The notes under the pieces: model-generated
Told to the model about the DNA's origin: nothing
Database searches by the model: none
Seen by the model: the letters and a program-made list of their open reading frames with translations, nothing else
Part shown: in pieces, positions 1 to 46,158 of the stretch
Layout: each line of letters begins with the position of its first letter
How positions within the stretch are numbered: the stretch's first letter is position 1
DNA from: a bacterium
Lineage (GTDB): Bacteria; JAMOTN01
NCBI GenBank assembly: GCA_027062325.1
Contig: JAMOTN010000018.1
Location: 1-46,158, forward strand
Direction of reading: 5' to 3'
Length of the DNA: 46,158 nucleotides
Translations under genes and position numbers: made by a program

Positions 1-417
1 AACATGAACAATACTGAAATTTCTGATTTTTTTAAACTTAACTGGGATGCAAAGGTTTCAAGTCTTGGAATGAACGCTTCATATAAAATGCGTGACGTTT
101 GGAATCTCACAGCTTCTGGAAACCTGAATCCCGAGGATCTTTCGTTTCACAGTATGTCACTCAAATTTTCAACACGTTTGAACAACAGCTTTTATTGGCG
201 CTCGTCTATGAATGTAAATCTTACTTACAACTTTGATGAAAGCGAATTAACAAATGCTATAATCACATATCAAAAGCGTCTACACTGCATGTATTTGAAT
301 CTGCACTTTAATATCAAAGCCAAGGAATATTACTTCACAATTGGAATTGGAGCTATGGATAAAGCCTACCTGAAATACGGTTGGTCAGAATCCGAAGGTT
401 TTCATAAAGTTAGATAA
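1..417 (+). CDS. C-terminal fragment of an outer-membrane beta-barrel protein, LptD-like
   Basis: The reading frame is open to the left edge, so this is the 3' end of a longer gene; the ATG at 4 need not be its start. The roughly 138 visible residues are a series of amphipathic beta strands with alternating polar and hydrophobic positions and many aromatic residues. The segment around 'LHCMYLNLHFN' followed by 'YYFTIGIGAM' resembles the last strands of LptD/OstA proteins, which place lipopolysaccharide in the outer leaflet. It converges tail to tail with cdsA, with only 33 bases between. The barrel reading is fairly safe; the LptD assignment rests on a short motif from memory and another outer-membrane barrel is possible. 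Confidence 0.5.
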   Translation, partial: NMNNTEISDFFKLNWDAKVSSLGMNASYKMRDVWNLTASGNLNPEDLSFHSMSLKFSTRLNNSFYWRSSMNVNLTYNFDESELTNAIITYQKRLHCMYLNLHFNIKAKEYYFTIGIGAMDKAYLKYGWSESEGFHKVR

Positions 418-450
418 TAGATATCCAACTCAGGCTGGTTAGCAAACAAA

Positions 451-1410
451 TCAAATTATTTTCAACAACTTTGCCATTATCAAAACAAACAAGACTGAAT
501 CCAGCCTATCGAGCACACCACCGTGCTCTCCTAAAATACGAGACGAATCTTTTACCCCATACTTTCTTTTAAATGACGACTCAAATAAATCTCCTGCAAT
601 AGCTGCAATAGCAATTAAAGGAGCATGCCACAAGCTACTTATAAACCCTGCCTTTATAACCCACCATTCAACCACTACCCAAACAACACTTCCCACTACA
701 AAACCCGCAAGCGTCCCTTCCAAAGTTTTATTTGGAGAAGCTGGAAACAATCCTCTTCTCTTTCCAAAATACTTCCCCGTGTAATAAGCACTTATATCAA
801 TCAACCACACCGTAACTAAAATAGCAATCAACTTTAAAGGAGACACAAAGCTAGCCCAAAACACAGGCAAAACCACCCATGAAAAAACAACCAAAAACCA
901 CTCTTTAAAATCATTTATATACGCCATAAAAGTAGCTGTTATAAGCAACCCCAATAGAAGCAACGAATAACTTCTCATAGCAACTCCTGCCACCACAAAC
1001 AAAGAAAAGAACAGTATCTCCAGCGCATCGAACCGTGTAGTTGTAACAGCTTCCGTCTCCTTTCCAACCTCTAATCCATCTCTATTCATAATTCTTTTTA
1101 TCTCATACGAAGCCACCGCTGCTACTAACCCCAAAAATAAGCGCCACAACAACCCTCCAATACTCAACAAAATGGCAATAACTGCAATCCCTATAACAGC
1201 TACAGCAACCCTGCCACTTAAAATCTCAAAAATGCGCTTTGAAACATGTCTTGAAAAAGAAAAAGCCTGCGAATTAGAGACCTCACCTTGACCACGCTCT
1301 ACATCCTTGGCTTCTGGAAACTTTTCCTGCCCCTCATCCCTCAAATTCACCCTATCAAGCGTTTCCCTATCCCTCTGATCATTTAATCCATCATCTTTTT
1401 CCTTTTTCAT
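451..1410 (-). CDS. cdsA: phosphatidate cytidylyltransferase
   Basis: CdsA makes CDP-diacylglycerol from phosphatidic acid and CTP, the branch point of phospholipid synthesis in the inner membrane. The C-terminus carries the family signature, S-x-x-K-R followed by K-D-S and then 'GEHGGVLDRLDS', which holds the Mg and CTP binding aspartates. Several hydrophobic segments precede it. About 60 charged residues at the N-terminus come before the first membrane segment, a longer soluble lead than usual. I chose the ATG at 1410 because GAGGTG lies 6 bases upstream; an in-frame GTG at 1419 is inside that site. It is the last gene of the rpsB-tsf-pyrH-frr-uppS-cdsA block, a widely conserved order. Confidence 0.93.
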   Translation of the reverse strand: MKKEKDDGLNDQRDRETLDRVNLRDEGQEKFPEAKDVERGQGEVSNSQAFSFSRHVSKRIFEILSGRVAVAVIGIAVIAILLSIGGLLWRLFLGLVAAVASYEIKRIMNRDGLEVGKETEAVTTTRFDALEILFFSLFVVAGVAMRSYSLLLLGLLITATFMAYINDFKEWFLVVFSWVVLPVFWASFVSPLKLIAILVTVWLIDISAYYTGKYFGKRRGLFPASPNKTLEGTLAGFVVGSVVWVVVEWWVIKAGFISSLWHAPLIAIAAIAGDLFESSFKRKYGVKDSSRILGEHGGVLDRLDSVLFVLIMAKLLKII

Positions 1411-1432
1411 CAGCTTCACCTCACTCTAAACT

Positions 1433-2209
1433 CTATCCACCAAAATTACGCTTCTGTCGACTAAACCATATCAAAGCCTGTTCAAACTCTTCTTCACTAA
1501 ACTCATACCACGGTCTCTCTGTAAAGTAAATCTCTGCATAAGCACTTTGCCACAACATAAAACCACTTAAACGCTTCATACCACCCGTCCTTATCAAAAG
1601 ATCAAGTTTAGGCACCATTAATTTTTCCTCTACTATCCTTTCTGCCTTCTTCAGGAGCAAAACATCTTGTTTCGCATCTGCCTCTCTCAAAATATCAGAA
1701 ATTTTACTCGTCTTATCCAATACCGCTTTCATTATCTCCACTCGCGACGAGTAGTTAAAGGCTAAAAAAAGCTGCATTTTAACACTAGATGGCCTCTTCT
1801 TCTCAGCTGCTTTTATCAAACCCACAAGCTCTATTGGCAAACCAATTAACTCTCCCAAGTGGCGCACCCATATTCCACGCTTCACAAAGTCAAGCAGAAA
1901 TCGCTCAAAAACCTTCCGTAACTGAGAAAAAATAAACTTTACTTCTAAAGAACTACGTCGCCAATTTTCAAGTGAGAAGGCATACAAGACCAATCTCTTT
2001 ACCCCGATTTCGCAAGCTTTCATAGCAATTTTCCTTGCTCTTTCTACACCCGCAACGTGACCTAGGTATGAAAAAGCGCCACGCTTCCTCGCCCAACGCC
2101 TATTTCCATCCATTATTATGCCAACTGAGAAATCCGGTGGTACCTCAAGTTTTAAATCTTCACTGTCCCTTAAGTCAGTCAAATTAATAGGCTGCTCCGC
2201 TCTCTTCAC
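1433..2209 (-). CDS. uppS: isoprenyl transferase (undecaprenyl diphosphate synthase)
   Basis: This cis-prenyltransferase extends farnesyl diphosphate with isopentenyl diphosphate to the C55 lipid carrier used for peptidoglycan and O-antigen. The catalytic aspartate motif 'IIMDGNRRWA' is near residue 33, followed by the conserved 'LYAFSLENWRR'. The C-terminal 'DLLIRTGGMKRLSGFMLW' and 'AYAEIYFTERPW' match the substrate-binding end of the family. The start is GTG at 2209, which overlaps the frr stop as GTGA, so the two are translationally coupled. The length of 258 residues is normal. It sits directly before cdsA, so lipid carrier and phospholipid synthesis are co-transcribed with the translation genes. 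Confidence 0.95.
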   Translation of the reverse strand: MKRAEQPINLTDLRDSEDLKLEVPPDFSVGIIMDGNRRWARKRGAFSYLGHVAGVERARKIAMKACEIGVKRLVLYAFSLENWRRSSLEVKFIFSQLRKVFERFLLDFVKRGIWVRHLGELIGLPIELVGLIKAAEKKRPSSVKMQLFLAFNYSSRVEIMKAVLDKTSKISDILREADAKQDVLLLKKAERIVEEKLMVPKLDLLIRTGGMKRLSGFMLWQSAYAEIYFTERPWYEFSEEEFEQALIWFSRQKRNFGG

Positions 2210-2757
2210 AAACTCATTACCTCTTTCTCTTTATCCTCTGCCATCTTGTTAATCATTCCAATGTGCTTGTCTGTCAACTTCTGTATCTCCTCTTCAAGTC
2301 TCTTTGCATCATCCTCAGGTATCTCTCCATCTTTTTTAGCCTTCTTAACTTCATCCATTGCATCTCTTCTCACAGCACGAACTCTTATACGTGCCTCCTC
2401 TGCCTTTTTACCTATGAGCTTTGCTATCTCTTTTCTTCTCTCCTCCGTAAGATCCGGAAACTTAAGTCTGATCTTTTCACCCTCAACCATTGGATTGACA
2501 TTCAAATCACTTTCTCTTATTGCTTTGACGATATCACCCATAACAGACTTATCGTAAGGCTGTAAAACAACAGTCTTAGCATCAATTATGTTTATGCTTG
2601 CAACATGCGGAAGTGGAGTAGGAGCCCCCCAGTAATTCACCTTTATATTTTCAAACATCACAGAAGTGACACGCCCTGCTCTTACTCTCATCATCTCATC
2701 CTCAAACTTCTTTACCTCCTCTTTCATTTCAGCCTCTACCTGCTTAAGATCCACCAT
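2206..2757 (-). CDS. frr: ribosome recycling factor
   Basis: RRF splits post-termination ribosomes together with EF-G. The sequence has the family features in order: an N-terminal helix with 'RAGRVTSVMFENIKV' near residue 28, 'YWGAPTPLPHVASI', the beta-rich domain with 'LQPYDKS', 'LNVNPMVEGEKIRLKFPDLTEERRKE', and the long C-terminal helices. I prefer the ATG at 2757, giving 183 residues, because AAGGGGGG lies 7 bases upstream; an upstream in-frame TTG at 2763 would be closer to that site. It lies between pyrH and uppS and overlaps uppS by four bases. Confidence 0.95.
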   Translation of the reverse strand: MVDLKQVEAEMKEEVKKFEDEMMRVRAGRVTSVMFENIKVNYWGAPTPLPHVASINIIDAKTVVLQPYDKSVMGDIVKAIRESDLNVNPMVEGEKIRLKFPDLTEERRKEIAKLIGKKAEEARIRVRAVRRDAMDEVKKAKKDGEIPEDDAKRLEEEIQKLTDKHIGMINKMAEDKEKEVMSL

Positions 2758-2786
2758 ATCCAATCCCCCCTTGTTTTCGAAGCTAA

Positions 2787-3470
2787 CTATGCCTTTACAA
2801 CACTGTATTTCACTTTTCCTTCAAGCAGTAATTTTAAATTCTCAAGTCTAGTTCCATTAAATATTCTTATCTCAAGCTTATTTTCGCGCGCAAGTTCAAA
2901 TGCTACTATATCCATCACATTCAACCTTTTTGCTATAACCTCCTTATAAGTAGCCTGAGGTATAAACTCAGCACTTGGATCCCTTTCGGGATCAGCCGTG
3001 TACAAACCATCTACCTTGGTTCCTTTAGCAAGAAAATCAACTCCCAACTGAACAGCCCTTATCACAGAAACAGTATCAGTTGTAAACATTGGATTTCCTG
3101 TACCACCCGCAAATATGAGTATCTTATCATTAATCTTAACTCTGCCCTCAACAGGATCAAATCGCCGTGCAAAACCTGCAACATCAAAAGGAGCATAGAC
3201 AAGTGCTTTATCCTCTCCAGAAATTTCAAATATTGCATTGTATAGTGCTCGCGCATTAACAAAAGTTGCCATCATTCCAACTTCATCTGCCAAAACCTTG
3301 TTGTGCCAAGAACGCCCACGCGCAATGTTCCCCGCACCAAGCACAACTGCTACCTCATTATTCTCACTAAGCTTTAACAAAACTTCTGCCATAGAATAAA
3401 CCTTATCCTCAACAAGAGCTTTACTTTCATCCGATAAAAGCTCCCCAGATAACTTAAAAAGTACTCGCAT
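2787..3470 (-). CDS. pyrH: UMP kinase
   Basis: PyrH phosphorylates UMP to UDP in pyrimidine nucleotide synthesis and belongs to the amino-acid kinase fold. The N-terminal 'FKLSGELL' phosphate loop, the 'VVLGAGNIARG' glycine-rich stretch, 'FAGGTGNPMFTTDT' and 'GTKVDGLYTADPERDPSA' are all present. The gene starts at ATG 3470 after GGGGTG. The length of 227 residues is slightly short of the usual 235 to 245. The gap of about 170 bases to tsf holds a terminator-like hairpin, so pyrH may be expressed partly by readthrough. Confidence 0.95.
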   Translation of the reverse strand: MRVLFKLSGELLSDESKALVEDKVYSMAEVLLKLSENNEVAVVLGAGNIARGRSWHNKVLADEVGMMATFVNARALYNAIFEISGEDKALVYAPFDVAGFARRFDPVEGRVKINDKILIFAGGTGNPMFTTDTVSVIRAVQLGVDFLAKGTKVDGLYTADPERDPSAEFIPQATYKEVIAKRLNVMDIVAFELARENKLEIRIFNGTRLENLKLLLEGKVKYSVVKA

Positions 3471-3546
3471 CCTCTACACCCCACCCAAACAACAGTTAAA
3501 ATTACCTTTAGGTTACGCAGACCTATTAACAACAAAGCATCAAGGT

Positions 3547-3616
3547 ATAAAAAAAGCTCCCCCAGGCTAGGAGAAGCTTTTTACAAGCTTGGAATATTCT
3601 TCCCACCTGAGGGAGC
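3547..3616 (-). terminator. intrinsic terminator or attenuator between tsf and pyrH
   Basis: On the minus strand an 11-bp stem pairs GCTCCCTCAGG (3616-3606) with CCTGGGGGAGC (3566-3556), with one G-T pair, and is followed by seven T. The 39-base apical part contains a second small hairpin with AAGCTT arms. It lies 29 bases after the tsf stop and about 77 bases before the pyrH start, within a gene order that is usually one operon. This suggests partial termination or attenuation of the downstream genes. Confidence 0.75.
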
Positions 3617-3644
3617 ACCACTTTTTTCTCTCCTCGAAACTCAG

Positions 3645-4484
3645 TCACACTTTTAAGTAAGAAAACTTGATAACCTCCATCTTTTCACCTAACTCTTTTC
3701 CTTTCTTATCAATATATTGGGCTATCTTCATATTTTCCCATCCATGCTCTTGCTCCAAGAAGCAAATCTGCCCCAGAGTTTTCCTCACACGCCCTTCAAT
3801 TATCTTATCTTTTACATGATCAGGCTTATTCTTTAGATCATCAGCAGCTGCCGCAATTTCCTTCTCCTTTTCAATAAGTTCTGCAGGAATCTCAGAAAAT
3901 TTAAGATACTTTGGTTCATTTGCAGCAACCTGAACTGCAAGCTCTTTCGCAAACTGCTTGAGTTCTTCTACTTTCTCACCAGGCTCTGCCTTTATACTCA
4001 AAGCAACAACCATCTTTCCATTCATATGATCGTAAATCGCAGTTATTCCTTCTTTCTCATAGTAAACATATCCTGCAAGCTTCATATTTTCCCCAATTTT
4101 TCCAATGAACTCTTGAAGCTTCTGAGAAACAGTTGTTCCATCCCACTCTGCATTTTCAAGCTCTTCCAAAGTCTTAACTCCCTTATCAAGTGCAATTTCT
4201 GCAAGCTTCTTAGTGAAGTTCACAAACTCTTCATTACGGGCAACAAAGTCTGTCTCACAAGTAAGAAGGACCATACTCACCGCATTGTCATTCTCCGCAT
4301 AAGAAACTCTTCCCTCTTTAGTTTCACGATCTGCTTTCTTAGCTGCCTTAGCAATACCTTTTTTGCGTAATATCTCAATCGCCTTCTCAATATCCCCACT
4401 TGCTTCCTCCAAAGCTTTTTTACAATCAGTAATTCCTGCTCCAGTACGTGCACGCAACTCCTTTATCAACTTAAGATCAGCCAT
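3645..4484 (-). CDS. tsf: elongation factor Ts
   Basis: EF-Ts is the nucleotide exchange factor for EF-Tu. The N-terminal UBA-like domain has 'IKELRARTGAGITDCKKAL' and the core has 'CETDFVARNEEFVNF', the strongest family signature. The C-terminal part 'LEQEHGWENMKIAQYIDKKG' is typical of the dimerisation end. I start at ATG 4484 ('MADLKLI') because an AAGGAGGGA site lies just upstream. The frame extends seven codons further, but those codons are made of the ribosome binding site itself. The protein is 279 residues, close to the usual 280 to 300. It follows rpsB, the near-universal arrangement. Confidence 0.95.
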   Translation of the reverse strand: MADLKLIKELRARTGAGITDCKKALEEASGDIEKAIEILRKKGIAKAAKKADRETKEGRVSYAENDNAVSMVLLTCETDFVARNEEFVNFTKKLAEIALDKGVKTLEELENAEWDGTTVSQKLQEFIGKIGENMKLAGYVYYEKEGITAIYDHMNGKMVVALSIKAEPGEKVEELKQFAKELAVQVAANEPKYLKFSEIPAELIEKEKEIAAAADDLKNKPDHVKDKIIEGRVRKTLGQICFLEQEHGWENMKIAQYIDKKGKELGEKMEVIKFSYLKV

Positions 4485-4519
4485 TTTTCTCCCTCCTTCT
4501 CCCAACTGTTATAACCACT

Positions 4520-5323
4520 CTATTGAGCACTCCCAGCCTCTGCCGTCTTAAATCTCCTTCTTCTTGGACGAGCTTCCTGTTCCTCATTAACAGCCGCTTC
4601 TTTACCTTCAGTTTCAGCTTCTTCCCTTTCTTCTCCTCTTATACGAAGCCCCTCCTCAACTGCATCAGCTATCACTGAAGTTATAAGTTTAATCGAACGA
4701 ATAGCATCGTCGTTCCCAGGAATTACATAATCAATTGGATCAGGATCACAGTTCGTATCGACTATTGCAACTACTGGTATTCCAAGCCTATTAGCCTCTG
4801 CAACAGCAATTGCCTCTTTGCGCGGATCTACAATAAATATGACGTCCGGGAGCCTCTTCATATCGCGAATTCCACCTAAGTTTCTCTCAAGTTTCTGACG
4901 CTCCCTCTCCAAACGTGATACTTCCTTTTTAGGAAGCAACTCATAAGTTCCACTCTCTTTCATATCCTCAAGCTCTTTTAAGCGATTTATACGACTCGCA
5001 ATAGTTGTAAAGTTTGTAAGCATTCCACCAAGCCAACGGTGATTAACATAGTACATTCCACAACGTGTTGCCTCTTCCTTTATAACTTCCTGTGCCTGTT
5101 TCTTAGTTCCAACAAACAAAACTATTCCTCCATCTGCCACTGTGTCACGAACAAAGTTGTAGGCTACAGTGAGAAGACGCAAAGTTTCCTGCAAGTTTAT
5201 TATGTAGATTCCATTGCGCTGGCTAAAAATATAGCGCTTCATTTTAGGATTCCAGCGTCTCTTCTGGTGTCCGAAGTGAACACCTGCTTCCAATAACTGC
5301 TTCATCGTCACCGGTGCTTTCAT
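4520..5323 (-). CDS. rpsB: 30S ribosomal protein uS2
   Basis: uS2 joins the small subunit late and is needed for bS1 binding. The start '[27 protein letters not shown]' is diagnostic (motif near residues 7-33), followed by '[12 protein letters not shown]', '[20 protein letters not shown]' and '[14 protein letters not shown]'. The protein is 267 residues, with an acidic then basic tail after residue 230. The ATG at 5323 has AGGAGGGG 6 bases upstream. A structured leader of about 140 bases separates it from the small basic protein gene upstream and could mediate autoregulation by uS2. Confidence 0.96.
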
Positions 5324-5332
5324 AACAAACCC

Positions 5333-5465
5333 CTCCTTCTGGTTATTCCTCCATCTCCTTCACCTCAAGGACGCACCTTTTATAGGCACCACGTCCCTGA
5401 TCCGGAGATGTGAGTCGCTCTCCCGGTCTTATGGTGCCGGGCCACCTAAATCATCCTATCAGCGC
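5333..5465 (-). promoter_or_regulatory. structured leader of rpsB, possible pseudoknot
   Basis: In the minus-strand RNA, GGCACCA (5438-5432) can pair with TGGTGCC (5391-5385), a perfect 7-bp helix. Inside it CCGG-g-AGA (5426-5419) pairs with TCTCCGG (5408-5402). The GGACG at 5396-5392 can also pair with CGTCC at 5373-5369, and this helix crosses the first one, giving a pseudoknot layout. The element ends about 30 bases before the rpsB ribosome binding site. Autogenous control of rpsB by its product is known in enterobacteria; that this element does the same is inference. Confidence 0.45.
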
Positions 5466-5558
5466 TTATTTCTTGCTTTTGTATCTATTCTTTCTGCGCC
5501 TCTTTCTCAGTTTATGCTTGTTCATCTTTCTCTTTCTTCTCTTTCTTCCACAAGGCAC
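5466..5558 (-). CDS. 30-residue basic protein of the AURKAIP1/COX24 (bS22-like) type
   Basis: A GTG start at 5558, 7 bases after AAAGGAGGG, opens a 30-codon frame. The product begins MPCGRKRRKRK and continues with a nearly pure Lys/Arg sequence containing 'MNKHKLRKRRRKNR'. This pattern matches the tiny COX24/AURKAIP1-domain proteins of bacteria (bS22 in mycobacteria) that bind the ribosome near the decoding region, and the MPCG start is familiar from a diderm subgroup. It lies directly upstream of rpsB, which supports a ribosomal role. It is easily missed by gene finders because of its size and GTG start. The family assignment is from memory of short sequences. Confidence 0.75.
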   Translation of the reverse strand: MPCGRKRRKRKMNKHKLRKRRRKNRYKSKK

Positions 5559-5596
5559 AGCTCATCCCTCCTTTTACAAAGTATGAAACACTTCTT

Positions 5597-5626
5597 ATGT
5601 TAACACATTCACACACAAATCACCAA
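5597..5626 (-). promoter_or_regulatory. possible sigma70-type promoter for the bS22-like/rpsB block
   Basis: On the minus strand TTGGTG (5626-5621) is followed by an 18-base spacer and TAACAT (5602-5597), a moderate match to a vegetative promoter. It lies about 40 bases before the GTG start of the 30-residue protein and after the stop of the TPR gene, where a separate promoter for the ribosomal block would be expected. Confidence 0.35.
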
Positions 5627-5654
5627 ATTTCGAAATCAAAACTCAAACCTTCTT

Positions 5655-6524
5655 TCAAGCCATTTTCTCCATTTCTTCACTTAAAACCTTTTCTGGATCC
5701 TCTCCGAGCTCCTCTATCTGTTCTTTCAAATAGCGAGCCAAAAAACCGTCTTTATTAGCCAAGTAGTGATAAGACTTTTTAAAACTCTCAAGTGCCTCTT
5801 CCTTTCTTCCCATCTTGGCAAGAATTTCTCCACGAGTACACCAACCTGAAGCATAATCTGGCCTCAAGTAAACAGCTCTGCTTACAAGCTCCAAAGCTTT
5901 TTCATATTCTCCTAGTCTCATAAATGTATCTGCCAGATTATTTAAAATGTAAACATCATCCTCTGCCAATTCAAGAGCCTTACTGAAGTAATTGGCAGCA
6001 CTTATATAGTCTTCCATATTGTAATAAGTGTTTGCTAAGTTGTAGTAAATATCTGGATCTTCCCCCTTTATAGAAAGTGCCTTTTCAAAGTTTTCTATGG
6101 CTTTTTGATACTCTCCCTTGTTAGAGTAAGCAAGCCCCATATTGTTGTAAGCATCCGCATCATTTGGATTTAACACTAACAGCTTGGCATACGCCTCAAG
6201 CGCTCTATCGTACTCTCCCATACTCATATAACCAATTCCAATATTGAATATTGCCTTGACATTTGCACCACCAGAATGCTCATTTGCTTTCTGCCAGTAC
6301 TCCACTGCATCTTTGTAATTGCGTCTTTTGAATGCAACTCTCCCTAGCTGCATATATATATCTGGATTTGTATCATCGTAACGTAATGCCACATAAAATT
6401 CCTCTTCCGCCTGAGCATACTCTTTTAATTCCATGTACTTCTCACCAAGCTCGTAGTGAATCTTAGCAGCATCCTTCTTAAGCTCTTCCAACTCTCTCTC
6501 AATTACATCCCTTTCTTCACCCAT
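5655..6524 (-). CDS. tetratricopeptide-repeat protein
   Basis: The protein is almost entirely TPR units of 34 residues, about seven from residue 15 to 265. They show the usual small and aromatic positions (for example 'ADAYNNMGLAYSNKGEYQKAIENFEKAL' split over one repeat). No signal peptide or membrane segment is seen, so it should be a cytoplasmic scaffold for protein contacts; the partner is unknown. I start at ATG 6524 because GGAGG lies 9 bases upstream; the ATG at 6533 touches that site. It follows the methylmalonyl-CoA mutase gene with a gap of about 45 bases, suggesting co-transcription. Confidence 0.85.
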   Translation of the reverse strand: MGEERDVIERELEELKKDAAKIHYELGEKYMELKEYAQAEEEFYVALRYDDTNPDIYMQLGRVAFKRRNYKDAVEYWQKANEHSGGANVKAIFNIGIGYMSMGEYDRALEAYAKLLVLNPNDADAYNNMGLAYSNKGEYQKAIENFEKALSIKGEDPDIYYNLANTYYNMEDYISAANYFSKALELAEDDVYILNNLADTFMRLGEYEKALELVSRAVYLRPDYASGWCTRGEILAKMGRKEEALESFKKSYHYLANKDGFLARYLKEQIEELGEDPEKVLSEEMEKMA

Positions 6525-6569
6525 CTTCCTCATCCTCCATTCTTTTCTACTTAACTCAACAATCTTTTT

Positions 6570-8255
6570 CTATATAATAACAGGTTCAGTGTACTCTCCG
6601 TAAATATCTCGCAGACAATCACAAATTTCTCCAAGAGAAGCATACGCCTCAACTGCTTCAAGTATAGGATACATAACATTTTCTCCGCGCTCCGCAGCAT
6701 TTCTTACCTTTTCAAGAGCTTTCTTTACCCTCTCATTATCACGCTTTTTCTTTATCTCTTTAAGTCGAGCTATCTGTCTTTCACGAACACTTTCATCTAC
6801 TTTCAAAAGATTCTCTGGTGGCTTTTCATTCTCTATTCTATACTTATTAACACCAACTATTATCCTCTCACCATTCTCTACCTCGAGTTGATAACGGTAC
6901 GCTGAGTTCGCAATCTCCTGCTGAATGTAACCTGCTTCAATAGCCCTGACAGAACCTCCCATCTTCTCAATCTTATCAAGATACTCCCATACTCTCTTTT
7001 CTATCTCATTTGTCAAGTACTCAACGTACCAAGAGCCGCCCATTGGATCAACCGTCTTTACAACACCACTCTCCTCCGCAATTATCTGCTGGGTTCTCAA
7101 AGCTATGCGAACACTCTCTTCTGTTGGCAAAGCAAGCGCCTCATCATAAGAGTTTGTATGAAGCGACTGAGTTCCTCCAATCACTGCAGCCAATGCCTGG
7201 ATTGCAACACGCACAATATTATTAAGTGGCTGCTGTGCTGTGAGTGTACTTCCTCCCGTCTGAGTATGGAAGCGCAGCATCATACTCTTTGGATTGGTAG
7301 CACCAAACCTCTCCTTCATTATCCTTGCCCATATACGACGCGCAGCCCTGAACTTCGCAATCTCCTCAAAGAAGTCGTTATGAACAGCAAAGAAGAACGA
7401 TAGACGCGGTGCAAAGTCATCAACTGCTAATCCCTTTTCTATCGCCGCCTTAACGTACTCTATTGCATTTGCAAAGGTGAAAGCAAGCTCCTGTATCGCA
7501 GTTGAACCTGCCTCCCTTATGTGGTAACCTGAGATACTTATAGTGTTCCACTTGGGAACATTATCCTTACAAAATTCAAATATATCAGTAATTATTTTTA
7601 AACTTGGAGCCGGCGGAAATATATACGTCCCACGCGCCACGTACTCTTTAAGCACATCATTTTGTATAGTTCCTCTCAAAACTTTGGGATCCACTCCCTG
7701 CTTCTTTGCAACTGCTATGTACATAGCTAACAGCACAGAAGCTGTAGCATTTATAGTCATTGAAGTACTTACTTTATCAAGAGGTATTCCATCAAACAAA
7801 ACTTCCATATCTGCAAGTGTATCAACTGCAACTCCAACCTTCCCTACTTCTCCCTCTGCTAACTCATGATCCGAATCGTACCCTATTTGCGTTGGAAGAT
7901 CAAATGCAACAGACAAACCCATCTGTCCCTGTTCAAGTAGGTACTTATAACGTTTATTTGTCTCCTCTGCAGTTCCAAATCCTGCATACTGTCTCATCGT
8001 CCAGAGACGTCCTCGGTACATCGTAGGCTGAACTCCACGCACAAACGGCCACTGTCCAGGAAAATTCAAATCTTCGTATTCCAAATCCTCTACATCTGCG
8101 GGGGTATAGGTCCTTTTTACCGGAATAAAACTGTCAGTCAAAAACTCTTCTCTTCTTTCAGGAAAGCGCGAGATAACCTTTTGAACAGTTGTTTCTTCCC
8201 ATCTTTTCTCCTCTTCTCTTAACTTTTTTACCTCATCTGAGAAAATTTTAACCAC
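6570..8255 (-). CDS. methylmalonyl-CoA mutase, large (catalytic) chain without B12 domain
   Basis: This is the TIM-barrel half of a cobalamin-dependent acyl-CoA mutase that interconverts methylmalonyl-CoA and succinyl-CoA. It has '[25 protein letters not shown]' (substrate channel, near residue 70), '[17 protein letters not shown]', '[19 protein letters not shown]' and '[16 protein letters not shown]'. At 561 residues it ends before the B12-binding domain, which in this subfamily is a separate small protein. No such gene is in the window. The start is GTG 8255. Upstream genes encode a BtuF-like binding protein and a radical SAM protein, so a cobalamin link is plausible. A closely related mutase (for example isobutyryl-CoA type) cannot be excluded. 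Confidence 0.88.
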
Positions 8256-8309
8256 ACCTGCTCACCCCTTGAACTACAAAAGTTCACTTTTATTTATCAT
8301 ATCATATTA

Positions 8310-9824
8310 TCAAAGCAATTCCACAACCTTTCCAACCAAGGCACGTGGTGTGTGATCAACAATCTCCACTCTGACCTTAGCTAGGAACCCCAATCCCTTT
8401 TGAGGAATAAATATGACAGGGGGGTAGCTACCTAAAAACCGTGCAAAGCTTCCCTCTTTTGTTTCCTTTTCCACAACAGCATCAAAGATCGTTCCCGCAG
8501 GAAACACTTTTTTGATAAGCACTAAATCAATCTCCTTCCTTACACGCTCCCGGAAGCTGTGAATCACATTCTTCTTTAGCTTAGCAATTTTTAATCTCTT
8601 TGCCTCAACAAGCCTTGCTAATACACTCCCCTTTACAACCTGAACCTGCCTTATATTTATTCTCCTCACCTTGTATTGAGTAAGCTCTTTTAAAAAATCC
8701 AACAACTCATTCAAAGACTCAGTCGTCTGAAAAGGTAATCCCAAAAGCACGTTTATCCCAGCATAAATTTTGCCTTTCCCGTGTTCTTGAATCATAGCAA
8801 CCACTTTCAAAGCATCTTCTTTTCCAACCTTTAAATTGCACATCTTAACAACTTTTTCTGATACATCCTCTATCCCCAAAGCCAGCGTATCGTAAGGAGT
8901 GTTGTAAGTAGCAATTGCTTCTAAAGCCTTCACAGCCTCTGCTGGGAACAACTTAAATGTCAAAGGATTAGCATTATCACTGTGTATTACCTCAAACTTT
9001 AAATCATGCGCAGCCTCATAAAGCTTGGATACCGCATCAGGATTTGGACGATAAACCGCCTTACCCACATCTTCGCCTCCATACGCAAGTATATTTGCCT
9101 GCTTTCCAAAACGAATAGCTGCTAATCCCCCTCTCAACAACTCAAGTTCTCTTCTAACTGACTCAATACTTCGGAATTCAACCTTTCTCGGTTTTATCGA
9201 GTTTTCGCAATATATACAACTCGGTCTTTTATCACAACCGCGTGCTGTCTCAATCTCTGCAATAACATGTGGATAAAATGGGTGCAGTCTTGTAAAATCT
9301 GTATTTGCTCTCTCTAAAACTTTGTCCAGAATAGAAAAGTCCGTCTCACATTCGTAAAAACCGGGTCTATAATACGTCAAATCTCTGAAAAAATTGAAGA
9401 AAAACTCCTCAACATCTCCCCATACAACGTAATCCCAATCTTCGGTACTTACTCCAGAAACAAATTTTTTTCCTCTATCCGATGCAACTGCAAGAGGTCC
9501 TACAGCAATTTTGGTGTTATTTCTAAAATAACGCGCAATTTTTTTCAATTCCTTAGCATCAACGGGATATGCAGATAAATACCGTCCTGGAACAGTCGTT
9601 CCTCCCACAATAATCACTATTCCATACTGCTTTGCTGGAAAAACGCTTTTCAACTCTCCTGAATGAGCCAATCTTCTCCAAGTACAAACCGGTACGTACT
9701 CGTAATCTAAGCCGTAGTAATCCAAAACATACGCAATATATCTCACAGTAGCCGATATATAAGGAGGAACCCCGAGTTCCGTGGGAGTATCAATATAACC
9801 ATCTAACAACAATACCGGTTTCAA
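8310..9824 (-). CDS. radical SAM protein with C-x5-C-x2-C cluster and C-terminal TRAM-like domain
   Basis: The first 150 residues form an alpha/beta domain reminiscent of B12-binding modules seen in radical SAM proteins. The cluster motif 'ARGCDKRPSCIYC' has cysteines at 197, 203 and 206, a C-x5-C-x2-C spacing instead of the classical C-x3-C-x2-C. The radical SAM barrel follows, with 'LALGIEDVSEKVVKMCN' and 'INVLLGLPFQTTESLNELL'. The last 60 or so residues look like a TRAM-type beta domain ('FARFLGSYPPVIF' region). Proteins of this layout are common in archaea and scattered bacteria; the substrate is not known to me. The ATG overlaps the stop of the upstream binding-protein gene as ATGA. Confidence 0.75.
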   Translation of the reverse strand: MKPVLLLDGYIDTPTELGVPPYISATVRYIAYVLDYYGLDYEYVPVCTWRRLAHSGELKSVFPAKQYGIVIIVGGTTVPGRYLSAYPVDAKELKKIARYFRNNTKIAVGPLAVASDRGKKFVSGVSTEDWDYVVWGDVEEFFFNFFRDLTYYRPGFYECETDFSILDKVLERANTDFTRLHPFYPHVIAEIETARGCDKRPSCIYCENSIKPRKVEFRSIESVRRELELLRGGLAAIRFGKQANILAYGGEDVGKAVYRPNPDAVSKLYEAAHDLKFEVIHSDNANPLTFKLFPAEAVKALEAIATYNTPYDTLALGIEDVSEKVVKMCNLKVGKEDALKVVAMIQEHGKGKIYAGINVLLGLPFQTTESLNELLDFLKELTQYKVRRINIRQVQVVKGSVLARLVEAKRLKIAKLKKNVIHSFRERVRKEIDLVLIKKVFPAGTIFDAVVEKETKEGSFARFLGSYPPVIFIPQKGLGFLAKVRVEIVDHTPRALVGKVVELL

Positions 9825-10579
9825 AGCTGCCCTTTCACCTCAGTCGCAAACTCTTTTATCCAGCGCAGTATATACGGTCCTGGACGTGTAAGCCCTTTAA
9901 CAATCTCCTCACTAAAAGTCAAAACCTTACCAACATAACTCCACCTCTTATCAGGAGCTCCTTCACCAAGATACAACACCACATCTGGCTTCAATCTAAG
10001 TGCTTCTTCAAACGATATTCTCCTCCAACCACTATTACTAAAAGCATTCTCAAATCCACAAAGTTCGCAAACGTCATCTAAAAACGTACTAACTCCCGCT
10101 ACATAGATTGGATCCTGCCAAATAACAATAAGTGCTTTTTTATTCTTTCCTATTCCCATAACTTGCCTTCTCACCATCAAGTAATTTTTAAGCCATCCTT
10201 TTACTATCGAATCAGCTACATATTCAGAAAAGTAAAGCTTTAAAAGTTTTAAATTTGAATAGACATCCGCAATCTTATCCTGCTTCAAAGGAATCAATAT
10301 CCTCTTTTTAATACGCTCTGGAATCTTCACAGCTCCATCTACATAAACTATGTAATCCCCTGAAGCATAGATCTTCTCCCAGTCATAAGGAAGTTTGAGC
10401 TGTGCGTAAGAAACAAACTTTTTCAAACCGCAGTAGTTAAGGTAATCCAAAGCTGCAGGTGTAACTGCAACAATTCTAGGATTCTTTGAAGCAGATTTTG
10501 CACCAACATGAAGTATCAGCATCAACAAAGTAAGCAATAAAAGTGATCTAAACCCAGCTATAAACTTGAAAATTCTCAT
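9821..10579 (-). CDS. BtuF/FecB-like periplasmic substrate-binding protein
   Basis: A hydrophobic segment at residues 9-27 acts as signal peptide or anchor; there is no clear lipobox cysteine. The remainder fits the type III binding fold of cobalamin and siderophore transporters: 'PRIVAVTPAALDYLNYCGL' at the start, a long linking helix around residues 100-135, and 'ISFEEALRLKPDVVLYLG' near residue 190, the typical 'eeil.lnPDvvi' strand. Cargo could be cobalamin or an iron chelate. Cobalamin is favoured because the B12-dependent mutase lies two genes downstream. No permease or ATPase partner is adjacent. The ATG shares one base with the ispDF stop, so translation is coupled. Confidence 0.7.
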   Translation of the reverse strand: MRIFKFIAGFRSLLLLTLLMLILHVGAKSASKNPRIVAVTPAALDYLNYCGLKKFVSYAQLKLPYDWEKIYASGDYIVYVDGAVKIPERIKKRILIPLKQDKIADVYSNLKLLKLYFSEYVADSIVKGWLKNYLMVRRQVMGIGKNKKALIVIWQDPIYVAGVSTFLDDVCELCGFENAFSNSGWRRISFEEALRLKPDVVLYLGEGAPDKRWSYVGKVLTFSEEIVKGLTRPGPYILRWIKEFATEVKGQL

Positions 10580-11751
10580 TAAACAACCCTCCCAACTCTC
10601 AAGAATACTTTAGCCCTGACTGCCTCTCCTCTTCCCTCTTCTCCAACGCCATTCCCGCTCAAAAATGTAACAGAAACATTCTCTTCTAGAACTCCAAGCA
10701 TATAAGCAAGGTTTGCTCTCATCTTTTCTCTGAATCTTGCAAGCTTCATTGCATTAGTCTCAACCTGCACACGCACATCCAACACAACCCAACCAGCCAA
10801 CCAAAGCTCGTTGATAACAGGTTCTAAAAGCTTAGAAGAATCAATTCCCTTCTCAACTCTAGAAGCAGGATACACCTCCCCCAAATCCAAACCCCACATA
10901 GAAAGCAACGCCTCAGTAACCGCATGTAACACAACATCACCATCAGAGTGCGCAATAAACTCAAGATCTTTAGCCACATCAATTCCTGCTAGCTTAAGTC
11001 CACTTCCTCCTTCTCTTACTCTATGTACATCCTCTGCAAACAACATTCTTTCTTCTACAACTTTCCACTTCCCGTAAATATCCTGAACGTGCGTAATTTT
11101 CACATTTTTAGAATCCCCCTGCGTCAAAATCACTTTAAACCCTGCTTTTTCAAAAAGAAATGCCTCATCCGTTATCAAACCAGTTGACAACTTTTCAGCT
11201 TTGATTAGCTCTTTCAAACGCCGAGTTTTGAAAGCTTGAGGAGTCTGAACCAACCAAACCTTTCTCCTATCAAACCACTTACCAGTCATCCTCTCTTCTG
11301 GTCCTTCCAAGTTATCCTCAGTTACTCTAACTGTATCTGCAACACCAACAGCAGGCACTGCACAAACTTCATCATTAATAAAATTCAAACTTTCAATAAT
11401 ACCGTTCAAAACCCTATCATTCACAAAACAACGGGCCGCATCGTGAATTAGAACGTATTCAGTCTCAACTTCTTTTAAAGCATTGTAAACACTGTCCTTT
11501 CGCTCTCTTCCTCCATCTACAAAGTGAGCTTTAAATACCCCTTCAAAGCATCTTCGAACATCTTTACTCGCTGCAACAACAACATTAAAACCACGCTCTA
11601 AGAAAAAGCGCAAGCTTTTTTCAAATACACTCTTTCCATCAATGGGATAAAACATTTTGTTTCCAAGAGCAAATCTCTTCGATATACCAGCAGCAACCAA
11701 AATCACAGTCATAAGGGAAGTATCAAAATAATTATTTGCGTTGCTAATCAT
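10579..11751 (-). CDS. ispDF: IspD-IspF fusion (MEP pathway), IspF half divergent
   Basis: The N-terminal 230 residues are IspD, which makes CDP-methylerythritol: 'VILVAAGISKRF', 'VDGGRERKDSVYNAL', 'VLIHDAARCFV', 'VQTPQAF', 'LITDEAFLFE' and 'NVKIT'. The rest is an IspF domain, which cyclises CDP-ME phosphate. It keeps the metal ligands D241, H243 and H276 ('EDVHRV', 'HSDGDVVLHA'). The usual GDIG-x-x-FPD segment is replaced by 'LDLGEVYPAS', and the usual KATTTEKLGF segment by 'VTFLSGNGVGEE'. The start is ATG 11751, 6 bases after AGGAGG; a longer frame to 11823 would overlap the upstream gene. IspE acts between these two steps and is absent here. Confidence 0.88.
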   Translation of the reverse strand: MISNANNYFDTSLMTVILVAAGISKRFALGNKMFYPIDGKSVFEKSLRFFLERGFNVVVAASKDVRRCFEGVFKAHFVDGGRERKDSVYNALKEVETEYVLIHDAARCFVNDRVLNGIIESLNFINDEVCAVPAVGVADTVRVTEDNLEGPEERMTGKWFDRRKVWLVQTPQAFKTRRLKELIKAEKLSTGLITDEAFLFEKAGFKVILTQGDSKNVKITHVQDIYGKWKVVEERMLFAEDVHRVREGGSGLKLAGIDVAKDLEFIAHSDGDVVLHAVTEALLSMWGLDLGEVYPASRVEKGIDSSKLLEPVINELWLAGWVVLDVRVQVETNAMKLARFREKMRANLAYMLGVLEENVSVTFLSGNGVGEEGRGEAVRAKVFLRVGRVV

Positions 11752-11779
11752 TTCCTCCCTCCTATTTTTCATACCTTTT

Positions 11780-14422
11780 TCACCCTTTGATAACCGATAC
11801 TCCTTCCAATCCCTCAACAACATCTCTTAACGGTACCTCCGGATACAATATCTTCAACTTGTTATAAACTCTCTCAAACGCTTCAACTACTTTTGGATCA
11901 AACTGCTTACCCGCATTCTTTTTTATCTCCTCTAAAGCATAGGAATCAGGCAAAGCTTTTCTATAAGAGCGAGAAGAAGTCATCGCATCAAAAGTATCAG
12001 CAACCGCTAAAATTCTTGCTCCAAGCGGAATTTCCTCTCCCTTTAAGCCTTCTGGGTACCCCTTACCATCCCAACGTTCATGATGATAGTAAGTGTAGGG
12101 TACGACGCTTTCCAAAAAACGCACTTGATTTATTATATTGGCTCCCAAAACCGGATGCTTCTTTATTTCCTCATACTCTTCATCTGTAAGTTTTCCCTTC
12201 TTGAGTAGGATACTTTCTCTTACACCAATCTTTCCTATATCGTGAAGGAGTCCTGCTAGTTTTATTCTCTCTATCTCATCTTCAGGTAGCCCCATTTCAC
12301 GCGCTATCAAAACAGCATATTCCATAACACGTGATGAGTGCCCGTGAGTGTAGGCATCTTTTGCATCTATTGCCGCAGCAAGTGCAGAAACAGTAGATAG
12401 ATAAGCTTGTTCAAGATCTTTATAAAGAACAGCGTTTTCAATGGAAACAGCCGCTTGAGAAGCAAAACTTTCAAGTAAACTTATCTCCTCATCACCAAAA
12501 TGATGCACTCTATCGGTAAACACTTGCAAAACTCCTATGGTCTTTCCTCTAACACTTAAAGGCACTGCAATCATAGATACAAGTCCAAACTGTTTGGCAA
12601 CTGCCCTTTCCCTGAATCGCTCGTCCTCAAACACATTCTTTATAACCTCAGTTTTCCCCGTTGCGAACACACTTCCTGCTATCCCTTCACCACTTCTGAA
12701 TTTAAAGCGTTTGAAGTAATCAGGAACACCATAAACTGCTTTCACCTTTATCTCCTGCCTCTTCTCATCCTCCGCAAGCCAGACAAGAGATGAATGAGCC
12801 TCAAGTGCTTGAACACTCAACACAGCAATAAACTCTAAAACTTTTTCAAGATCAAGAGTACTTCCAACAGTTTTACTCACATCATACAAAAATGCAAGTT
12901 CTCTAATCTTTTCTTCAAGCCCTCGGTAAACCTTTGCACTTTCCATGGCAATTCCAAGTTGCAGAGCAAAAGAGCTAACAATACTCACATCAAAAGAAGA
13001 AAACGCTCCTTCTTTGAAACTTGCAACTAATACCAATCCTTTTATCTCCCCATTAGCAAACACTGGAACTGCTACATAAGAAGATATATCACCTTCATAA
13101 ATTCCACGCTTTTTCAAAACACTCATCTCAACCAAAATCTCTTCCGGTACAACCTCACGCAGAGCAATCATCCCGTATATATCGGCTACAAGTTCTTTTA
13201 AAAACTCAATCTGAGATGGGGTAGGGATATTTTGAGATACTATGTGAAGCTGAGACAATCCCGTATTTGCCAAAAATATACCACTCATATCAGAGTCCAT
13301 TATGCTCAAAAGCTTTGTCAAAATCTTCTTAACTATACTATCCAAACTTCTTCCCGCAACGCTTATGTACTTAACAATCTCATTCAAACTGGTTCTTTCT
13401 TTTAATAATCTCTCCTTTTCATCTATTTGAGATATGTGATTTATTTTTTGGTTTAAAATATCCCTTACCAATGAAAGCGTCATAACATCTTCTTCTTCAA
13501 ACAATGAATGCTCATTAAATATGACAAGCAAACCCTTATCAGAAATTGGCAACACCATACAGCTCATTAATCCATCTTCCGCATAATTTGAAAGATCAAG
13601 CTTTATCCAGTCATATTCTACATCCTTCAAGTCAAGCGAATTATCAACAATTACCACTGCCTTCTGCTCAAACATCACTATCTGTTCAACCGCTCTGAAA
13701 AATTTATCTTCAACCTCAACTTTTCCACGTTTGTAAACTTCTTCTGCGTTGGGAAGTGAGAAAGCAACACCATCGAATTTAAACTCCCTAATCAATACAT
13801 CCAAGACTTTCCCCACAAAATCCGGTGCCTCATCGTTTATAAGGCTTCTGAAAGCCGGTAAATTGTGAACTAATTTGTAATATTTGGATGACATTCTCTT
13901 AAACTCAAGACCACTTTTAATACGTCCAAGAGTGTTTCCAACCATGAGAGCTATTATCGGGATCAAATCATTCACAACCCGGGCAAGCTTTTCTTCAAAA
14001 GCTACTGCCAGCGCCCCTACATCCTCAACTCCTTCTCGCAAAATCATATATTTTATATCAAGTCCTTTCCTATCCCCCTCACTAAGCGTAAAGTTTTCCA
14101 CCTTTATTCCTACAAATTCTCTAGCTCCACCAAATGTTTTGACAAGATTTATCTTTATAATCTCAATCTCCGCTTCATCAAACTTAACCAAACTGCTAAT
14201 GACAACCTTTCTGTCCTCTGGAATAAATAAAGCCATAGCCTTGACAGGTAACCTCTCAATCGCATACTTACTTATCAATCTAGCAGCTTTCGAGATAGAA
14301 GTAGTATCAAGTTCAGCTAACGCCTCTCCAAAAGAAGCAACTTGGTTCATAACCTTCTTAGTACTAACAGCCGGCTTAATAGAAACTATTTCATCTTTAA
14401 GCCTTATACTATCAAATCGCAT
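11780..14422 (-). CDS. multi-GAF HD-GYP protein, probable c-di-GMP phosphodiesterase
   Basis: This 880-residue protein ends in an HD-GYP domain: 'HGHSSRVMEYA', 'HDIGK' at 727 and 'HHERWDGKGYP' at 780-790, all expected metal and substrate residues. Such domains hydrolyse cyclic di-GMP. Ahead of it lie at least two GAF-type sensor regions (about 345-500 and 515-665), the latter with 'GEGIAGSVFATGKTEVI' and 'SMIAVPLSVRGKTIGVLQVF'. The first 340 residues are a less conserved, also GAF-like, region. No membrane segment is seen, so it should sense a cytoplasmic signal. It follows a GGDEF gene with about a 30-base gap, pairing a synthase with a hydrolase. ATG 14422 is preceded by AGGGGGAG. Confidence 0.88.
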   Translation of the reverse strand: MRFDSIRLKDEIVSIKPAVSTKKVMNQVASFGEALAELDTTSISKAARLISKYAIERLPVKAMALFIPEDRKVVISSLVKFDEAEIEIIKINLVKTFGGAREFVGIKVENFTLSEGDRKGLDIKYMILREGVEDVGALAVAFEEKLARVVNDLIPIIALMVGNTLGRIKSGLEFKRMSSKYYKLVHNLPAFRSLINDEAPDFVGKVLDVLIREFKFDGVAFSLPNAEEVYKRGKVEVEDKFFRAVEQIVMFEQKAVVIVDNSLDLKDVEYDWIKLDLSNYAEDGLMSCMVLPISDKGLLVIFNEHSLFEEEDVMTLSLVRDILNQKINHISQIDEKERLLKERTSLNEIVKYISVAGRSLDSIVKKILTKLLSIMDSDMSGIFLANTGLSQLHIVSQNIPTPSQIEFLKELVADIYGMIALREVVPEEILVEMSVLKKRGIYEGDISSYVAVPVFANGEIKGLVLVASFKEGAFSSFDVSIVSSFALQLGIAMESAKVYRGLEEKIRELAFLYDVSKTVGSTLDLEKVLEFIAVLSVQALEAHSSLVWLAEDEKRQEIKVKAVYGVPDYFKRFKFRSGEGIAGSVFATGKTEVIKNVFEDERFRERAVAKQFGLVSMIAVPLSVRGKTIGVLQVFTDRVHHFGDEEISLLESFASQAAVSIENAVLYKDLEQAYLSTVSALAAAIDAKDAYTHGHSSRVMEYAVLIAREMGLPEDEIERIKLAGLLHDIGKIGVRESILLKKGKLTDEEYEEIKKHPVLGANIINQVRFLESVVPYTYYHHERWDGKGYPEGLKGEEIPLGARILAVADTFDAMTSSRSYRKALPDSYALEEIKKNAGKQFDPKVVEAFERVYNKLKILYPEVPLRDVVEGLEGVSVIKG

Positions 14423-14453
14423 ACTTACTCCCCCTAAAGTGCTTTACTTTAAT

Positions 14454-15746
14454 CTACCCTTTACCCTCAACTTTCTCCTTCAATCTCCTAGAACCTCTCA
14501 AATCTACAACCTCAACTCTATTTCTTCCATTCTCCTTAGCTCGATACAACGCTTCATCTGCTGCCTTAACCAACTCTTCTCCTGTCCAATCTCCATAAGA
14601 ATAATCACCTATGCAAACCCCAAAACTTGCAGTAACCTTAGGATTTTCTGTCTCCATCTTTATCCTCTCTCTGACTCTTTCTGCCCAAATCTTAGAACCA
14701 TCTGAAGTTTGGGGCATTATAACCACAATCTCTTCTCCACCATAACGAGCCGCCAAATCAGAAGAGCGGCTGTTCTCCATAACTATTCGAGCAACCTCTT
14801 TCAATATTCTATCTCCAACCTGATGTCCATATGTATCATTAACACTTTTGAAGTGATCTATATCCAGCATAACCACTGAAATCGGCAGCTGATAACGCCT
14901 AGCTCGCTCAACTTCCTTTTCTAACATTTGATTAAAAAATGCCCTGTTGTAAAGGCCTGTCAATCCATCCTTTACTGACGCTTCAAATACCTTTTCAAAC
15001 AAAACTGCCCTTTCAAATGTTAAAAACAGATAATTTGCTATTAGCCTAAAAAAGAAACTGTAATCATGCTTCAAACCGTAAATTCCAACTAGCATAAAGC
15101 GTTTAGACTTTGTAATAACAGGAAAAACAAAACCAGTAGTGTAGTCAGGCAATATACCATCTCCAGATTTTACTTTTATGGAGGCCTTGGAAAAGTCTAC
15201 ATCTTGCAAAAGCCCCGTTGATCTAACAATAGCTTTGAACTCCTCCTCAACTTTTTTTAAGAACAACAATACCCCAGCCTTCGAAGCATCACTGAAAGCA
15301 TAAACACTATCGTCAACGTAAAACACCACAGTTACACCAGAAAAGTGCTTTAGAAAGAGATTCCCAACTTCTTCTACTAACATATCCACGGTAAATATGC
15401 GCACTAACCTATTTGCCAAAGCAACAACAAAACGCAGTCTTTCCCTATAAGAATCAAGGCGTATCTGCTGGAGAAAATTTTCAATCACAAATTTTGCATA
15501 CTTCAACATCTCATCCTCCGCTTTTGGAGACATCTCAGGCAAAACCAAAAGATAATCTCCACTCTTTACATACACATTATCCAACTCCAACACTCTATCT
15601 CTGTCTTCTTCTAAAAACCAATCTTCCACTCCAGACTCAAGTTTAAAATTGACATCCGCAAATATTCTCTCAAAACCACCCTCTGTTCTCCTCAGTAGTG
15701 CAATAACTTCAACGTCAAACAATTCTTCTAAAAACTCCTTTATCAC
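14454..15746 (-). CDS. GGDEF diguanylate cyclase with N-terminal sensor region
   Basis: The C-terminal 170 residues are a GGDEF domain: 'KDGLTGLYNRAFFNQMLEKE', 'VVMLDIDHFKSVNDTYGHQVGD' split around residue 300, and the active 'GGEEI' at 336-340. The product-inhibition site RxxD is present as RSSD at 327-330, so c-di-GMP feedback is expected. Residues 1-250 have no membrane segment and look like a degenerate GAF-type sensor ('GVTVVFYVDDSVYAFSD'). The start is GTG 15746 after AAGGTGAT. It lies between the GH57 gene and the HD-GYP gene, so signalling and glycan metabolism may be co-transcribed. Confidence 0.9.
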   Translation of the reverse strand: MIKEFLEELFDVEVIALLRRTEGGFERIFADVNFKLESGVEDWFLEEDRDRVLELDNVYVKSGDYLLVLPEMSPKAEDEMLKYAKFVIENFLQQIRLDSYRERLRFVVALANRLVRIFTVDMLVEEVGNLFLKHFSGVTVVFYVDDSVYAFSDASKAGVLLFLKKVEEEFKAIVRSTGLLQDVDFSKASIKVKSGDGILPDYTTGFVFPVITKSKRFMLVGIYGLKHDYSFFFRLIANYLFLTFERAVLFEKVFEASVKDGLTGLYNRAFFNQMLEKEVERARRYQLPISVVMLDIDHFKSVNDTYGHQVGDRILKEVARIVMENSRSSDLAARYGGEEIVVIMPQTSDGSKIWAERVRERIKMETENPKVTASFGVCIGDYSYGDWTGEELVKAADEALYRAKENGRNRVEVVDLRGSRRLKEKVEGKG

Positions 15747-15760
15747 ACTTCATCACCTTT

Positions 15761-17263
15761 CTACCTTTTTATGGGCTTATCAAGCAGCTCAAAAACTTCC
15801 CTATTCTCCTTCAACAGAGCCGCTTTTAAATTATCCCTAAACAATCTGTCAAATGTATCTGCATTCAACGTGAAGAAATCCTCACCATACCACCAAAACC
15901 AATCACTTGCTTCAGCCCTAAGTATATATTCATTTGGCTCAGTAACCATATCCCTCACTTTGGCAAGGTACCGCCAAGCAAGTGCGTCCTCAGTGTGCCC
16001 TGCCCAAACATTGAAATTAGCCCAAACCCAACTTCCGGGCTCAATTCTTGGAAGTTGCTCTATATTAAAATCCTTAACCTCAGACAACCAAACCGAAACA
16101 AACTCCTTTGAGGAAGCTAAAATTCCTAACATCTCATCAAGAAATTCACGTCCTTCATCCTCAAAATGTTCCCAACAATTTTCTCCATCAAGAGCAACCA
16201 CAACGAGTATTTCCTCTCCTTCAGCAAACATCAACTGCTCCTCAAGCTTCCTAAAAAAGTCCGAAGCAGCATCTTTTCCACTCAACTGAGAATAAACAAA
16301 ACTCCATGTATCAGAAATCACTTTGTTCCTAAAAAAGAGTGTGATCCCACTAGAATGTTTATAGGGTCTATGAGTAAGATTCACTGCTTTCGCAGGTGCT
16401 TGGGGCGAACCATACCAAGTTTTATACAGTAAGCTTTCATCAGTTATAGTGTATTCTATGCCTTTCCCAGCAAGCAATCTCAAGCTATCATTAGAAACAG
16501 CACATTCAGGAGACCAAAACCCTTTTACCTCCAATCCTAAATCCGCATAAATTTCAAAGGCCTTATCTATATGTTTTTCTGCATCCCGCAATCTTTTAAA
16601 CTCAGGTAAGTTAACAGAATTTGTAGGATCCGATATTTTAGCTTCCGAAAGATCTATTAATAACGGTAATATTGGGTGAGCATACGGCACTCCTACACAT
16701 TCAACAACATCTTCTTTGTAAAATTCTAAAACTCTCTTCATATACTTTGCAGTAGCCTTTCTTATCACCTCAAAATCCTCAGAAGTATATGCTCTCCCCC
16801 TATCCATCAAGTTTTTCAAAGTCGGATCCGCTTCTATTTCCCCAGGATAAAACCACGCAAGGTTGAAGAGAAACTGAACATCTCGCACATCATCATCCTC
16901 TACAACATCACTTTCCAAAACTGACCTGAGACGTGAAAACTTTTGAGCCGCCCATTTAGGAACCATTTTAGTAAGCACATTTAAAATAAAGCCTCTCTCT
17001 GCCGGTGTGAGTTTATCCGGATCTTTTAAAGTCAACTTCCACCAACTATCACGGTCAAACGAATAATCATAAATTTGCACTGCAAGTGAAGGAGTTAAAG
17101 TAACATTTACTTTAACTCCAAAGCGAGCAAAATGATCTATTATTCTCCAGTAATCCTTCACAGCATGAAGACGCACCCAAGGAAGCTCTATTTCCCCTGT
17201 CATCGGATTTTCATAAAAAGGCTGATGCATATGCAAAACTATAGCAACTTTTACACGCTTCAC
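15761..17263 (-). CDS. GH57 family glycoside hydrolase
   Basis: GH57 enzymes act on alpha-glucans (amylases, 4-alpha-glucanotransferases, branching enzymes). The N-terminal 'VAIVLHMHQPFYENP' holds the conserved HxHQP. 'GFWSPECAVS' carries the catalytic nucleophile E253 and 'VVALDGENCWEHF' the acid/base D359. 'LPWVRLHAVKDYW' is also a family block. At 500 residues it covers barrel plus helical domain. No signal peptide is present, so it should act in the cytoplasm, perhaps on glycogen or maltodextrin. The exact specificity cannot be read here. It starts with GTG 17263, and its stop is about 15 bases before the GGDEF gene. Confidence 0.9.
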   Translation of the reverse strand: MKRVKVAIVLHMHQPFYENPMTGEIELPWVRLHAVKDYWRIIDHFARFGVKVNVTLTPSLAVQIYDYSFDRDSWWKLTLKDPDKLTPAERGFILNVLTKMVPKWAAQKFSRLRSVLESDVVEDDDVRDVQFLFNLAWFYPGEIEADPTLKNLMDRGRAYTSEDFEVIRKATAKYMKRVLEFYKEDVVECVGVPYAHPILPLLIDLSEAKISDPTNSVNLPEFKRLRDAEKHIDKAFEIYADLGLEVKGFWSPECAVSNDSLRLLAGKGIEYTITDESLLYKTWYGSPQAPAKAVNLTHRPYKHSSGITLFFRNKVISDTWSFVYSQLSGKDAASDFFRKLEEQLMFAEGEEILVVVALDGENCWEHFEDEGREFLDEMLGILASSKEFVSVWLSEVKDFNIEQLPRIEPGSWVWANFNVWAGHTEDALAWRYLAKVRDMVTEPNEYILRAEASDWFWWYGEDFFTLNADTFDRLFRDNLKAALLKENREVFELLDKPIKR

Positions 17264-17418
17264 TCCTAGTCACTCCTCAATTCTCCTAAATTAAACTAAC
17301 TTAACTCAAAATAACTTACACAAACTTAAGGTTAAGACAAAGCACCAACTCCTATCGGCTAAGAATTAACCACCCTTTGCTAATAATTAATCACCTTTTA
17401 TAATTAAATTTTAACAGC

Positions 17419-17455
17419 AAAAAAAGAAAATGCCAGCAGCATAAGCTACTGGCAT
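17419..17455 (-). terminator. intrinsic terminator after the nifU-like gene
   Basis: On the minus strand ATGCCAGTAGC (17455-17445) pairs with GCTGCTGGCAT (17440-17430), with one G-T pair and a four-base loop, followed by a T-rich tract. It lies about 50 bases after the nifU-like stop and closes the long metK-to-nifU run. The rest of 17264-17505 is AT-rich spacer with short ACTTA repeats and presumably the GH57 promoter. Confidence 0.85.
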
Positions 17456-17505
17456 ACAGTAAATAACATTTTTCCGCAGAAAATTCGGTAATTCTTATAG
17501 CAAAT

Positions 17506-17925
17506 TTATTCAACTTTTTTTTCCTTTTCACAAAACTCCTCTGCACTCATTCCATATTTTTTCCTACAGTAATCTTCAATTGCCAACTTAATGCCATCCT
17601 CAACCATTAAAGAACAGTGTATTTTAGCCTCAGGCAACCCCCCCAATGCCTCAACTATGGCTTTTTTAGTAATTCCATACGCCTCACATATTTTCATTCC
17701 CTTTATCATCTCAGTAGCCACAGAAGACGAAGCAATTGCTGCTGCACATCCAAAAGTTTTGAATTTTACATCTGTTATAACATCATTTTCATCAACTTTT
17801 ATATAAACTATGATGCTATCTCCACACACATGACTTGAAAGATCTCCTACCCCATCAGCATCAGGAATCTCCCCAACATTTTTGGGATTCATAAAGTGCT
17901 CAAGTACCTTATCACTGTACTCCAT
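17506..17925 (-). CDS. IscU/NifU-type iron-sulfur cluster scaffold
   Basis: The three cluster-ligand cysteines are C34 ('HVCGD', with D36), C60 ('FGCAAAIASSS') and C104 ('IHCSLMVEDG'), in the expected IscU order. The N-terminal 'YSDKVLEHFMNPKNVGE' is also typical. The protein is 139 residues with a short charged tail, without the extra domains of true NifU. It assembles a transient Fe-S cluster using sulfur from a cysteine desulfurase. The gene overlaps by 14 bases a NifS-like gene that seems to have lost its PLP lysine, so an active desulfurase may be encoded elsewhere. ATG 17925 follows GGGAGGTG. Confidence 0.93.
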   Translation of the reverse strand: MEYSDKVLEHFMNPKNVGEIPDADGVGDLSSHVCGDSIIVYIKVDENDVITDVKFKTFGCAAAIASSSVATEMIKGMKICEAYGITKKAIVEALGGLPEAKIHCSLMVEDGIKLAIEDYCRKKYGMSAEEFCEKEKKVE

Positions 17926-18937
17926 TTATAAACACCTCCCACCTTTTCATCTCCTCAGCAGGATCTATGAAGCTTACCTTTCTCAAATTACCAACAACCC
18001 CTTTTAGAGCTTCCAAAATTTCATCGTAACACTCCTCATCTACCCTATCCAAAATAGAGCAAAATCTCAAACCACTCCTTGCAATAAACGGTGGAACCCC
18101 TGCAGCCTCAAGCTGAACGCTCTGTCTTCCACAAGCCGATAAATCCTCTATTAAAATCCCGTTTTTAATCATCCATTCCTTACCAAGCTTCATTTCGACT
18201 AACTCAACAACAGCCTCTCCTTCACAACCAATTACAGCTACAGAAAACGAATTCTCAATATCACTTTCAAATAACTCAACACTGTAAGGTAAGTTTGCAA
18301 GTATCCTCTTTTTTAGCTCTACAATATTTGCTGGACTATAACTCCAAAAATTTGCCACACACCTAACAACACTTTCTAAACTTACCTTGCAAGCCTCAAT
18401 ATTAAATTCAAGTTTTCCATTAACTTTCCTCATTAACTCATACCAAGCTCGCGTGGTAAACATCACATCAAAAACATCATTTATTGTGAGCACTAAACAA
18501 TCTGCAAACTCAAACTCTTCCTTTAGCTCAGAAGGAGACGTGCGTCCCAATAGTCCTGTAATATTTGACACTATCATCACATCTTGCTTATCAACATTTG
18601 AAAAATCCCTTTTTATTTTTCTAGATAACATCAAATCGTAACGAGAAGCTAGATTGACTCCCTCTCTCAACTCAACTCTCTTTTCAATCAACTTGTATTC
18701 AAGTTTTTTCTTTGTTGCATTAAAAACTCTCAAATTTCTATCATAGGGAGCTACATTGTCTAAAAAAGCAAGCATTAAAGCAAAATATTCTCTCTTAGGA
18801 AGCCTTAGAAAATGAGTATAATCATTATTTCTCAATATTTTTTCAACTACAGTTTTAGAATTTTCAAAATTTTCTTCATCTAGTAATTTATCCCTACCGA
18901 ACAATGCATAAAAAGAATCACAACTAACCTTTGCCAT
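17912..18937 (-). CDS. degenerate NifS-like (class V aminotransferase fold) protein
   Basis: The C-terminal third aligns by eye with cysteine desulfurases: 'VIGCEGEAVVELVE' with the substrate-loop strand, 'GILIEDLSACGRQS' with the catalytic-cysteine segment (C269), and 'ARSGLRFCSILDRVDEECYDEILEAL' with the conserved ARxSxRFS block. 'MIVSNITGLLG' near residue 121 may match the VNNEtG strand. Where NifS has S-x-H-K, this protein reads 'LTINDVFDVM', so the PLP lysine appears missing, and the N-terminal region is short (341 residues in total against about 390). It overlaps the scaffold gene by 14 bases, the place where iscS/nifS normally sits. A non-catalytic partner or PLP-free sulfur carrier is possible; this is inference. 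Confidence 0.5.
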   Translation of the reverse strand: MAKVSCDSFYALFGRDKLLDEENFENSKTVVEKILRNNDYTHFLRLPKREYFALMLAFLDNVAPYDRNLRVFNATKKKLEYKLIEKRVELREGVNLASRYDLMLSRKIKRDFSNVDKQDVMIVSNITGLLGRTSPSELKEEFEFADCLVLTINDVFDVMFTTRAWYELMRKVNGKLEFNIEACKVSLESVVRCVANFWSYSPANIVELKKRILANLPYSVELFESDIENSFSVAVIGCEGEAVVELVEMKLGKEWMIKNGILIEDLSACGRQSVQLEAAGVPPFIARSGLRFCSILDRVDEECYDEILEALKGVVGNLRKVSFIDPAEEMKRWEVFINGVQ

Positions 18938-18943
18938 TATGCA

Positions 18944-19846
18944 TCACCCCACATCTTTGAAGAGCTTGAAATTCAACCGATGAATAGGCGTAACTCCGCA
19001 CCTTTCTATCTCAAGATAGTGCTGCGGTGTAGGGTATCCCTTGTGAGAAGCAAAGTCATGCTCAAAGTGTTTAGAAAAAAAGCTCATTATCTCATCCCTC
19101 AAGTATTTTGCAACAATAGAGGCGAGACCAACCAATAACAATCTAGCATCACCTTTTTTCACAGGTACCACCAACATGCCCGCATCAGAAGCAATATTGT
19201 GCCACATTCCATCTCCAGATTTTAACCTTCTCTCTGCAATTGGCTCATCTACCCCATCAACAAACGTTAAAATACCATTCGCTACTTGAGAAGACCAACT
19301 ACACCTAAATGCCTCCTCTATCACAGAAAATACTGCTTTTTTCATAGCTAAACAAGAAGCTTTTCGTATGTTTATCTCACCAATCATATTATTATCTACT
19401 ACCCCCACTTTTATTAAAAAGTTGTTATTACTAACTATTTTATCATAAACAACTTTTCTTTCAACATCAGATAATTTCTTACTATCTAAACTTTTATTCT
19501 GCGATGAAATTTCTAATATTTCTGTAGGTAAAACTTCGAGAGAAATTTGATTGACTACATCAATAAGTTCAAGGAGCTCGGTACAATTTAAATTTATTCT
19601 AGTTGCAATATCAGGCTTAAAATCAAATAATAAGTTATTATAACTAACCTTACAAGTTGATTTACCAACCTCAGATAAAGATAACTTTTTCTCCTCAAGC
19701 ATTGTCCAAAATTGCCTTAAAAAACCACTCAAAGAATCGTTACACTTTCTCAAATCAACCCTTAAACCAACAGCCACAGATAAAACGGGGCCCGCTAAAG
19801 GCCCCCTACCAACTTCATCTACTCCTACGAGTAGCAACTCGTTCAC
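18944..19846 (-). CDS. rnhB: ribonuclease HII with an extra internal segment
   Basis: RNase HII removes ribonucleotides from DNA-RNA hybrids. The catalytic residues are visible: D10 and E11 in 'GVDEVGRGPLAGPV', the aspartate in 'TFVDGVDEP' and that in 'VAKYLRDEIM'. 'SLDSKKLSDVERK' and the terminal 'HKGYPTPQHYLEIERCGVTPIHR' are also typical. The protein is 300 residues, about 80 to 100 longer than most. The excess lies at residues 32-118, between the first strands and the DSKKL block, and is Asn/Leu/Ser-rich without family resemblance. Start is GTG 19846. The gene is followed after 6 bases by the NifS-like gene. Confidence 0.92.
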   Translation of the reverse strand: MNELLLVGVDEVGRGPLAGPVLSVAVGLRVDLRKCNDSLSGFLRQFWTMLEEKKLSLSEVGKSTCKVSYNNLLFDFKPDIATRINLNCTELLELIDVVNQISLEVLPTEILEISSQNKSLDSKKLSDVERKVVYDKIVSNNNFLIKVGVVDNNMIGEINIRKASCLAMKKAVFSVIEEAFRCSWSSQVANGILTFVDGVDEPIAERRLKSGDGMWHNIASDAGMLVVPVKKGDARLLLVGLASIVAKYLRDEIMSFFSKHFEHDFASHKGYPTPQHYLEIERCGVTPIHRLNFKLFKDVG

Positions 19847-19910
19847 AATATTTCTCCCTACCTTGATTCAACAAATAAACTTTCACAGCTAATACTAACC
19901 AACAAGTAGA

Positions 19911-21224
19911 TTACTTTTTCACTTCAAATTTGTAATCAGTCTGTGCCATTAAAATCATCGCACGAACCACTCGCACAGCCTCCAACAACTGGGTATCCCA
20001 CTTGCTTATCCAAGGGGCTGGTAAATCCTTAACTTCATTCTTGTGTTGCTTCTCGTACTCCTTCTGCTTTTCAACTGCTGTTGCATACGCACCTAAAACG
20101 TACTCCCACTCTCTCATCAAATCTTTGTAAACCTCTTCAGAAGAGTAAACCACATCTGGAAGAGTAACCTTTATATTTGGCTCAATCCCCTTTTTGTGAA
20201 TACATACACCACTTGGCGTGTAGTACCATGCAGTAGTCAATGCTAAAGCTGAACCATCAGACAAATTGAAAACTGTCTGAACACAACCCTTTCCAAACGT
20301 CTTTTCGCCTATCAATATCGCACGCTTATGATCCTTTAAAGCACCGGATAAAATCTCACTTGCACTTGCACTTCCTCCATTCACCAACACTACCATAGGA
20401 AGAAGCGGGTGCGTTTTATAAAATGACGAATAGCTTGTTTTGTGACCAAACCTATCTTTGGTGTATACAATCACTCCTCTTGGTATGAACTTTCTTGCTA
20501 CCTCTATCGCTGCTGTAAGAAGTCCTCCCGGATTGTTGCGCAAATCCAATATTATGCCTTTAACTCCCTCTGCTTCAAACTCATTCAAAGCCTTTTCTAC
20601 ATCGTAAGGCACATCTTGAGTAAACTGGGTAATCATAATGTAACCTATGTCATCTCCTATCTTTTTCCAACCAACATGCTTTATCTTAACCTCATCCCTT
20701 GTTACAACAACCTTAAACGTTCCTTTACCTTTTCTAAAAATAGTAAGTTCAACCGTACTACCCTTGGGACCACGCAACTTCTTAACTATTTGATGTAAGT
20801 TGTACTTTCTAACATCCTCTCCATTTACCTTTATTATCTTATCACCAGCAAGTAAGCCCACCTTGGTCGCTGGAGTACCAAAAATTGGAGATATTATTTT
20901 TATATACTTGTCATCATCCTGTGTGATAACTATACCTATTCCGTAGAATTTCCCACTCAAATTACTTTTCATCTCTTTATATGCATCTTTTGGTATGTAG
21001 CGTGTAAATGGATCATTCAAAGTCTCTAACAATCCCCTTATTGCTCCTTCAACCATCTTATCCTCTTCCGGAGCAGGCTCCACGTATCTATCCTTAACAA
21101 GCCCTTCAACCTCTTTTAGAATCTCCCATTTGCTATAATTTTTCACAACCTCGGCTGCCCGAACATTGAAATTGAAGACTAATAACATAATAAAAGCCAA
21201 TAATAGGAAACTCTTACGAAACAT
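19911..21224 (-). CDS. ctpA: S41 C-terminal processing protease
   Basis: A signal peptide covers residues 1-23. A PDZ domain follows at about 90-175 ('YGIGIVI', 'LLAGDKIIKVNGEDV'), then the S41 protease core. The serine nucleophile is in 'GGSASASEILSGAL' (285-291) and the partner lysine is K312 in 'GEKTFGKG'. Such enzymes trim periplasmic proteins, often cell-wall hydrolases or their regulators. It follows an envC-like gene and ftsEX, as in several diderm lineages, which suggests a role in cell-wall remodelling at division. The C-terminal 60 residues after 375 are charged. ATG 21224 is preceded by AAGGGAGGGAG. Confidence 0.93.
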   Translation of the reverse strand: MFRKSFLLLAFIMLLVFNFNVRAAEVVKNYSKWEILKEVEGLVKDRYVEPAPEEDKMVEGAIRGLLETLNDPFTRYIPKDAYKEMKSNLSGKFYGIGIVITQDDDKYIKIISPIFGTPATKVGLLAGDKIIKVNGEDVRKYNLHQIVKKLRGPKGSTVELTIFRKGKGTFKVVVTRDEVKIKHVGWKKIGDDIGYIMITQFTQDVPYDVEKALNEFEAEGVKGIILDLRNNPGGLLTAAIEVARKFIPRGVIVYTKDRFGHKTSYSSFYKTHPLLPMVVLVNGGSASASEILSGALKDHKRAILIGEKTFGKGCVQTVFNLSDGSALALTTAWYYTPSGVCIHKKGIEPNIKVTLPDVVYSSEEVYKDLMREWEYVLGAYATAVEKQKEYEKQHKNEVKDLPAPWISKWDTQLLEAVRVVRAMILMAQTDYKFEVKK

Positions 21225-21245
21225 TCTACTCCCTCCCTTGAAGCA

Positions 21246-22277
21246 TCATTTTGCAAATAACTCCATAGGATCAACCAACCTTCCCTTATATCTTACTACA
21301 ATCTTTAAAGGCACCGAACCTGCAAATCCAACAAGCTCCCCTGCCATCAATTTACTAAACTTTTTAACAACTACTGAAGATAATCCCGATAAAACCACTT
21401 CGTAATCCCCTCCTGAAAGCACAACAACATAACCTATATCCTCAACAAACACCACACTCTCAACATCTGAGTCTATCGGAGCTATTACTCTACCACTCAA
21501 AGGTTTCAAGTAAACTCCATCGTTGAAATACACACCTCCACCGGGTAATTTTTTCTTTCCAAATTTTTCCAGAATCTCATACTTTTCCACAGGACAAATA
21601 AACTTTTTTTCTTTTTGGGAAACTTTCCTCTTCCTATCAACAACAGCCTGCTCTTTTTTTTGTAACTTAGACTGCCTAACCAACTTCAACTTGAATGTAT
21701 AAAGCTTCTTTAAGCCCTCCAATTTGATTTTTATTCCCTCTATTTGAGAATAAAGCTCATCTACACTCTTCAACTTCTCCTGCAGCTCTTCCATAGTTCT
21801 TTCTAACTCATCTCTTTTGACTTTATATTCGTTAACTATTTTAAAAAGTCTCCTATATTCACCCGCTAAAAATTTATTCACCACTATTACCACACCTGCT
21901 GTTGCTCCCTGTGAAAAAAAGCTACTAGCGTCTCTTTTCAACTTTAAAGAAGCTGCTAAAAAAATTATCTTCTTTAAAATCTCTTTTGAATTTTTATACC
22001 TAGTTTGCAACCTATCTAGTATTTTTTCCACATTTTTCAATCTACTCTCCAACTCGACTCTTTCTACAATCAAGCTCTCTTTTTTATTTTTCAATTTTTC
22101 CAACTTTACTTCTACAGAAGCAATCTTTTCTTTCAACTCTTTCAACTGGTTCTTTATCTCTTCTAACTTCAAGTCATCAAGCAAGTCTATATTGGACAAC
22201 TCTGCCCCTTGAGCTAAAAAAAATAACGATAAAATCAATTCCAAAACCCCAATTGTAAATAAAATTCTCCACCTCAC
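21246..22277 (-). CDS. EnvC-like murein hydrolase activator (coiled coil plus degenerate LytM)
   Basis: An N-terminal hydrophobic segment is followed by a long Lys/Glu/Leu-rich coiled coil (about residues 30-200) and a C-terminal LytM/M23-like fold ('LSGRVIAPIDSDVE' to 'IVVRYKGRLVDPMELF'). The zinc ligands of active M23 enzymes (HxxxD and HxH) are absent, as in EnvC, which activates amidases without cutting peptidoglycan. It lies directly after ftsE and ftsX, whose products move EnvC in E. coli. I place the start at GTG 22277, eight bases after a GGGGG run and 14 bases after the ftsX stop. The open frame extends to 22343, inside ftsX. Confidence 0.85.
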   Translation of the reverse strand: MRWRILFTIGVLELILSLFFLAQGAELSNIDLLDDLKLEEIKNQLKELKEKIASVEVKLEKLKNKKESLIVERVELESRLKNVEKILDRLQTRYKNSKEILKKIIFLAASLKLKRDASSFFSQGATAGVVIVVNKFLAGEYRRLFKIVNEYKVKRDELERTMEELQEKLKSVDELYSQIEGIKIKLEGLKKLYTFKLKLVRQSKLQKKEQAVVDRKRKVSQKEKKFICPVEKYEILEKFGKKKLPGGGVYFNDGVYLKPLSGRVIAPIDSDVESVVFVEDIGYVVVLSGGDYEVVLSGLSSVVVKKFSKLMAGELVGFAGSVPLKIVVRYKGRLVDPMELFAK

Positions 22278-22291
22278 TAGCACAACCCCCG

Positions 22292-23029
22292 CTACACTGA
22301 AAGAAGAGCACTTACAAATGTTGAGAATAAAATCACTACACACACCCTTGCCAAAACCTTAACAGGGATAACAAAGCTAAAATCAAAAGCTGTAGCAACT
22401 CCCATCCACATCAAAACAGAAATTAAAATCGAGGTGACAGCCACAAAAAACGCATAAAAAACAAATGGCCACTTTATAAACCATTCAGTAGCACCAACAA
22501 GCCTCATTATTTCTATTTCAGTAGCATGTGCAAAAACAGATATTCTAATCTGGATAAACGCTATTATCATCACAACTGCTATAAAAAGTATTCTAAAAAC
22601 AAGAGCATATTTTAAAAACAGCTGCCTCAACTTTGAGAAAAACACTCTTTTGGCGGTATCACGATAAACTGCTCTTATTCCTTCTACTCTATCCAATCCT
22701 TCTCTCCACTTAACAAGAGCCACGCGCGGTAGTGCCACATCTCCAATATCTCCTATTAAATCTCCCAACATTTTTCTAACCTCATCAGGAGCAAAAACTT
22801 TTCTAACATCCAATCCCTTCAGAGCACTTTCATCTTCAAACCAAATTACCGCCTCATCTTCACTCAAGGCAATATCCAACTTCCTCTTCAATTCCTCCAC
22901 ACTTAACTCAAATCCAAGCAAAATTTGAGCTATCAAAGCAATCACAAAAGCTACAGCAAAACTCTGTTTCCAATTCTTTCTAAAAATTAAAAAACCCTCT
23001 TTTAAAAAAAACACAATCACATCAAACAT
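22292..23029 (-). CDS. ftsX: cell division protein FtsX
   Basis: FtsX is the membrane half of the FtsEX complex that controls septal peptidoglycan hydrolysis. The sequence has one N-terminal membrane segment, an extracytoplasmic domain (about 45-135) with 'FEDESALKG', then three C-terminal membrane segments. 'HATEIEIMRLVGATEWFIKWPFVFYA' contains the EIxxMrLvGA motif of the family. The ATG at 23029 overlaps the ftsE stop; a GTG at 23041 in the same frame is an alternative. At about 245 residues it is a short, four-helix FtsX. Confidence 0.92.
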   Translation of the reverse strand: MFDVIVFFLKEGFLIFRKNWKQSFAVAFVIALIAQILLGFELSVEELKRKLDIALSEDEAVIWFEDESALKGLDVRKVFAPDEVRKMLGDLIGDIGDVALPRVALVKWREGLDRVEGIRAVYRDTAKRVFFSKLRQLFLKYALVFRILFIAVVMIIAFIQIRISVFAHATEIEIMRLVGATEWFIKWPFVFYAFFVAVTSILISVLMWMGVATAFDFSFVIPVKVLARVCVVILFSTFVSALLSV

Positions 23030-23717
23030 AACGATAGCCACCCTTGCCGTCGTCTCTAGTCTTTATACCATCTTGAAGAGCTATTACACGATAATCGCGT
23101 GAATTCACGATTCCCGCATTGTGAGTTACCATTACAACCGTAGTTCCCTCTTTATTCAAATCCTCAAATAACTGAAGTATCTCCTCACTAACATACGGAT
23201 CCAAATTTCCCGTTGGCTCATCTGTCAAAAGAATCGAAGGCTTATTAACGATTGCTCTTGCAATTGCCACACGCTGCTGTTCTCCACCTGAGAGCTGATC
23301 TGGATACATCCCCCTTTTATGAAGTAGATCCACTCTCCCCAATGCATCTTCTGTAGCCTTCTTAACAAAATTCTCAGAAAATCCACAAACTCTCAGAGCA
23401 AAAGCCACATTTTCAAATACTGTTCTATCACGAATAAGCTTAAAATCCTGAAAAACCACCCCTATGTTCCTTCTCAAAAAAGCTATCTCCCATTTTTTCA
23501 ATTTAGAAACGTCCCTTCCATCAACTAAAACCTCTCCACTCGTTGGTTTTTCCTCCGCGTATATCAACTTAACAAGAGTAGTTTTTCCAGCACCTGCTGG
23601 CCCTATTACAAACACAAATTCTCCCGACAGGATTGATAAACTTATGTTTGAAAGTGCAACTATCCCATTAGTGTAAACTTTACTTACATTATAAAACTGA
23701 ATTATGGGAAAAGACAT
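23022..23717 (-). CDS. ftsE: cell division ATP-binding protein FtsE
   Basis: FtsE is the ABC ATPase that powers FtsX. The Walker A is 'GPAGAGKTTLVKLIY' near residue 38, followed by 'RRNIGVVFQDFKLI' (the Q-loop), the signature 'LSGGEQQRVAIARAI', and Walker B 'ILLTDEPTGNLD'. 'VVMVTHNAGIV' holds the switch histidine. FtsE proteins typically have this 'VFQDFKLI' segment. It is 231 residues, with ATG 23717 behind AAAAGGTGG, and overlaps ftsX. Confidence 0.95.
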   Translation of the reverse strand: MSFPIIQFYNVSKVYTNGIVALSNISLSILSGEFVFVIGPAGAGKTTLVKLIYAEEKPTSGEVLVDGRDVSKLKKWEIAFLRRNIGVVFQDFKLIRDRTVFENVAFALRVCGFSENFVKKATEDALGRVDLLHKRGMYPDQLSGGEQQRVAIARAIVNKPSILLTDEPTGNLDPYVSEEILQLFEDLNKEGTTVVMVTHNAGIVNSRDYRVIALQDGIKTRDDGKGGYRYV

Positions 23718-23751
23718 AGGCTACCACCTTTTAATAAGGTTCACTAAGTAA

Positions 23752-24960
23752 TTATTCTTCTTCTTTCGAAAAAGCCATTTCCAGTAAGTTTAACAATAAA
23801 GTTAATACAAATACATACGTCAAAAACAGCAACACGTGCAACAACTTGTTTGCAAACGGATAACCCACCTCTAATACAGGTAATAACACAAAAATAAACG
23901 ACGTCATTCCCAAAACCTTTGCCCAATCTGCCCCTTTTCCTACAAACATAGCAAGAATTAAAAACAAAACTAGGGCAACTTCCTGAAAATTAAGCCATTC
24001 TCCAAATTGCTGAGCCATCCAAAGTTTTATTTCTGAGAATAGGTAAGATCCTCCAAATAAACGGGTTGACAACAAAATTACAAGGATCATCGAAAATATC
24101 CAAAATCCTCGCTGCTCCTTCTCCAACAACTTTTTTCCAGCAACGTAAGAAAGGTAAATAAAAGTAAAGAAAGGTAAAAACGACAAAGCGTAGTTTTTCT
24201 CCAAACCAAGAGCATAAACCGGACTCCAAACAGCGACATAAGCAAGAAGCGCAACTGCCGTTAAGTCTAATACTGCCCACAATACATCCATTACACCTTG
24301 AACTTCCTTATAATAAACTCGAGCAAGAAGGGTTACAAGCACTGTGTACGCTACCACAACTGCAGGATTAGTTTTTCCCACCAAGAAGAAAAAACTCATT
24401 AAAACAAGAACAGGGGTATCCAAGTACTCCAAAATTAATAGTGCCAACAGTACCAAAGCCATAACTTTCAGAATATACCACCTATTTCCGAAATTTGAAC
24501 GATAAACTCCAAAGGTTTCGCATTTTTTATTTCCTTTCTTATCAAAAGCCAATACACACGCTCCTACTCCTTCCCTTGCAGCATACTCAAGTTCAAAAGT
24601 TGAAACATTTTCCGAAGGAAACCACCAAGCCTTCACAACTTTCTTCCAAATTTCTGGATGTCTGTATATCCATTCTTTACCATTCTTTGCTTCAGGTAGC
24701 GAGTAATTTTCCAAAACCAAAATTGGTACCCTTTTCAAAGCCATCTTAAAATCTGAAGGTAAATTTTTTCTGAGCAGTACAACAGGCCTTTCTAAATTTT
24801 CAGACACATCTACATCTGTAATCCAAGTAATACATCTTGACCCTAGCACTAAAGGTTCCCTTACCTGAAAGCTTTTCCAACCCTTATCAACAAGAATTAT
24901 CTCAAAGAGAACCACAATCAAAAGAGAAGCTGTCCACAGCAACCAGCTACTTACCTTCAA
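23752..24960 (-). CDS. polytopic membrane protein of unknown function
   Basis: I do not recognise this 402-residue protein. One membrane segment at residues 8-25 is followed by an outward-facing domain of about 135 residues ('SRCITWITDVDV', 'NYSLPEAKNGKEWIYRHPEIWKKV'), then eight or so hydrophobic helices from residue 163 to the end, closing with a short acidic tail. The start is TTG 24960, 14 bases inside the preceding LmeA-like gene and preceded by AGGGGG, so translation looks coupled. It sits between that gene and ftsE, about 35 bases before ftsE, which suggests an envelope role. Hydrophobic and aromatic content is high; no catalytic motif is evident. Confidence 0.75.
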   Translation of the reverse strand: MKVSSWLLWTASLLIVVLFEIILVDKGWKSFQVREPLVLGSRCITWITDVDVSENLERPVVLLRKNLPSDFKMALKRVPILVLENYSLPEAKNGKEWIYRHPEIWKKVVKAWWFPSENVSTFELEYAAREGVGACVLAFDKKGNKKCETFGVYRSNFGNRWYILKVMALVLLALLILEYLDTPVLVLMSFFFLVGKTNPAVVVAYTVLVTLLARVYYKEVQGVMDVLWAVLDLTAVALLAYVAVWSPVYALGLEKNYALSFLPFFTFIYLSYVAGKKLLEKEQRGFWIFSMILVILLSTRLFGGSYLFSEIKLWMAQQFGEWLNFQEVALVLFLILAMFVGKGADWAKVLGMTSFIFVLLPVLEVGYPFANKLLHVLLFLTYVFVLTLLLNLLEMAFSKEEE

Positions 24961-25645
24961 CTATTAATACCCCCTTGTTTATCTGAATATTTGTTACCCT
25001 ATCAACCGGTATCTGATACTTTGAAAAATCAACAACCGGATTTATCAAGCTGGCAAGCTTTTTTAAAAAGCGACGTGTTACCCTACTACCGTTAATTATA
25101 GCAACTGTGGGAACAAAATACACCTTATTCTTCTTAGAGACAAATTTTCCCTCTACTTTAAAAGCAGTTTTTAATCCCAAAACTTTCGTTACACCTTCCA
25201 AGTGAAGGCGTCCTTTTTTTAAAACAACCTTTCCATTCTCCAATCCCAACTTCTTAGTTTTTTTCTTAAAAAACTGATTCAAATCCTCTTCTCTAACTTG
25301 AACAACAAAGTCAACATCACCAATCTTCTCCACCTTTATTTTTTCTAAATCGAATAAATCCTTCACATCTAGAACCAGATTCTTTACTTTTAAAGCCAGG
25401 AAGTCCACCGTAAGATCTCGAATGCAAGCTCGGCGTGCCTCCAGATTTATATTCCCAATCACCCCATTCTTGTCTCTTATTGTCACCTCTACGCTGCACA
25501 ACTGGGGTGCGTATTCCTTTTTCAATATCTCCTTCAACTTTTCGTAAACCTCTTGGGTAGAATAAACTTTTACCTCTTTCATACTCCAAGCCATTCCCGT
25601 CATCATAAAAAACACTAATAGGAGTAACCCAGTAACCCTTCTCAC
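24947..25645 (-). CDS. LmeA/DUF2993-type exported lipid-binding protein
   Basis: A signal peptide at residues 1-22 precedes a domain with the DUF2993 (LmeA) pattern: repeated beta strands with 'ARRACIRDLTVDFLALKVKN', 'VREEDLNQFFKKK', 'KGRLHLEGVTKVLG', and the C-terminal 'PVDFSKYQIPVDRVTNIQI'. In actinobacteria LmeA is a periplasmic phospholipid-binding protein; in other lineages the role is unknown. The start is ambiguous: GTG 25645 lies 8 bases after GGAGGT, and a TTG at 25648 is also possible. It overlaps the next membrane-protein gene by 14 bases. Confidence 0.7.
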   Translation of the reverse strand: MRRVTGLLLLVFFMMTGMAWSMKEVKVYSTQEVYEKLKEILKKEYAPQLCSVEVTIRDKNGVIGNINLEARRACIRDLTVDFLALKVKNLVLDVKDLFDLEKIKVEKIGDVDFVVQVREEDLNQFFKKKTKKLGLENGKVVLKKGRLHLEGVTKVLGLKTAFKVEGKFVSKKNKVYFVPTVAIINGSRVTRRFLKKLASLINPVVDFSKYQIPVDRVTNIQINKGVLIVEGK

Positions 25646-25856
25646 CAATATGCACCTCCATTATATTACTTCCAACTTCAAAATTTTCAATTATACCTTC
25701 TTTTATATCTTTCGGTAGCAACTTAAAGCTATTTATTACTGGTATTTTTAAGAGCTCTTTTGAATTGCTCAAAGGTATAACACCTAAAGAGGCAAATTTC
25801 AAAGCCAAAAGCAATTCAACTATTAGATTTTTCCCCGGCAGCAGAAGAAACGACAT
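25317..25856 (-). CDS. possible small overlapping ORF upstream of the LmeA-like gene
   Basis: An ATG at 25856 with AAGGTG upstream opens a 179-codon frame. Its first 70 codons (25856-25646) fill the gap between the diguanylate cyclase and LmeA-like genes and have coding-like composition, for example 'LLPKDIKEGIIENFEVGSN'. The remaining codons overlap the LmeA-like gene in another frame and look like a shadow. It could be a short real gene whose tail runs into the next one, the remnant of a decayed gene, or chance. I know no family for it. Confidence 0.25.
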   Translation of the reverse strand: MSFLLLPGKNLIVELLLALKFASLGVIPLSNSKELLKIPVINSFKLLPKDIKEGIIENFEVGSNIMEVHIGEKGYWVTPISVFYDDGNGLEYERGKSLFYPRGLRKVEGDIEKGIRTPVVQRRGDNKRQEWGDWEYKSGGTPSLHSRSYGGLPGFKSKESGSRCEGFIRFRKNKGGEDW

Positions 25857-25892
25857 ACTCTTCACCTTGAATGGTATTAAAAATCCAACATC

Positions 25893-27794
25893 CTAAATTG
25901 TGTTTTCCTGATTACGCTCTTTATTCTGCTCTCCTTCTTTCAAAAACCTCTCAAACTCAGACAATCGCTTTGGATCAATCTCAGCTATGCATACTCTATT
26001 ACGTCCAGATTCCTTTGCTCTGTATAGTGCTTCATCTGCCTGCTTTATAAGCTCATTCTTTTCATCTGCATGCAGAGGAAAAGTAGCCACTCCAACACTT
26101 ATCGTAACTTTTAAAGGCTGCCCAGTCTCTGGATGAGTATACGTAGAGCTCTCAACTTTTTTACGTAAACGCTCTGCAAAAGCAAATGCCCCTTTGTAAT
26201 CTGTCTCCGGCAAAATTGCCATAAACTCCTCTCCACCGTAGCGTGCAGGCAGATCGCTCTTTCTAACAGTCTCCCTCATAATACGCGCAGTCTCTGCTAA
26301 CACCATATCTCCAACCTGGTGTCCATAAACGTCATTAAACTTCTTAAAATGATCTATATCCGTCAGAACTATGGAGACTGGATGCTTGTAGCGCTTGGCT
26401 CTTTCAAGTTCACGATCTAAGAATTCCTGCATATAGCGATGTGTATAAAGTCCTGTCAAACCGTCAACGTTCGCAAGAAGCTCTGTCTTTTTAAACAACA
26501 TTGCATTTTGAATACTCATACCGGCCAAAGCTGCAAGGATCGCTAGTATTCGGGAGTCTTCTTTTAAAGCCTCCGTATCTTTCTCCTCATTGTATTCAAA
26601 TATTGCAATCACTCCTTTAAAAGATTCTTCATCTTGCTCTTCACCATGAGTCATTGGAGCAGCAAGTAACGGCTTCACTTCACTTGTATTAAGTAGCGAT
26701 CGAAGTGCAAAGTTTTCACTCGTTTCCGCAGGAGAAAGAACAACTTTCTCCTTTATAACGTAAACTAACACATTAACACTTTCATCAAGGGGCAACACGG
26801 ACATCTTTTGAACAGATATAGGATCCAATCCAACATGCTTTTTCATTATCATCTTACCCTTTTCTACCGCGAATATAGCAGCCTTTTTAGCAGCAAGCAA
26901 TTGTGGTAAAACCCTCACAACCTCTTCCATTATCTTTTCAGGATCCAAGCTACGCGCTATTGCTTTTGTGACAGCTTGAAGCTGCACAAATCTCTGTCCC
27001 ATTGCAAATACTTTTTTACCAATATCCTTCGTTTGCTCAAGCAATCTCCCACGCTTTTCTAACTCATTTCGAGCAACAGCTAATTCCACTTCTACCGTCT
27101 TTTTTACATCCGAACAAACCTTTTTAAACCATAATGCACTTCCAATAGACGCCACAGAAGTTCCAAATCCAAGAATAGAAAGGGTAAGTAAATAACTCGA
27201 CGCTGCTAAAAAGTTCCCCCAACTTTTTTGAACGACTTCGACTATCTCACTAGGAGCTCCAATCGCAACCAGTACAGACATAGTCATTTGGAGAATTTTA
27301 TTCACAGAAATTAAATAACTATTTCTAGCAATTAAAATCAAAACCGCTAGCACAAAGAGTGTTATTGGCCCTATTATAAGCGGATCCAACATCAAAGCAA
27401 TAAATCCCAACAATAAAGCCAAAGCTGCAAACCATCCCATCTTTTTTAAATGCCTAAAAAGGCTTGCAATTACCGATGGATAGCTATCTCTTCTCACGTC
27501 CGAGTTTGCCAATCCAAATTCATAGTAATGTGGAACAGCAGTTTCATCTATATCTATTATTTTGGGAATCTTTGACAATCCTATTGGATTTTGATAAGTA
27601 AAATTCAATCCCTTAAAAATAGAAGACGCTTCTTCTAAAGTTTTAATTTTCCCAGAAAAAATCAACAAAAAACCAGCACAAGCCAAACTCAACAGCATAA
27701 AAACTATTGCCAATTTACGCCTTAAGCTCTCGAAACTGCTGAATTTCTCAAACAATTCATCAACACTTTTTAACTCTGCCTTGCCTATCTCCAA
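25893..27794 (-). CDS. membrane-bound GAF-GGDEF diguanylate cyclase
   Basis: This 633-residue protein has about four membrane segments (roughly 29-49, 121-140, 141-160 and 196-222), a GAF-like region (about 275-435) and a C-terminal GGDEF domain. The domain has 'VDGLTGLYTHRYMQEFLDRE', 'DIDHFKKFNDVYGHQVGD' and 'GGEEF' at 520-524. The inhibitory RxxD site is RKSD at 511-514. A linking coiled coil follows the last membrane helix. It should make cyclic di-GMP in response to a membrane or cytoplasmic signal. The start is TTG 27794 with AGGGGAG upstream. It follows metK by 75 bases with a strong hairpin between. Confidence 0.9.
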   Translation of the reverse strand: MEIGKAELKSVDELFEKFSSFESLRRKLAIVFMLLSLACAGFLLIFSGKIKTLEEASSIFKGLNFTYQNPIGLSKIPKIIDIDETAVPHYYEFGLANSDVRRDSYPSVIASLFRHLKKMGWFAALALLLGFIALMLDPLIIGPITLFVLAVLILIARNSYLISVNKILQMTMSVLVAIGAPSEIVEVVQKSWGNFLAASSYLLTLSILGFGTSVASIGSALWFKKVCSDVKKTVEVELAVARNELEKRGRLLEQTKDIGKKVFAMGQRFVQLQAVTKAIARSLDPEKIMEEVVRVLPQLLAAKKAAIFAVEKGKMIMKKHVGLDPISVQKMSVLPLDESVNVLVYVIKEKVVLSPAETSENFALRSLLNTSEVKPLLAAPMTHGEEQDEESFKGVIAIFEYNEEKDTEALKEDSRILAILAALAGMSIQNAMLFKKTELLANVDGLTGLYTHRYMQEFLDRELERAKRYKHPVSIVLTDIDHFKKFNDVYGHQVGDMVLAETARIMRETVRKSDLPARYGGEEFMAILPETDYKGAFAFAERLRKKVESSTYTHPETGQPLKVTISVGVATFPLHADEKNELIKQADEALYRAKESGRNRVCIAEIDPKRLSEFERFLKEGEQNKERNQENTI

Positions 27795-27808
27795 CTAACT
27801 CCCCTACC

Positions 27809-27845
27809 TATAGACAGTATTGAGGCCCGAGGTAATATCCCCTCG
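27809..27845. other. GC-rich hairpin between metK and the diguanylate cyclase gene
   Basis: An 11-bp inverted repeat, GAGGCCCGAGG and CCTCGAGCCCC with a short loop, lies in the 75-base gap. Neither strand has a T run directly after it, so it is not a standard intrinsic terminator. It may protect the metK transcript end or mark an RNA processing site. Confidence 0.4.
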
Positions 27846-27869
27846 AGCCCCTATTCAAAAATTCAAGCA

Positions 27870-29060
27870 CTATAAGCCAAAATATCGCTTAAGTTCATCC
27901 ACCATATCCAATTTTTCCCAAGGAAGCTCAACATCCATTCTACCAAAGTGTCCGTAAGCTGCTGTCTGTTTGTATATCGGACGCCTTAAATCAAAATGCT
28001 TTATTATTGCTCCGGGCCTCAGATCAAACAGCTCTTTTACAGCCTTCTCAATTTGTTCTGGATCTACTTTGTGAGTTCCAAAAGTTTCAACAAATATGGA
28101 TATTGGATGGGCAACTCCTATGGCATATGAAAGCTGTATTTCACATCTATCAGCAAGTCCTGCCGCAACTATGTTTTTTGCAACCCAACGAGCTGCATAA
28201 GAAGCACTCCTGTCAACTTTTGTTGGATCCTTTCCAGAGAAAGCTCCACCACCATGACGTGCCATTCCCCCATAAGTGTCAACTATGATCTTACGCCCTG
28301 TCAAACCACTATCTGCGTGAGGTCCACCCAAAACAAAGCGCCCTGTTGGATTAACGTAATAAGTAGTACCCTCTAACATATCCGCAGGAATAACCTCTTT
28401 TATCACACGCTCAATAAGCTCCTGTCTCAGCACTTCAAGCCCAATATCTGGATTGTGCTGAGCTGACAAAACAACAGTTGTAACTCTTTTGGGAGTAAAT
28501 CCCTCATACTCAACTGTAACCTGACTTTTTCCATCAGGTCTCAGATATGGAAGCTCGCCGCTTTTTCTTAACTCTGCCAACCTTTTGACAAGTCTGTGAG
28601 CAAATGCTATTGGTGTTGGCATGTATTCAGGAGTTTCATTACAAGCAAATCCAAACATCATTCCCTGATCTCCTGCTCCTATTTTGAGAAGTGGATCCTC
28701 AACATTTTGCCCCTCTTTTGCCTCATAACTTTCATTAACTCCCATTGCAATATCTGGAGATTGCTCGTCGATAGCCGTAACCACTGCACAACTATCAGCA
28801 TCAAAACCATATTCAGGTGAGTCATAACCTATCTCCTTTATAGTCTTTCTAACAATTTTGGGAATATCAACATAACACTTGGTTGTTATCTCTCCCATCA
28901 CAAAAACTATCCCCGTAGTAACAGAAGTCTCACAAGCTACCCTACCTTCTGGATCCTGCTCTAAAATAGAATCCAAGATAGCATCTGAAACTTGATCTGC
29001 CACTTTATCTGGGTGTCCCTCAGTAACAGATTCCGATGTAAAAACCCACTTTCTTTCCAA
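27870..29060 (-). CDS. metK: S-adenosylmethionine synthase
   Basis: MetK makes SAM from methionine and ATP. The N-terminal '[23 protein letters not shown]' block, '[16 protein letters not shown]', '[21 protein letters not shown]', '[16 protein letters not shown]' and '[11 protein letters not shown]' are all intact. I choose TTG 29060, 8 bases after AGGAGG, giving 396 residues; the frame runs on to 29096 but those codons include the binding site. The bacterial-type sequence shows no unusual feature. No SAM riboswitch is seen, since only about 36 bases separate it from the preceding stop. Confidence 0.96.
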
Positions 29061-29096
29061 TTCCGTTCCCTCCTTTCTCCTTCCCTTTTCTAGCAA

Positions 29097-29828
29097 TTAT
29101 TCCAACTCAGTTCTCATTTCAGTCTTAGCTTTAGTAGTAATCATCTGCTTCTCACCATCTACCTCCTGCACAGTTATTGCAGTTGCCCTTATCTTAACCA
29201 CACTCTTTACCAAGATTCCTTTGTCTATGTCAACATAAATTTTTCCGTATGAACTCAAATTTAGTCTATTCGTACCAGTATACTTTGCAATATTTTCCCC
29301 CTTTACTTCTATCACAGCGCATTTTCTCCCTTTGTACGTTTTAACATCACTGATAGTGTAAGTGTACTTTATCTTTGCTGGAATTATCCCATCAACATCC
29401 ATAATTCTGCTCCATGTATATCCTATGCTGACCTTACCGCTAGGAAGTGGAAATACACTTCCTTCAAGCATCTTTTTATCAACACCGTAAGCTTCCAAAA
29501 GGTTCCCGTGCTCATCTAATTTCATCGTAAATACTTTTTCAAGCTCCTTAGCATACCTTTTTTGAGTTCCAACTTGAACAACAGGATTTTTTATTGTACA
29601 CAAGAAAAGGTACTTACCATCTTTAACTTCAACCACTCTTTGTTCCAATTCCAAAGTTGTAACAGTGCTTATCGTTTTCTTTCCAATTGAAGCCGCTATA
29701 ATTGTATTCATTCTCACCTGCGTTTTATACTTAAAAACATCCCCAACTTTTACGTTTGTTCTCAGCTCAAATGACGAAGCACTCGTAACCAAGAAAAGTG
29801 TTAGAATAAAAATAAGTACTTTTCTCAT
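29097..29828 (-). CDS. exported protein of unknown function
   Basis: A clear signal peptide (residues 1-19) is followed by about 220 residues rich in beta strands and Thr/Lys/Val. Segments such as 'LRTNVKVGDVFKYKTQV' and 'VEVKDGKYLFLCTI' give the look of a periplasmic beta-sandwich like the DUF6263 group, but I cannot assign it. No lipobox or catalytic motif is visible. ATG 29828 follows GGGAGGGAGA. It is the first gene of the long minus-strand run containing metK and is divergent from the M48 protease gene, sharing about 107 bases of upstream DNA with a TTGACA box. Confidence 0.7.
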   Translation of the reverse strand: MRKVLIFILTLFLVTSASSFELRTNVKVGDVFKYKTQVRMNTIIAASIGKKTISTVTTLELEQRVVEVKDGKYLFLCTIKNPVVQVGTQKRYAKELEKVFTMKLDEHGNLLEAYGVDKKMLEGSVFPLPSGKVSIGYTWSRIMDVDGIIPAKIKYTYTISDVKTYKGRKCAVIEVKGENIAKYTGTNRLNLSSYGKIYVDIDKGILVKSVVKIRATAITVQEVDGEKQMITTKAKTEMRTELE

Positions 29829-29881
29829 ACTTCTCCCTCCCTTTAAAATTGAATAAAAGCTAAGAAATCGTCTAGTCCACT

Positions 29882-29890
29882 TGTTATAAT
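29882..29890 (+). promoter_or_regulatory. extended -10 promoter for the M48 protease gene
   Basis: TGTTATAAT matches the extended -10 consensus exactly (TGn followed by TATAAT) and lies about 45 bases before the GTG start at 29936. No good -35 box is seen, which is tolerated by extended -10 promoters. On the opposite strand a perfect TTGACA at 29908-29903 may serve the divergent exported-protein gene, although I find no well-spaced -10 for it. Confidence 0.55.
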
Positions 29891-29935
29891 TTTAGTGTAA
29901 ATGTCAAATTCTTTCAATGATCAGGGGGGATAATC

Positions 29936-31231
29936 GTGAGATTTTTTATCACTTTATTTTTTTTCTTTTTTCTGCTCATTACACCTTTAGTGCAAGCTGA
30001 AAAACAAACTTCCCTAGAAAAGGTATTATCACGCTTTTCTAAAACTCGCCTTGAATCTTTAGCTGCACTATACGAAAGAAAAAACATGCTCAAGGAAGCT
30101 GCATACTCCTACAAAATTCTTGCAGATAGAGAAAAAATATTTAAAAGAAGAGTTGAGTTTATCCAAAAGGCCGCTTACTACTTTGAAAAAGCTGGTTTAG
30201 AAAAGGAAGCCATAGCCATATATAGAAAAATTGCAGACTATATGATAGGTTCAACCAATCTTCAAGCTCTTGCTTGCTTTAAAGTTGGAGAATACTACTA
30301 CAAGCACCGTAAATGGAAGACTGCAGCAAAGTATCTCAGCTACGTTGTAAACCTATATCAAGATAAGCGTTTTCTCGATAAAGCACTTCCCATGTTTCAA
30401 AGAGCTCAGAAAAAATCCAGATCAGGATTCCTTGCAGGTCTGGACTACTCTATTGAGAAAAACATTGGCCAAATAACCAAAGCTGCTGTTGAAGCCCAGT
30501 ATAAAGTTTTAACAAACAAGGAAGATACACAAAAGTTGAAAAGGGTGACTAAGCGTTTAGTAAAAGTGGCACCACGTTGGGATGTCAAATGGTCCTTTAA
30601 CATAATAAAAGCTGACTTTTGGAATGCCTTTGCAGTGCCAGGTGGTTACATATATGTTACAAATTCACTTTACAACACTGTAACTGAAGATGAATTAGCA
30701 GGAGTGCTCGGTCACGAAATTGGCCACGTTGTATGCAGACATTCTCAAAAGAGACTTCGTCGAATTCTTCTCTGGAATATTGCTATGAATCAAATTAATT
30801 CAAAAGACACAAAAACCCTCCTTACCATAGCTGCTGCTCTAAAGGATCTTTCATACTCCCGTCAAAACGAATACGAAGCAGATCGCTACGGTGTAATTCT
30901 TGCTGCCAGAGCCGGTTACAGCCCCTGGGGTCTTCCATATTTTTTGAAGAGAATAAAGGAAAAGTATGAGAAAAATCGTCCTTCTCACTTAGCCTCGCTT
31001 CTGCGCACTCACCCCATCACTGAAAATAGGATAAAGAGGGCAACAACTCTTGCCAAAAGGCTCGTTGAACAAAATCCAACTCGCTACAAATTTCACTCAT
31101 TTGAGGAATACTGCAAATACATGGACGAATTATACAAACAGGAAGAAAAACAAAAACAAGAGAAGAAGCATCAAAATCAGCAAGAAAAGTCAAATTCCTG
31201 TAAAAAAAGCGAGCAAAATCAACAATCTTAA
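29936..31231 (+). CDS. exported M48 family metalloprotease with TPR-like N-terminal region
   Basis: A very hydrophobic signal peptide (residues 1-21) leads to helical TPR-like repeats (about 38-165) and then an M48 protease domain. The zinc site is H260-E-x-x-H264 in 'VLGHEIGHVV', with the third ligand E312 in 'NEYEADRYG'. 'RTHPITENRIKRA' is the usual end of the domain. The C-terminal 35 residues are low-complexity Lys/Gln/Glu. BepA-type M48 proteases with TPRs do quality control on outer-membrane proteins, including LptD. Here the TPR part precedes the protease, the reverse of BepA. The start is GTG after AGGGGGG. Confidence 0.88.
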   Translation: MRFFITLFFFFFLLITPLVQAEKQTSLEKVLSRFSKTRLESLAALYERKNMLKEAAYSYKILADREKIFKRRVEFIQKAAYYFEKAGLEKEAIAIYRKIADYMIGSTNLQALACFKVGEYYYKHRKWKTAAKYLSYVVNLYQDKRFLDKALPMFQRAQKKSRSGFLAGLDYSIEKNIGQITKAAVEAQYKVLTNKEDTQKLKRVTKRLVKVAPRWDVKWSFNIIKADFWNAFAVPGGYIYVTNSLYNTVTEDELAGVLGHEIGHVVCRHSQKRLRRILLWNIAMNQINSKDTKTLLTIAAALKDLSYSRQNEYEADRYGVILAARAGYSPWGLPYFLKRIKEKYEKNRPSHLASLLRTHPITENRIKRATTLAKRLVEQNPTRYKFHSFEEYCKYMDELYKQEEKQKQEKKHQNQQEKSNSCKKSEQNQQS

Positions 31232-31278
31232 ATAGTTTTCTGAAACACTTTATATCTATTTTTAAGGAGTTGAATTCA

Positions 31279-32547
31279 ATGCCAAGAAAAACTCTCTTTG
31301 CCCTGTCAATGCTAATTCTCATCACTACAACATCTACTTCTTTTCTTTCATCATCATACATACTAATTCCAATGGACTTCACACAAACTAACCACTTAAA
31401 AGCTTATGGCGTAGCCTACAAAGCAGTTCAAGAAGGTTTAGAGGTTTACTGGCTACTTTACTACAGAGGCGGCTCCTTTGTCATAACCTACACAAATTCC
31501 ATAGCCTCATGGGCTGCTTCAAGAGGTGTTTTATTTGAAAAGATAACAGCTTCTCAATTTGCTCGGATCCAATCCTCATTTTCAAGCAAAAATATGGCTG
31601 CTATCCGCATAGTAAAGGCTCCAAAGCTTGCCGTTCTCGTAGCTCCATATTATGAACCCTGGGATGATGCAGTCAAACAAGTGTTAGAGTATGCAGAAAT
31701 TCCATTTGACAAGATTTGGTATTCAGATCTATTTACAGACAAAATTTTCAAGTACGACTGGCTATACCTCCACCACGAGGATTTTACAGGACAATTTGGA
31801 AGATTTTACATAAGCTTTGCCAATACAATATGGTATCAAGACCGCGTAAAAAAACTTACTGAGCTTGCCCAACGTCTTCACTTCAAAAGCGTTGCTCAAA
31901 TGCTGGCAGTTGCAGCCTCGCGTATTCGTGAATTTATAAAAAGAGGCGGTTTTCTTTTCGCCATGTGTTCAGCAACAGACACTCTTGATATTGCCCTTGC
32001 AACGGATAATGGAAAGATCGATATTGTTCCTGCTGTCGTCGACAGAACACCAATTGATCCAGATTGGCGCACTAAACTTGATTATTCACGCTGCCTTGCT
32101 TTTCAAAACTTTAAAATAGTTACTGATCCAAACATTTACGAATTCTCCGACATAGACTACTTTCACCCACGCACACTTATACCACAAGGATATTTTGATC
32201 TTTACGAATTTAGTGCCAAGTATGATAGAATTCCATCAATTCTCGTTCAGTGCCATGTAAACAGAATACCACAATTTTTGGGACAAACAACAGATTTTAA
32301 TCCAAAACTTATAAAGCCAAACATAGTAGTTCTAGCAAAAACAGATAGAGGAGCCGTTAAATATTTATACGGCACACTTGGCTCAGGGAGCTTCACCATG
32401 TTGGGTGGCCACGACCCTGAGGATTATGCACATATAGTAGGTGAAAAAGCCCCAAATATGGATACCCTCAGAAACTCCCCAGGATACAGGCTGATTTTGA
32501 ACAACGTCCTGCTTCCTGCTGTGAAGAAAGTAAAGAGAAAAACTTAG
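31279..32547 (+). CDS. exported protein of a conserved family of unknown function
   Basis: After a signal peptide comes 'LIPMDFTQTNHLKAYGVAYKAVQEGLEVYWLLYYRGGSF', which I recall from a bacterial family sometimes labelled 'asparagine synthetase B'; nothing here resembles that enzyme. The middle part has an alpha/beta pattern like class I glutamine-amidotransferase folds ('FIKRGGFLFAMCSATDTLDIAL', a possible nucleophile-elbow cysteine in 'AMCSA'). 'HHEDFTGQFGRFY' and 'GSFTMLGGHDPEDY' are other likely conserved blocks. The function is unknown and it is probably periplasmic. I choose ATG 31279, 9 bases after AAGGAG; the frame extends to a TTG at 31270. It probably shares a transcript with the M48 protease gene. 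Confidence 0.75.
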   Translation: MPRKTLFALSMLILITTTSTSFLSSSYILIPMDFTQTNHLKAYGVAYKAVQEGLEVYWLLYYRGGSFVITYTNSIASWAASRGVLFEKITASQFARIQSSFSSKNMAAIRIVKAPKLAVLVAPYYEPWDDAVKQVLEYAEIPFDKIWYSDLFTDKIFKYDWLYLHHEDFTGQFGRFYISFANTIWYQDRVKKLTELAQRLHFKSVAQMLAVAASRIREFIKRGGFLFAMCSATDTLDIALATDNGKIDIVPAVVDRTPIDPDWRTKLDYSRCLAFQNFKIVTDPNIYEFSDIDYFHPRTLIPQGYFDLYEFSAKYDRIPSILVQCHVNRIPQFLGQTTDFNPKLIKPNIVVLAKTDRGAVKYLYGTLGSGSFTMLGGHDPEDYAHIVGEKAPNMDTLRNSPGYRLILNNVLLPAVKKVKRKT

Positions 32548-32621
32548 AACTTTAACTTTTGGTACTTATTATACTTACCATACTTACCGCTCACAATTAC
32601 TTACAATTTTCCAAACTTACA

Positions 32622-33656
32622 TTACCACTCTCTTACAACTCTCCTTTTTGTGCGTCCTTTCATACGCCTTAGCTGATGCTCCATAGCTTTAACTTCGTTT
32701 AAAAGCTCCCTCACCATAGGATCATCTCTTCCCATAACGTCCATCATATCCTGTAGCATTTCTTTTTTCGCCCTTAGCATCTCCTCAAGCATCTGAATGT
32801 AAGCTCTGTTAACCCCCGTATTTTGCTCTTCTTGGGGTTGCAATCCTATTCTTCTTTTAAACTCCCTATCTTCCACATTACTCCCATTCTTCTCCTCATT
32901 TCTATCTAATTTTTTGGGCTTTTGAGTTTGCGTAGATTTCGATCCCTCACCTGAAGAAGAAGTCGGCTTCTTAGAACTAGAAGTACTCTTTTTATTAGAT
33001 TGCTTCTTATTTTGAAAGCTTTTCCCATTTTGGTGATTTTTCTTACTTTTTTCACCCTGAGACTTACCCTGGTTAGATTTGTTCTTGTCCTTACTATTTT
33101 TTCTACTATTCAATGAATTACTATTTTGATTATTTCTCCGATTTTTCCGATTTTTTTCATCTTTCTTTTCTTTTCTCCGATCCTCCTTTTGTTTTTTCAA
33201 TTCAAGCTTTGCTATTTTTTCAAGCAAATCTGTATTTTTTTCCAACTCTCTCTTTTTCCTTTGCCACTCATCGTAATCCGAAAAAAGAGGAATTTTAAGA
33301 TAGGGATATTTAAGTCCTTTTAGTTCATTTTTTAAATTTTTCGTCCCTTTCAAAACCTCTTGATAATTTGACAACTTAAATTGAGAATAAAGATAATTGT
33401 AAAGCAACATCAATCTCTCAAGCTCATGCTTCGGTGATCTGAATACTCGCATCTCATACAAGCGCTTAAATTCCTCCGCAGCCCTCTTGTAATCTCCACT
33501 TTGCAAATCTTTCTCAGCTAACCTCAAGGCATCTCTAACATCTGAATTCAATACACTAACCGAAGCATTTGCCCCATTAAACGAAGAGGGCGCAGACAAA
33601 GTCTGCACCCCCATTAATTGCAGCATAAATACCAAAACCAACAGTATCACTTTCAC
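32622..33656 (-). CDS. exported TPR-like protein with a long Lys/Asn/Ser-rich segment
   Basis: A signal peptide (about residues 1-22) is followed by a helical TPR-like unit ('DALRLAEKDLQSGDYKRAAEEFKRLYE') and a second helical stretch, then about 120 residues of almost pure Lys, Asn, Ser and Gln (roughly 150-270). The end is a helical region with 'EEMLRAKKEMLQDMMDVMG' and a basic tail. The low-complexity part should be disordered and could bind acidic polymers or peptidoglycan. I place the start at GTG 33656 with AGGGGG upstream, 16 bases after the atpC stop; the open frame continues to 33701 inside atpC. It may be co-transcribed with the ATP synthase genes. The family is not recognised. Confidence 0.65.
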   Translation of the reverse strand: MKVILLVLVFMLQLMGVQTLSAPSSFNGANASVSVLNSDVRDALRLAEKDLQSGDYKRAAEEFKRLYEMRVFRSPKHELERLMLLYNYLYSQFKLSNYQEVLKGTKNLKNELKGLKYPYLKIPLFSDYDEWQRKKRELEKNTDLLEKIAKLELKKQKEDRRKEKKDEKNRKNRRNNQNSNSLNSRKNSKDKNKSNQGKSQGEKSKKNHQNGKSFQNKKQSNKKSTSSSKKPTSSSGEGSKSTQTQKPKKLDRNEEKNGSNVEDREFKRRIGLQPQEEQNTGVNRAYIQMLEEMLRAKKEMLQDMMDVMGRDDPMVRELLNEVKAMEHQLRRMKGRTKRRVVREW

Positions 33657-33672
33657 CTCAATCCCCCTAAAC

Positions 33673-33999
33673 CTAATTTTCCTCCAACCAACTCCTTGCA
33701 ATAGGTTGCAACTCCTTACTCAAACTATCAATTGCCTTTTCAAACCCTTCCTTATTAAGGTAATCTGCAACCCACAAATTCAACTCTTTACCATCAAACT
33801 CAAGCAATCCCCCTGTTGTGTAAAAGCCACTTTTCTTTCCAGAAAACTCATACCCAACATAACAAGGAAGTATATCCGATACAAATGGTGCATGCCCTTC
33901 TATTATCTCAAATTTACCCACACTTGAAGCCGCTTCAAACTTACTCACCTCAACCTCTACATGCACACCATCTTTACTAAACACTCTCAAAAGCATCAT
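33673..33999 (-). CDS. atpC: ATP synthase epsilon subunit, short form
   Basis: This is the N-terminal beta-sandwich of epsilon ('GKFEIIEGHAPFVSDILP', 'FYTTGGLLEFDGKELNLWVADY'), which joins gamma to the c ring. Only about 25 residues follow the sandwich, so the usual pair of C-terminal helices, about 45 residues, is cut down to one. Regulation by an extending C-terminal hairpin is therefore unlikely. ATG 33999 follows AGAGGTG. It closes the atp operon after atpD, as usual. Confidence 0.85.
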   Translation of the reverse strand: MMLLRVFSKDGVHVEVEVSKFEAASSVGKFEIIEGHAPFVSDILPCYVGYEFSGKKSGFYTTGGLLEFDGKELNLWVADYLNKEGFEKAIDSLSKELQPIARSWLEEN

Positions 34000-34031
34000 T
34001 TTCACCTCTTAACCCGGCAAATTCACTATCA

Positions 34032-36357
<2,326 letters not shown>

Positions 36358-36380
36358 AATTTCTCACCCCTCAAAAAGTT

Positions 36381-36410
36381 GTCCAATTCTGTCCAACTTT
36401 GTCCAATAAT
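36381..36410. repeat. three tandem 10-base repeats, GTCCAA type, between atpA and atpG
   Basis: GTCCAA recurs at 36381, 36391 and 36401 with period exactly 10 bases and mostly T or A between. A closely related array (two exact copies of GTCCAATTTT) lies at 39161-39180 before atpF. A weaker, reversed version is at 42432-42450 after tRNA-Met. The role is unknown. Confidence 0.7.
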
Positions 36411-36416
36411 TTTAGT

Positions 36417-37955
36417 TTACTTCTCTTCAGCGGCTTCAAGTGCATGTCTCTTTTTAAACTCCTCTTTGAACTCTTCTATAGCCTTCTGCAACTTTTCTTC
36501 AGTTTTTTCAGATAACTCTCCTGTCTTTACTATTTCATCCAAAACATCACGCCTACTATCATCCATCCACTTCAAGAACTCTTTCTCAAACGTACGTATA
36601 AGCTCAACTGGAATATCATCCGTATATCCACGGCTCACAGCATAAATTATTGCAACTTGCTTTTCAACATCCATTGGCTCATATTGATCCTGTTTTAACA
36701 TCTCCATTATGCGACGTCCTCTTTCAAGCTGCTTTTTCGTAGCCTCATCAAGATCAGATCCAAACTGAGCAAACGCCTCAAGCTCTCTGTACTGAGCAAG
36801 TTCAAGACGAAGCATACCCGCAACTTTCTTCATCGCCTTAATTTGAGCATTTCCACCAACACGAGAGACTGACAAACCTGCATTCATTGCAGGTCTAAAA
36901 CCAGCATAGAATAAATCAGCTTCCAAGTAGATTTGTCCGTCTGTAATTGATATAACATTTGTAGGAATGTAAGCAGATATATCACCTGCCTGAGTTTCTA
37001 TTATTGGCAAAGCTGTAAGTGACCCGCCTCCAAGCTTATCAGAAAGCTTTGCTGCTCTCTCCAATAAACGGGAGTGGAGGTAGAAGACATCTCCAGGATA
37101 CGCCTCACGACCCGGGGGACGACGCAAAAGAAGTGACATCTCACGGTAAGCAACCGCATGTTTGGAAAGGTCATCGTATATAACGAGTGCATGCTTTCCA
37201 TTTTCCATAAATTCTTCTCCTATAGCACATCCCGCGTATGGGGCGATGTACTGCAAAGGAGCTGGTTCTGACGCAGTTGCAGCAACTACTATAGTGTAAT
37301 CCATTGCTCCATATTCACGGAGTCTGTGGACAACCTGAGCTACAGTAGAAGCTTTTTGACCAATAGCAACATAGATACATATAACATTTTTTCCTTTTTG
37401 GTTGATTATAGTATCTATGGCAATTGCAGTCTTTCCTGTGGATCTGTCACCTATTATCAACTCACGTTGTCCTCTTCCTATTGGAGTCATAGCATCTATA
37501 CATTTTATCCCCGTCTGAAGTGGCTCTTTAACTGGCTGTCTATAAATGACACCAGGAGCCTTTCTCTCAACTGGTCGTGTCTTTTTTGCCTTTATTGGAC
37601 CTTTACCATCAAGCGGTATTCCCAAAGGATTTACCACGCGTCCTATAAGTTCTTCTCCAACAGGAACTTCAAGAATCCTACCGGTTCTTTTAACAAGCTG
37701 CCCTTCTTTTACCTTATCAGTATGCCCAAATATAACCGCACCGACGTTATCTTCCTCCAAGTTAAGTGCAAGGCCAACAACCCCTTCTCCAAAATCCAGC
37801 ATTTCCATTGCCATGACATTTTCAAGTCCATATATACGGGCAATTCCATCTCCAACCCATATAACAACTCCCTCTTCCCTATAATCTATATCTAATTTCA
37901 CCGCCCTGGCATAATCTGCTATGACGCTAGTTACCTCTTCTGGCCTTATTGCCAT
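36417..37955 (-). CDS. atpA: ATP synthase alpha subunit
   Basis: Alpha carries the non-catalytic nucleotide sites. The P-loop is '[15 protein letters not shown]' (the usual Q before T is S). '[13 protein letters not shown]', 'VYVAIGQK'-like '[14 protein letters not shown]', '[20 protein letters not shown]' and '[20 protein letters not shown]' are intact, including the conserved arginine finger in 'SVSRVGG'. It has 512 residues, the normal length. ATG 37955 follows GGGGAGGT. The order atpH-atpA-atpG is standard. Confidence 0.97.
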
Positions 37956-37988
37956 AACAATCTACCTCCCCAAGTTTATTTTTATACA

Positions 37989-38525
37989 TTATTCACTTAC
38001 CACTCGATTAACAAACTCATTCAACACTGCATTAACGCTCATCTCCCAAACTTTATCTTCACATCTCACACGTAAACCCGCTATAAGTTCAGGATTAACT
38101 TTCACATTCATGCTAACTCTTTTAGCAAAAAACTTCTCCAATGACTTCTTCAGAAAATCTAAAAGTTCTTTAGGTGTCTCCATAGCAACCTCCACATCAA
38201 CCTCAACTACTCCCTCTTTTCTATTTTTCAACTTTCGAAAAATCATCATAACACGCTCTATTAAATCCAATCTATTCTTCTTAATCATAAAAGAGATTAC
38301 TCGAGTCAAAACTTCAGGTACATCGTTTTGGGAAGCTATTTTTTCCCAAATACCAACTTTTATCCACCACGGAAGCACAGGATTGGCAAAGAAATTTTTC
38401 ATATTATCATCTTTTAAAAATTCAACCACAGCCATCAAACCCTTCTCTATCCTTTCCAAATCCTTACTCATTGCCATAACTCTGGCATACCTTTCTGCAA
38501 CCACCCAGCTTCCCACTTTAAACAT
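37989..38525 (-). CDS. atpH: ATP synthase delta subunit
   Basis: Delta links the b stalk to the top of F1. 'SWVVAERYARVMAMSK' at the start matches the 'VAxRYAkAL' motif of the family. The middle has 'NFFANPVLPWWIKVGIWEKIA' and the C-terminal part ends with the conserved 'LIAGLRVRCEDKVWEMSVNAVLNEF' pattern. I choose ATG 38525 since AAGGAGAGG lies 6 bases upstream and the product then starts close to the motif; a GTG at 38552 in the same frame is the longer alternative. About 178 residues. Confidence 0.9.
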   Translation of the reverse strand: MFKVGSWVVAERYARVMAMSKDLERIEKGLMAVVEFLKDDNMKNFFANPVLPWWIKVGIWEKIASQNDVPEVLTRVISFMIKKNRLDLIERVMMIFRKLKNRKEGVVEVDVEVAMETPKELLDFLKKSLEKFFAKRVSMNVKVNPELIAGLRVRCEDKVWEMSVNAVLNEFVNRVVSE

Positions 38526-38561
38526 AGCTATCCTCTCCTTAGCTTTGCTCACATTATCAAA

Positions 38562-39137
38562 TTATCCTTTCTTCTCCATTCTCTTTATAAACTTTTTGAC
38601 TATATCCTCGTGCAACTTAGCATTGACCTCTCTCGCCAAAATCTGACGCGCAACATCAAAAGCAATTTTAACAGCCTCAAGACGAACAGTCTTTACCATC
38701 TCATCCTTCATCTTATTCATCATTGCATAAACTTCATCGGTCATACTCTTAGCCTGCTCGTAAGCTGCCTTAACTATCTCCTCTTTCATTTCCTCTGCCT
38801 CTTTCCTTGCCTCTTTAAACATTCTATCTCTCTCTTGCTTAAACGCCTCTAGTTCTTTCTGCCACTTTTCCCTAAGTTCAACAGCTTCCTTTCTTGCCTT
38901 CTCTGCCTCTTCAAGACTCTTTTTTATAGAATTGTGCCTCTCATCCAATGCTTTAATCAAGGGATTGTAAAGGAGCTTGTAAAGCAGAAAAAGTAGTATT
39001 GCAAAGTTAACCCACTGAAGAATCATCGTAAAGTTCAAATTCACAACCGGTAACGCCTTTTTTTGTACCTCCGCCAGCACTGGGCTAGCTTTAAATAAGA
39101 GGTAGACTCCAAGTGCATATCCTCCTTTAAAATTCAT
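38562..39137 (-). CDS. atpF: ATP synthase b subunit
   Basis: Subunit b forms the peripheral stalk. A single membrane helix at about residues 35-57 ('ILQWVNFAILLFLLYKLLY') is followed by 'PLIKALDERHNSIKKSLEEAEKA', the classical start of the b coiled coil, which runs to the end. An additional hydrophobic stretch at residues 5-20 looks like a cleaved signal or a second membrane contact, seen in some bacterial b subunits. There is only one b gene. ATG 39137 follows AGGAGGT. Confidence 0.93.
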   Translation of the reverse strand: MNFKGGYALGVYLLFKASPVLAEVQKKALPVVNLNFTMILQWVNFAILLFLLYKLLYNPLIKALDERHNSIKKSLEEAEKARKEAVELREKWQKELEAFKQERDRMFKEARKEAEEMKEEIVKAAYEQAKSMTDEVYAMMNKMKDEMVKTVRLEAVKIAFDVARQILAREVNAKLHEDIVKKFIKRMEKKG

Positions 39138-39160
39138 AGTTCACTACCTCCTAAAACTTC

Positions 39161-39180
39161 GTCCAATTTTGTCCAATTTT
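39161..39180. repeat. two exact tandem copies of GTCCAATTTT upstream of atpF
   Basis: The 10-base unit GTCCAATTTT is repeated at 39161 and 39171 and followed by a degenerate copy (GTAAATTTCA). It occupies the 87-base gap between atpE and atpF and matches the repeat found between atpA and atpG. Confidence 0.7.
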
Positions 39181-39224
39181 GTAAATTTCAATTTTCTCTT
39201 TCATTTCTCTTTCATCAAATACCT

Positions 39225-39852
<628 letters not shown>

Positions 39853-39878
39853 AACCACCCACTCCTTCTCTTTTTCAA

Positions 39879-40841
39879 CTATACAACATATATCAAAATA
39901 AGTGCTATTACCATTGCATAAACTGCGGTAGATTGAGCCACTGCCTGACCTATTAACATTGTCCTCAATGCCACAGAGTATTTCGAAAATCCGTATCCTG
40001 CAGCTCTAGTTCCTTCCTCTGCTGCAAATCCACAACCGTAGCCAGGACCAATTGCCCCAAACCCCATAGATATTCCAGCTCCCAAATATGCTGCTGTTTT
40101 CACAATCCCCGCATCTTTCACAGAAAACATCAATAACAACGAAACAACAAGCGCAAATATTGACGGAGTCGATGCCGCAGACTGCCCAATCAACATAAAT
40201 GTGATTACTTTGTCTGAAAAAGAAGGTCTCCTAGCAACTGCATCACATGCAGCCGCCGCTCCCATACCTTGACCAACCGAAGAACCGATTGCTCCCATTC
40301 CAACAGAAATCCCAGCAGCTAAATAAGCCATTGCAAGTGATATTGTAGTAGGTTTTGCTATAAACATAAGAAGCAACGAAACAACAAGTGCAAATATTGA
40401 TGGAGTTGATGCCGCAGACTGCCCAATCAACATAAATGTGATTATCTTATCCGAAAAATTAGGAATACGAGCAACAGCCTCACATGCAGAAGCCGCAGCC
40501 ATACCTTGACCTATAGAAGAACCAATTGCTCCCATTCCAATAGATATTCCTGCACTCAAATAAGCAATAGCAACAGGAATAGTTGTAGCTTTAGTAATAA
40601 AAACAAGAAGAATTGCTATGACCAAAGCAAATATTCCACCTGTTTCGGCAACTGCTTGCCCTATTAACATTGTACGAGTTATTATTGGAGCAGCTTCAGG
40701 CCTCATTCTTACTCCTTCCACTGCCTTCCCCGCTGCCTGTCCCTCTCCGATTCCGGGTCCGATTGCTCCAAATCCCATCGCAACCCCAGCACCTATTAAA
40801 CCTATGGCTTCCGCAAGGCCTTTTATAGTCTCCGCAGGCAT
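39879..40841 (-). CDS. ATP synthase c subunit, four fused hairpins, one carboxylate
   Basis: Starting at ATG 40841 (GGAGGTG upstream), this 320-residue protein is four c-type hairpins in tandem, eight membrane helices, with a repeat length of exactly 79 residues. Helix-1 ion-site positions are E33, Q112, Q191 and C270. Helix-2 positions are E66, S145, S224 and Q303. So only hairpin 1 ('GQAVAETGGIF') keeps the essential carboxylate; hairpins 2 and 3 share 'GQSAASTPSIF' and hairpin 4 has 'GQAVAQSTAVY'. Hairpin 1 also has F71 where Na+ sites have Tyr. Fused c subunits with lost sites are known from V-type rotors and Acetobacterium; four hairpins with one site, in an F-type operon, is unusual. 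Confidence 0.93.
   Translation of the reverse strand: MPAETIKGLAEAIGLIGAGVAMGFGAIGPGIGEGQAAGKAVEGVRMRPEAAPIITRTMLIGQAVAETGGIFALVIAILLVFITKATTIPVAIAYLSAGISIGMGAIGSSIGQGMAAASACEAVARIPNFSDKIITFMLIGQSAASTPSIFALVVSLLLMFIAKPTTISLAMAYLAAGISVGMGAIGSSVGQGMGAAAACDAVARRPSFSDKVITFMLIGQSAASTPSIFALVVSLLLMFSVKDAGIVKTAAYLGAGISMGFGAIGPGYGCGFAAEEGTRAAGYGFSKYSVALRTMLIGQAVAQSTAVYAMVIALILIYVV
40119..40592 (-). repeat. tandem 237-bp repeats encoding hairpins 2 and 3
   Basis: The segments coding for hairpins 2 and 3 repeat with a 237-base period. In the stretch from 40141 compared with that from 40378, I count three differences in the first 67 bases, all at synonymous-type positions. Hairpins 1 and 4 are far more diverged. 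This points to recent duplication or gene conversion of the internal, site-less hairpin. Confidence 0.85.
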
Positions 40842-40863
40842 CAAACTACACCTCCAAACTTAC

Positions 40864-41547
40864 TTAATCCTCAACTATAGCAACTGCCAAGTAAACCAAT
40901 GCAAGCATAGCAAAGACAAACGCTTGCACAATTCCGACAAATACTCCGAAGAATCCATTGAGGATTATAGGCAACACCCACTCCTTAACCAAATATCCAA
41001 CAACTATGATAATTATTGAACCTCCAAGGATATTTCCAAACAAACGGAAAGAGTGAGATATAACCTTTGCTATCTCTCCAACTACATTCAATGGCAACAA
41101 AAGCAAGAATGGCTCAGCATAAGATTTAAGGTAGCCCCATAATCCTTTGTAATATATAGCACTACCGTGAACCACAAAGAAAACAAGTAAACCAAGCCCC
41201 AAGGTTGTGTTCAAATCCTGAGTTGGACAAACAGATCCGGGAATTATACCTATAACATTCGAGGTCATTACAAACAAAAATATGGTCATGATAAAACCAA
41301 AGTATTTACGGCCCAATTCTTCTCCAAGAGTATCAAACACTATCCCCCTGAATCCATCTATCAACCAATCGAAAAATAGAGTTATACGAGATACAGGAAC
41401 CAGCTTCGCCCCTTTCCCTGCAAGGTAAGCAAGAATGATGAGAATTGCCATAACAATCCATGTCCAAATGATTGTCATGTAGTTTACCACTATCTCATAA
41501 TTTCCAATTTTGAAGGCCCACGCATAAATCTTTCCTATGTCTCCCAT
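40864..41547 (-). CDS. atpB: ATP synthase a subunit
   Basis: Subunit a forms the ion half-channels beside the c ring. The essential arginine is R168 in 'KVISHSFRLFGNILGG'. The helices 'FGFIMTIFLFVMTSNVIGIIPG' and 'EPFLLLLPLNVVGEIAKV' are typical, and the C-terminal helix pair 'GIVQAFVFAMLALVYLAVAI' closes the protein. It is 227 residues with five or six membrane helices. ATG 41547 follows GGAGGG. It is the first gene of the atp operon; no atpI is seen upstream. Confidence 0.95.
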   Translation of the reverse strand: MGDIGKIYAWAFKIGNYEIVVNYMTIIWTWIVMAILIILAYLAGKGAKLVPVSRITLFFDWLIDGFRGIVFDTLGEELGRKYFGFIMTIFLFVMTSNVIGIIPGSVCPTQDLNTTLGLGLLVFFVVHGSAIYYKGLWGYLKSYAEPFLLLLPLNVVGEIAKVISHSFRLFGNILGGSIIIIVVGYLVKEWVLPIILNGFFGVFVGIVQAFVFAMLALVYLAVAIVED

Positions 41548-41588
41548 GAACTTCCCTCCAAATCTTCAGTTAACACTAATATGATCTT

Positions 41589-41617
41589 AATTAGCATATC
41601 AAAATTTTTAAATCAAA
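41589..41617 (-). promoter_or_regulatory. weak promoter candidate upstream of atpB
   Basis: The 92-base gap between the TSUP gene and atpB is very AT-rich. On the minus strand TTGATT, a 17-base spacer and TAATTA give a marginal match near these positions. No terminator follows the TSUP gene, so readthrough from it is also possible. Confidence 0.2.
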
Positions 41618-41639
41618 GTAAAGTTGTGTGATAAGAACT

Positions 41640-42365
41640 TCAAAACGTTTCTGCTAATCCTTTTATCAATAAAATAGCAGCTAAAATAACAATTATTACA
41701 TCCATAATTTTTGAAAACTTTTCAGCTGATACTTTACCTGCTATACCAGTTCCAACTAATCCACCTAAGAAAGCCATTGTCCAAAACAGCAGCAATTTTT
41801 TAAACAACCCTGTCCATTCAATCGGCAAATATGCCGCGTAATAAACAGAAGATGCACAACTTCCAACAAAAACAGCAACCGAAGCAAATGAGGTAGCGAG
41901 TTTGATATCAAATCCAAAAAAAGCTAAAAACGGAACATATAAAATCCCACCCGTTATTCCCGCACACGCAACCCAGAATGCAACCATAAATATTGCAATG
42001 TAGAGCAAAAAGTTATTTACACCCTTAAAGGAAATCTCAAAAAAACGACGTGCAACAACCACTAAAAGTGCTGTCAAGCCCGTTATAACATTTACAATAG
42101 CTACTGGAAGCCTGATTGCCAACAACACCCCCAACTTAGAAGCAACAACCACTAAAAGCGCTATTATTAAAGAACGCTTAAAATCTTTTGTAAAGTTTAC
42201 AAAAGCTCTAGGTAAAATTGCCAAAGCAGCGCTGCTCAATCCTAAAACCTTTGAAAATACAGGATCGTGACCTGTTATTATCAACACAGGAACTAAAACT
42301 GTACCAAATCCAACACTGGTAATTGCAAAAGCCACTCCCATTAAAAAAGGGACTAAGTAAAGCAA
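41640..42365 (-). CDS. TSUP (TauE/SafE) family permease
   Basis: This 241-residue protein has seven to eight hydrophobic helices. It has the TSUP hallmarks: an N-terminal 'GVAFAITSVGFGTVLVPVLII' glycine-rich helix and the repeat-related 'ACAGITGGILYVPFLAFFGFDIKLATSFAS' around residues 130-160. Family members export sulfite, sulfoacetate or related anions, but substrates are mostly unknown and neighbours do not help. The start is TTG 42365 with AGGGGAG 9 bases upstream. It lies between the tRNA cluster and the atp operon. Confidence 0.85.
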   Translation of the reverse strand: MLYLVPFLMGVAFAITSVGFGTVLVPVLIITGHDPVFSKVLGLSSAALAILPRAFVNFTKDFKRSLIIALLVVVASKLGVLLAIRLPVAIVNVITGLTALLVVVARRFFEISFKGVNNFLLYIAIFMVAFWVACAGITGGILYVPFLAFFGFDIKLATSFASVAVFVGSCASSVYYAAYLPIEWTGLFKKLLLFWTMAFLGGLVGTGIAGKVSAEKFSKIMDVIIVILAAILLIKGLAETF

Positions 42366-42457
42366 ATTAATCTACTCCCCTGTTATTTCTAAACACACAA
42401 CCTCACTTAGCCAACTCACCTTTTTCAAAATCGGACAAACTTAGACAAAATAAAAAG

Positions 42458-42531
42458 TGGCGACCCTGGGAGTCGAACCCAGAACCCTGCGGGTATGAAC
42501 CGCATGCTCTCACCAGTTGAGCTAGGTCGCC
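42458..42531 (-). tRNA. tRNA-Met(CAT), elongator
   Basis: A complete cloverleaf with acceptor GGCGACC paired to GGTCGCC, a 'TAGCTCA' D arm, anticodon loop TTCATAC, and T loop TTCGACT. The CCA end is not encoded. The body resembles elongator Met. A CAT anticodon can also belong to lysidine-modified tRNA-Ile, but the stem TGCGG/CCGCA fits Met better. Confidence 0.9.
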
Positions 42532-42563
42532 ACTTACTTTCCTCTATGCAATTCGGACCACTT

Positions 42564-42612
42564 AAAAAAGGAAGCGCCCTACCGGCCGACCATTGCCCTC
42601 AAGCGCCTCCTT
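42564..42612 (-). terminator. intrinsic terminator between tRNA-fMet and tRNA-Met
   Basis: In minus-strand RNA AAGGAGGCGCTT (42612-42601) pairs with GGGCGCTTCCTT (42579-42568), a 12-bp stem with some G-T pairs, followed by a run of T. It sits about 17 bases after tRNA-fMet, so the tRNA-Leu/tRNA-fMet transcript should stop here. Confidence 0.75.
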
Positions 42613-42628
42613 ATTGCCTTCTCAAAAG

Positions 42629-42702
<74 letters not shown>

Positions 42703-42851
42703 ATTCAATAATATCAGCAAACCAGCTGCTAGTCAAGTAGCAAAATCTACTTATGAAAATCCTCAGTGAAACTTATGAAACTTAAATTTAAACTAAAACT
42801 CTTTTAAAAAACCAGAAGGAGTACTTTAAATTTTCAACCTAAAATAAAAAG

Positions 42852-42937
42852 TGCCGGGGGCGGGACTTGAACCCGCACGGGGCGCCAACCCCAGAGGATT
42901 TTAAGTCCCCTGCGTCTGCCAATTCCGCCACCCCGGC
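42852..42937 (-). tRNA. tRNA-Leu(TAA)
   Basis: An 86-base class II tRNA with acceptor GCCGGGG/CCCCGGC, D arm 'TGGCGGAATTGGCAGACGC', anticodon loop CTTAAAA (anticodon TAA), a long variable arm and T loop TTCAAGT. CCA is not encoded. It reads UUA and UUG codons. Confidence 0.95.
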
Positions 42938-42955
42938 ACTGGATACTACTCTTTT

Positions 42956-42984
42956 ATTTTAAACCACATTTCATTTCTCTTCAA
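42956..42984 (-). promoter_or_regulatory. sigma70-type promoter of the tRNA-Leu/tRNA-fMet genes
   Basis: On the minus strand TTGAAG (42984-42979), a 17-base spacer and TAAAAT (42961-42956) lie just upstream of tRNA-Leu, with the expected start point close to 42949. The -35 box lies within the few bases after the upstream gene's stop codon. Confidence 0.6.
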
Positions 42985-42990
42985 GAGCTT

Positions 42991-44346
42991 TTAAATTTCA
43001 GCTTCACACAACACTTTATAAGCCTTATAAGTTTCCCATAAATCCACTTTAGATACAACTTCAAACGGTGAATGCATAGACCAAAGAGCTGGCCCCATAT
43101 CTAAAACTGGAATATTATCATCTGCCAAAATCATTGCCTCAGTTCCACCACCACCTTCATCAACTTTAGCAAAATCCCCAACTTGATAACGCACCTTTCC
43201 CTTATCAAGAGCACTCAAAACACTTCTGAATTTAGCTACCGGCAACTCAACACTCATCATCTTTCCAAAACCACCCAAGAACCTTTCAACGCAAACACCC
43301 CATCCTATTTTGAATCCACCCTCAGGATCGGTAGGCTCTGGGAATACTGGATCATAAGCAACTGTAACATCAGCAGATACTGCAAAACTTTCATTTGCTA
43401 ACTTTAAGTAGTTGTACTCTGTGGGCTCAACTCCCATTTTCTCCATCAATTCATATATAAACATTCTGAAAAATGCACTTCTCATCCCTACAATTCCAGT
43501 GCTTCCTATCTCCTCTCTATCAACTAGATAAGCTATCACTGTGCGCTTAGACCTTGAATCTATTGCCGCTTTAAAACCCGTATAACAGCATATTCTATCA
43601 TCATGCCCGTACGCTCCAATCAAAGATTTATCTACACCCAATTCAAAAGCTCCAAACGCTGGTACCAAAGATAAATCTGCAGCATACAAATCCTCCTTTT
43701 CTATCCCCATCTTCTTAAAATAGCTATAAACAGTCTTCAATATGGCCGGCTCTTTATCTCCATCATCCTTTTTCTTTTTATCCTCAGTGGGGAATGTTGC
43801 AAGTATTGCATCAAGTCTTTCTCCTGCAAATGCATCCTTCACCGCTTTGCCATCCTGTTTTCTATCAACGTGGGGGGCAAGCTCAGTGATAGTGGTGTAT
43901 ATTCCGCTTATTTTAATCTCTTTTCCGGATTTTGTTATAACTTTTCCTGTTAACTCAAGAGGGATAGTAAACCACTGATGCGGTTTAATTCCACCGTAAT
44001 ACTGGGTATCAAGTATGGCCAATCCATTCTTCTCCTTTAAAAACTTCATCTTCATATCAAGACGCGGACTATCTATGTGAGCAACCACAAAGTTAAACGG
44101 CAACTGTCCAATTTTTGCCACCGCAACAGTTCTTCCATGATGAACCTTGTAAACTATATCTCCTTTCTCCAACTTTTTAACTTTGTCCAACTCTTTGGCA
44201 CCATTTTTTTTCAACTCTTCAATAAAATAATCCACCGCAGATACAACATCTTTTACCTGACCTATAAACTCCTTGTAACTTTTTGAAAAATTCTCCATCT
44301 CTTTCCTTTCTTTAGCTGAATACTCAACATAAGGATGTTTTTCCAT
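42991..44346 (-). CDS. M18 family aminopeptidase
   Basis: M18 enzymes are dodecameric zinc aminopeptidases that clip acidic or neutral N-terminal residues from peptides in the cytoplasm. Metal-binding blocks are visible: 'FVVAHIDSPRLDMKM' near residue 83, 'YLVDREEIGSTGIVGM' with the catalytic glutamate, and 'GAYGHDDRICCYTGFKAAID'. 'YYGGIKPHQWFTIPLELTGKV' is also a family block. The protein is 451 residues from ATG 44346, 9 bases after AAGGAGG; one TTG codon precedes in frame. It stands alone between the transporter and the tRNA genes. Confidence 0.93.
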   Translation of the reverse strand: MEKHPYVEYSAKERKEMENFSKSYKEFIGQVKDVVSAVDYFIEELKKNGAKELDKVKKLEKGDIVYKVHHGRTVAVAKIGQLPFNFVVAHIDSPRLDMKMKFLKEKNGLAILDTQYYGGIKPHQWFTIPLELTGKVITKSGKEIKISGIYTTITELAPHVDRKQDGKAVKDAFAGERLDAILATFPTEDKKKKDDGDKEPAILKTVYSYFKKMGIEKEDLYAADLSLVPAFGAFELGVDKSLIGAYGHDDRICCYTGFKAAIDSRSKRTVIAYLVDREEIGSTGIVGMRSAFFRMFIYELMEKMGVEPTEYNYLKLANESFAVSADVTVAYDPVFPEPTDPEGGFKIGWGVCVERFLGGFGKMMSVELPVAKFRSVLSALDKGKVRYQVGDFAKVDEGGGGTEAMILADDNIPVLDMGPALWSMHSPFEVVSKVDLWETYKAYKVLCEAEI

Positions 44347-44393
44347 CAATATCTACCTCCTTTCCAGATCCAGTTATTATTTACTTCCATAAA

Positions 44394-45701
44394 CTATTTT
44401 ATCTTAAAAACAACCACAACTATCGCATAAAGTACAGCCAAAACAGCTGCAACCAAATTCACATGCCAAGTATACTTAAACCAAGTTTTATTTGGAGTTC
44501 CTTCCATCTTCCCTAACTTTTCTATTATCGAGATAACATAAACATTAGGAGAAGAGCCTATGAATGTAAAATTTCCTCCAATTCCAACCCCCATTGCCAA
44601 AACCCACCAAAACGGCCCAACGTCAACCGTCTTTATACTGTTCAAAACCATAGCCATTGCCACGGTAAACGGAATATTATCCAGAAAAGCTGACAACCCT
44701 GCTGTAACACTTACTAATACAACTGCAGCAACAATAGGGCTTTTAGACAAAACAACTGCAAGCCAATTTGCAATCTGATTTATAACTCCTACTTCTTCCA
44801 GAGTTCCAACCAAAATAAAAAGACCTCCAAAAAACACTATCACGCTCCAATCAACCTTGGTAATAGCTTCCTCTCCCTTCACCTTTCCAACAAGCAAAAT
44901 TAAAGATGCCGCAATAAAAGCTATTAAATATTCGTGAATGTACTTAGAAATTGTGAAGAAACCTATGAACATCAAAACTACTATAGTAAGCTCTATTCTC
45001 AAACGCCAAATATTTCTTGCAATACTGGCTGCAAAACGCATCTCACTTAATTTATCAATTCGGCTTTGTTCAACCTCCGGAAATTTATCCTTAAACACAA
45101 AGTACACCACAATTAGTTGCAAGACGACCATTATAAACACTGCTGGGGCAATTTTAAATATAAACTCGTTAAAATCAAAACCAGCAGCAGAAGCTATTAT
45201 CATGTTTGGCGGATCACCTATCATAGTTGCAATACCGCTGACATTTGAAAACAATGCCTCAAGTACTAAAAATGGCACTGGTGAAACTCTTAAAAGTTTA
45301 CATGCAACTAATGTTACTCCACTAATAACAATAACAGCTGTCACATTTGCGAACACTGTTGATAAGAGGGCAATTGCAGCACTAAATGCCATCAGAAGTT
45401 TAACTGGGTGCCTACCGAATTTTTTTACCAGTTTAACTGCCATATATTCAAAAAGTTTTGTCTGTTCCAATACGTTCACTATTATCATCATGGAAAACAG
45501 CAGGATCAACGTTGCCCAATCTATGTGCTTTGCTATATCCTCTCCACTAAATAAATGAAAAAACTTACCCACCACTAAGCTCACAGCTATACCAAATAAC
45601 ACTGCTGTAATTCTATCAACAACCTTCTCTGTAAATATAAAGAGGTACACTATCAGAAAATTCACTATTATCAGTATTTTTCCAACTAAAGCCCATTCCA
45701 T
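44394..45701 (-). CDS. ArsB/NhaD (ion transporter superfamily) permease
   Basis: This 435-residue protein has about eleven membrane helices in two related halves. The first half has 'ANVTAVIVISGVTLVACKLL' and 'SNVSGIATMIGDPPNMIIASAAG'; the second has 'AFLDNIPFTVAMAMVLNSI' and 'GVGIGGNFTFIGSSPNVYVI'. The GDPPN and SSPN pairs are typical of the ArsB/NhaD/P-protein group. Substrate could be Na+/H+ exchange, arsenite or an organic anion. Na+ export would fit a Na+-coupled ATP synthase, but this is only a guess. ATG 45701 follows AAAGGGGG. Confidence 0.88.
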   Translation of the reverse strand: MEWALVGKILIIVNFLIVYLFIFTEKVVDRITAVLFGIAVSLVVGKFFHLFSGEDIAKHIDWATLILLFSMMIIVNVLEQTKLFEYMAVKLVKKFGRHPVKLLMAFSAAIALLSTVFANVTAVIVISGVTLVACKLLRVSPVPFLVLEALFSNVSGIATMIGDPPNMIIASAAGFDFNEFIFKIAPAVFIMVVLQLIVVYFVFKDKFPEVEQSRIDKLSEMRFAASIARNIWRLRIELTIVVLMFIGFFTISKYIHEYLIAFIAASLILLVGKVKGEEAITKVDWSVIVFFGGLFILVGTLEEVGVINQIANWLAVVLSKSPIVAAVVLVSVTAGLSAFLDNIPFTVAMAMVLNSIKTVDVGPFWWVLAMGVGIGGNFTFIGSSPNVYVISIIEKLGKMEGTPNKTWFKYTWHVNLVAAVLAVLYAIVVVVFKIK

Positions 45702-45765
45702 AATAAAACCCCCTTTACACTTTTAACATACTCTACTTATAACTCATCGTCAAACAGTTTCCCCC

Positions 45766-45794
45766 TTGAAAAATACGCAAGGTAGTTTTAAAAT
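45766..45794 (+). promoter_or_regulatory. sigma70-type promoter of rpsT
   Basis: TTGAAA (45766-45771), a 17-base spacer and TAAAAT (45789-45794) give a good vegetative promoter 33 bases before the rpsT start. The ribosome binding site AAGGAGGG follows. The region is divergent from the ArsB/NhaD gene. Confidence 0.7.
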
Positions 45795-45826
45795 TATCTA
45801 TGCAGTAATAAAAGGAGGGATAGAGT

Positions 45827-46108
45827 ATGCCCAACACAAAGTCTGCAGCAAGAGCACACAGGAGAAGCTTGAAGAGGAGAATGCGCAACAAATCCATTAA
45901 AACCTTTATGAAAAATCTTGAGAAGAAGTTGCGCAGTGCAATTGAGGCCAAAAACGAAGAAGAAGCACGCAATCTCTTAAATCTCTACTACAAACACGCT
46001 GAAAAAACTGCCACCAAAGGTGTTTGGCACAAAAACAAGGCTGCACGTAAAAAGTCACGCCTTACTTTGCTCTTTAATAAGATGTTCCAAGCCGGCGTAG
46101 CTCAGTAG
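45827..46108 (+). CDS. rpsT: 30S ribosomal protein bS20
   Basis: bS20 binds 16S rRNA at the bottom of the small subunit. The N-terminal 'MPNTKSAARAHRRSLKRRMRNKSIKT' and the C-terminal 'GVWHKNKAARKKSRLT' are typical, in parts. The protein has 93 residues, a little longer than usual at the C-terminus ('FQAGVAQ'). The last five codons and the stop lie within the first 18 bases of the following tRNA-Thr gene. ATG 45827 lies after AAAAGGAGGG. It has its own promoter and runs opposite to most of the window. Confidence 0.96.
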   Translation: MPNTKSAARAHRRSLKRRMRNKSIKTFMKNLEKKLRSAIEAKNEEEARNLLNLYYKHAEKTATKGVWHKNKAARKKSRLTLLFNKMFQAGVAQ

Positions 46109-46158
46109 GCTAGAGCGGGTGATTCGTAATCACCAGGTCGAGGGTTCGATCCCCTCCG
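46091..46158 (+). tRNA. tRNA-Thr(CGT), cut by the window edge
   Basis: The sequence from 46091 has acceptor GCCGGCG, D arm 'TAGCTCAGTAGGCTAGAGC', anticodon arm GGTGA-TTCGTAA-TCACC (anticodon CGT) and T arm GAGGG-TTCGATC-CCCTC. The last bases of the acceptor stem are outside the window. Its first 18 bases are also the last codons of rpsT, so the two share DNA and probably a transcript. Confidence 0.92.

What the first reader, a model, noticed from the sequence alone, without database searches (positions are those of the whole stretch)
39879..40841. Four-hairpin ATP synthase c subunit with a single ion-binding carboxylate
Eight membrane helices in four hairpins with exact 79-residue register. 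The essential helix-2 carboxylate is present only in hairpin 1 (E66); hairpins 2 and 3 have S145 and S224, hairpin 4 has Q303. Helix-1 partner positions are E33, Q112, Q191 and C270. Fused c subunits with lost sites are known in V-type rotors and in Acetobacterium (two hairpins, one site), and multi-hairpin c subunits in some methanogens usually keep their sites. Four hairpins with one site in an F-type operon would lower the number of ions per rotation and favour ATP-driven pumping or a different gear ratio.
Basis: partly seen in the sequence, partly recalled or inferred. Interest (0 to 1): 0.9.

Follow-up and report, generated by a model that had tools for sequence, protein, structure and literature searches.

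The report
Fused rotor subunit missing ion sites
This bacterium's ATP synthase has a rotor protein made of four fused units of which only one can still carry an ion; relatives with two to six fused units and often one or no ion site sit beside a normal rotor protein in many bacterial phyla, which probably lowers the number of ions spent per ATP.

Summary
A minus-strand gene (ATG at 40841, stop at 39879, 320 aa) encodes four c-subunit hairpins in 79-residue register. Helix-2 sites are E66, S145, S224, Q303; helix-1 partners are E33, Q112, Q191, C270. It lies in a complete F-type operon with a normal 86-residue c gene that has the two-carboxylate Na+ motif; a panD gene sits between them. It is not an isolated oddity. 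Among 73 distinct complete fused c proteins from many phyla I found 2, 3, 4, 5 or 6 hairpins; 42 carry exactly one helix-2 carboxylate and 10 carry none. The gene order a, fused c, single c, b is conserved, and close pairs give dN/dS mostly 0.01-0.2, a zero-site pair included. The nearest solved relative is subunit c1 of the Acetobacterium woodii F/V-hybrid rotor (two hairpins, one site). Best reading: an enlarged c1-type subunit of a mixed Na+ c-ring, lowering ions per ATP and leaving a wide site-free arc. Hybrid rotors are known; I found no report of three to six hairpins in F-type operons, of site-free forms, or of this spread (open-access library only). Ring composition and ion stoichiometry are inferred. 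New variant of a known kind.

The parts
39879..40841 (-). fused multi-hairpin c subunit, 320 aa, four hairpins, one ion-binding carboxylate pair (E33/E66)
40596..40832 (-). hairpin 1 with E33 and E66, 68% identical to the single c
40359..40595 (-). hairpin 2, Q112/S145, helix-2 motif QSAASTPSI
40122..40358 (-). hairpin 3, Q191/S224, 81% aa identical to hairpin 2
39882..40121 (-). hairpin 4, C270/Q303, helix-2 motif QAVAQSTAV
39225..39482 (-). single-hairpin c subunit, 86 aa, two-carboxylate Na+ motif (GIGEG / [10 protein letters not shown])
40864..41547 (-). atpB, subunit a, essential stator Arg174 present
39508..39858 (-). panD-like aspartate 1-decarboxylase gene between the two c genes
   Evidence: PF02261, E 3e-35; just below the NCBIfam cut-off
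38562..39137 (-). atpF, subunit b
37989..38552 (-). atpH, subunit delta
36417..37955 (-). atpA, subunit alpha
35527..36357 (-). atpG, subunit gamma
   Evidence: sequence; gene order in relatives
34032..35507 (-). atpD, subunit beta
33673..34005 (-). atpC, short subunit epsilon (110 aa)

Best explanation
The gene encodes an enlarged hybrid-rotor subunit of a Na+-coupled F-type ATP synthase. One copy (perhaps more) is built into the c-ring together with several 86-residue c subunits. The fused protein takes four hairpin places but offers one ion site, so the ring carries fewer ions per turn. If the ring has 11 hairpins and one fused copy, as in Acetobacterium woodii, it has 8 sites (about 2.7 Na+ per ATP) and a run of three hairpins, about 98 degrees, without a site. 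The site-free hairpins carry neutral S or Q where the glutamate was and can pass the stator arginine uncharged, while the S/T they keep next to the lost site can complete the ion site of the neighbouring hairpin. Shown: sequence, operon, family conservation, purifying selection in relatives, predicted fold. Inferred: incorporation in the ring, copy number, ring size, the ion (Na+) and the effect on stoichiometry.
For: Four ATP-synt_C hairpins and a confident fold whose best solved match is A. woodii c1, 4bem_J. A. woodii c1 has E in hairpin 1 and Q in hairpin 2 (alignment), and 4bem holds 9 chains of c2 and 1 of c1. C. aceticum has the same c1/c2 pair (PMC7911925). Gene order a, fused c, single c, b, delta, alpha, gamma, beta is conserved in nearly all loci long enough to tell. 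All 72 partner single-c proteins keep E then S/T, and 148 of 157 carboxylate-less hairpins keep S/T after the lost site, the residue that in Fusobacterium helps hold the ion of the adjacent subunit (PMC3692424). dN/dS mostly 0.01-0.2 between close relatives, 0.012 for a zero-site pair with dS 0.86. The stator Arg is present in 70 of 70 a subunits. The genome has Rnf, a membrane decarboxylase beta subunit and a membrane pyrophosphatase with a K+-type motif, which fit Na+ energetics, and no second rotary ATPase was seen (genome 84% complete).
Against: No protein-level data. Incorporation, copy number and ring size are unknown. A run of three (in relatives five) site-free hairpins may exceed what subunit a spans, so simple motor models would predict a stall or slip there. 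Hairpins 2-3 carry S rather than the commoner Q. Na+ specificity rests on a motif; Sporomusa ovata has the Na+ motif yet its ATPase activity was not stimulated by Na+ (PMC9430772).
Confidence: 0.75

Rival explanations
1. Assembly scaffold: the fused protein mainly nucleates or sizes the c-ring and is present once per ring for geometry; loss of sites is tolerated rather than selected for gear ratio.
For: No AtpI-like gene was recognised next to atpB in this operon; site number varies (0 to 3) between lineages while the fused architecture is kept, as expected if architecture matters more than site count.
Against: Lost positions are not random: Q in 123 of 171 middle and last hairpins and E in 54 of 73 first hairpins. 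This rival is compatible with ring incorporation and would still lower the ion count.
Confidence: 0.12
2. Alternative rotor: two kinds of ring are made, one of single c and one made only or mainly of fused subunits, used under different conditions.
For: Two c genes, each with a good ribosome-binding site.
Against: A ring of fused subunits alone would have no site in the zero-site lineages (10 distinct proteins) and could not move ions; both genes sit in one operon with one a and one F1 set.
Confidence: 0.06
3. Degenerate gene or assembly artefact: a tandem duplication that lost its sites by decay.
For: Hairpins 2 and 3 are recent-looking duplicates (80% DNA identity).
Against: Intact frame, dN/dS well below 1 in relatives and between hairpins 2 and 3 (dN 0.13, dS 0.64), same architecture in unrelated assemblies, conserved gene order.
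Confidence: 0.03
4. Missing carboxylates are supplied from elsewhere so that hairpins 2-4 do bind ions.
For: E275/E276 lie in helix 1 of hairpin 4.
Against: They are five and six residues loopward of the site, and no other acidic residue lies near the site level in hairpins 2-4.
Confidence: 0.04

Closest known systems
Subunit c1 of the Acetobacterium woodii Na+ F1Fo ATP synthase (PDB 4BEM chain J), F/V-hybrid rotor; also Clostridium aceticum c1
   Same: Fused c hairpins in an F-type operon before a single-hairpin c; E in hairpin 1, carboxylate lost in the later hairpin; best sequence and structure match.
   Different: Two hairpins against four here and up to six in relatives; keeps one site; helix-1 partner Q, not E. 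In the FastTree hairpin tree the Acetobacterium and Cellulosilyticum hairpins group with their own single c (97), so the origin may be separate, but an AU test did not reject one origin of all first hairpins (p 0.32).
V-type K/c subunits (Enterococcus hirae NtpK, eukaryotic c)
   Same: Fused hairpins with one site per two hairpins; next-best fold matches.
   Different: V-type enzymes, site and no site alternate; here an F-type operon, a mixed set and consecutive site-free hairpins.
Fusobacterium nucleatum c subunit with two-carboxylate motif (PDB 3ZK1)
   Same: The single c and hairpin 1 carry the E/E pair; the single c keeps S, T and Y as well.
   Different: Homomeric ring of single hairpins.
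Methanogen multi-hairpin c subunits (Methanopyrus kandleri 13 hairpins, Methanocaldococcus jannaschii 3)
   Same: Many hairpins fused in one chain (PMC2359735).
   Different: A/V-type enzymes; the M. kandleri protein keeps all sites.

Membership tests
ATP synthase c subunit (PF00137) | two-helix hairpin matching the family profile | tested here: met
   four stretches, E 1e-49; eight-helix model, pLDDT 94
ATP synthase c subunit (PF00137) | helix-2 ion-binding carboxylate in each hairpin (usual, not universal: also lost in V-type c and A. woodii c1) | tested here: not met
   present in hairpin 1 only
F/V-hybrid rotor (A. woodii type) | F-type operon encoding a fused multi-hairpin c beside a single-hairpin c | tested here: met
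F/V-hybrid rotor (A. woodii type) | site in first hairpin, carboxylate replaced in later hairpin | tested here: met
   E66 then S145, S224, Q303; c1 has E then Q
F/V-hybrid rotor (A. woodii type) | fused subunit has two hairpins | tested here: not met
   four hairpins; hence filed as a variant
F/V-hybrid rotor (A. woodii type) | both c types together in one ring | not testable with these tools
   needs a purified ring
Na+-type c subunit | Q/E in helix 1 and E-S/T in helix 2 | tested here: met
   single c: E and ES, with TGIY; hairpin 1: E and ET but F in place of Tyr70
V/A-type ATPase K subunit | encoded with V/A-type subunits | tested here: not met
   operon is F-type a, b, delta, alpha, gamma, beta, epsilon

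The most novel reading that the evidence does not exclude
A class of mixed F-type rotors, spread over a dozen or so phyla, in which one fused subunit of 3-6 hairpins with one or no site takes up a quarter to half of the ring, giving roughly 2 to 2.7 ions per ATP and a wide arc through which the motor must turn without ion exchange.
Probability: 0.5. Interest if true: 0.82.

Novelty: new variant of a known kind. Interest (0 to 1): 0.68.

Why it matters
The number of ions per ATP sets how much ion-motive force a cell needs, and is usually read off the number of identical c subunits. Here evolution seems to set it by fusing hairpins and deleting sites, down to fused subunits without any site. A run of three to five site-free hairpins also tests how far a rotary motor can turn between ion-binding events. 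Cultured carriers exist (Dethiosulfatarculus sandiegensis, 5 hairpins EQQQE; Cellulosilyticum ruminicola, 3 hairpins EQQ), so both questions can be put to a purified enzyme.

Tried and rejected
Assembly duplication rejected (80% DNA identity at most, longest exact run 37 nt). Decay rejected. Carboxylates supplied from elsewhere: none near the site. V/A-type operon rejected. Naming the organism failed: all 59 genomes offered as relatives were only of the same domain, and a beta-subunit tree placed it near no named row. No coordinates of the models were available, so ring curvature could not be measured. The idea that Acetobacterium c1 arose separately is suggested but not supported by the AU test. 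Counts from two genome collections overlapped; one search counted 81 proteins, and reduced them to 73 distinct ones, which are the numbers used. Brandt and Muller 2015 and Matthies et al. 2014 are not in the library.

Full report
Observation. The gene lies on the minus strand. Reading out that protein gives E33, E66, Q112, S145, Q191, S224, C270 and Q303 exactly as stated. Pfam ATP-synt_C matches four times. AlphaFold2 with 11 relatives predicts eight long helices with pLDDT 94 and pTM 0.90. In the model helix 2 is unbroken at E66 but is interrupted exactly at S145, S224 and Q303 (model numbering +1); the model of the six-hairpin relative L003 shows the same at each of its five Q positions and not at its E. 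This is a feature of models only.

Artefact check. Hairpins 2 and 3 are the most alike, with 80% DNA identity and a longest exact run of 37 nt; other pairs are at 49-66%. Between hairpins 2 and 3 dN is 0.13 and dS 0.64, so they have diverged under constraint. Relatives in unrelated assemblies have the same architecture.

Context. The operon is atpB, fused c, panD, single c, atpF, atpH, atpA, atpG, atpD, atpC. The single c (86 aa from its ATG) has E in helix 1 and ESTGIY in helix 2, the two-carboxylate Na+ motif of Fusobacterium nucleatum (PMC3692424). Only these two c genes were found in the genome; the other ATP-synt_ab hits look like FliI and Rho (my reading of the sequences). The genome, an 84% complete assembly of 1.65 Mb, encodes rnfC, D, G and E, a decarboxylase beta subunit with a biotin carrier and a membrane pyrophosphatase with the GNTTAA motif. 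All fit Na+ energetics without proving it.

Family. A search of 84,980 species genomes returned 79 loci. Splitting the ORFs with a hairpin profile showed fused c proteins of 2, 3, 4, 5 and 6 hairpins, nearly always followed at once by a single-hairpin c. In 386 sampled genomes about 20 besides this one had a fused c. After removing near-identical proteins I counted 73 distinct complete fused proteins: 14 with two hairpins, 31 with three, 22 with four, 1 with five, 5 with six. Helix-2 patterns include EQQQQQ (five six-hairpin proteins labelled Deltaproteobacteria), EQQQ, EQQ, EQE, ESSQ (this window) and GQQQ. Forty-two have one carboxylate, 18 have two, 3 have three and 10 have none; seven of the ten are Hydrogenedentota-type. 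The first hairpin keeps E in 54 of 73; middle hairpins have Q in 74 of 98. In 157 carboxylate-less hairpins the next residue is S or T in 148. All 72 partner single-c proteins keep E followed by S or T. Loci without a visible single c end at or near a contig edge as far as checked, except the unlike case L083/L131/L133. The fused genes lie in the order a, fused c, single c, b, delta, alpha, gamma, beta. The stator arginine (Arg174 here) is present in 70 of 70 a subunits. dN/dS between close relatives is mostly 0.01-0.2; the zero-site pair L028/L029 has dS 0.86 and dN/dS 0.012. By record titles the carriers include Thermodesulfobacteriota/Deltaproteobacteria, Spirochaetes, Cloacimonadota, Coatesbacteria, Planctomycetota, Hydrogenedentota, Termititenax, Latescibacterota, Omnitrophota, Mcinerneyibacteriota, Tritonobacter and Bacillota.

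Origin. In a tree of 161 hairpins, position in the chain (first, middle, last, single) groups hairpins across phyla far better than chance (19 changes against 89 in shuffles; 14 against 46 in a smaller IQ-TREE set). This suggests mainly one old origin with later gain and loss of middle hairpins. The data are short (76 columns) and most forks are weak. This window's hairpin 1 is closest to its own single c (68-70%), so gene conversion or a fresh copy is possible. Acetobacterium and Cellulosilyticum hairpins group with their own single c (97), which hints at a separate origin, but an AU test does not reject one origin of all first hairpins (p 0.32).

How it most likely works. By sequence and fold the closest solved protein is A. 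woodii c1, present once beside nine c2 chains in PDB 4BEM (chain counts), giving 10 Na+ sites (PMC7793690). By analogy the four-hairpin protein takes four places in the ring and gives one site. With 11 hairpins and one copy the count is 8 sites, 2.7 Na+ per ATP and a site-free arc of about 98 degrees; for a six-hairpin EQQQQQ protein it is 6 sites, 2.0 Na+ per ATP and about 164 degrees (arithmetic). Ring size and copy number are assumptions. A lower ratio needs a higher ion-motive force per ATP but spends fewer ions; workers on acetogens read this as an adaptation to low-energy life (PMC7911925; PMC5662883). Neither ring composition, ion specificity nor expression was tested here.

Known and new. 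Hybrid F/V rotors with a two-hairpin one-site c1 are known from A. woodii and C. aceticum. From memory, Brandt and Muller 2015 listed about a dozen anaerobes with one F-type and one V-type c gene in one operon; the paper is not held. A 2026 paper notes two to four atpE copies in Desulfatiglandales and, in the passages read, does not describe fused hairpins (PMC13343851). In nine searches of the open-access library I found no text describing F-type c subunits with three or more hairpins, or fused subunits without any site; subscription papers could not be searched. I therefore call it a new variant of a known kind.

Noticed in passing
window 39508-39858 (-): A panD-like aspartate 1-decarboxylase gene is inserted between the two c genes of the ATP synthase operon; not seen between them in the related loci. 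It scores just below the NCBIfam panD cut-off.
   Followed up: partly
L019, L027, L028, L029, L035, L048, L051, L060, L066, L117, L120: Fused c subunits (mostly four hairpins, GQQQ) without any helix-2 carboxylate, under strong purifying selection where a close pair could be tested.
   Followed up: yes
L083, L131, L133 (genomes G002 and G290, 1.2-1.3 Mb): A different four-hairpin c (pattern E, Q, E, D) follows directly after an F-type subunit a, but the next gene is a glycosyltransferase-like gene, with no b or F1 genes in the 3.9 kb seen.
   Followed up: partly
L048: A contig labelled Nitrospiraceae carries the Hydrogenedentota-type GQQQ fused c; possible misbinned contig or transfer.
   Followed up: no
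window 33673-34005 (-): Subunit epsilon is only 110 aa; the Pfam match covers the beta-sandwich domain, and a LisH-like match at the cut-off covers its C-terminus.
   Followed up: no
window 44394-45701 (-): A CitMHS/NhaD-like transporter gene lies upstream of the operon beyond an M18 aminopeptidase gene and three tRNA genes (42458-42937); possibly a Na+ transporter.
   Followed up: no
whole genome G000: No genome nearer than the same domain was offered among 59 relatives, so the assembly may stand for a lineage with few other genomes held.
   Followed up: no

Follow-up and report, generated by a model that had tools for sequence, protein, structure and literature searches.

An 18-base overlap between rpsT and an incomplete tRNA-Thr(CGT) gene at the end of a bacterial draft contig

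Results

An rpsT gene and a tRNA-Thr(CGT) gene, both on the plus strand, share 18 bases at the end of the stretch of DNA analyzed here (the window, 46,158 bases, which is a complete contig of a draft genome). This overlap is confirmed in the sequence as given. The explanation that we favor, and hold to be fairly probable, is that the two genes make up one co-directional transcription unit from which the spacer and the stop codon of rpsT have been lost, an arrangement that can be tolerated by the cell and that needs no regulatory purpose. The overlap is known from one draft contig, which provides a single copy of the evidence and in which the tRNA is incomplete. The relevant features are as follows.

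45766..45794, plus strand: promoter-like site before rpsT (TTGAAA, 17 bases, TAAAAT), 10 of 12 consensus bases
45813..45819, plus strand: Shine-Dalgarno-like AGGAGGG, 7 bases 5′ of the rpsT ATG, read from the sequence
45827..46108, plus strand: rpsT, ribosomal protein bS20, 93 amino acids, stop codon included in the coordinates; open reading frame call and profile matches
46088..46090, plus strand: CAA (Gln 88), the final codon ahead of the tRNA start, convertible to TAA by a single substitution and the expected end of the protein by comparison with locus L006
46091..46108, plus strand: 18-base overlap, in which rpsT codons 89-93 (AGVAQ) and TAG are tRNA bases 1-18
46091..46158, plus strand: tRNA-Thr(CGT), incomplete, 54.3 bits against Rfam RF00005 (gathering score 29); the contig ends after 68 bases

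The last protein gene of the window starts with ATG, encodes a C terminus of ...FNKMFQAGVAQ and stops at a TAG at 46106-46108. Its product was identified as bS20 by two curated models, the cut-offs of which were both exceeded (TIGR00029, 81.6 bits against 33; PF01649, 82.8 bits against 29.5), with matches reaching residues 83 and 84. The promoter-like site upstream of rpsT is weak, as two such sites were observed in the region against 0.9 expected.

The anticodon loop of the tRNA that begins at 46091 reads TTCGTAA, giving the anticodon CGT of a tRNA-Thr for ACG, and the cloverleaf fit obtained with Infernal lies well above the Rfam gathering score. The last base of the contig, and of the window, is 46158; it falls within the 3′ acceptor strand, of which only the first two bases are present. 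ARAGORN does not list this tRNA, presumably because of its incompleteness. When the truncated tRNA was folded locally, either alone or together with upstream sequence, no cloverleaf D-arm was obtained, as would be expected because the 3′ acceptor strand is absent; the z scores of -0.76 and -1.19 were uninformative.

The preliminary description of this DNA had stated that rpsT and tRNA-Thr share 18 bases, and this was borne out at 46091-46108 with both gene identities supported by profile or Rfam matches. The shared bases are GCC GGC GTA GCT CAG TAG. They had been described as belonging to the 5′ acceptor and D-stem, both of which are included, but the shared part also covers bases 8-9 and the start of the D-loop. 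The rpsT frame contains no stop codon upstream of the tRNA start, and its first in-frame stop is the TAG in the D-loop. Thus, the tRNA starts, on the same strand, within the 3′ part of a genuine protein gene, the stop codon of which falls at tRNA bases 16-18 and the C-terminal tail of which (AGVAQ) is translated from tRNA bases. It had also been stated that cleavage by RNase P at 46091 would precede the rpsT stop codon. This holds, as the position 46090/46091 falls between codons 88 and 89 and no stop would be left in the message.

The Junction between rpsT and tRNA-Thr(CGT)

The best C-terminal match to the bS20 described here was found at locus L006, where the protein ends in ...LFNQKFQ followed by a stop codon; the corresponding residues in the window are ...LFNKMFQ, after which the tRNA begins. 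Because the homology with L006 runs to that Gln, the rpsT frame is supported up to the codon before the tRNA. Given that the L006 stop follows directly after the last Gln, the tRNA starts exactly where a stop codon might be expected. A single base, 46088, decides whether there is an overlap: with C the codon is CAA, whereas with T it would be TAA and the overlap would be gone.

A sequence or assembly error would account for the overlap if rpsT in fact ended before the tRNA, for example at a TAA at 46088, or if the tRNA part came from other DNA in the metagenome. We consider such an error unlikely. Base 46088 is located only 70 bases from the contig end in a draft of 81 contigs (83.87% complete), the evidence exists in a single copy, and L006 stops at that very point. 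Against this, both rpsT and tRNA-Thr(CGT) read cleanly, and the last 68 bases of the contig have no second copy in the draft genome that could cause a false join within it. On the latter ground, we rejected the possibility that a tRNA repeated inside the draft genome had given rise to a false join there. The contig break at 46158 falls inside tRNA-Thr(CGT), and no repeat within the bin explains it.

Distribution of the Overlap and of the D-loop Stop

A comparison was made with 118 other rpsT loci, all in distant genomes and each with at least 100 bases beyond the rpsT stop codon. These comprised 52 loci (29 + 23) from a search of relatives, which covered 58 other genomes and found rpsT in 52 of them, and 66 loci from a contig scan. 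The genome search yielded only genomes related at the level of the domain, and none of the 66 contig-scan loci exceeded 51% identity to the bS20 described here. No tRNA was found within 100 nucleotides downstream of rpsT at any of these 118 distant loci, the nearest downstream tRNA being 1146 bases away. Tails of at least 9 residues past the bS20 profile match were observed at 24 of the loci, and a long tail was therefore rejected as a sign of selection. A pattern survey of 386 genomes, which combined a bS20 motif with the tRNA pattern TAGCTCAG at tRNA bases 8-15 within a limited distance, returned 48 places in 47 genomes. When all 48 places were checked against the bS20 profile (30 + 18), the sole rpsT among them was that of the window itself. 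The motif used recovers 80 of the 118 known rpsT loci (an earlier, stricter motif recovered 55), and the tRNA pattern is narrow; the survey is partial, such that many cases would escape it.

At one of the 118 loci, L025 (G034:C34) of an unrelated genome, the same isoacceptor occurs in reversed order: a tRNA-Thr(CGT) near 12272-12343 lies ∼30 bases upstream of an rpsT match at 12375-12641 on the same strand, in a bS20 frame extended to ∼200 residues. This occurrence may be due to chance.

In the draft genome, 44 tRNA genes were found, tRNA-Thr(CGT) included. When each is read in frame from its first base, a stop codon is reached by base 18 in 4 of the 44 and no stop is reached in 26, counts that are approximate, as a few of the ARAGORN starts appear to be one base off. 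An open reading frame that enters a tRNA in frame 1 therefore has no default early stop. Among the 150 tRNA-Thr(CGT)-like sequences listed (at least 150 matches exist), only the tRNA of the window has a stop at bases 16-18; a stop ending at base 21 is present in 53 of those listed, and 82 lack a stop within the part shown. As judged from these listed matches, the D-loop is unusual in comparison with such tRNAs of other lineages. By contrast, tRNA-Trp of the same genome carries TAG at the same place in its D-loop with no open reading frame ending there, so that selection for rpsT is not needed for a D-loop stop to arise. The unusual D-loop stop would thus be weak evidence for adaptation, not proof of it.

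Four of the other tRNAs among the 44 are situated 18-58 bases past same-strand open reading frames of 185-399 codons. Given that short gaps between gene and tRNA are usual in this genome, the loss of one gap would be a small step. Two other open reading frames with a minimum length of 45 codons terminate within tRNAs, one of 52 codons at base 10 of tRNA-Arg(ACG) and one of 73 codons at base 35 of tRNA-Phe, and these were taken as chance frames. Frames that cross whole tRNAs in the draft genome were likewise set aside as chance.

Three tRNA genes, two for Met and one for Leu(TAA), are located at 42457-42937 on the minus strand, downstream of an open reading frame that ends 53 bases ahead of tRNA-Leu and that we take to resemble an M18 aminopeptidase. 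Elsewhere in the draft genome, the tmRNA gene (G000:C23:19806-20252) begins 16 bases after a same-strand tRNA-Pro(CGG).

RNase P, tmRNA and Promoters inside rpsT

A gene for RNase P RNA was identified in the draft genome (266.8 bits), as was a tmRNA gene (184 bits). Given their presence, cleavage at the 5′ end of the tRNA and the rescue of ribosomes from a nonstop message are both possible.

These genes would equally serve a selected switch, in which folding of the tRNA and cutting by RNase P compete with translation of rpsT and set the yield of tRNA against that of bS20; at low bS20 translation, for example, the bare message would be cut and tRNA produced. Such a switch is decidedly unlikely. 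The same idea has been proposed for selB and tRNA-Sec (PMC8124441). In keeping with a switch, the cut would fall exactly at a codon boundary and remove the stop codon, and the D-loop stop is unique among the 150 listed tRNA-Thr(CGT)-like matches. On the other hand, an overlap is present at none of the 118 other rpsT loci, and the D-loop of tRNA-Trp carries the same triplet in the absence of an overlap. In addition, bS20 and tRNA-Thr(CGT) are not known to be functionally connected, which counts against a switch. The fuller claim, according to which maturation of the tRNA destroys the bS20 stop codon such that the two outputs compete on every transcript, and the D-loop was altered to supply the stop, would appear to be just as doubtful. 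A regulatory link of some kind is possible, an idea that draws on the geometry and the unusual D-loop.

In the preliminary description, separate promoters were named as the exception under which a transcript would not have to give one product or the other. Within rpsT, on the same strand, a sigma-70-type scan revealed no promoter-like site with at least 9 of 12 consensus bases, which is in keeping with co-transcription. The best site matches 7 of 12 bases and includes a -10-like TAAGAT at 46078, which would predict a start near 46090 and so leaves room for initiation close to the tRNA. Were the tRNA expressed from a promoter of its own inside rpsT, with rpsT messages ending by another route, the overlap would matter little for processing. 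We regard this as very unlikely: the predicted start is well placed, but even with its best -35 partner the TAAGAT site does not exceed 7 of 12, and the standard scan lists no same-strand site inside rpsT at all.

That tRNA-Thr(CGT) is a broken copy without function is extremely improbable, as its 3′ end does lie outside the contig but the tRNA family is matched by its D, anticodon and T arms as well as by the first two 3′ acceptor bases, and no other Thr(CGT) gene was found in the draft genome. Additional tRNA-Thr genes, for the isoacceptors GGT and TGT, are present in the draft genome, from which it can be deduced that tRNA-Thr(CGT) is probably not the sole reader of ACG.

Discussion

The overlap described here is probably an accident of compaction that is tolerated by the cell, and it is of a kind that has already been described. 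In such a compacted unit, transcription would start upstream of rpsT, and ribosomes moving close behind the polymerase would complete the 93-codon frame at the D-loop TAG, yielding bS20 extended by a tail of five residues. The tRNA would fold after translation and be freed by RNase P cleavage between 46090 and 46091. The cut rpsT message would then end in CAA without a stop codon, and later ribosomes would stall on it and be rescued by tmRNA. Both products could thus be obtained from one transcript, at some cost. The nonstop message would be tolerated because translation mostly precedes the cut and because tmRNA can rescue the ribosomes that follow. Two points count against the compaction explanation: the lone stop at bases 16-18 among the 150 matches listed could hint at adaptation, and the reading is dependent on a single base close to the end of the contig and on an incomplete tRNA.

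The earlier suggestion that a given transcript could yield the tRNA or an intact mRNA, but not both, now appears too strict, since ribosomes might complete several rounds of translation on a single transcript ahead of cleavage. The accompanying suggestion that ribosomal protein and tRNA output may be linked was not strengthened. It draws on geometry, and it sits poorly with the lack of any overlap at 118 distant loci, with an ordinary tail length (24 of 118) and with the presence of tRNA-Thr genes for GGT and TGT.

If the overlap holds, it would offer a natural experiment on the loss of a stop codon to RNase P from the message of a conserved ribosomal protein, and could show the order in time of translation, tRNA maturation and tmRNA rescue. 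It would also mean that overlaps between protein genes and tRNA genes in bacteria extend past the selenocysteine system. If competition between the two products were true, the locus would be a case outside selB/tRNA-Sec and would tie together two components of the translation apparatus that otherwise have no link. Gene finders that bar such overlaps would misplace either rpsT or the tRNA. In the literature searched, from which most subscription journals were missing, no description of an overlap between rpsT and a tRNA gene was found.

Related arrangements are known from several systems. In Escherichia coli, secG and leuU are transcribed as an mRNA-tRNA transcript that is split by RNase P, with a spacer between the stop codon and the tRNA. 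The locus described here resembles secG-leuU in that a tRNA lies 3′ of a protein gene, and a single transcript processed by RNase P would be expected in this case also. By contrast, secG-leuU has a spacer, and the cut there leaves a complete message, unlike that predicted for rpsT/tRNA-Thr.

In animal mitochondria, a message that overlaps the following tRNA is recognized as being at odds with the tRNA punctuation model (PMC4624183), and Armadillidium is cited as such a case of message/tRNA overlap in PMC8124441. The likeness to rpsT is that the message abuts or overlaps the next tRNA and that excision sets the message end (PMC4624183). In mitochondria, polyadenylation can complete a partial stop codon, whereas the rpsT message would end in CAA, with no partial stop before the cut.

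The closest parallel is provided by selB and selC. According to Mukai 2021 (PMC8124441), tRNA-Sec genes are nested in or partly overlap selB in Alphaproteobacteria, Gammaproteobacteria and Nitrospirae; in Dyella/Luteibacter the selB stop codon is inside tRNA-Sec, such that the protein tail is translated tRNA sequence, and processing of tRNA-Sec was proposed to yield a nonstop selB mRNA. The rpsT locus is similar in that a same-strand tRNA lies over the 3′ end of a protein gene, the stop codon is inside the tRNA and the same argument of RNase P cleavage and a nonstop message applies. The two differ in that selB and tRNA-Sec are functionally linked, SelB being the carrier of Sec-tRNA-Sec, and their overlap recurs in many species (PMC8124441), whereas rpsT and tRNA-Thr(CGT) pair a ribosomal protein with an elongator tRNA, over 18 bases, in one draft genome.
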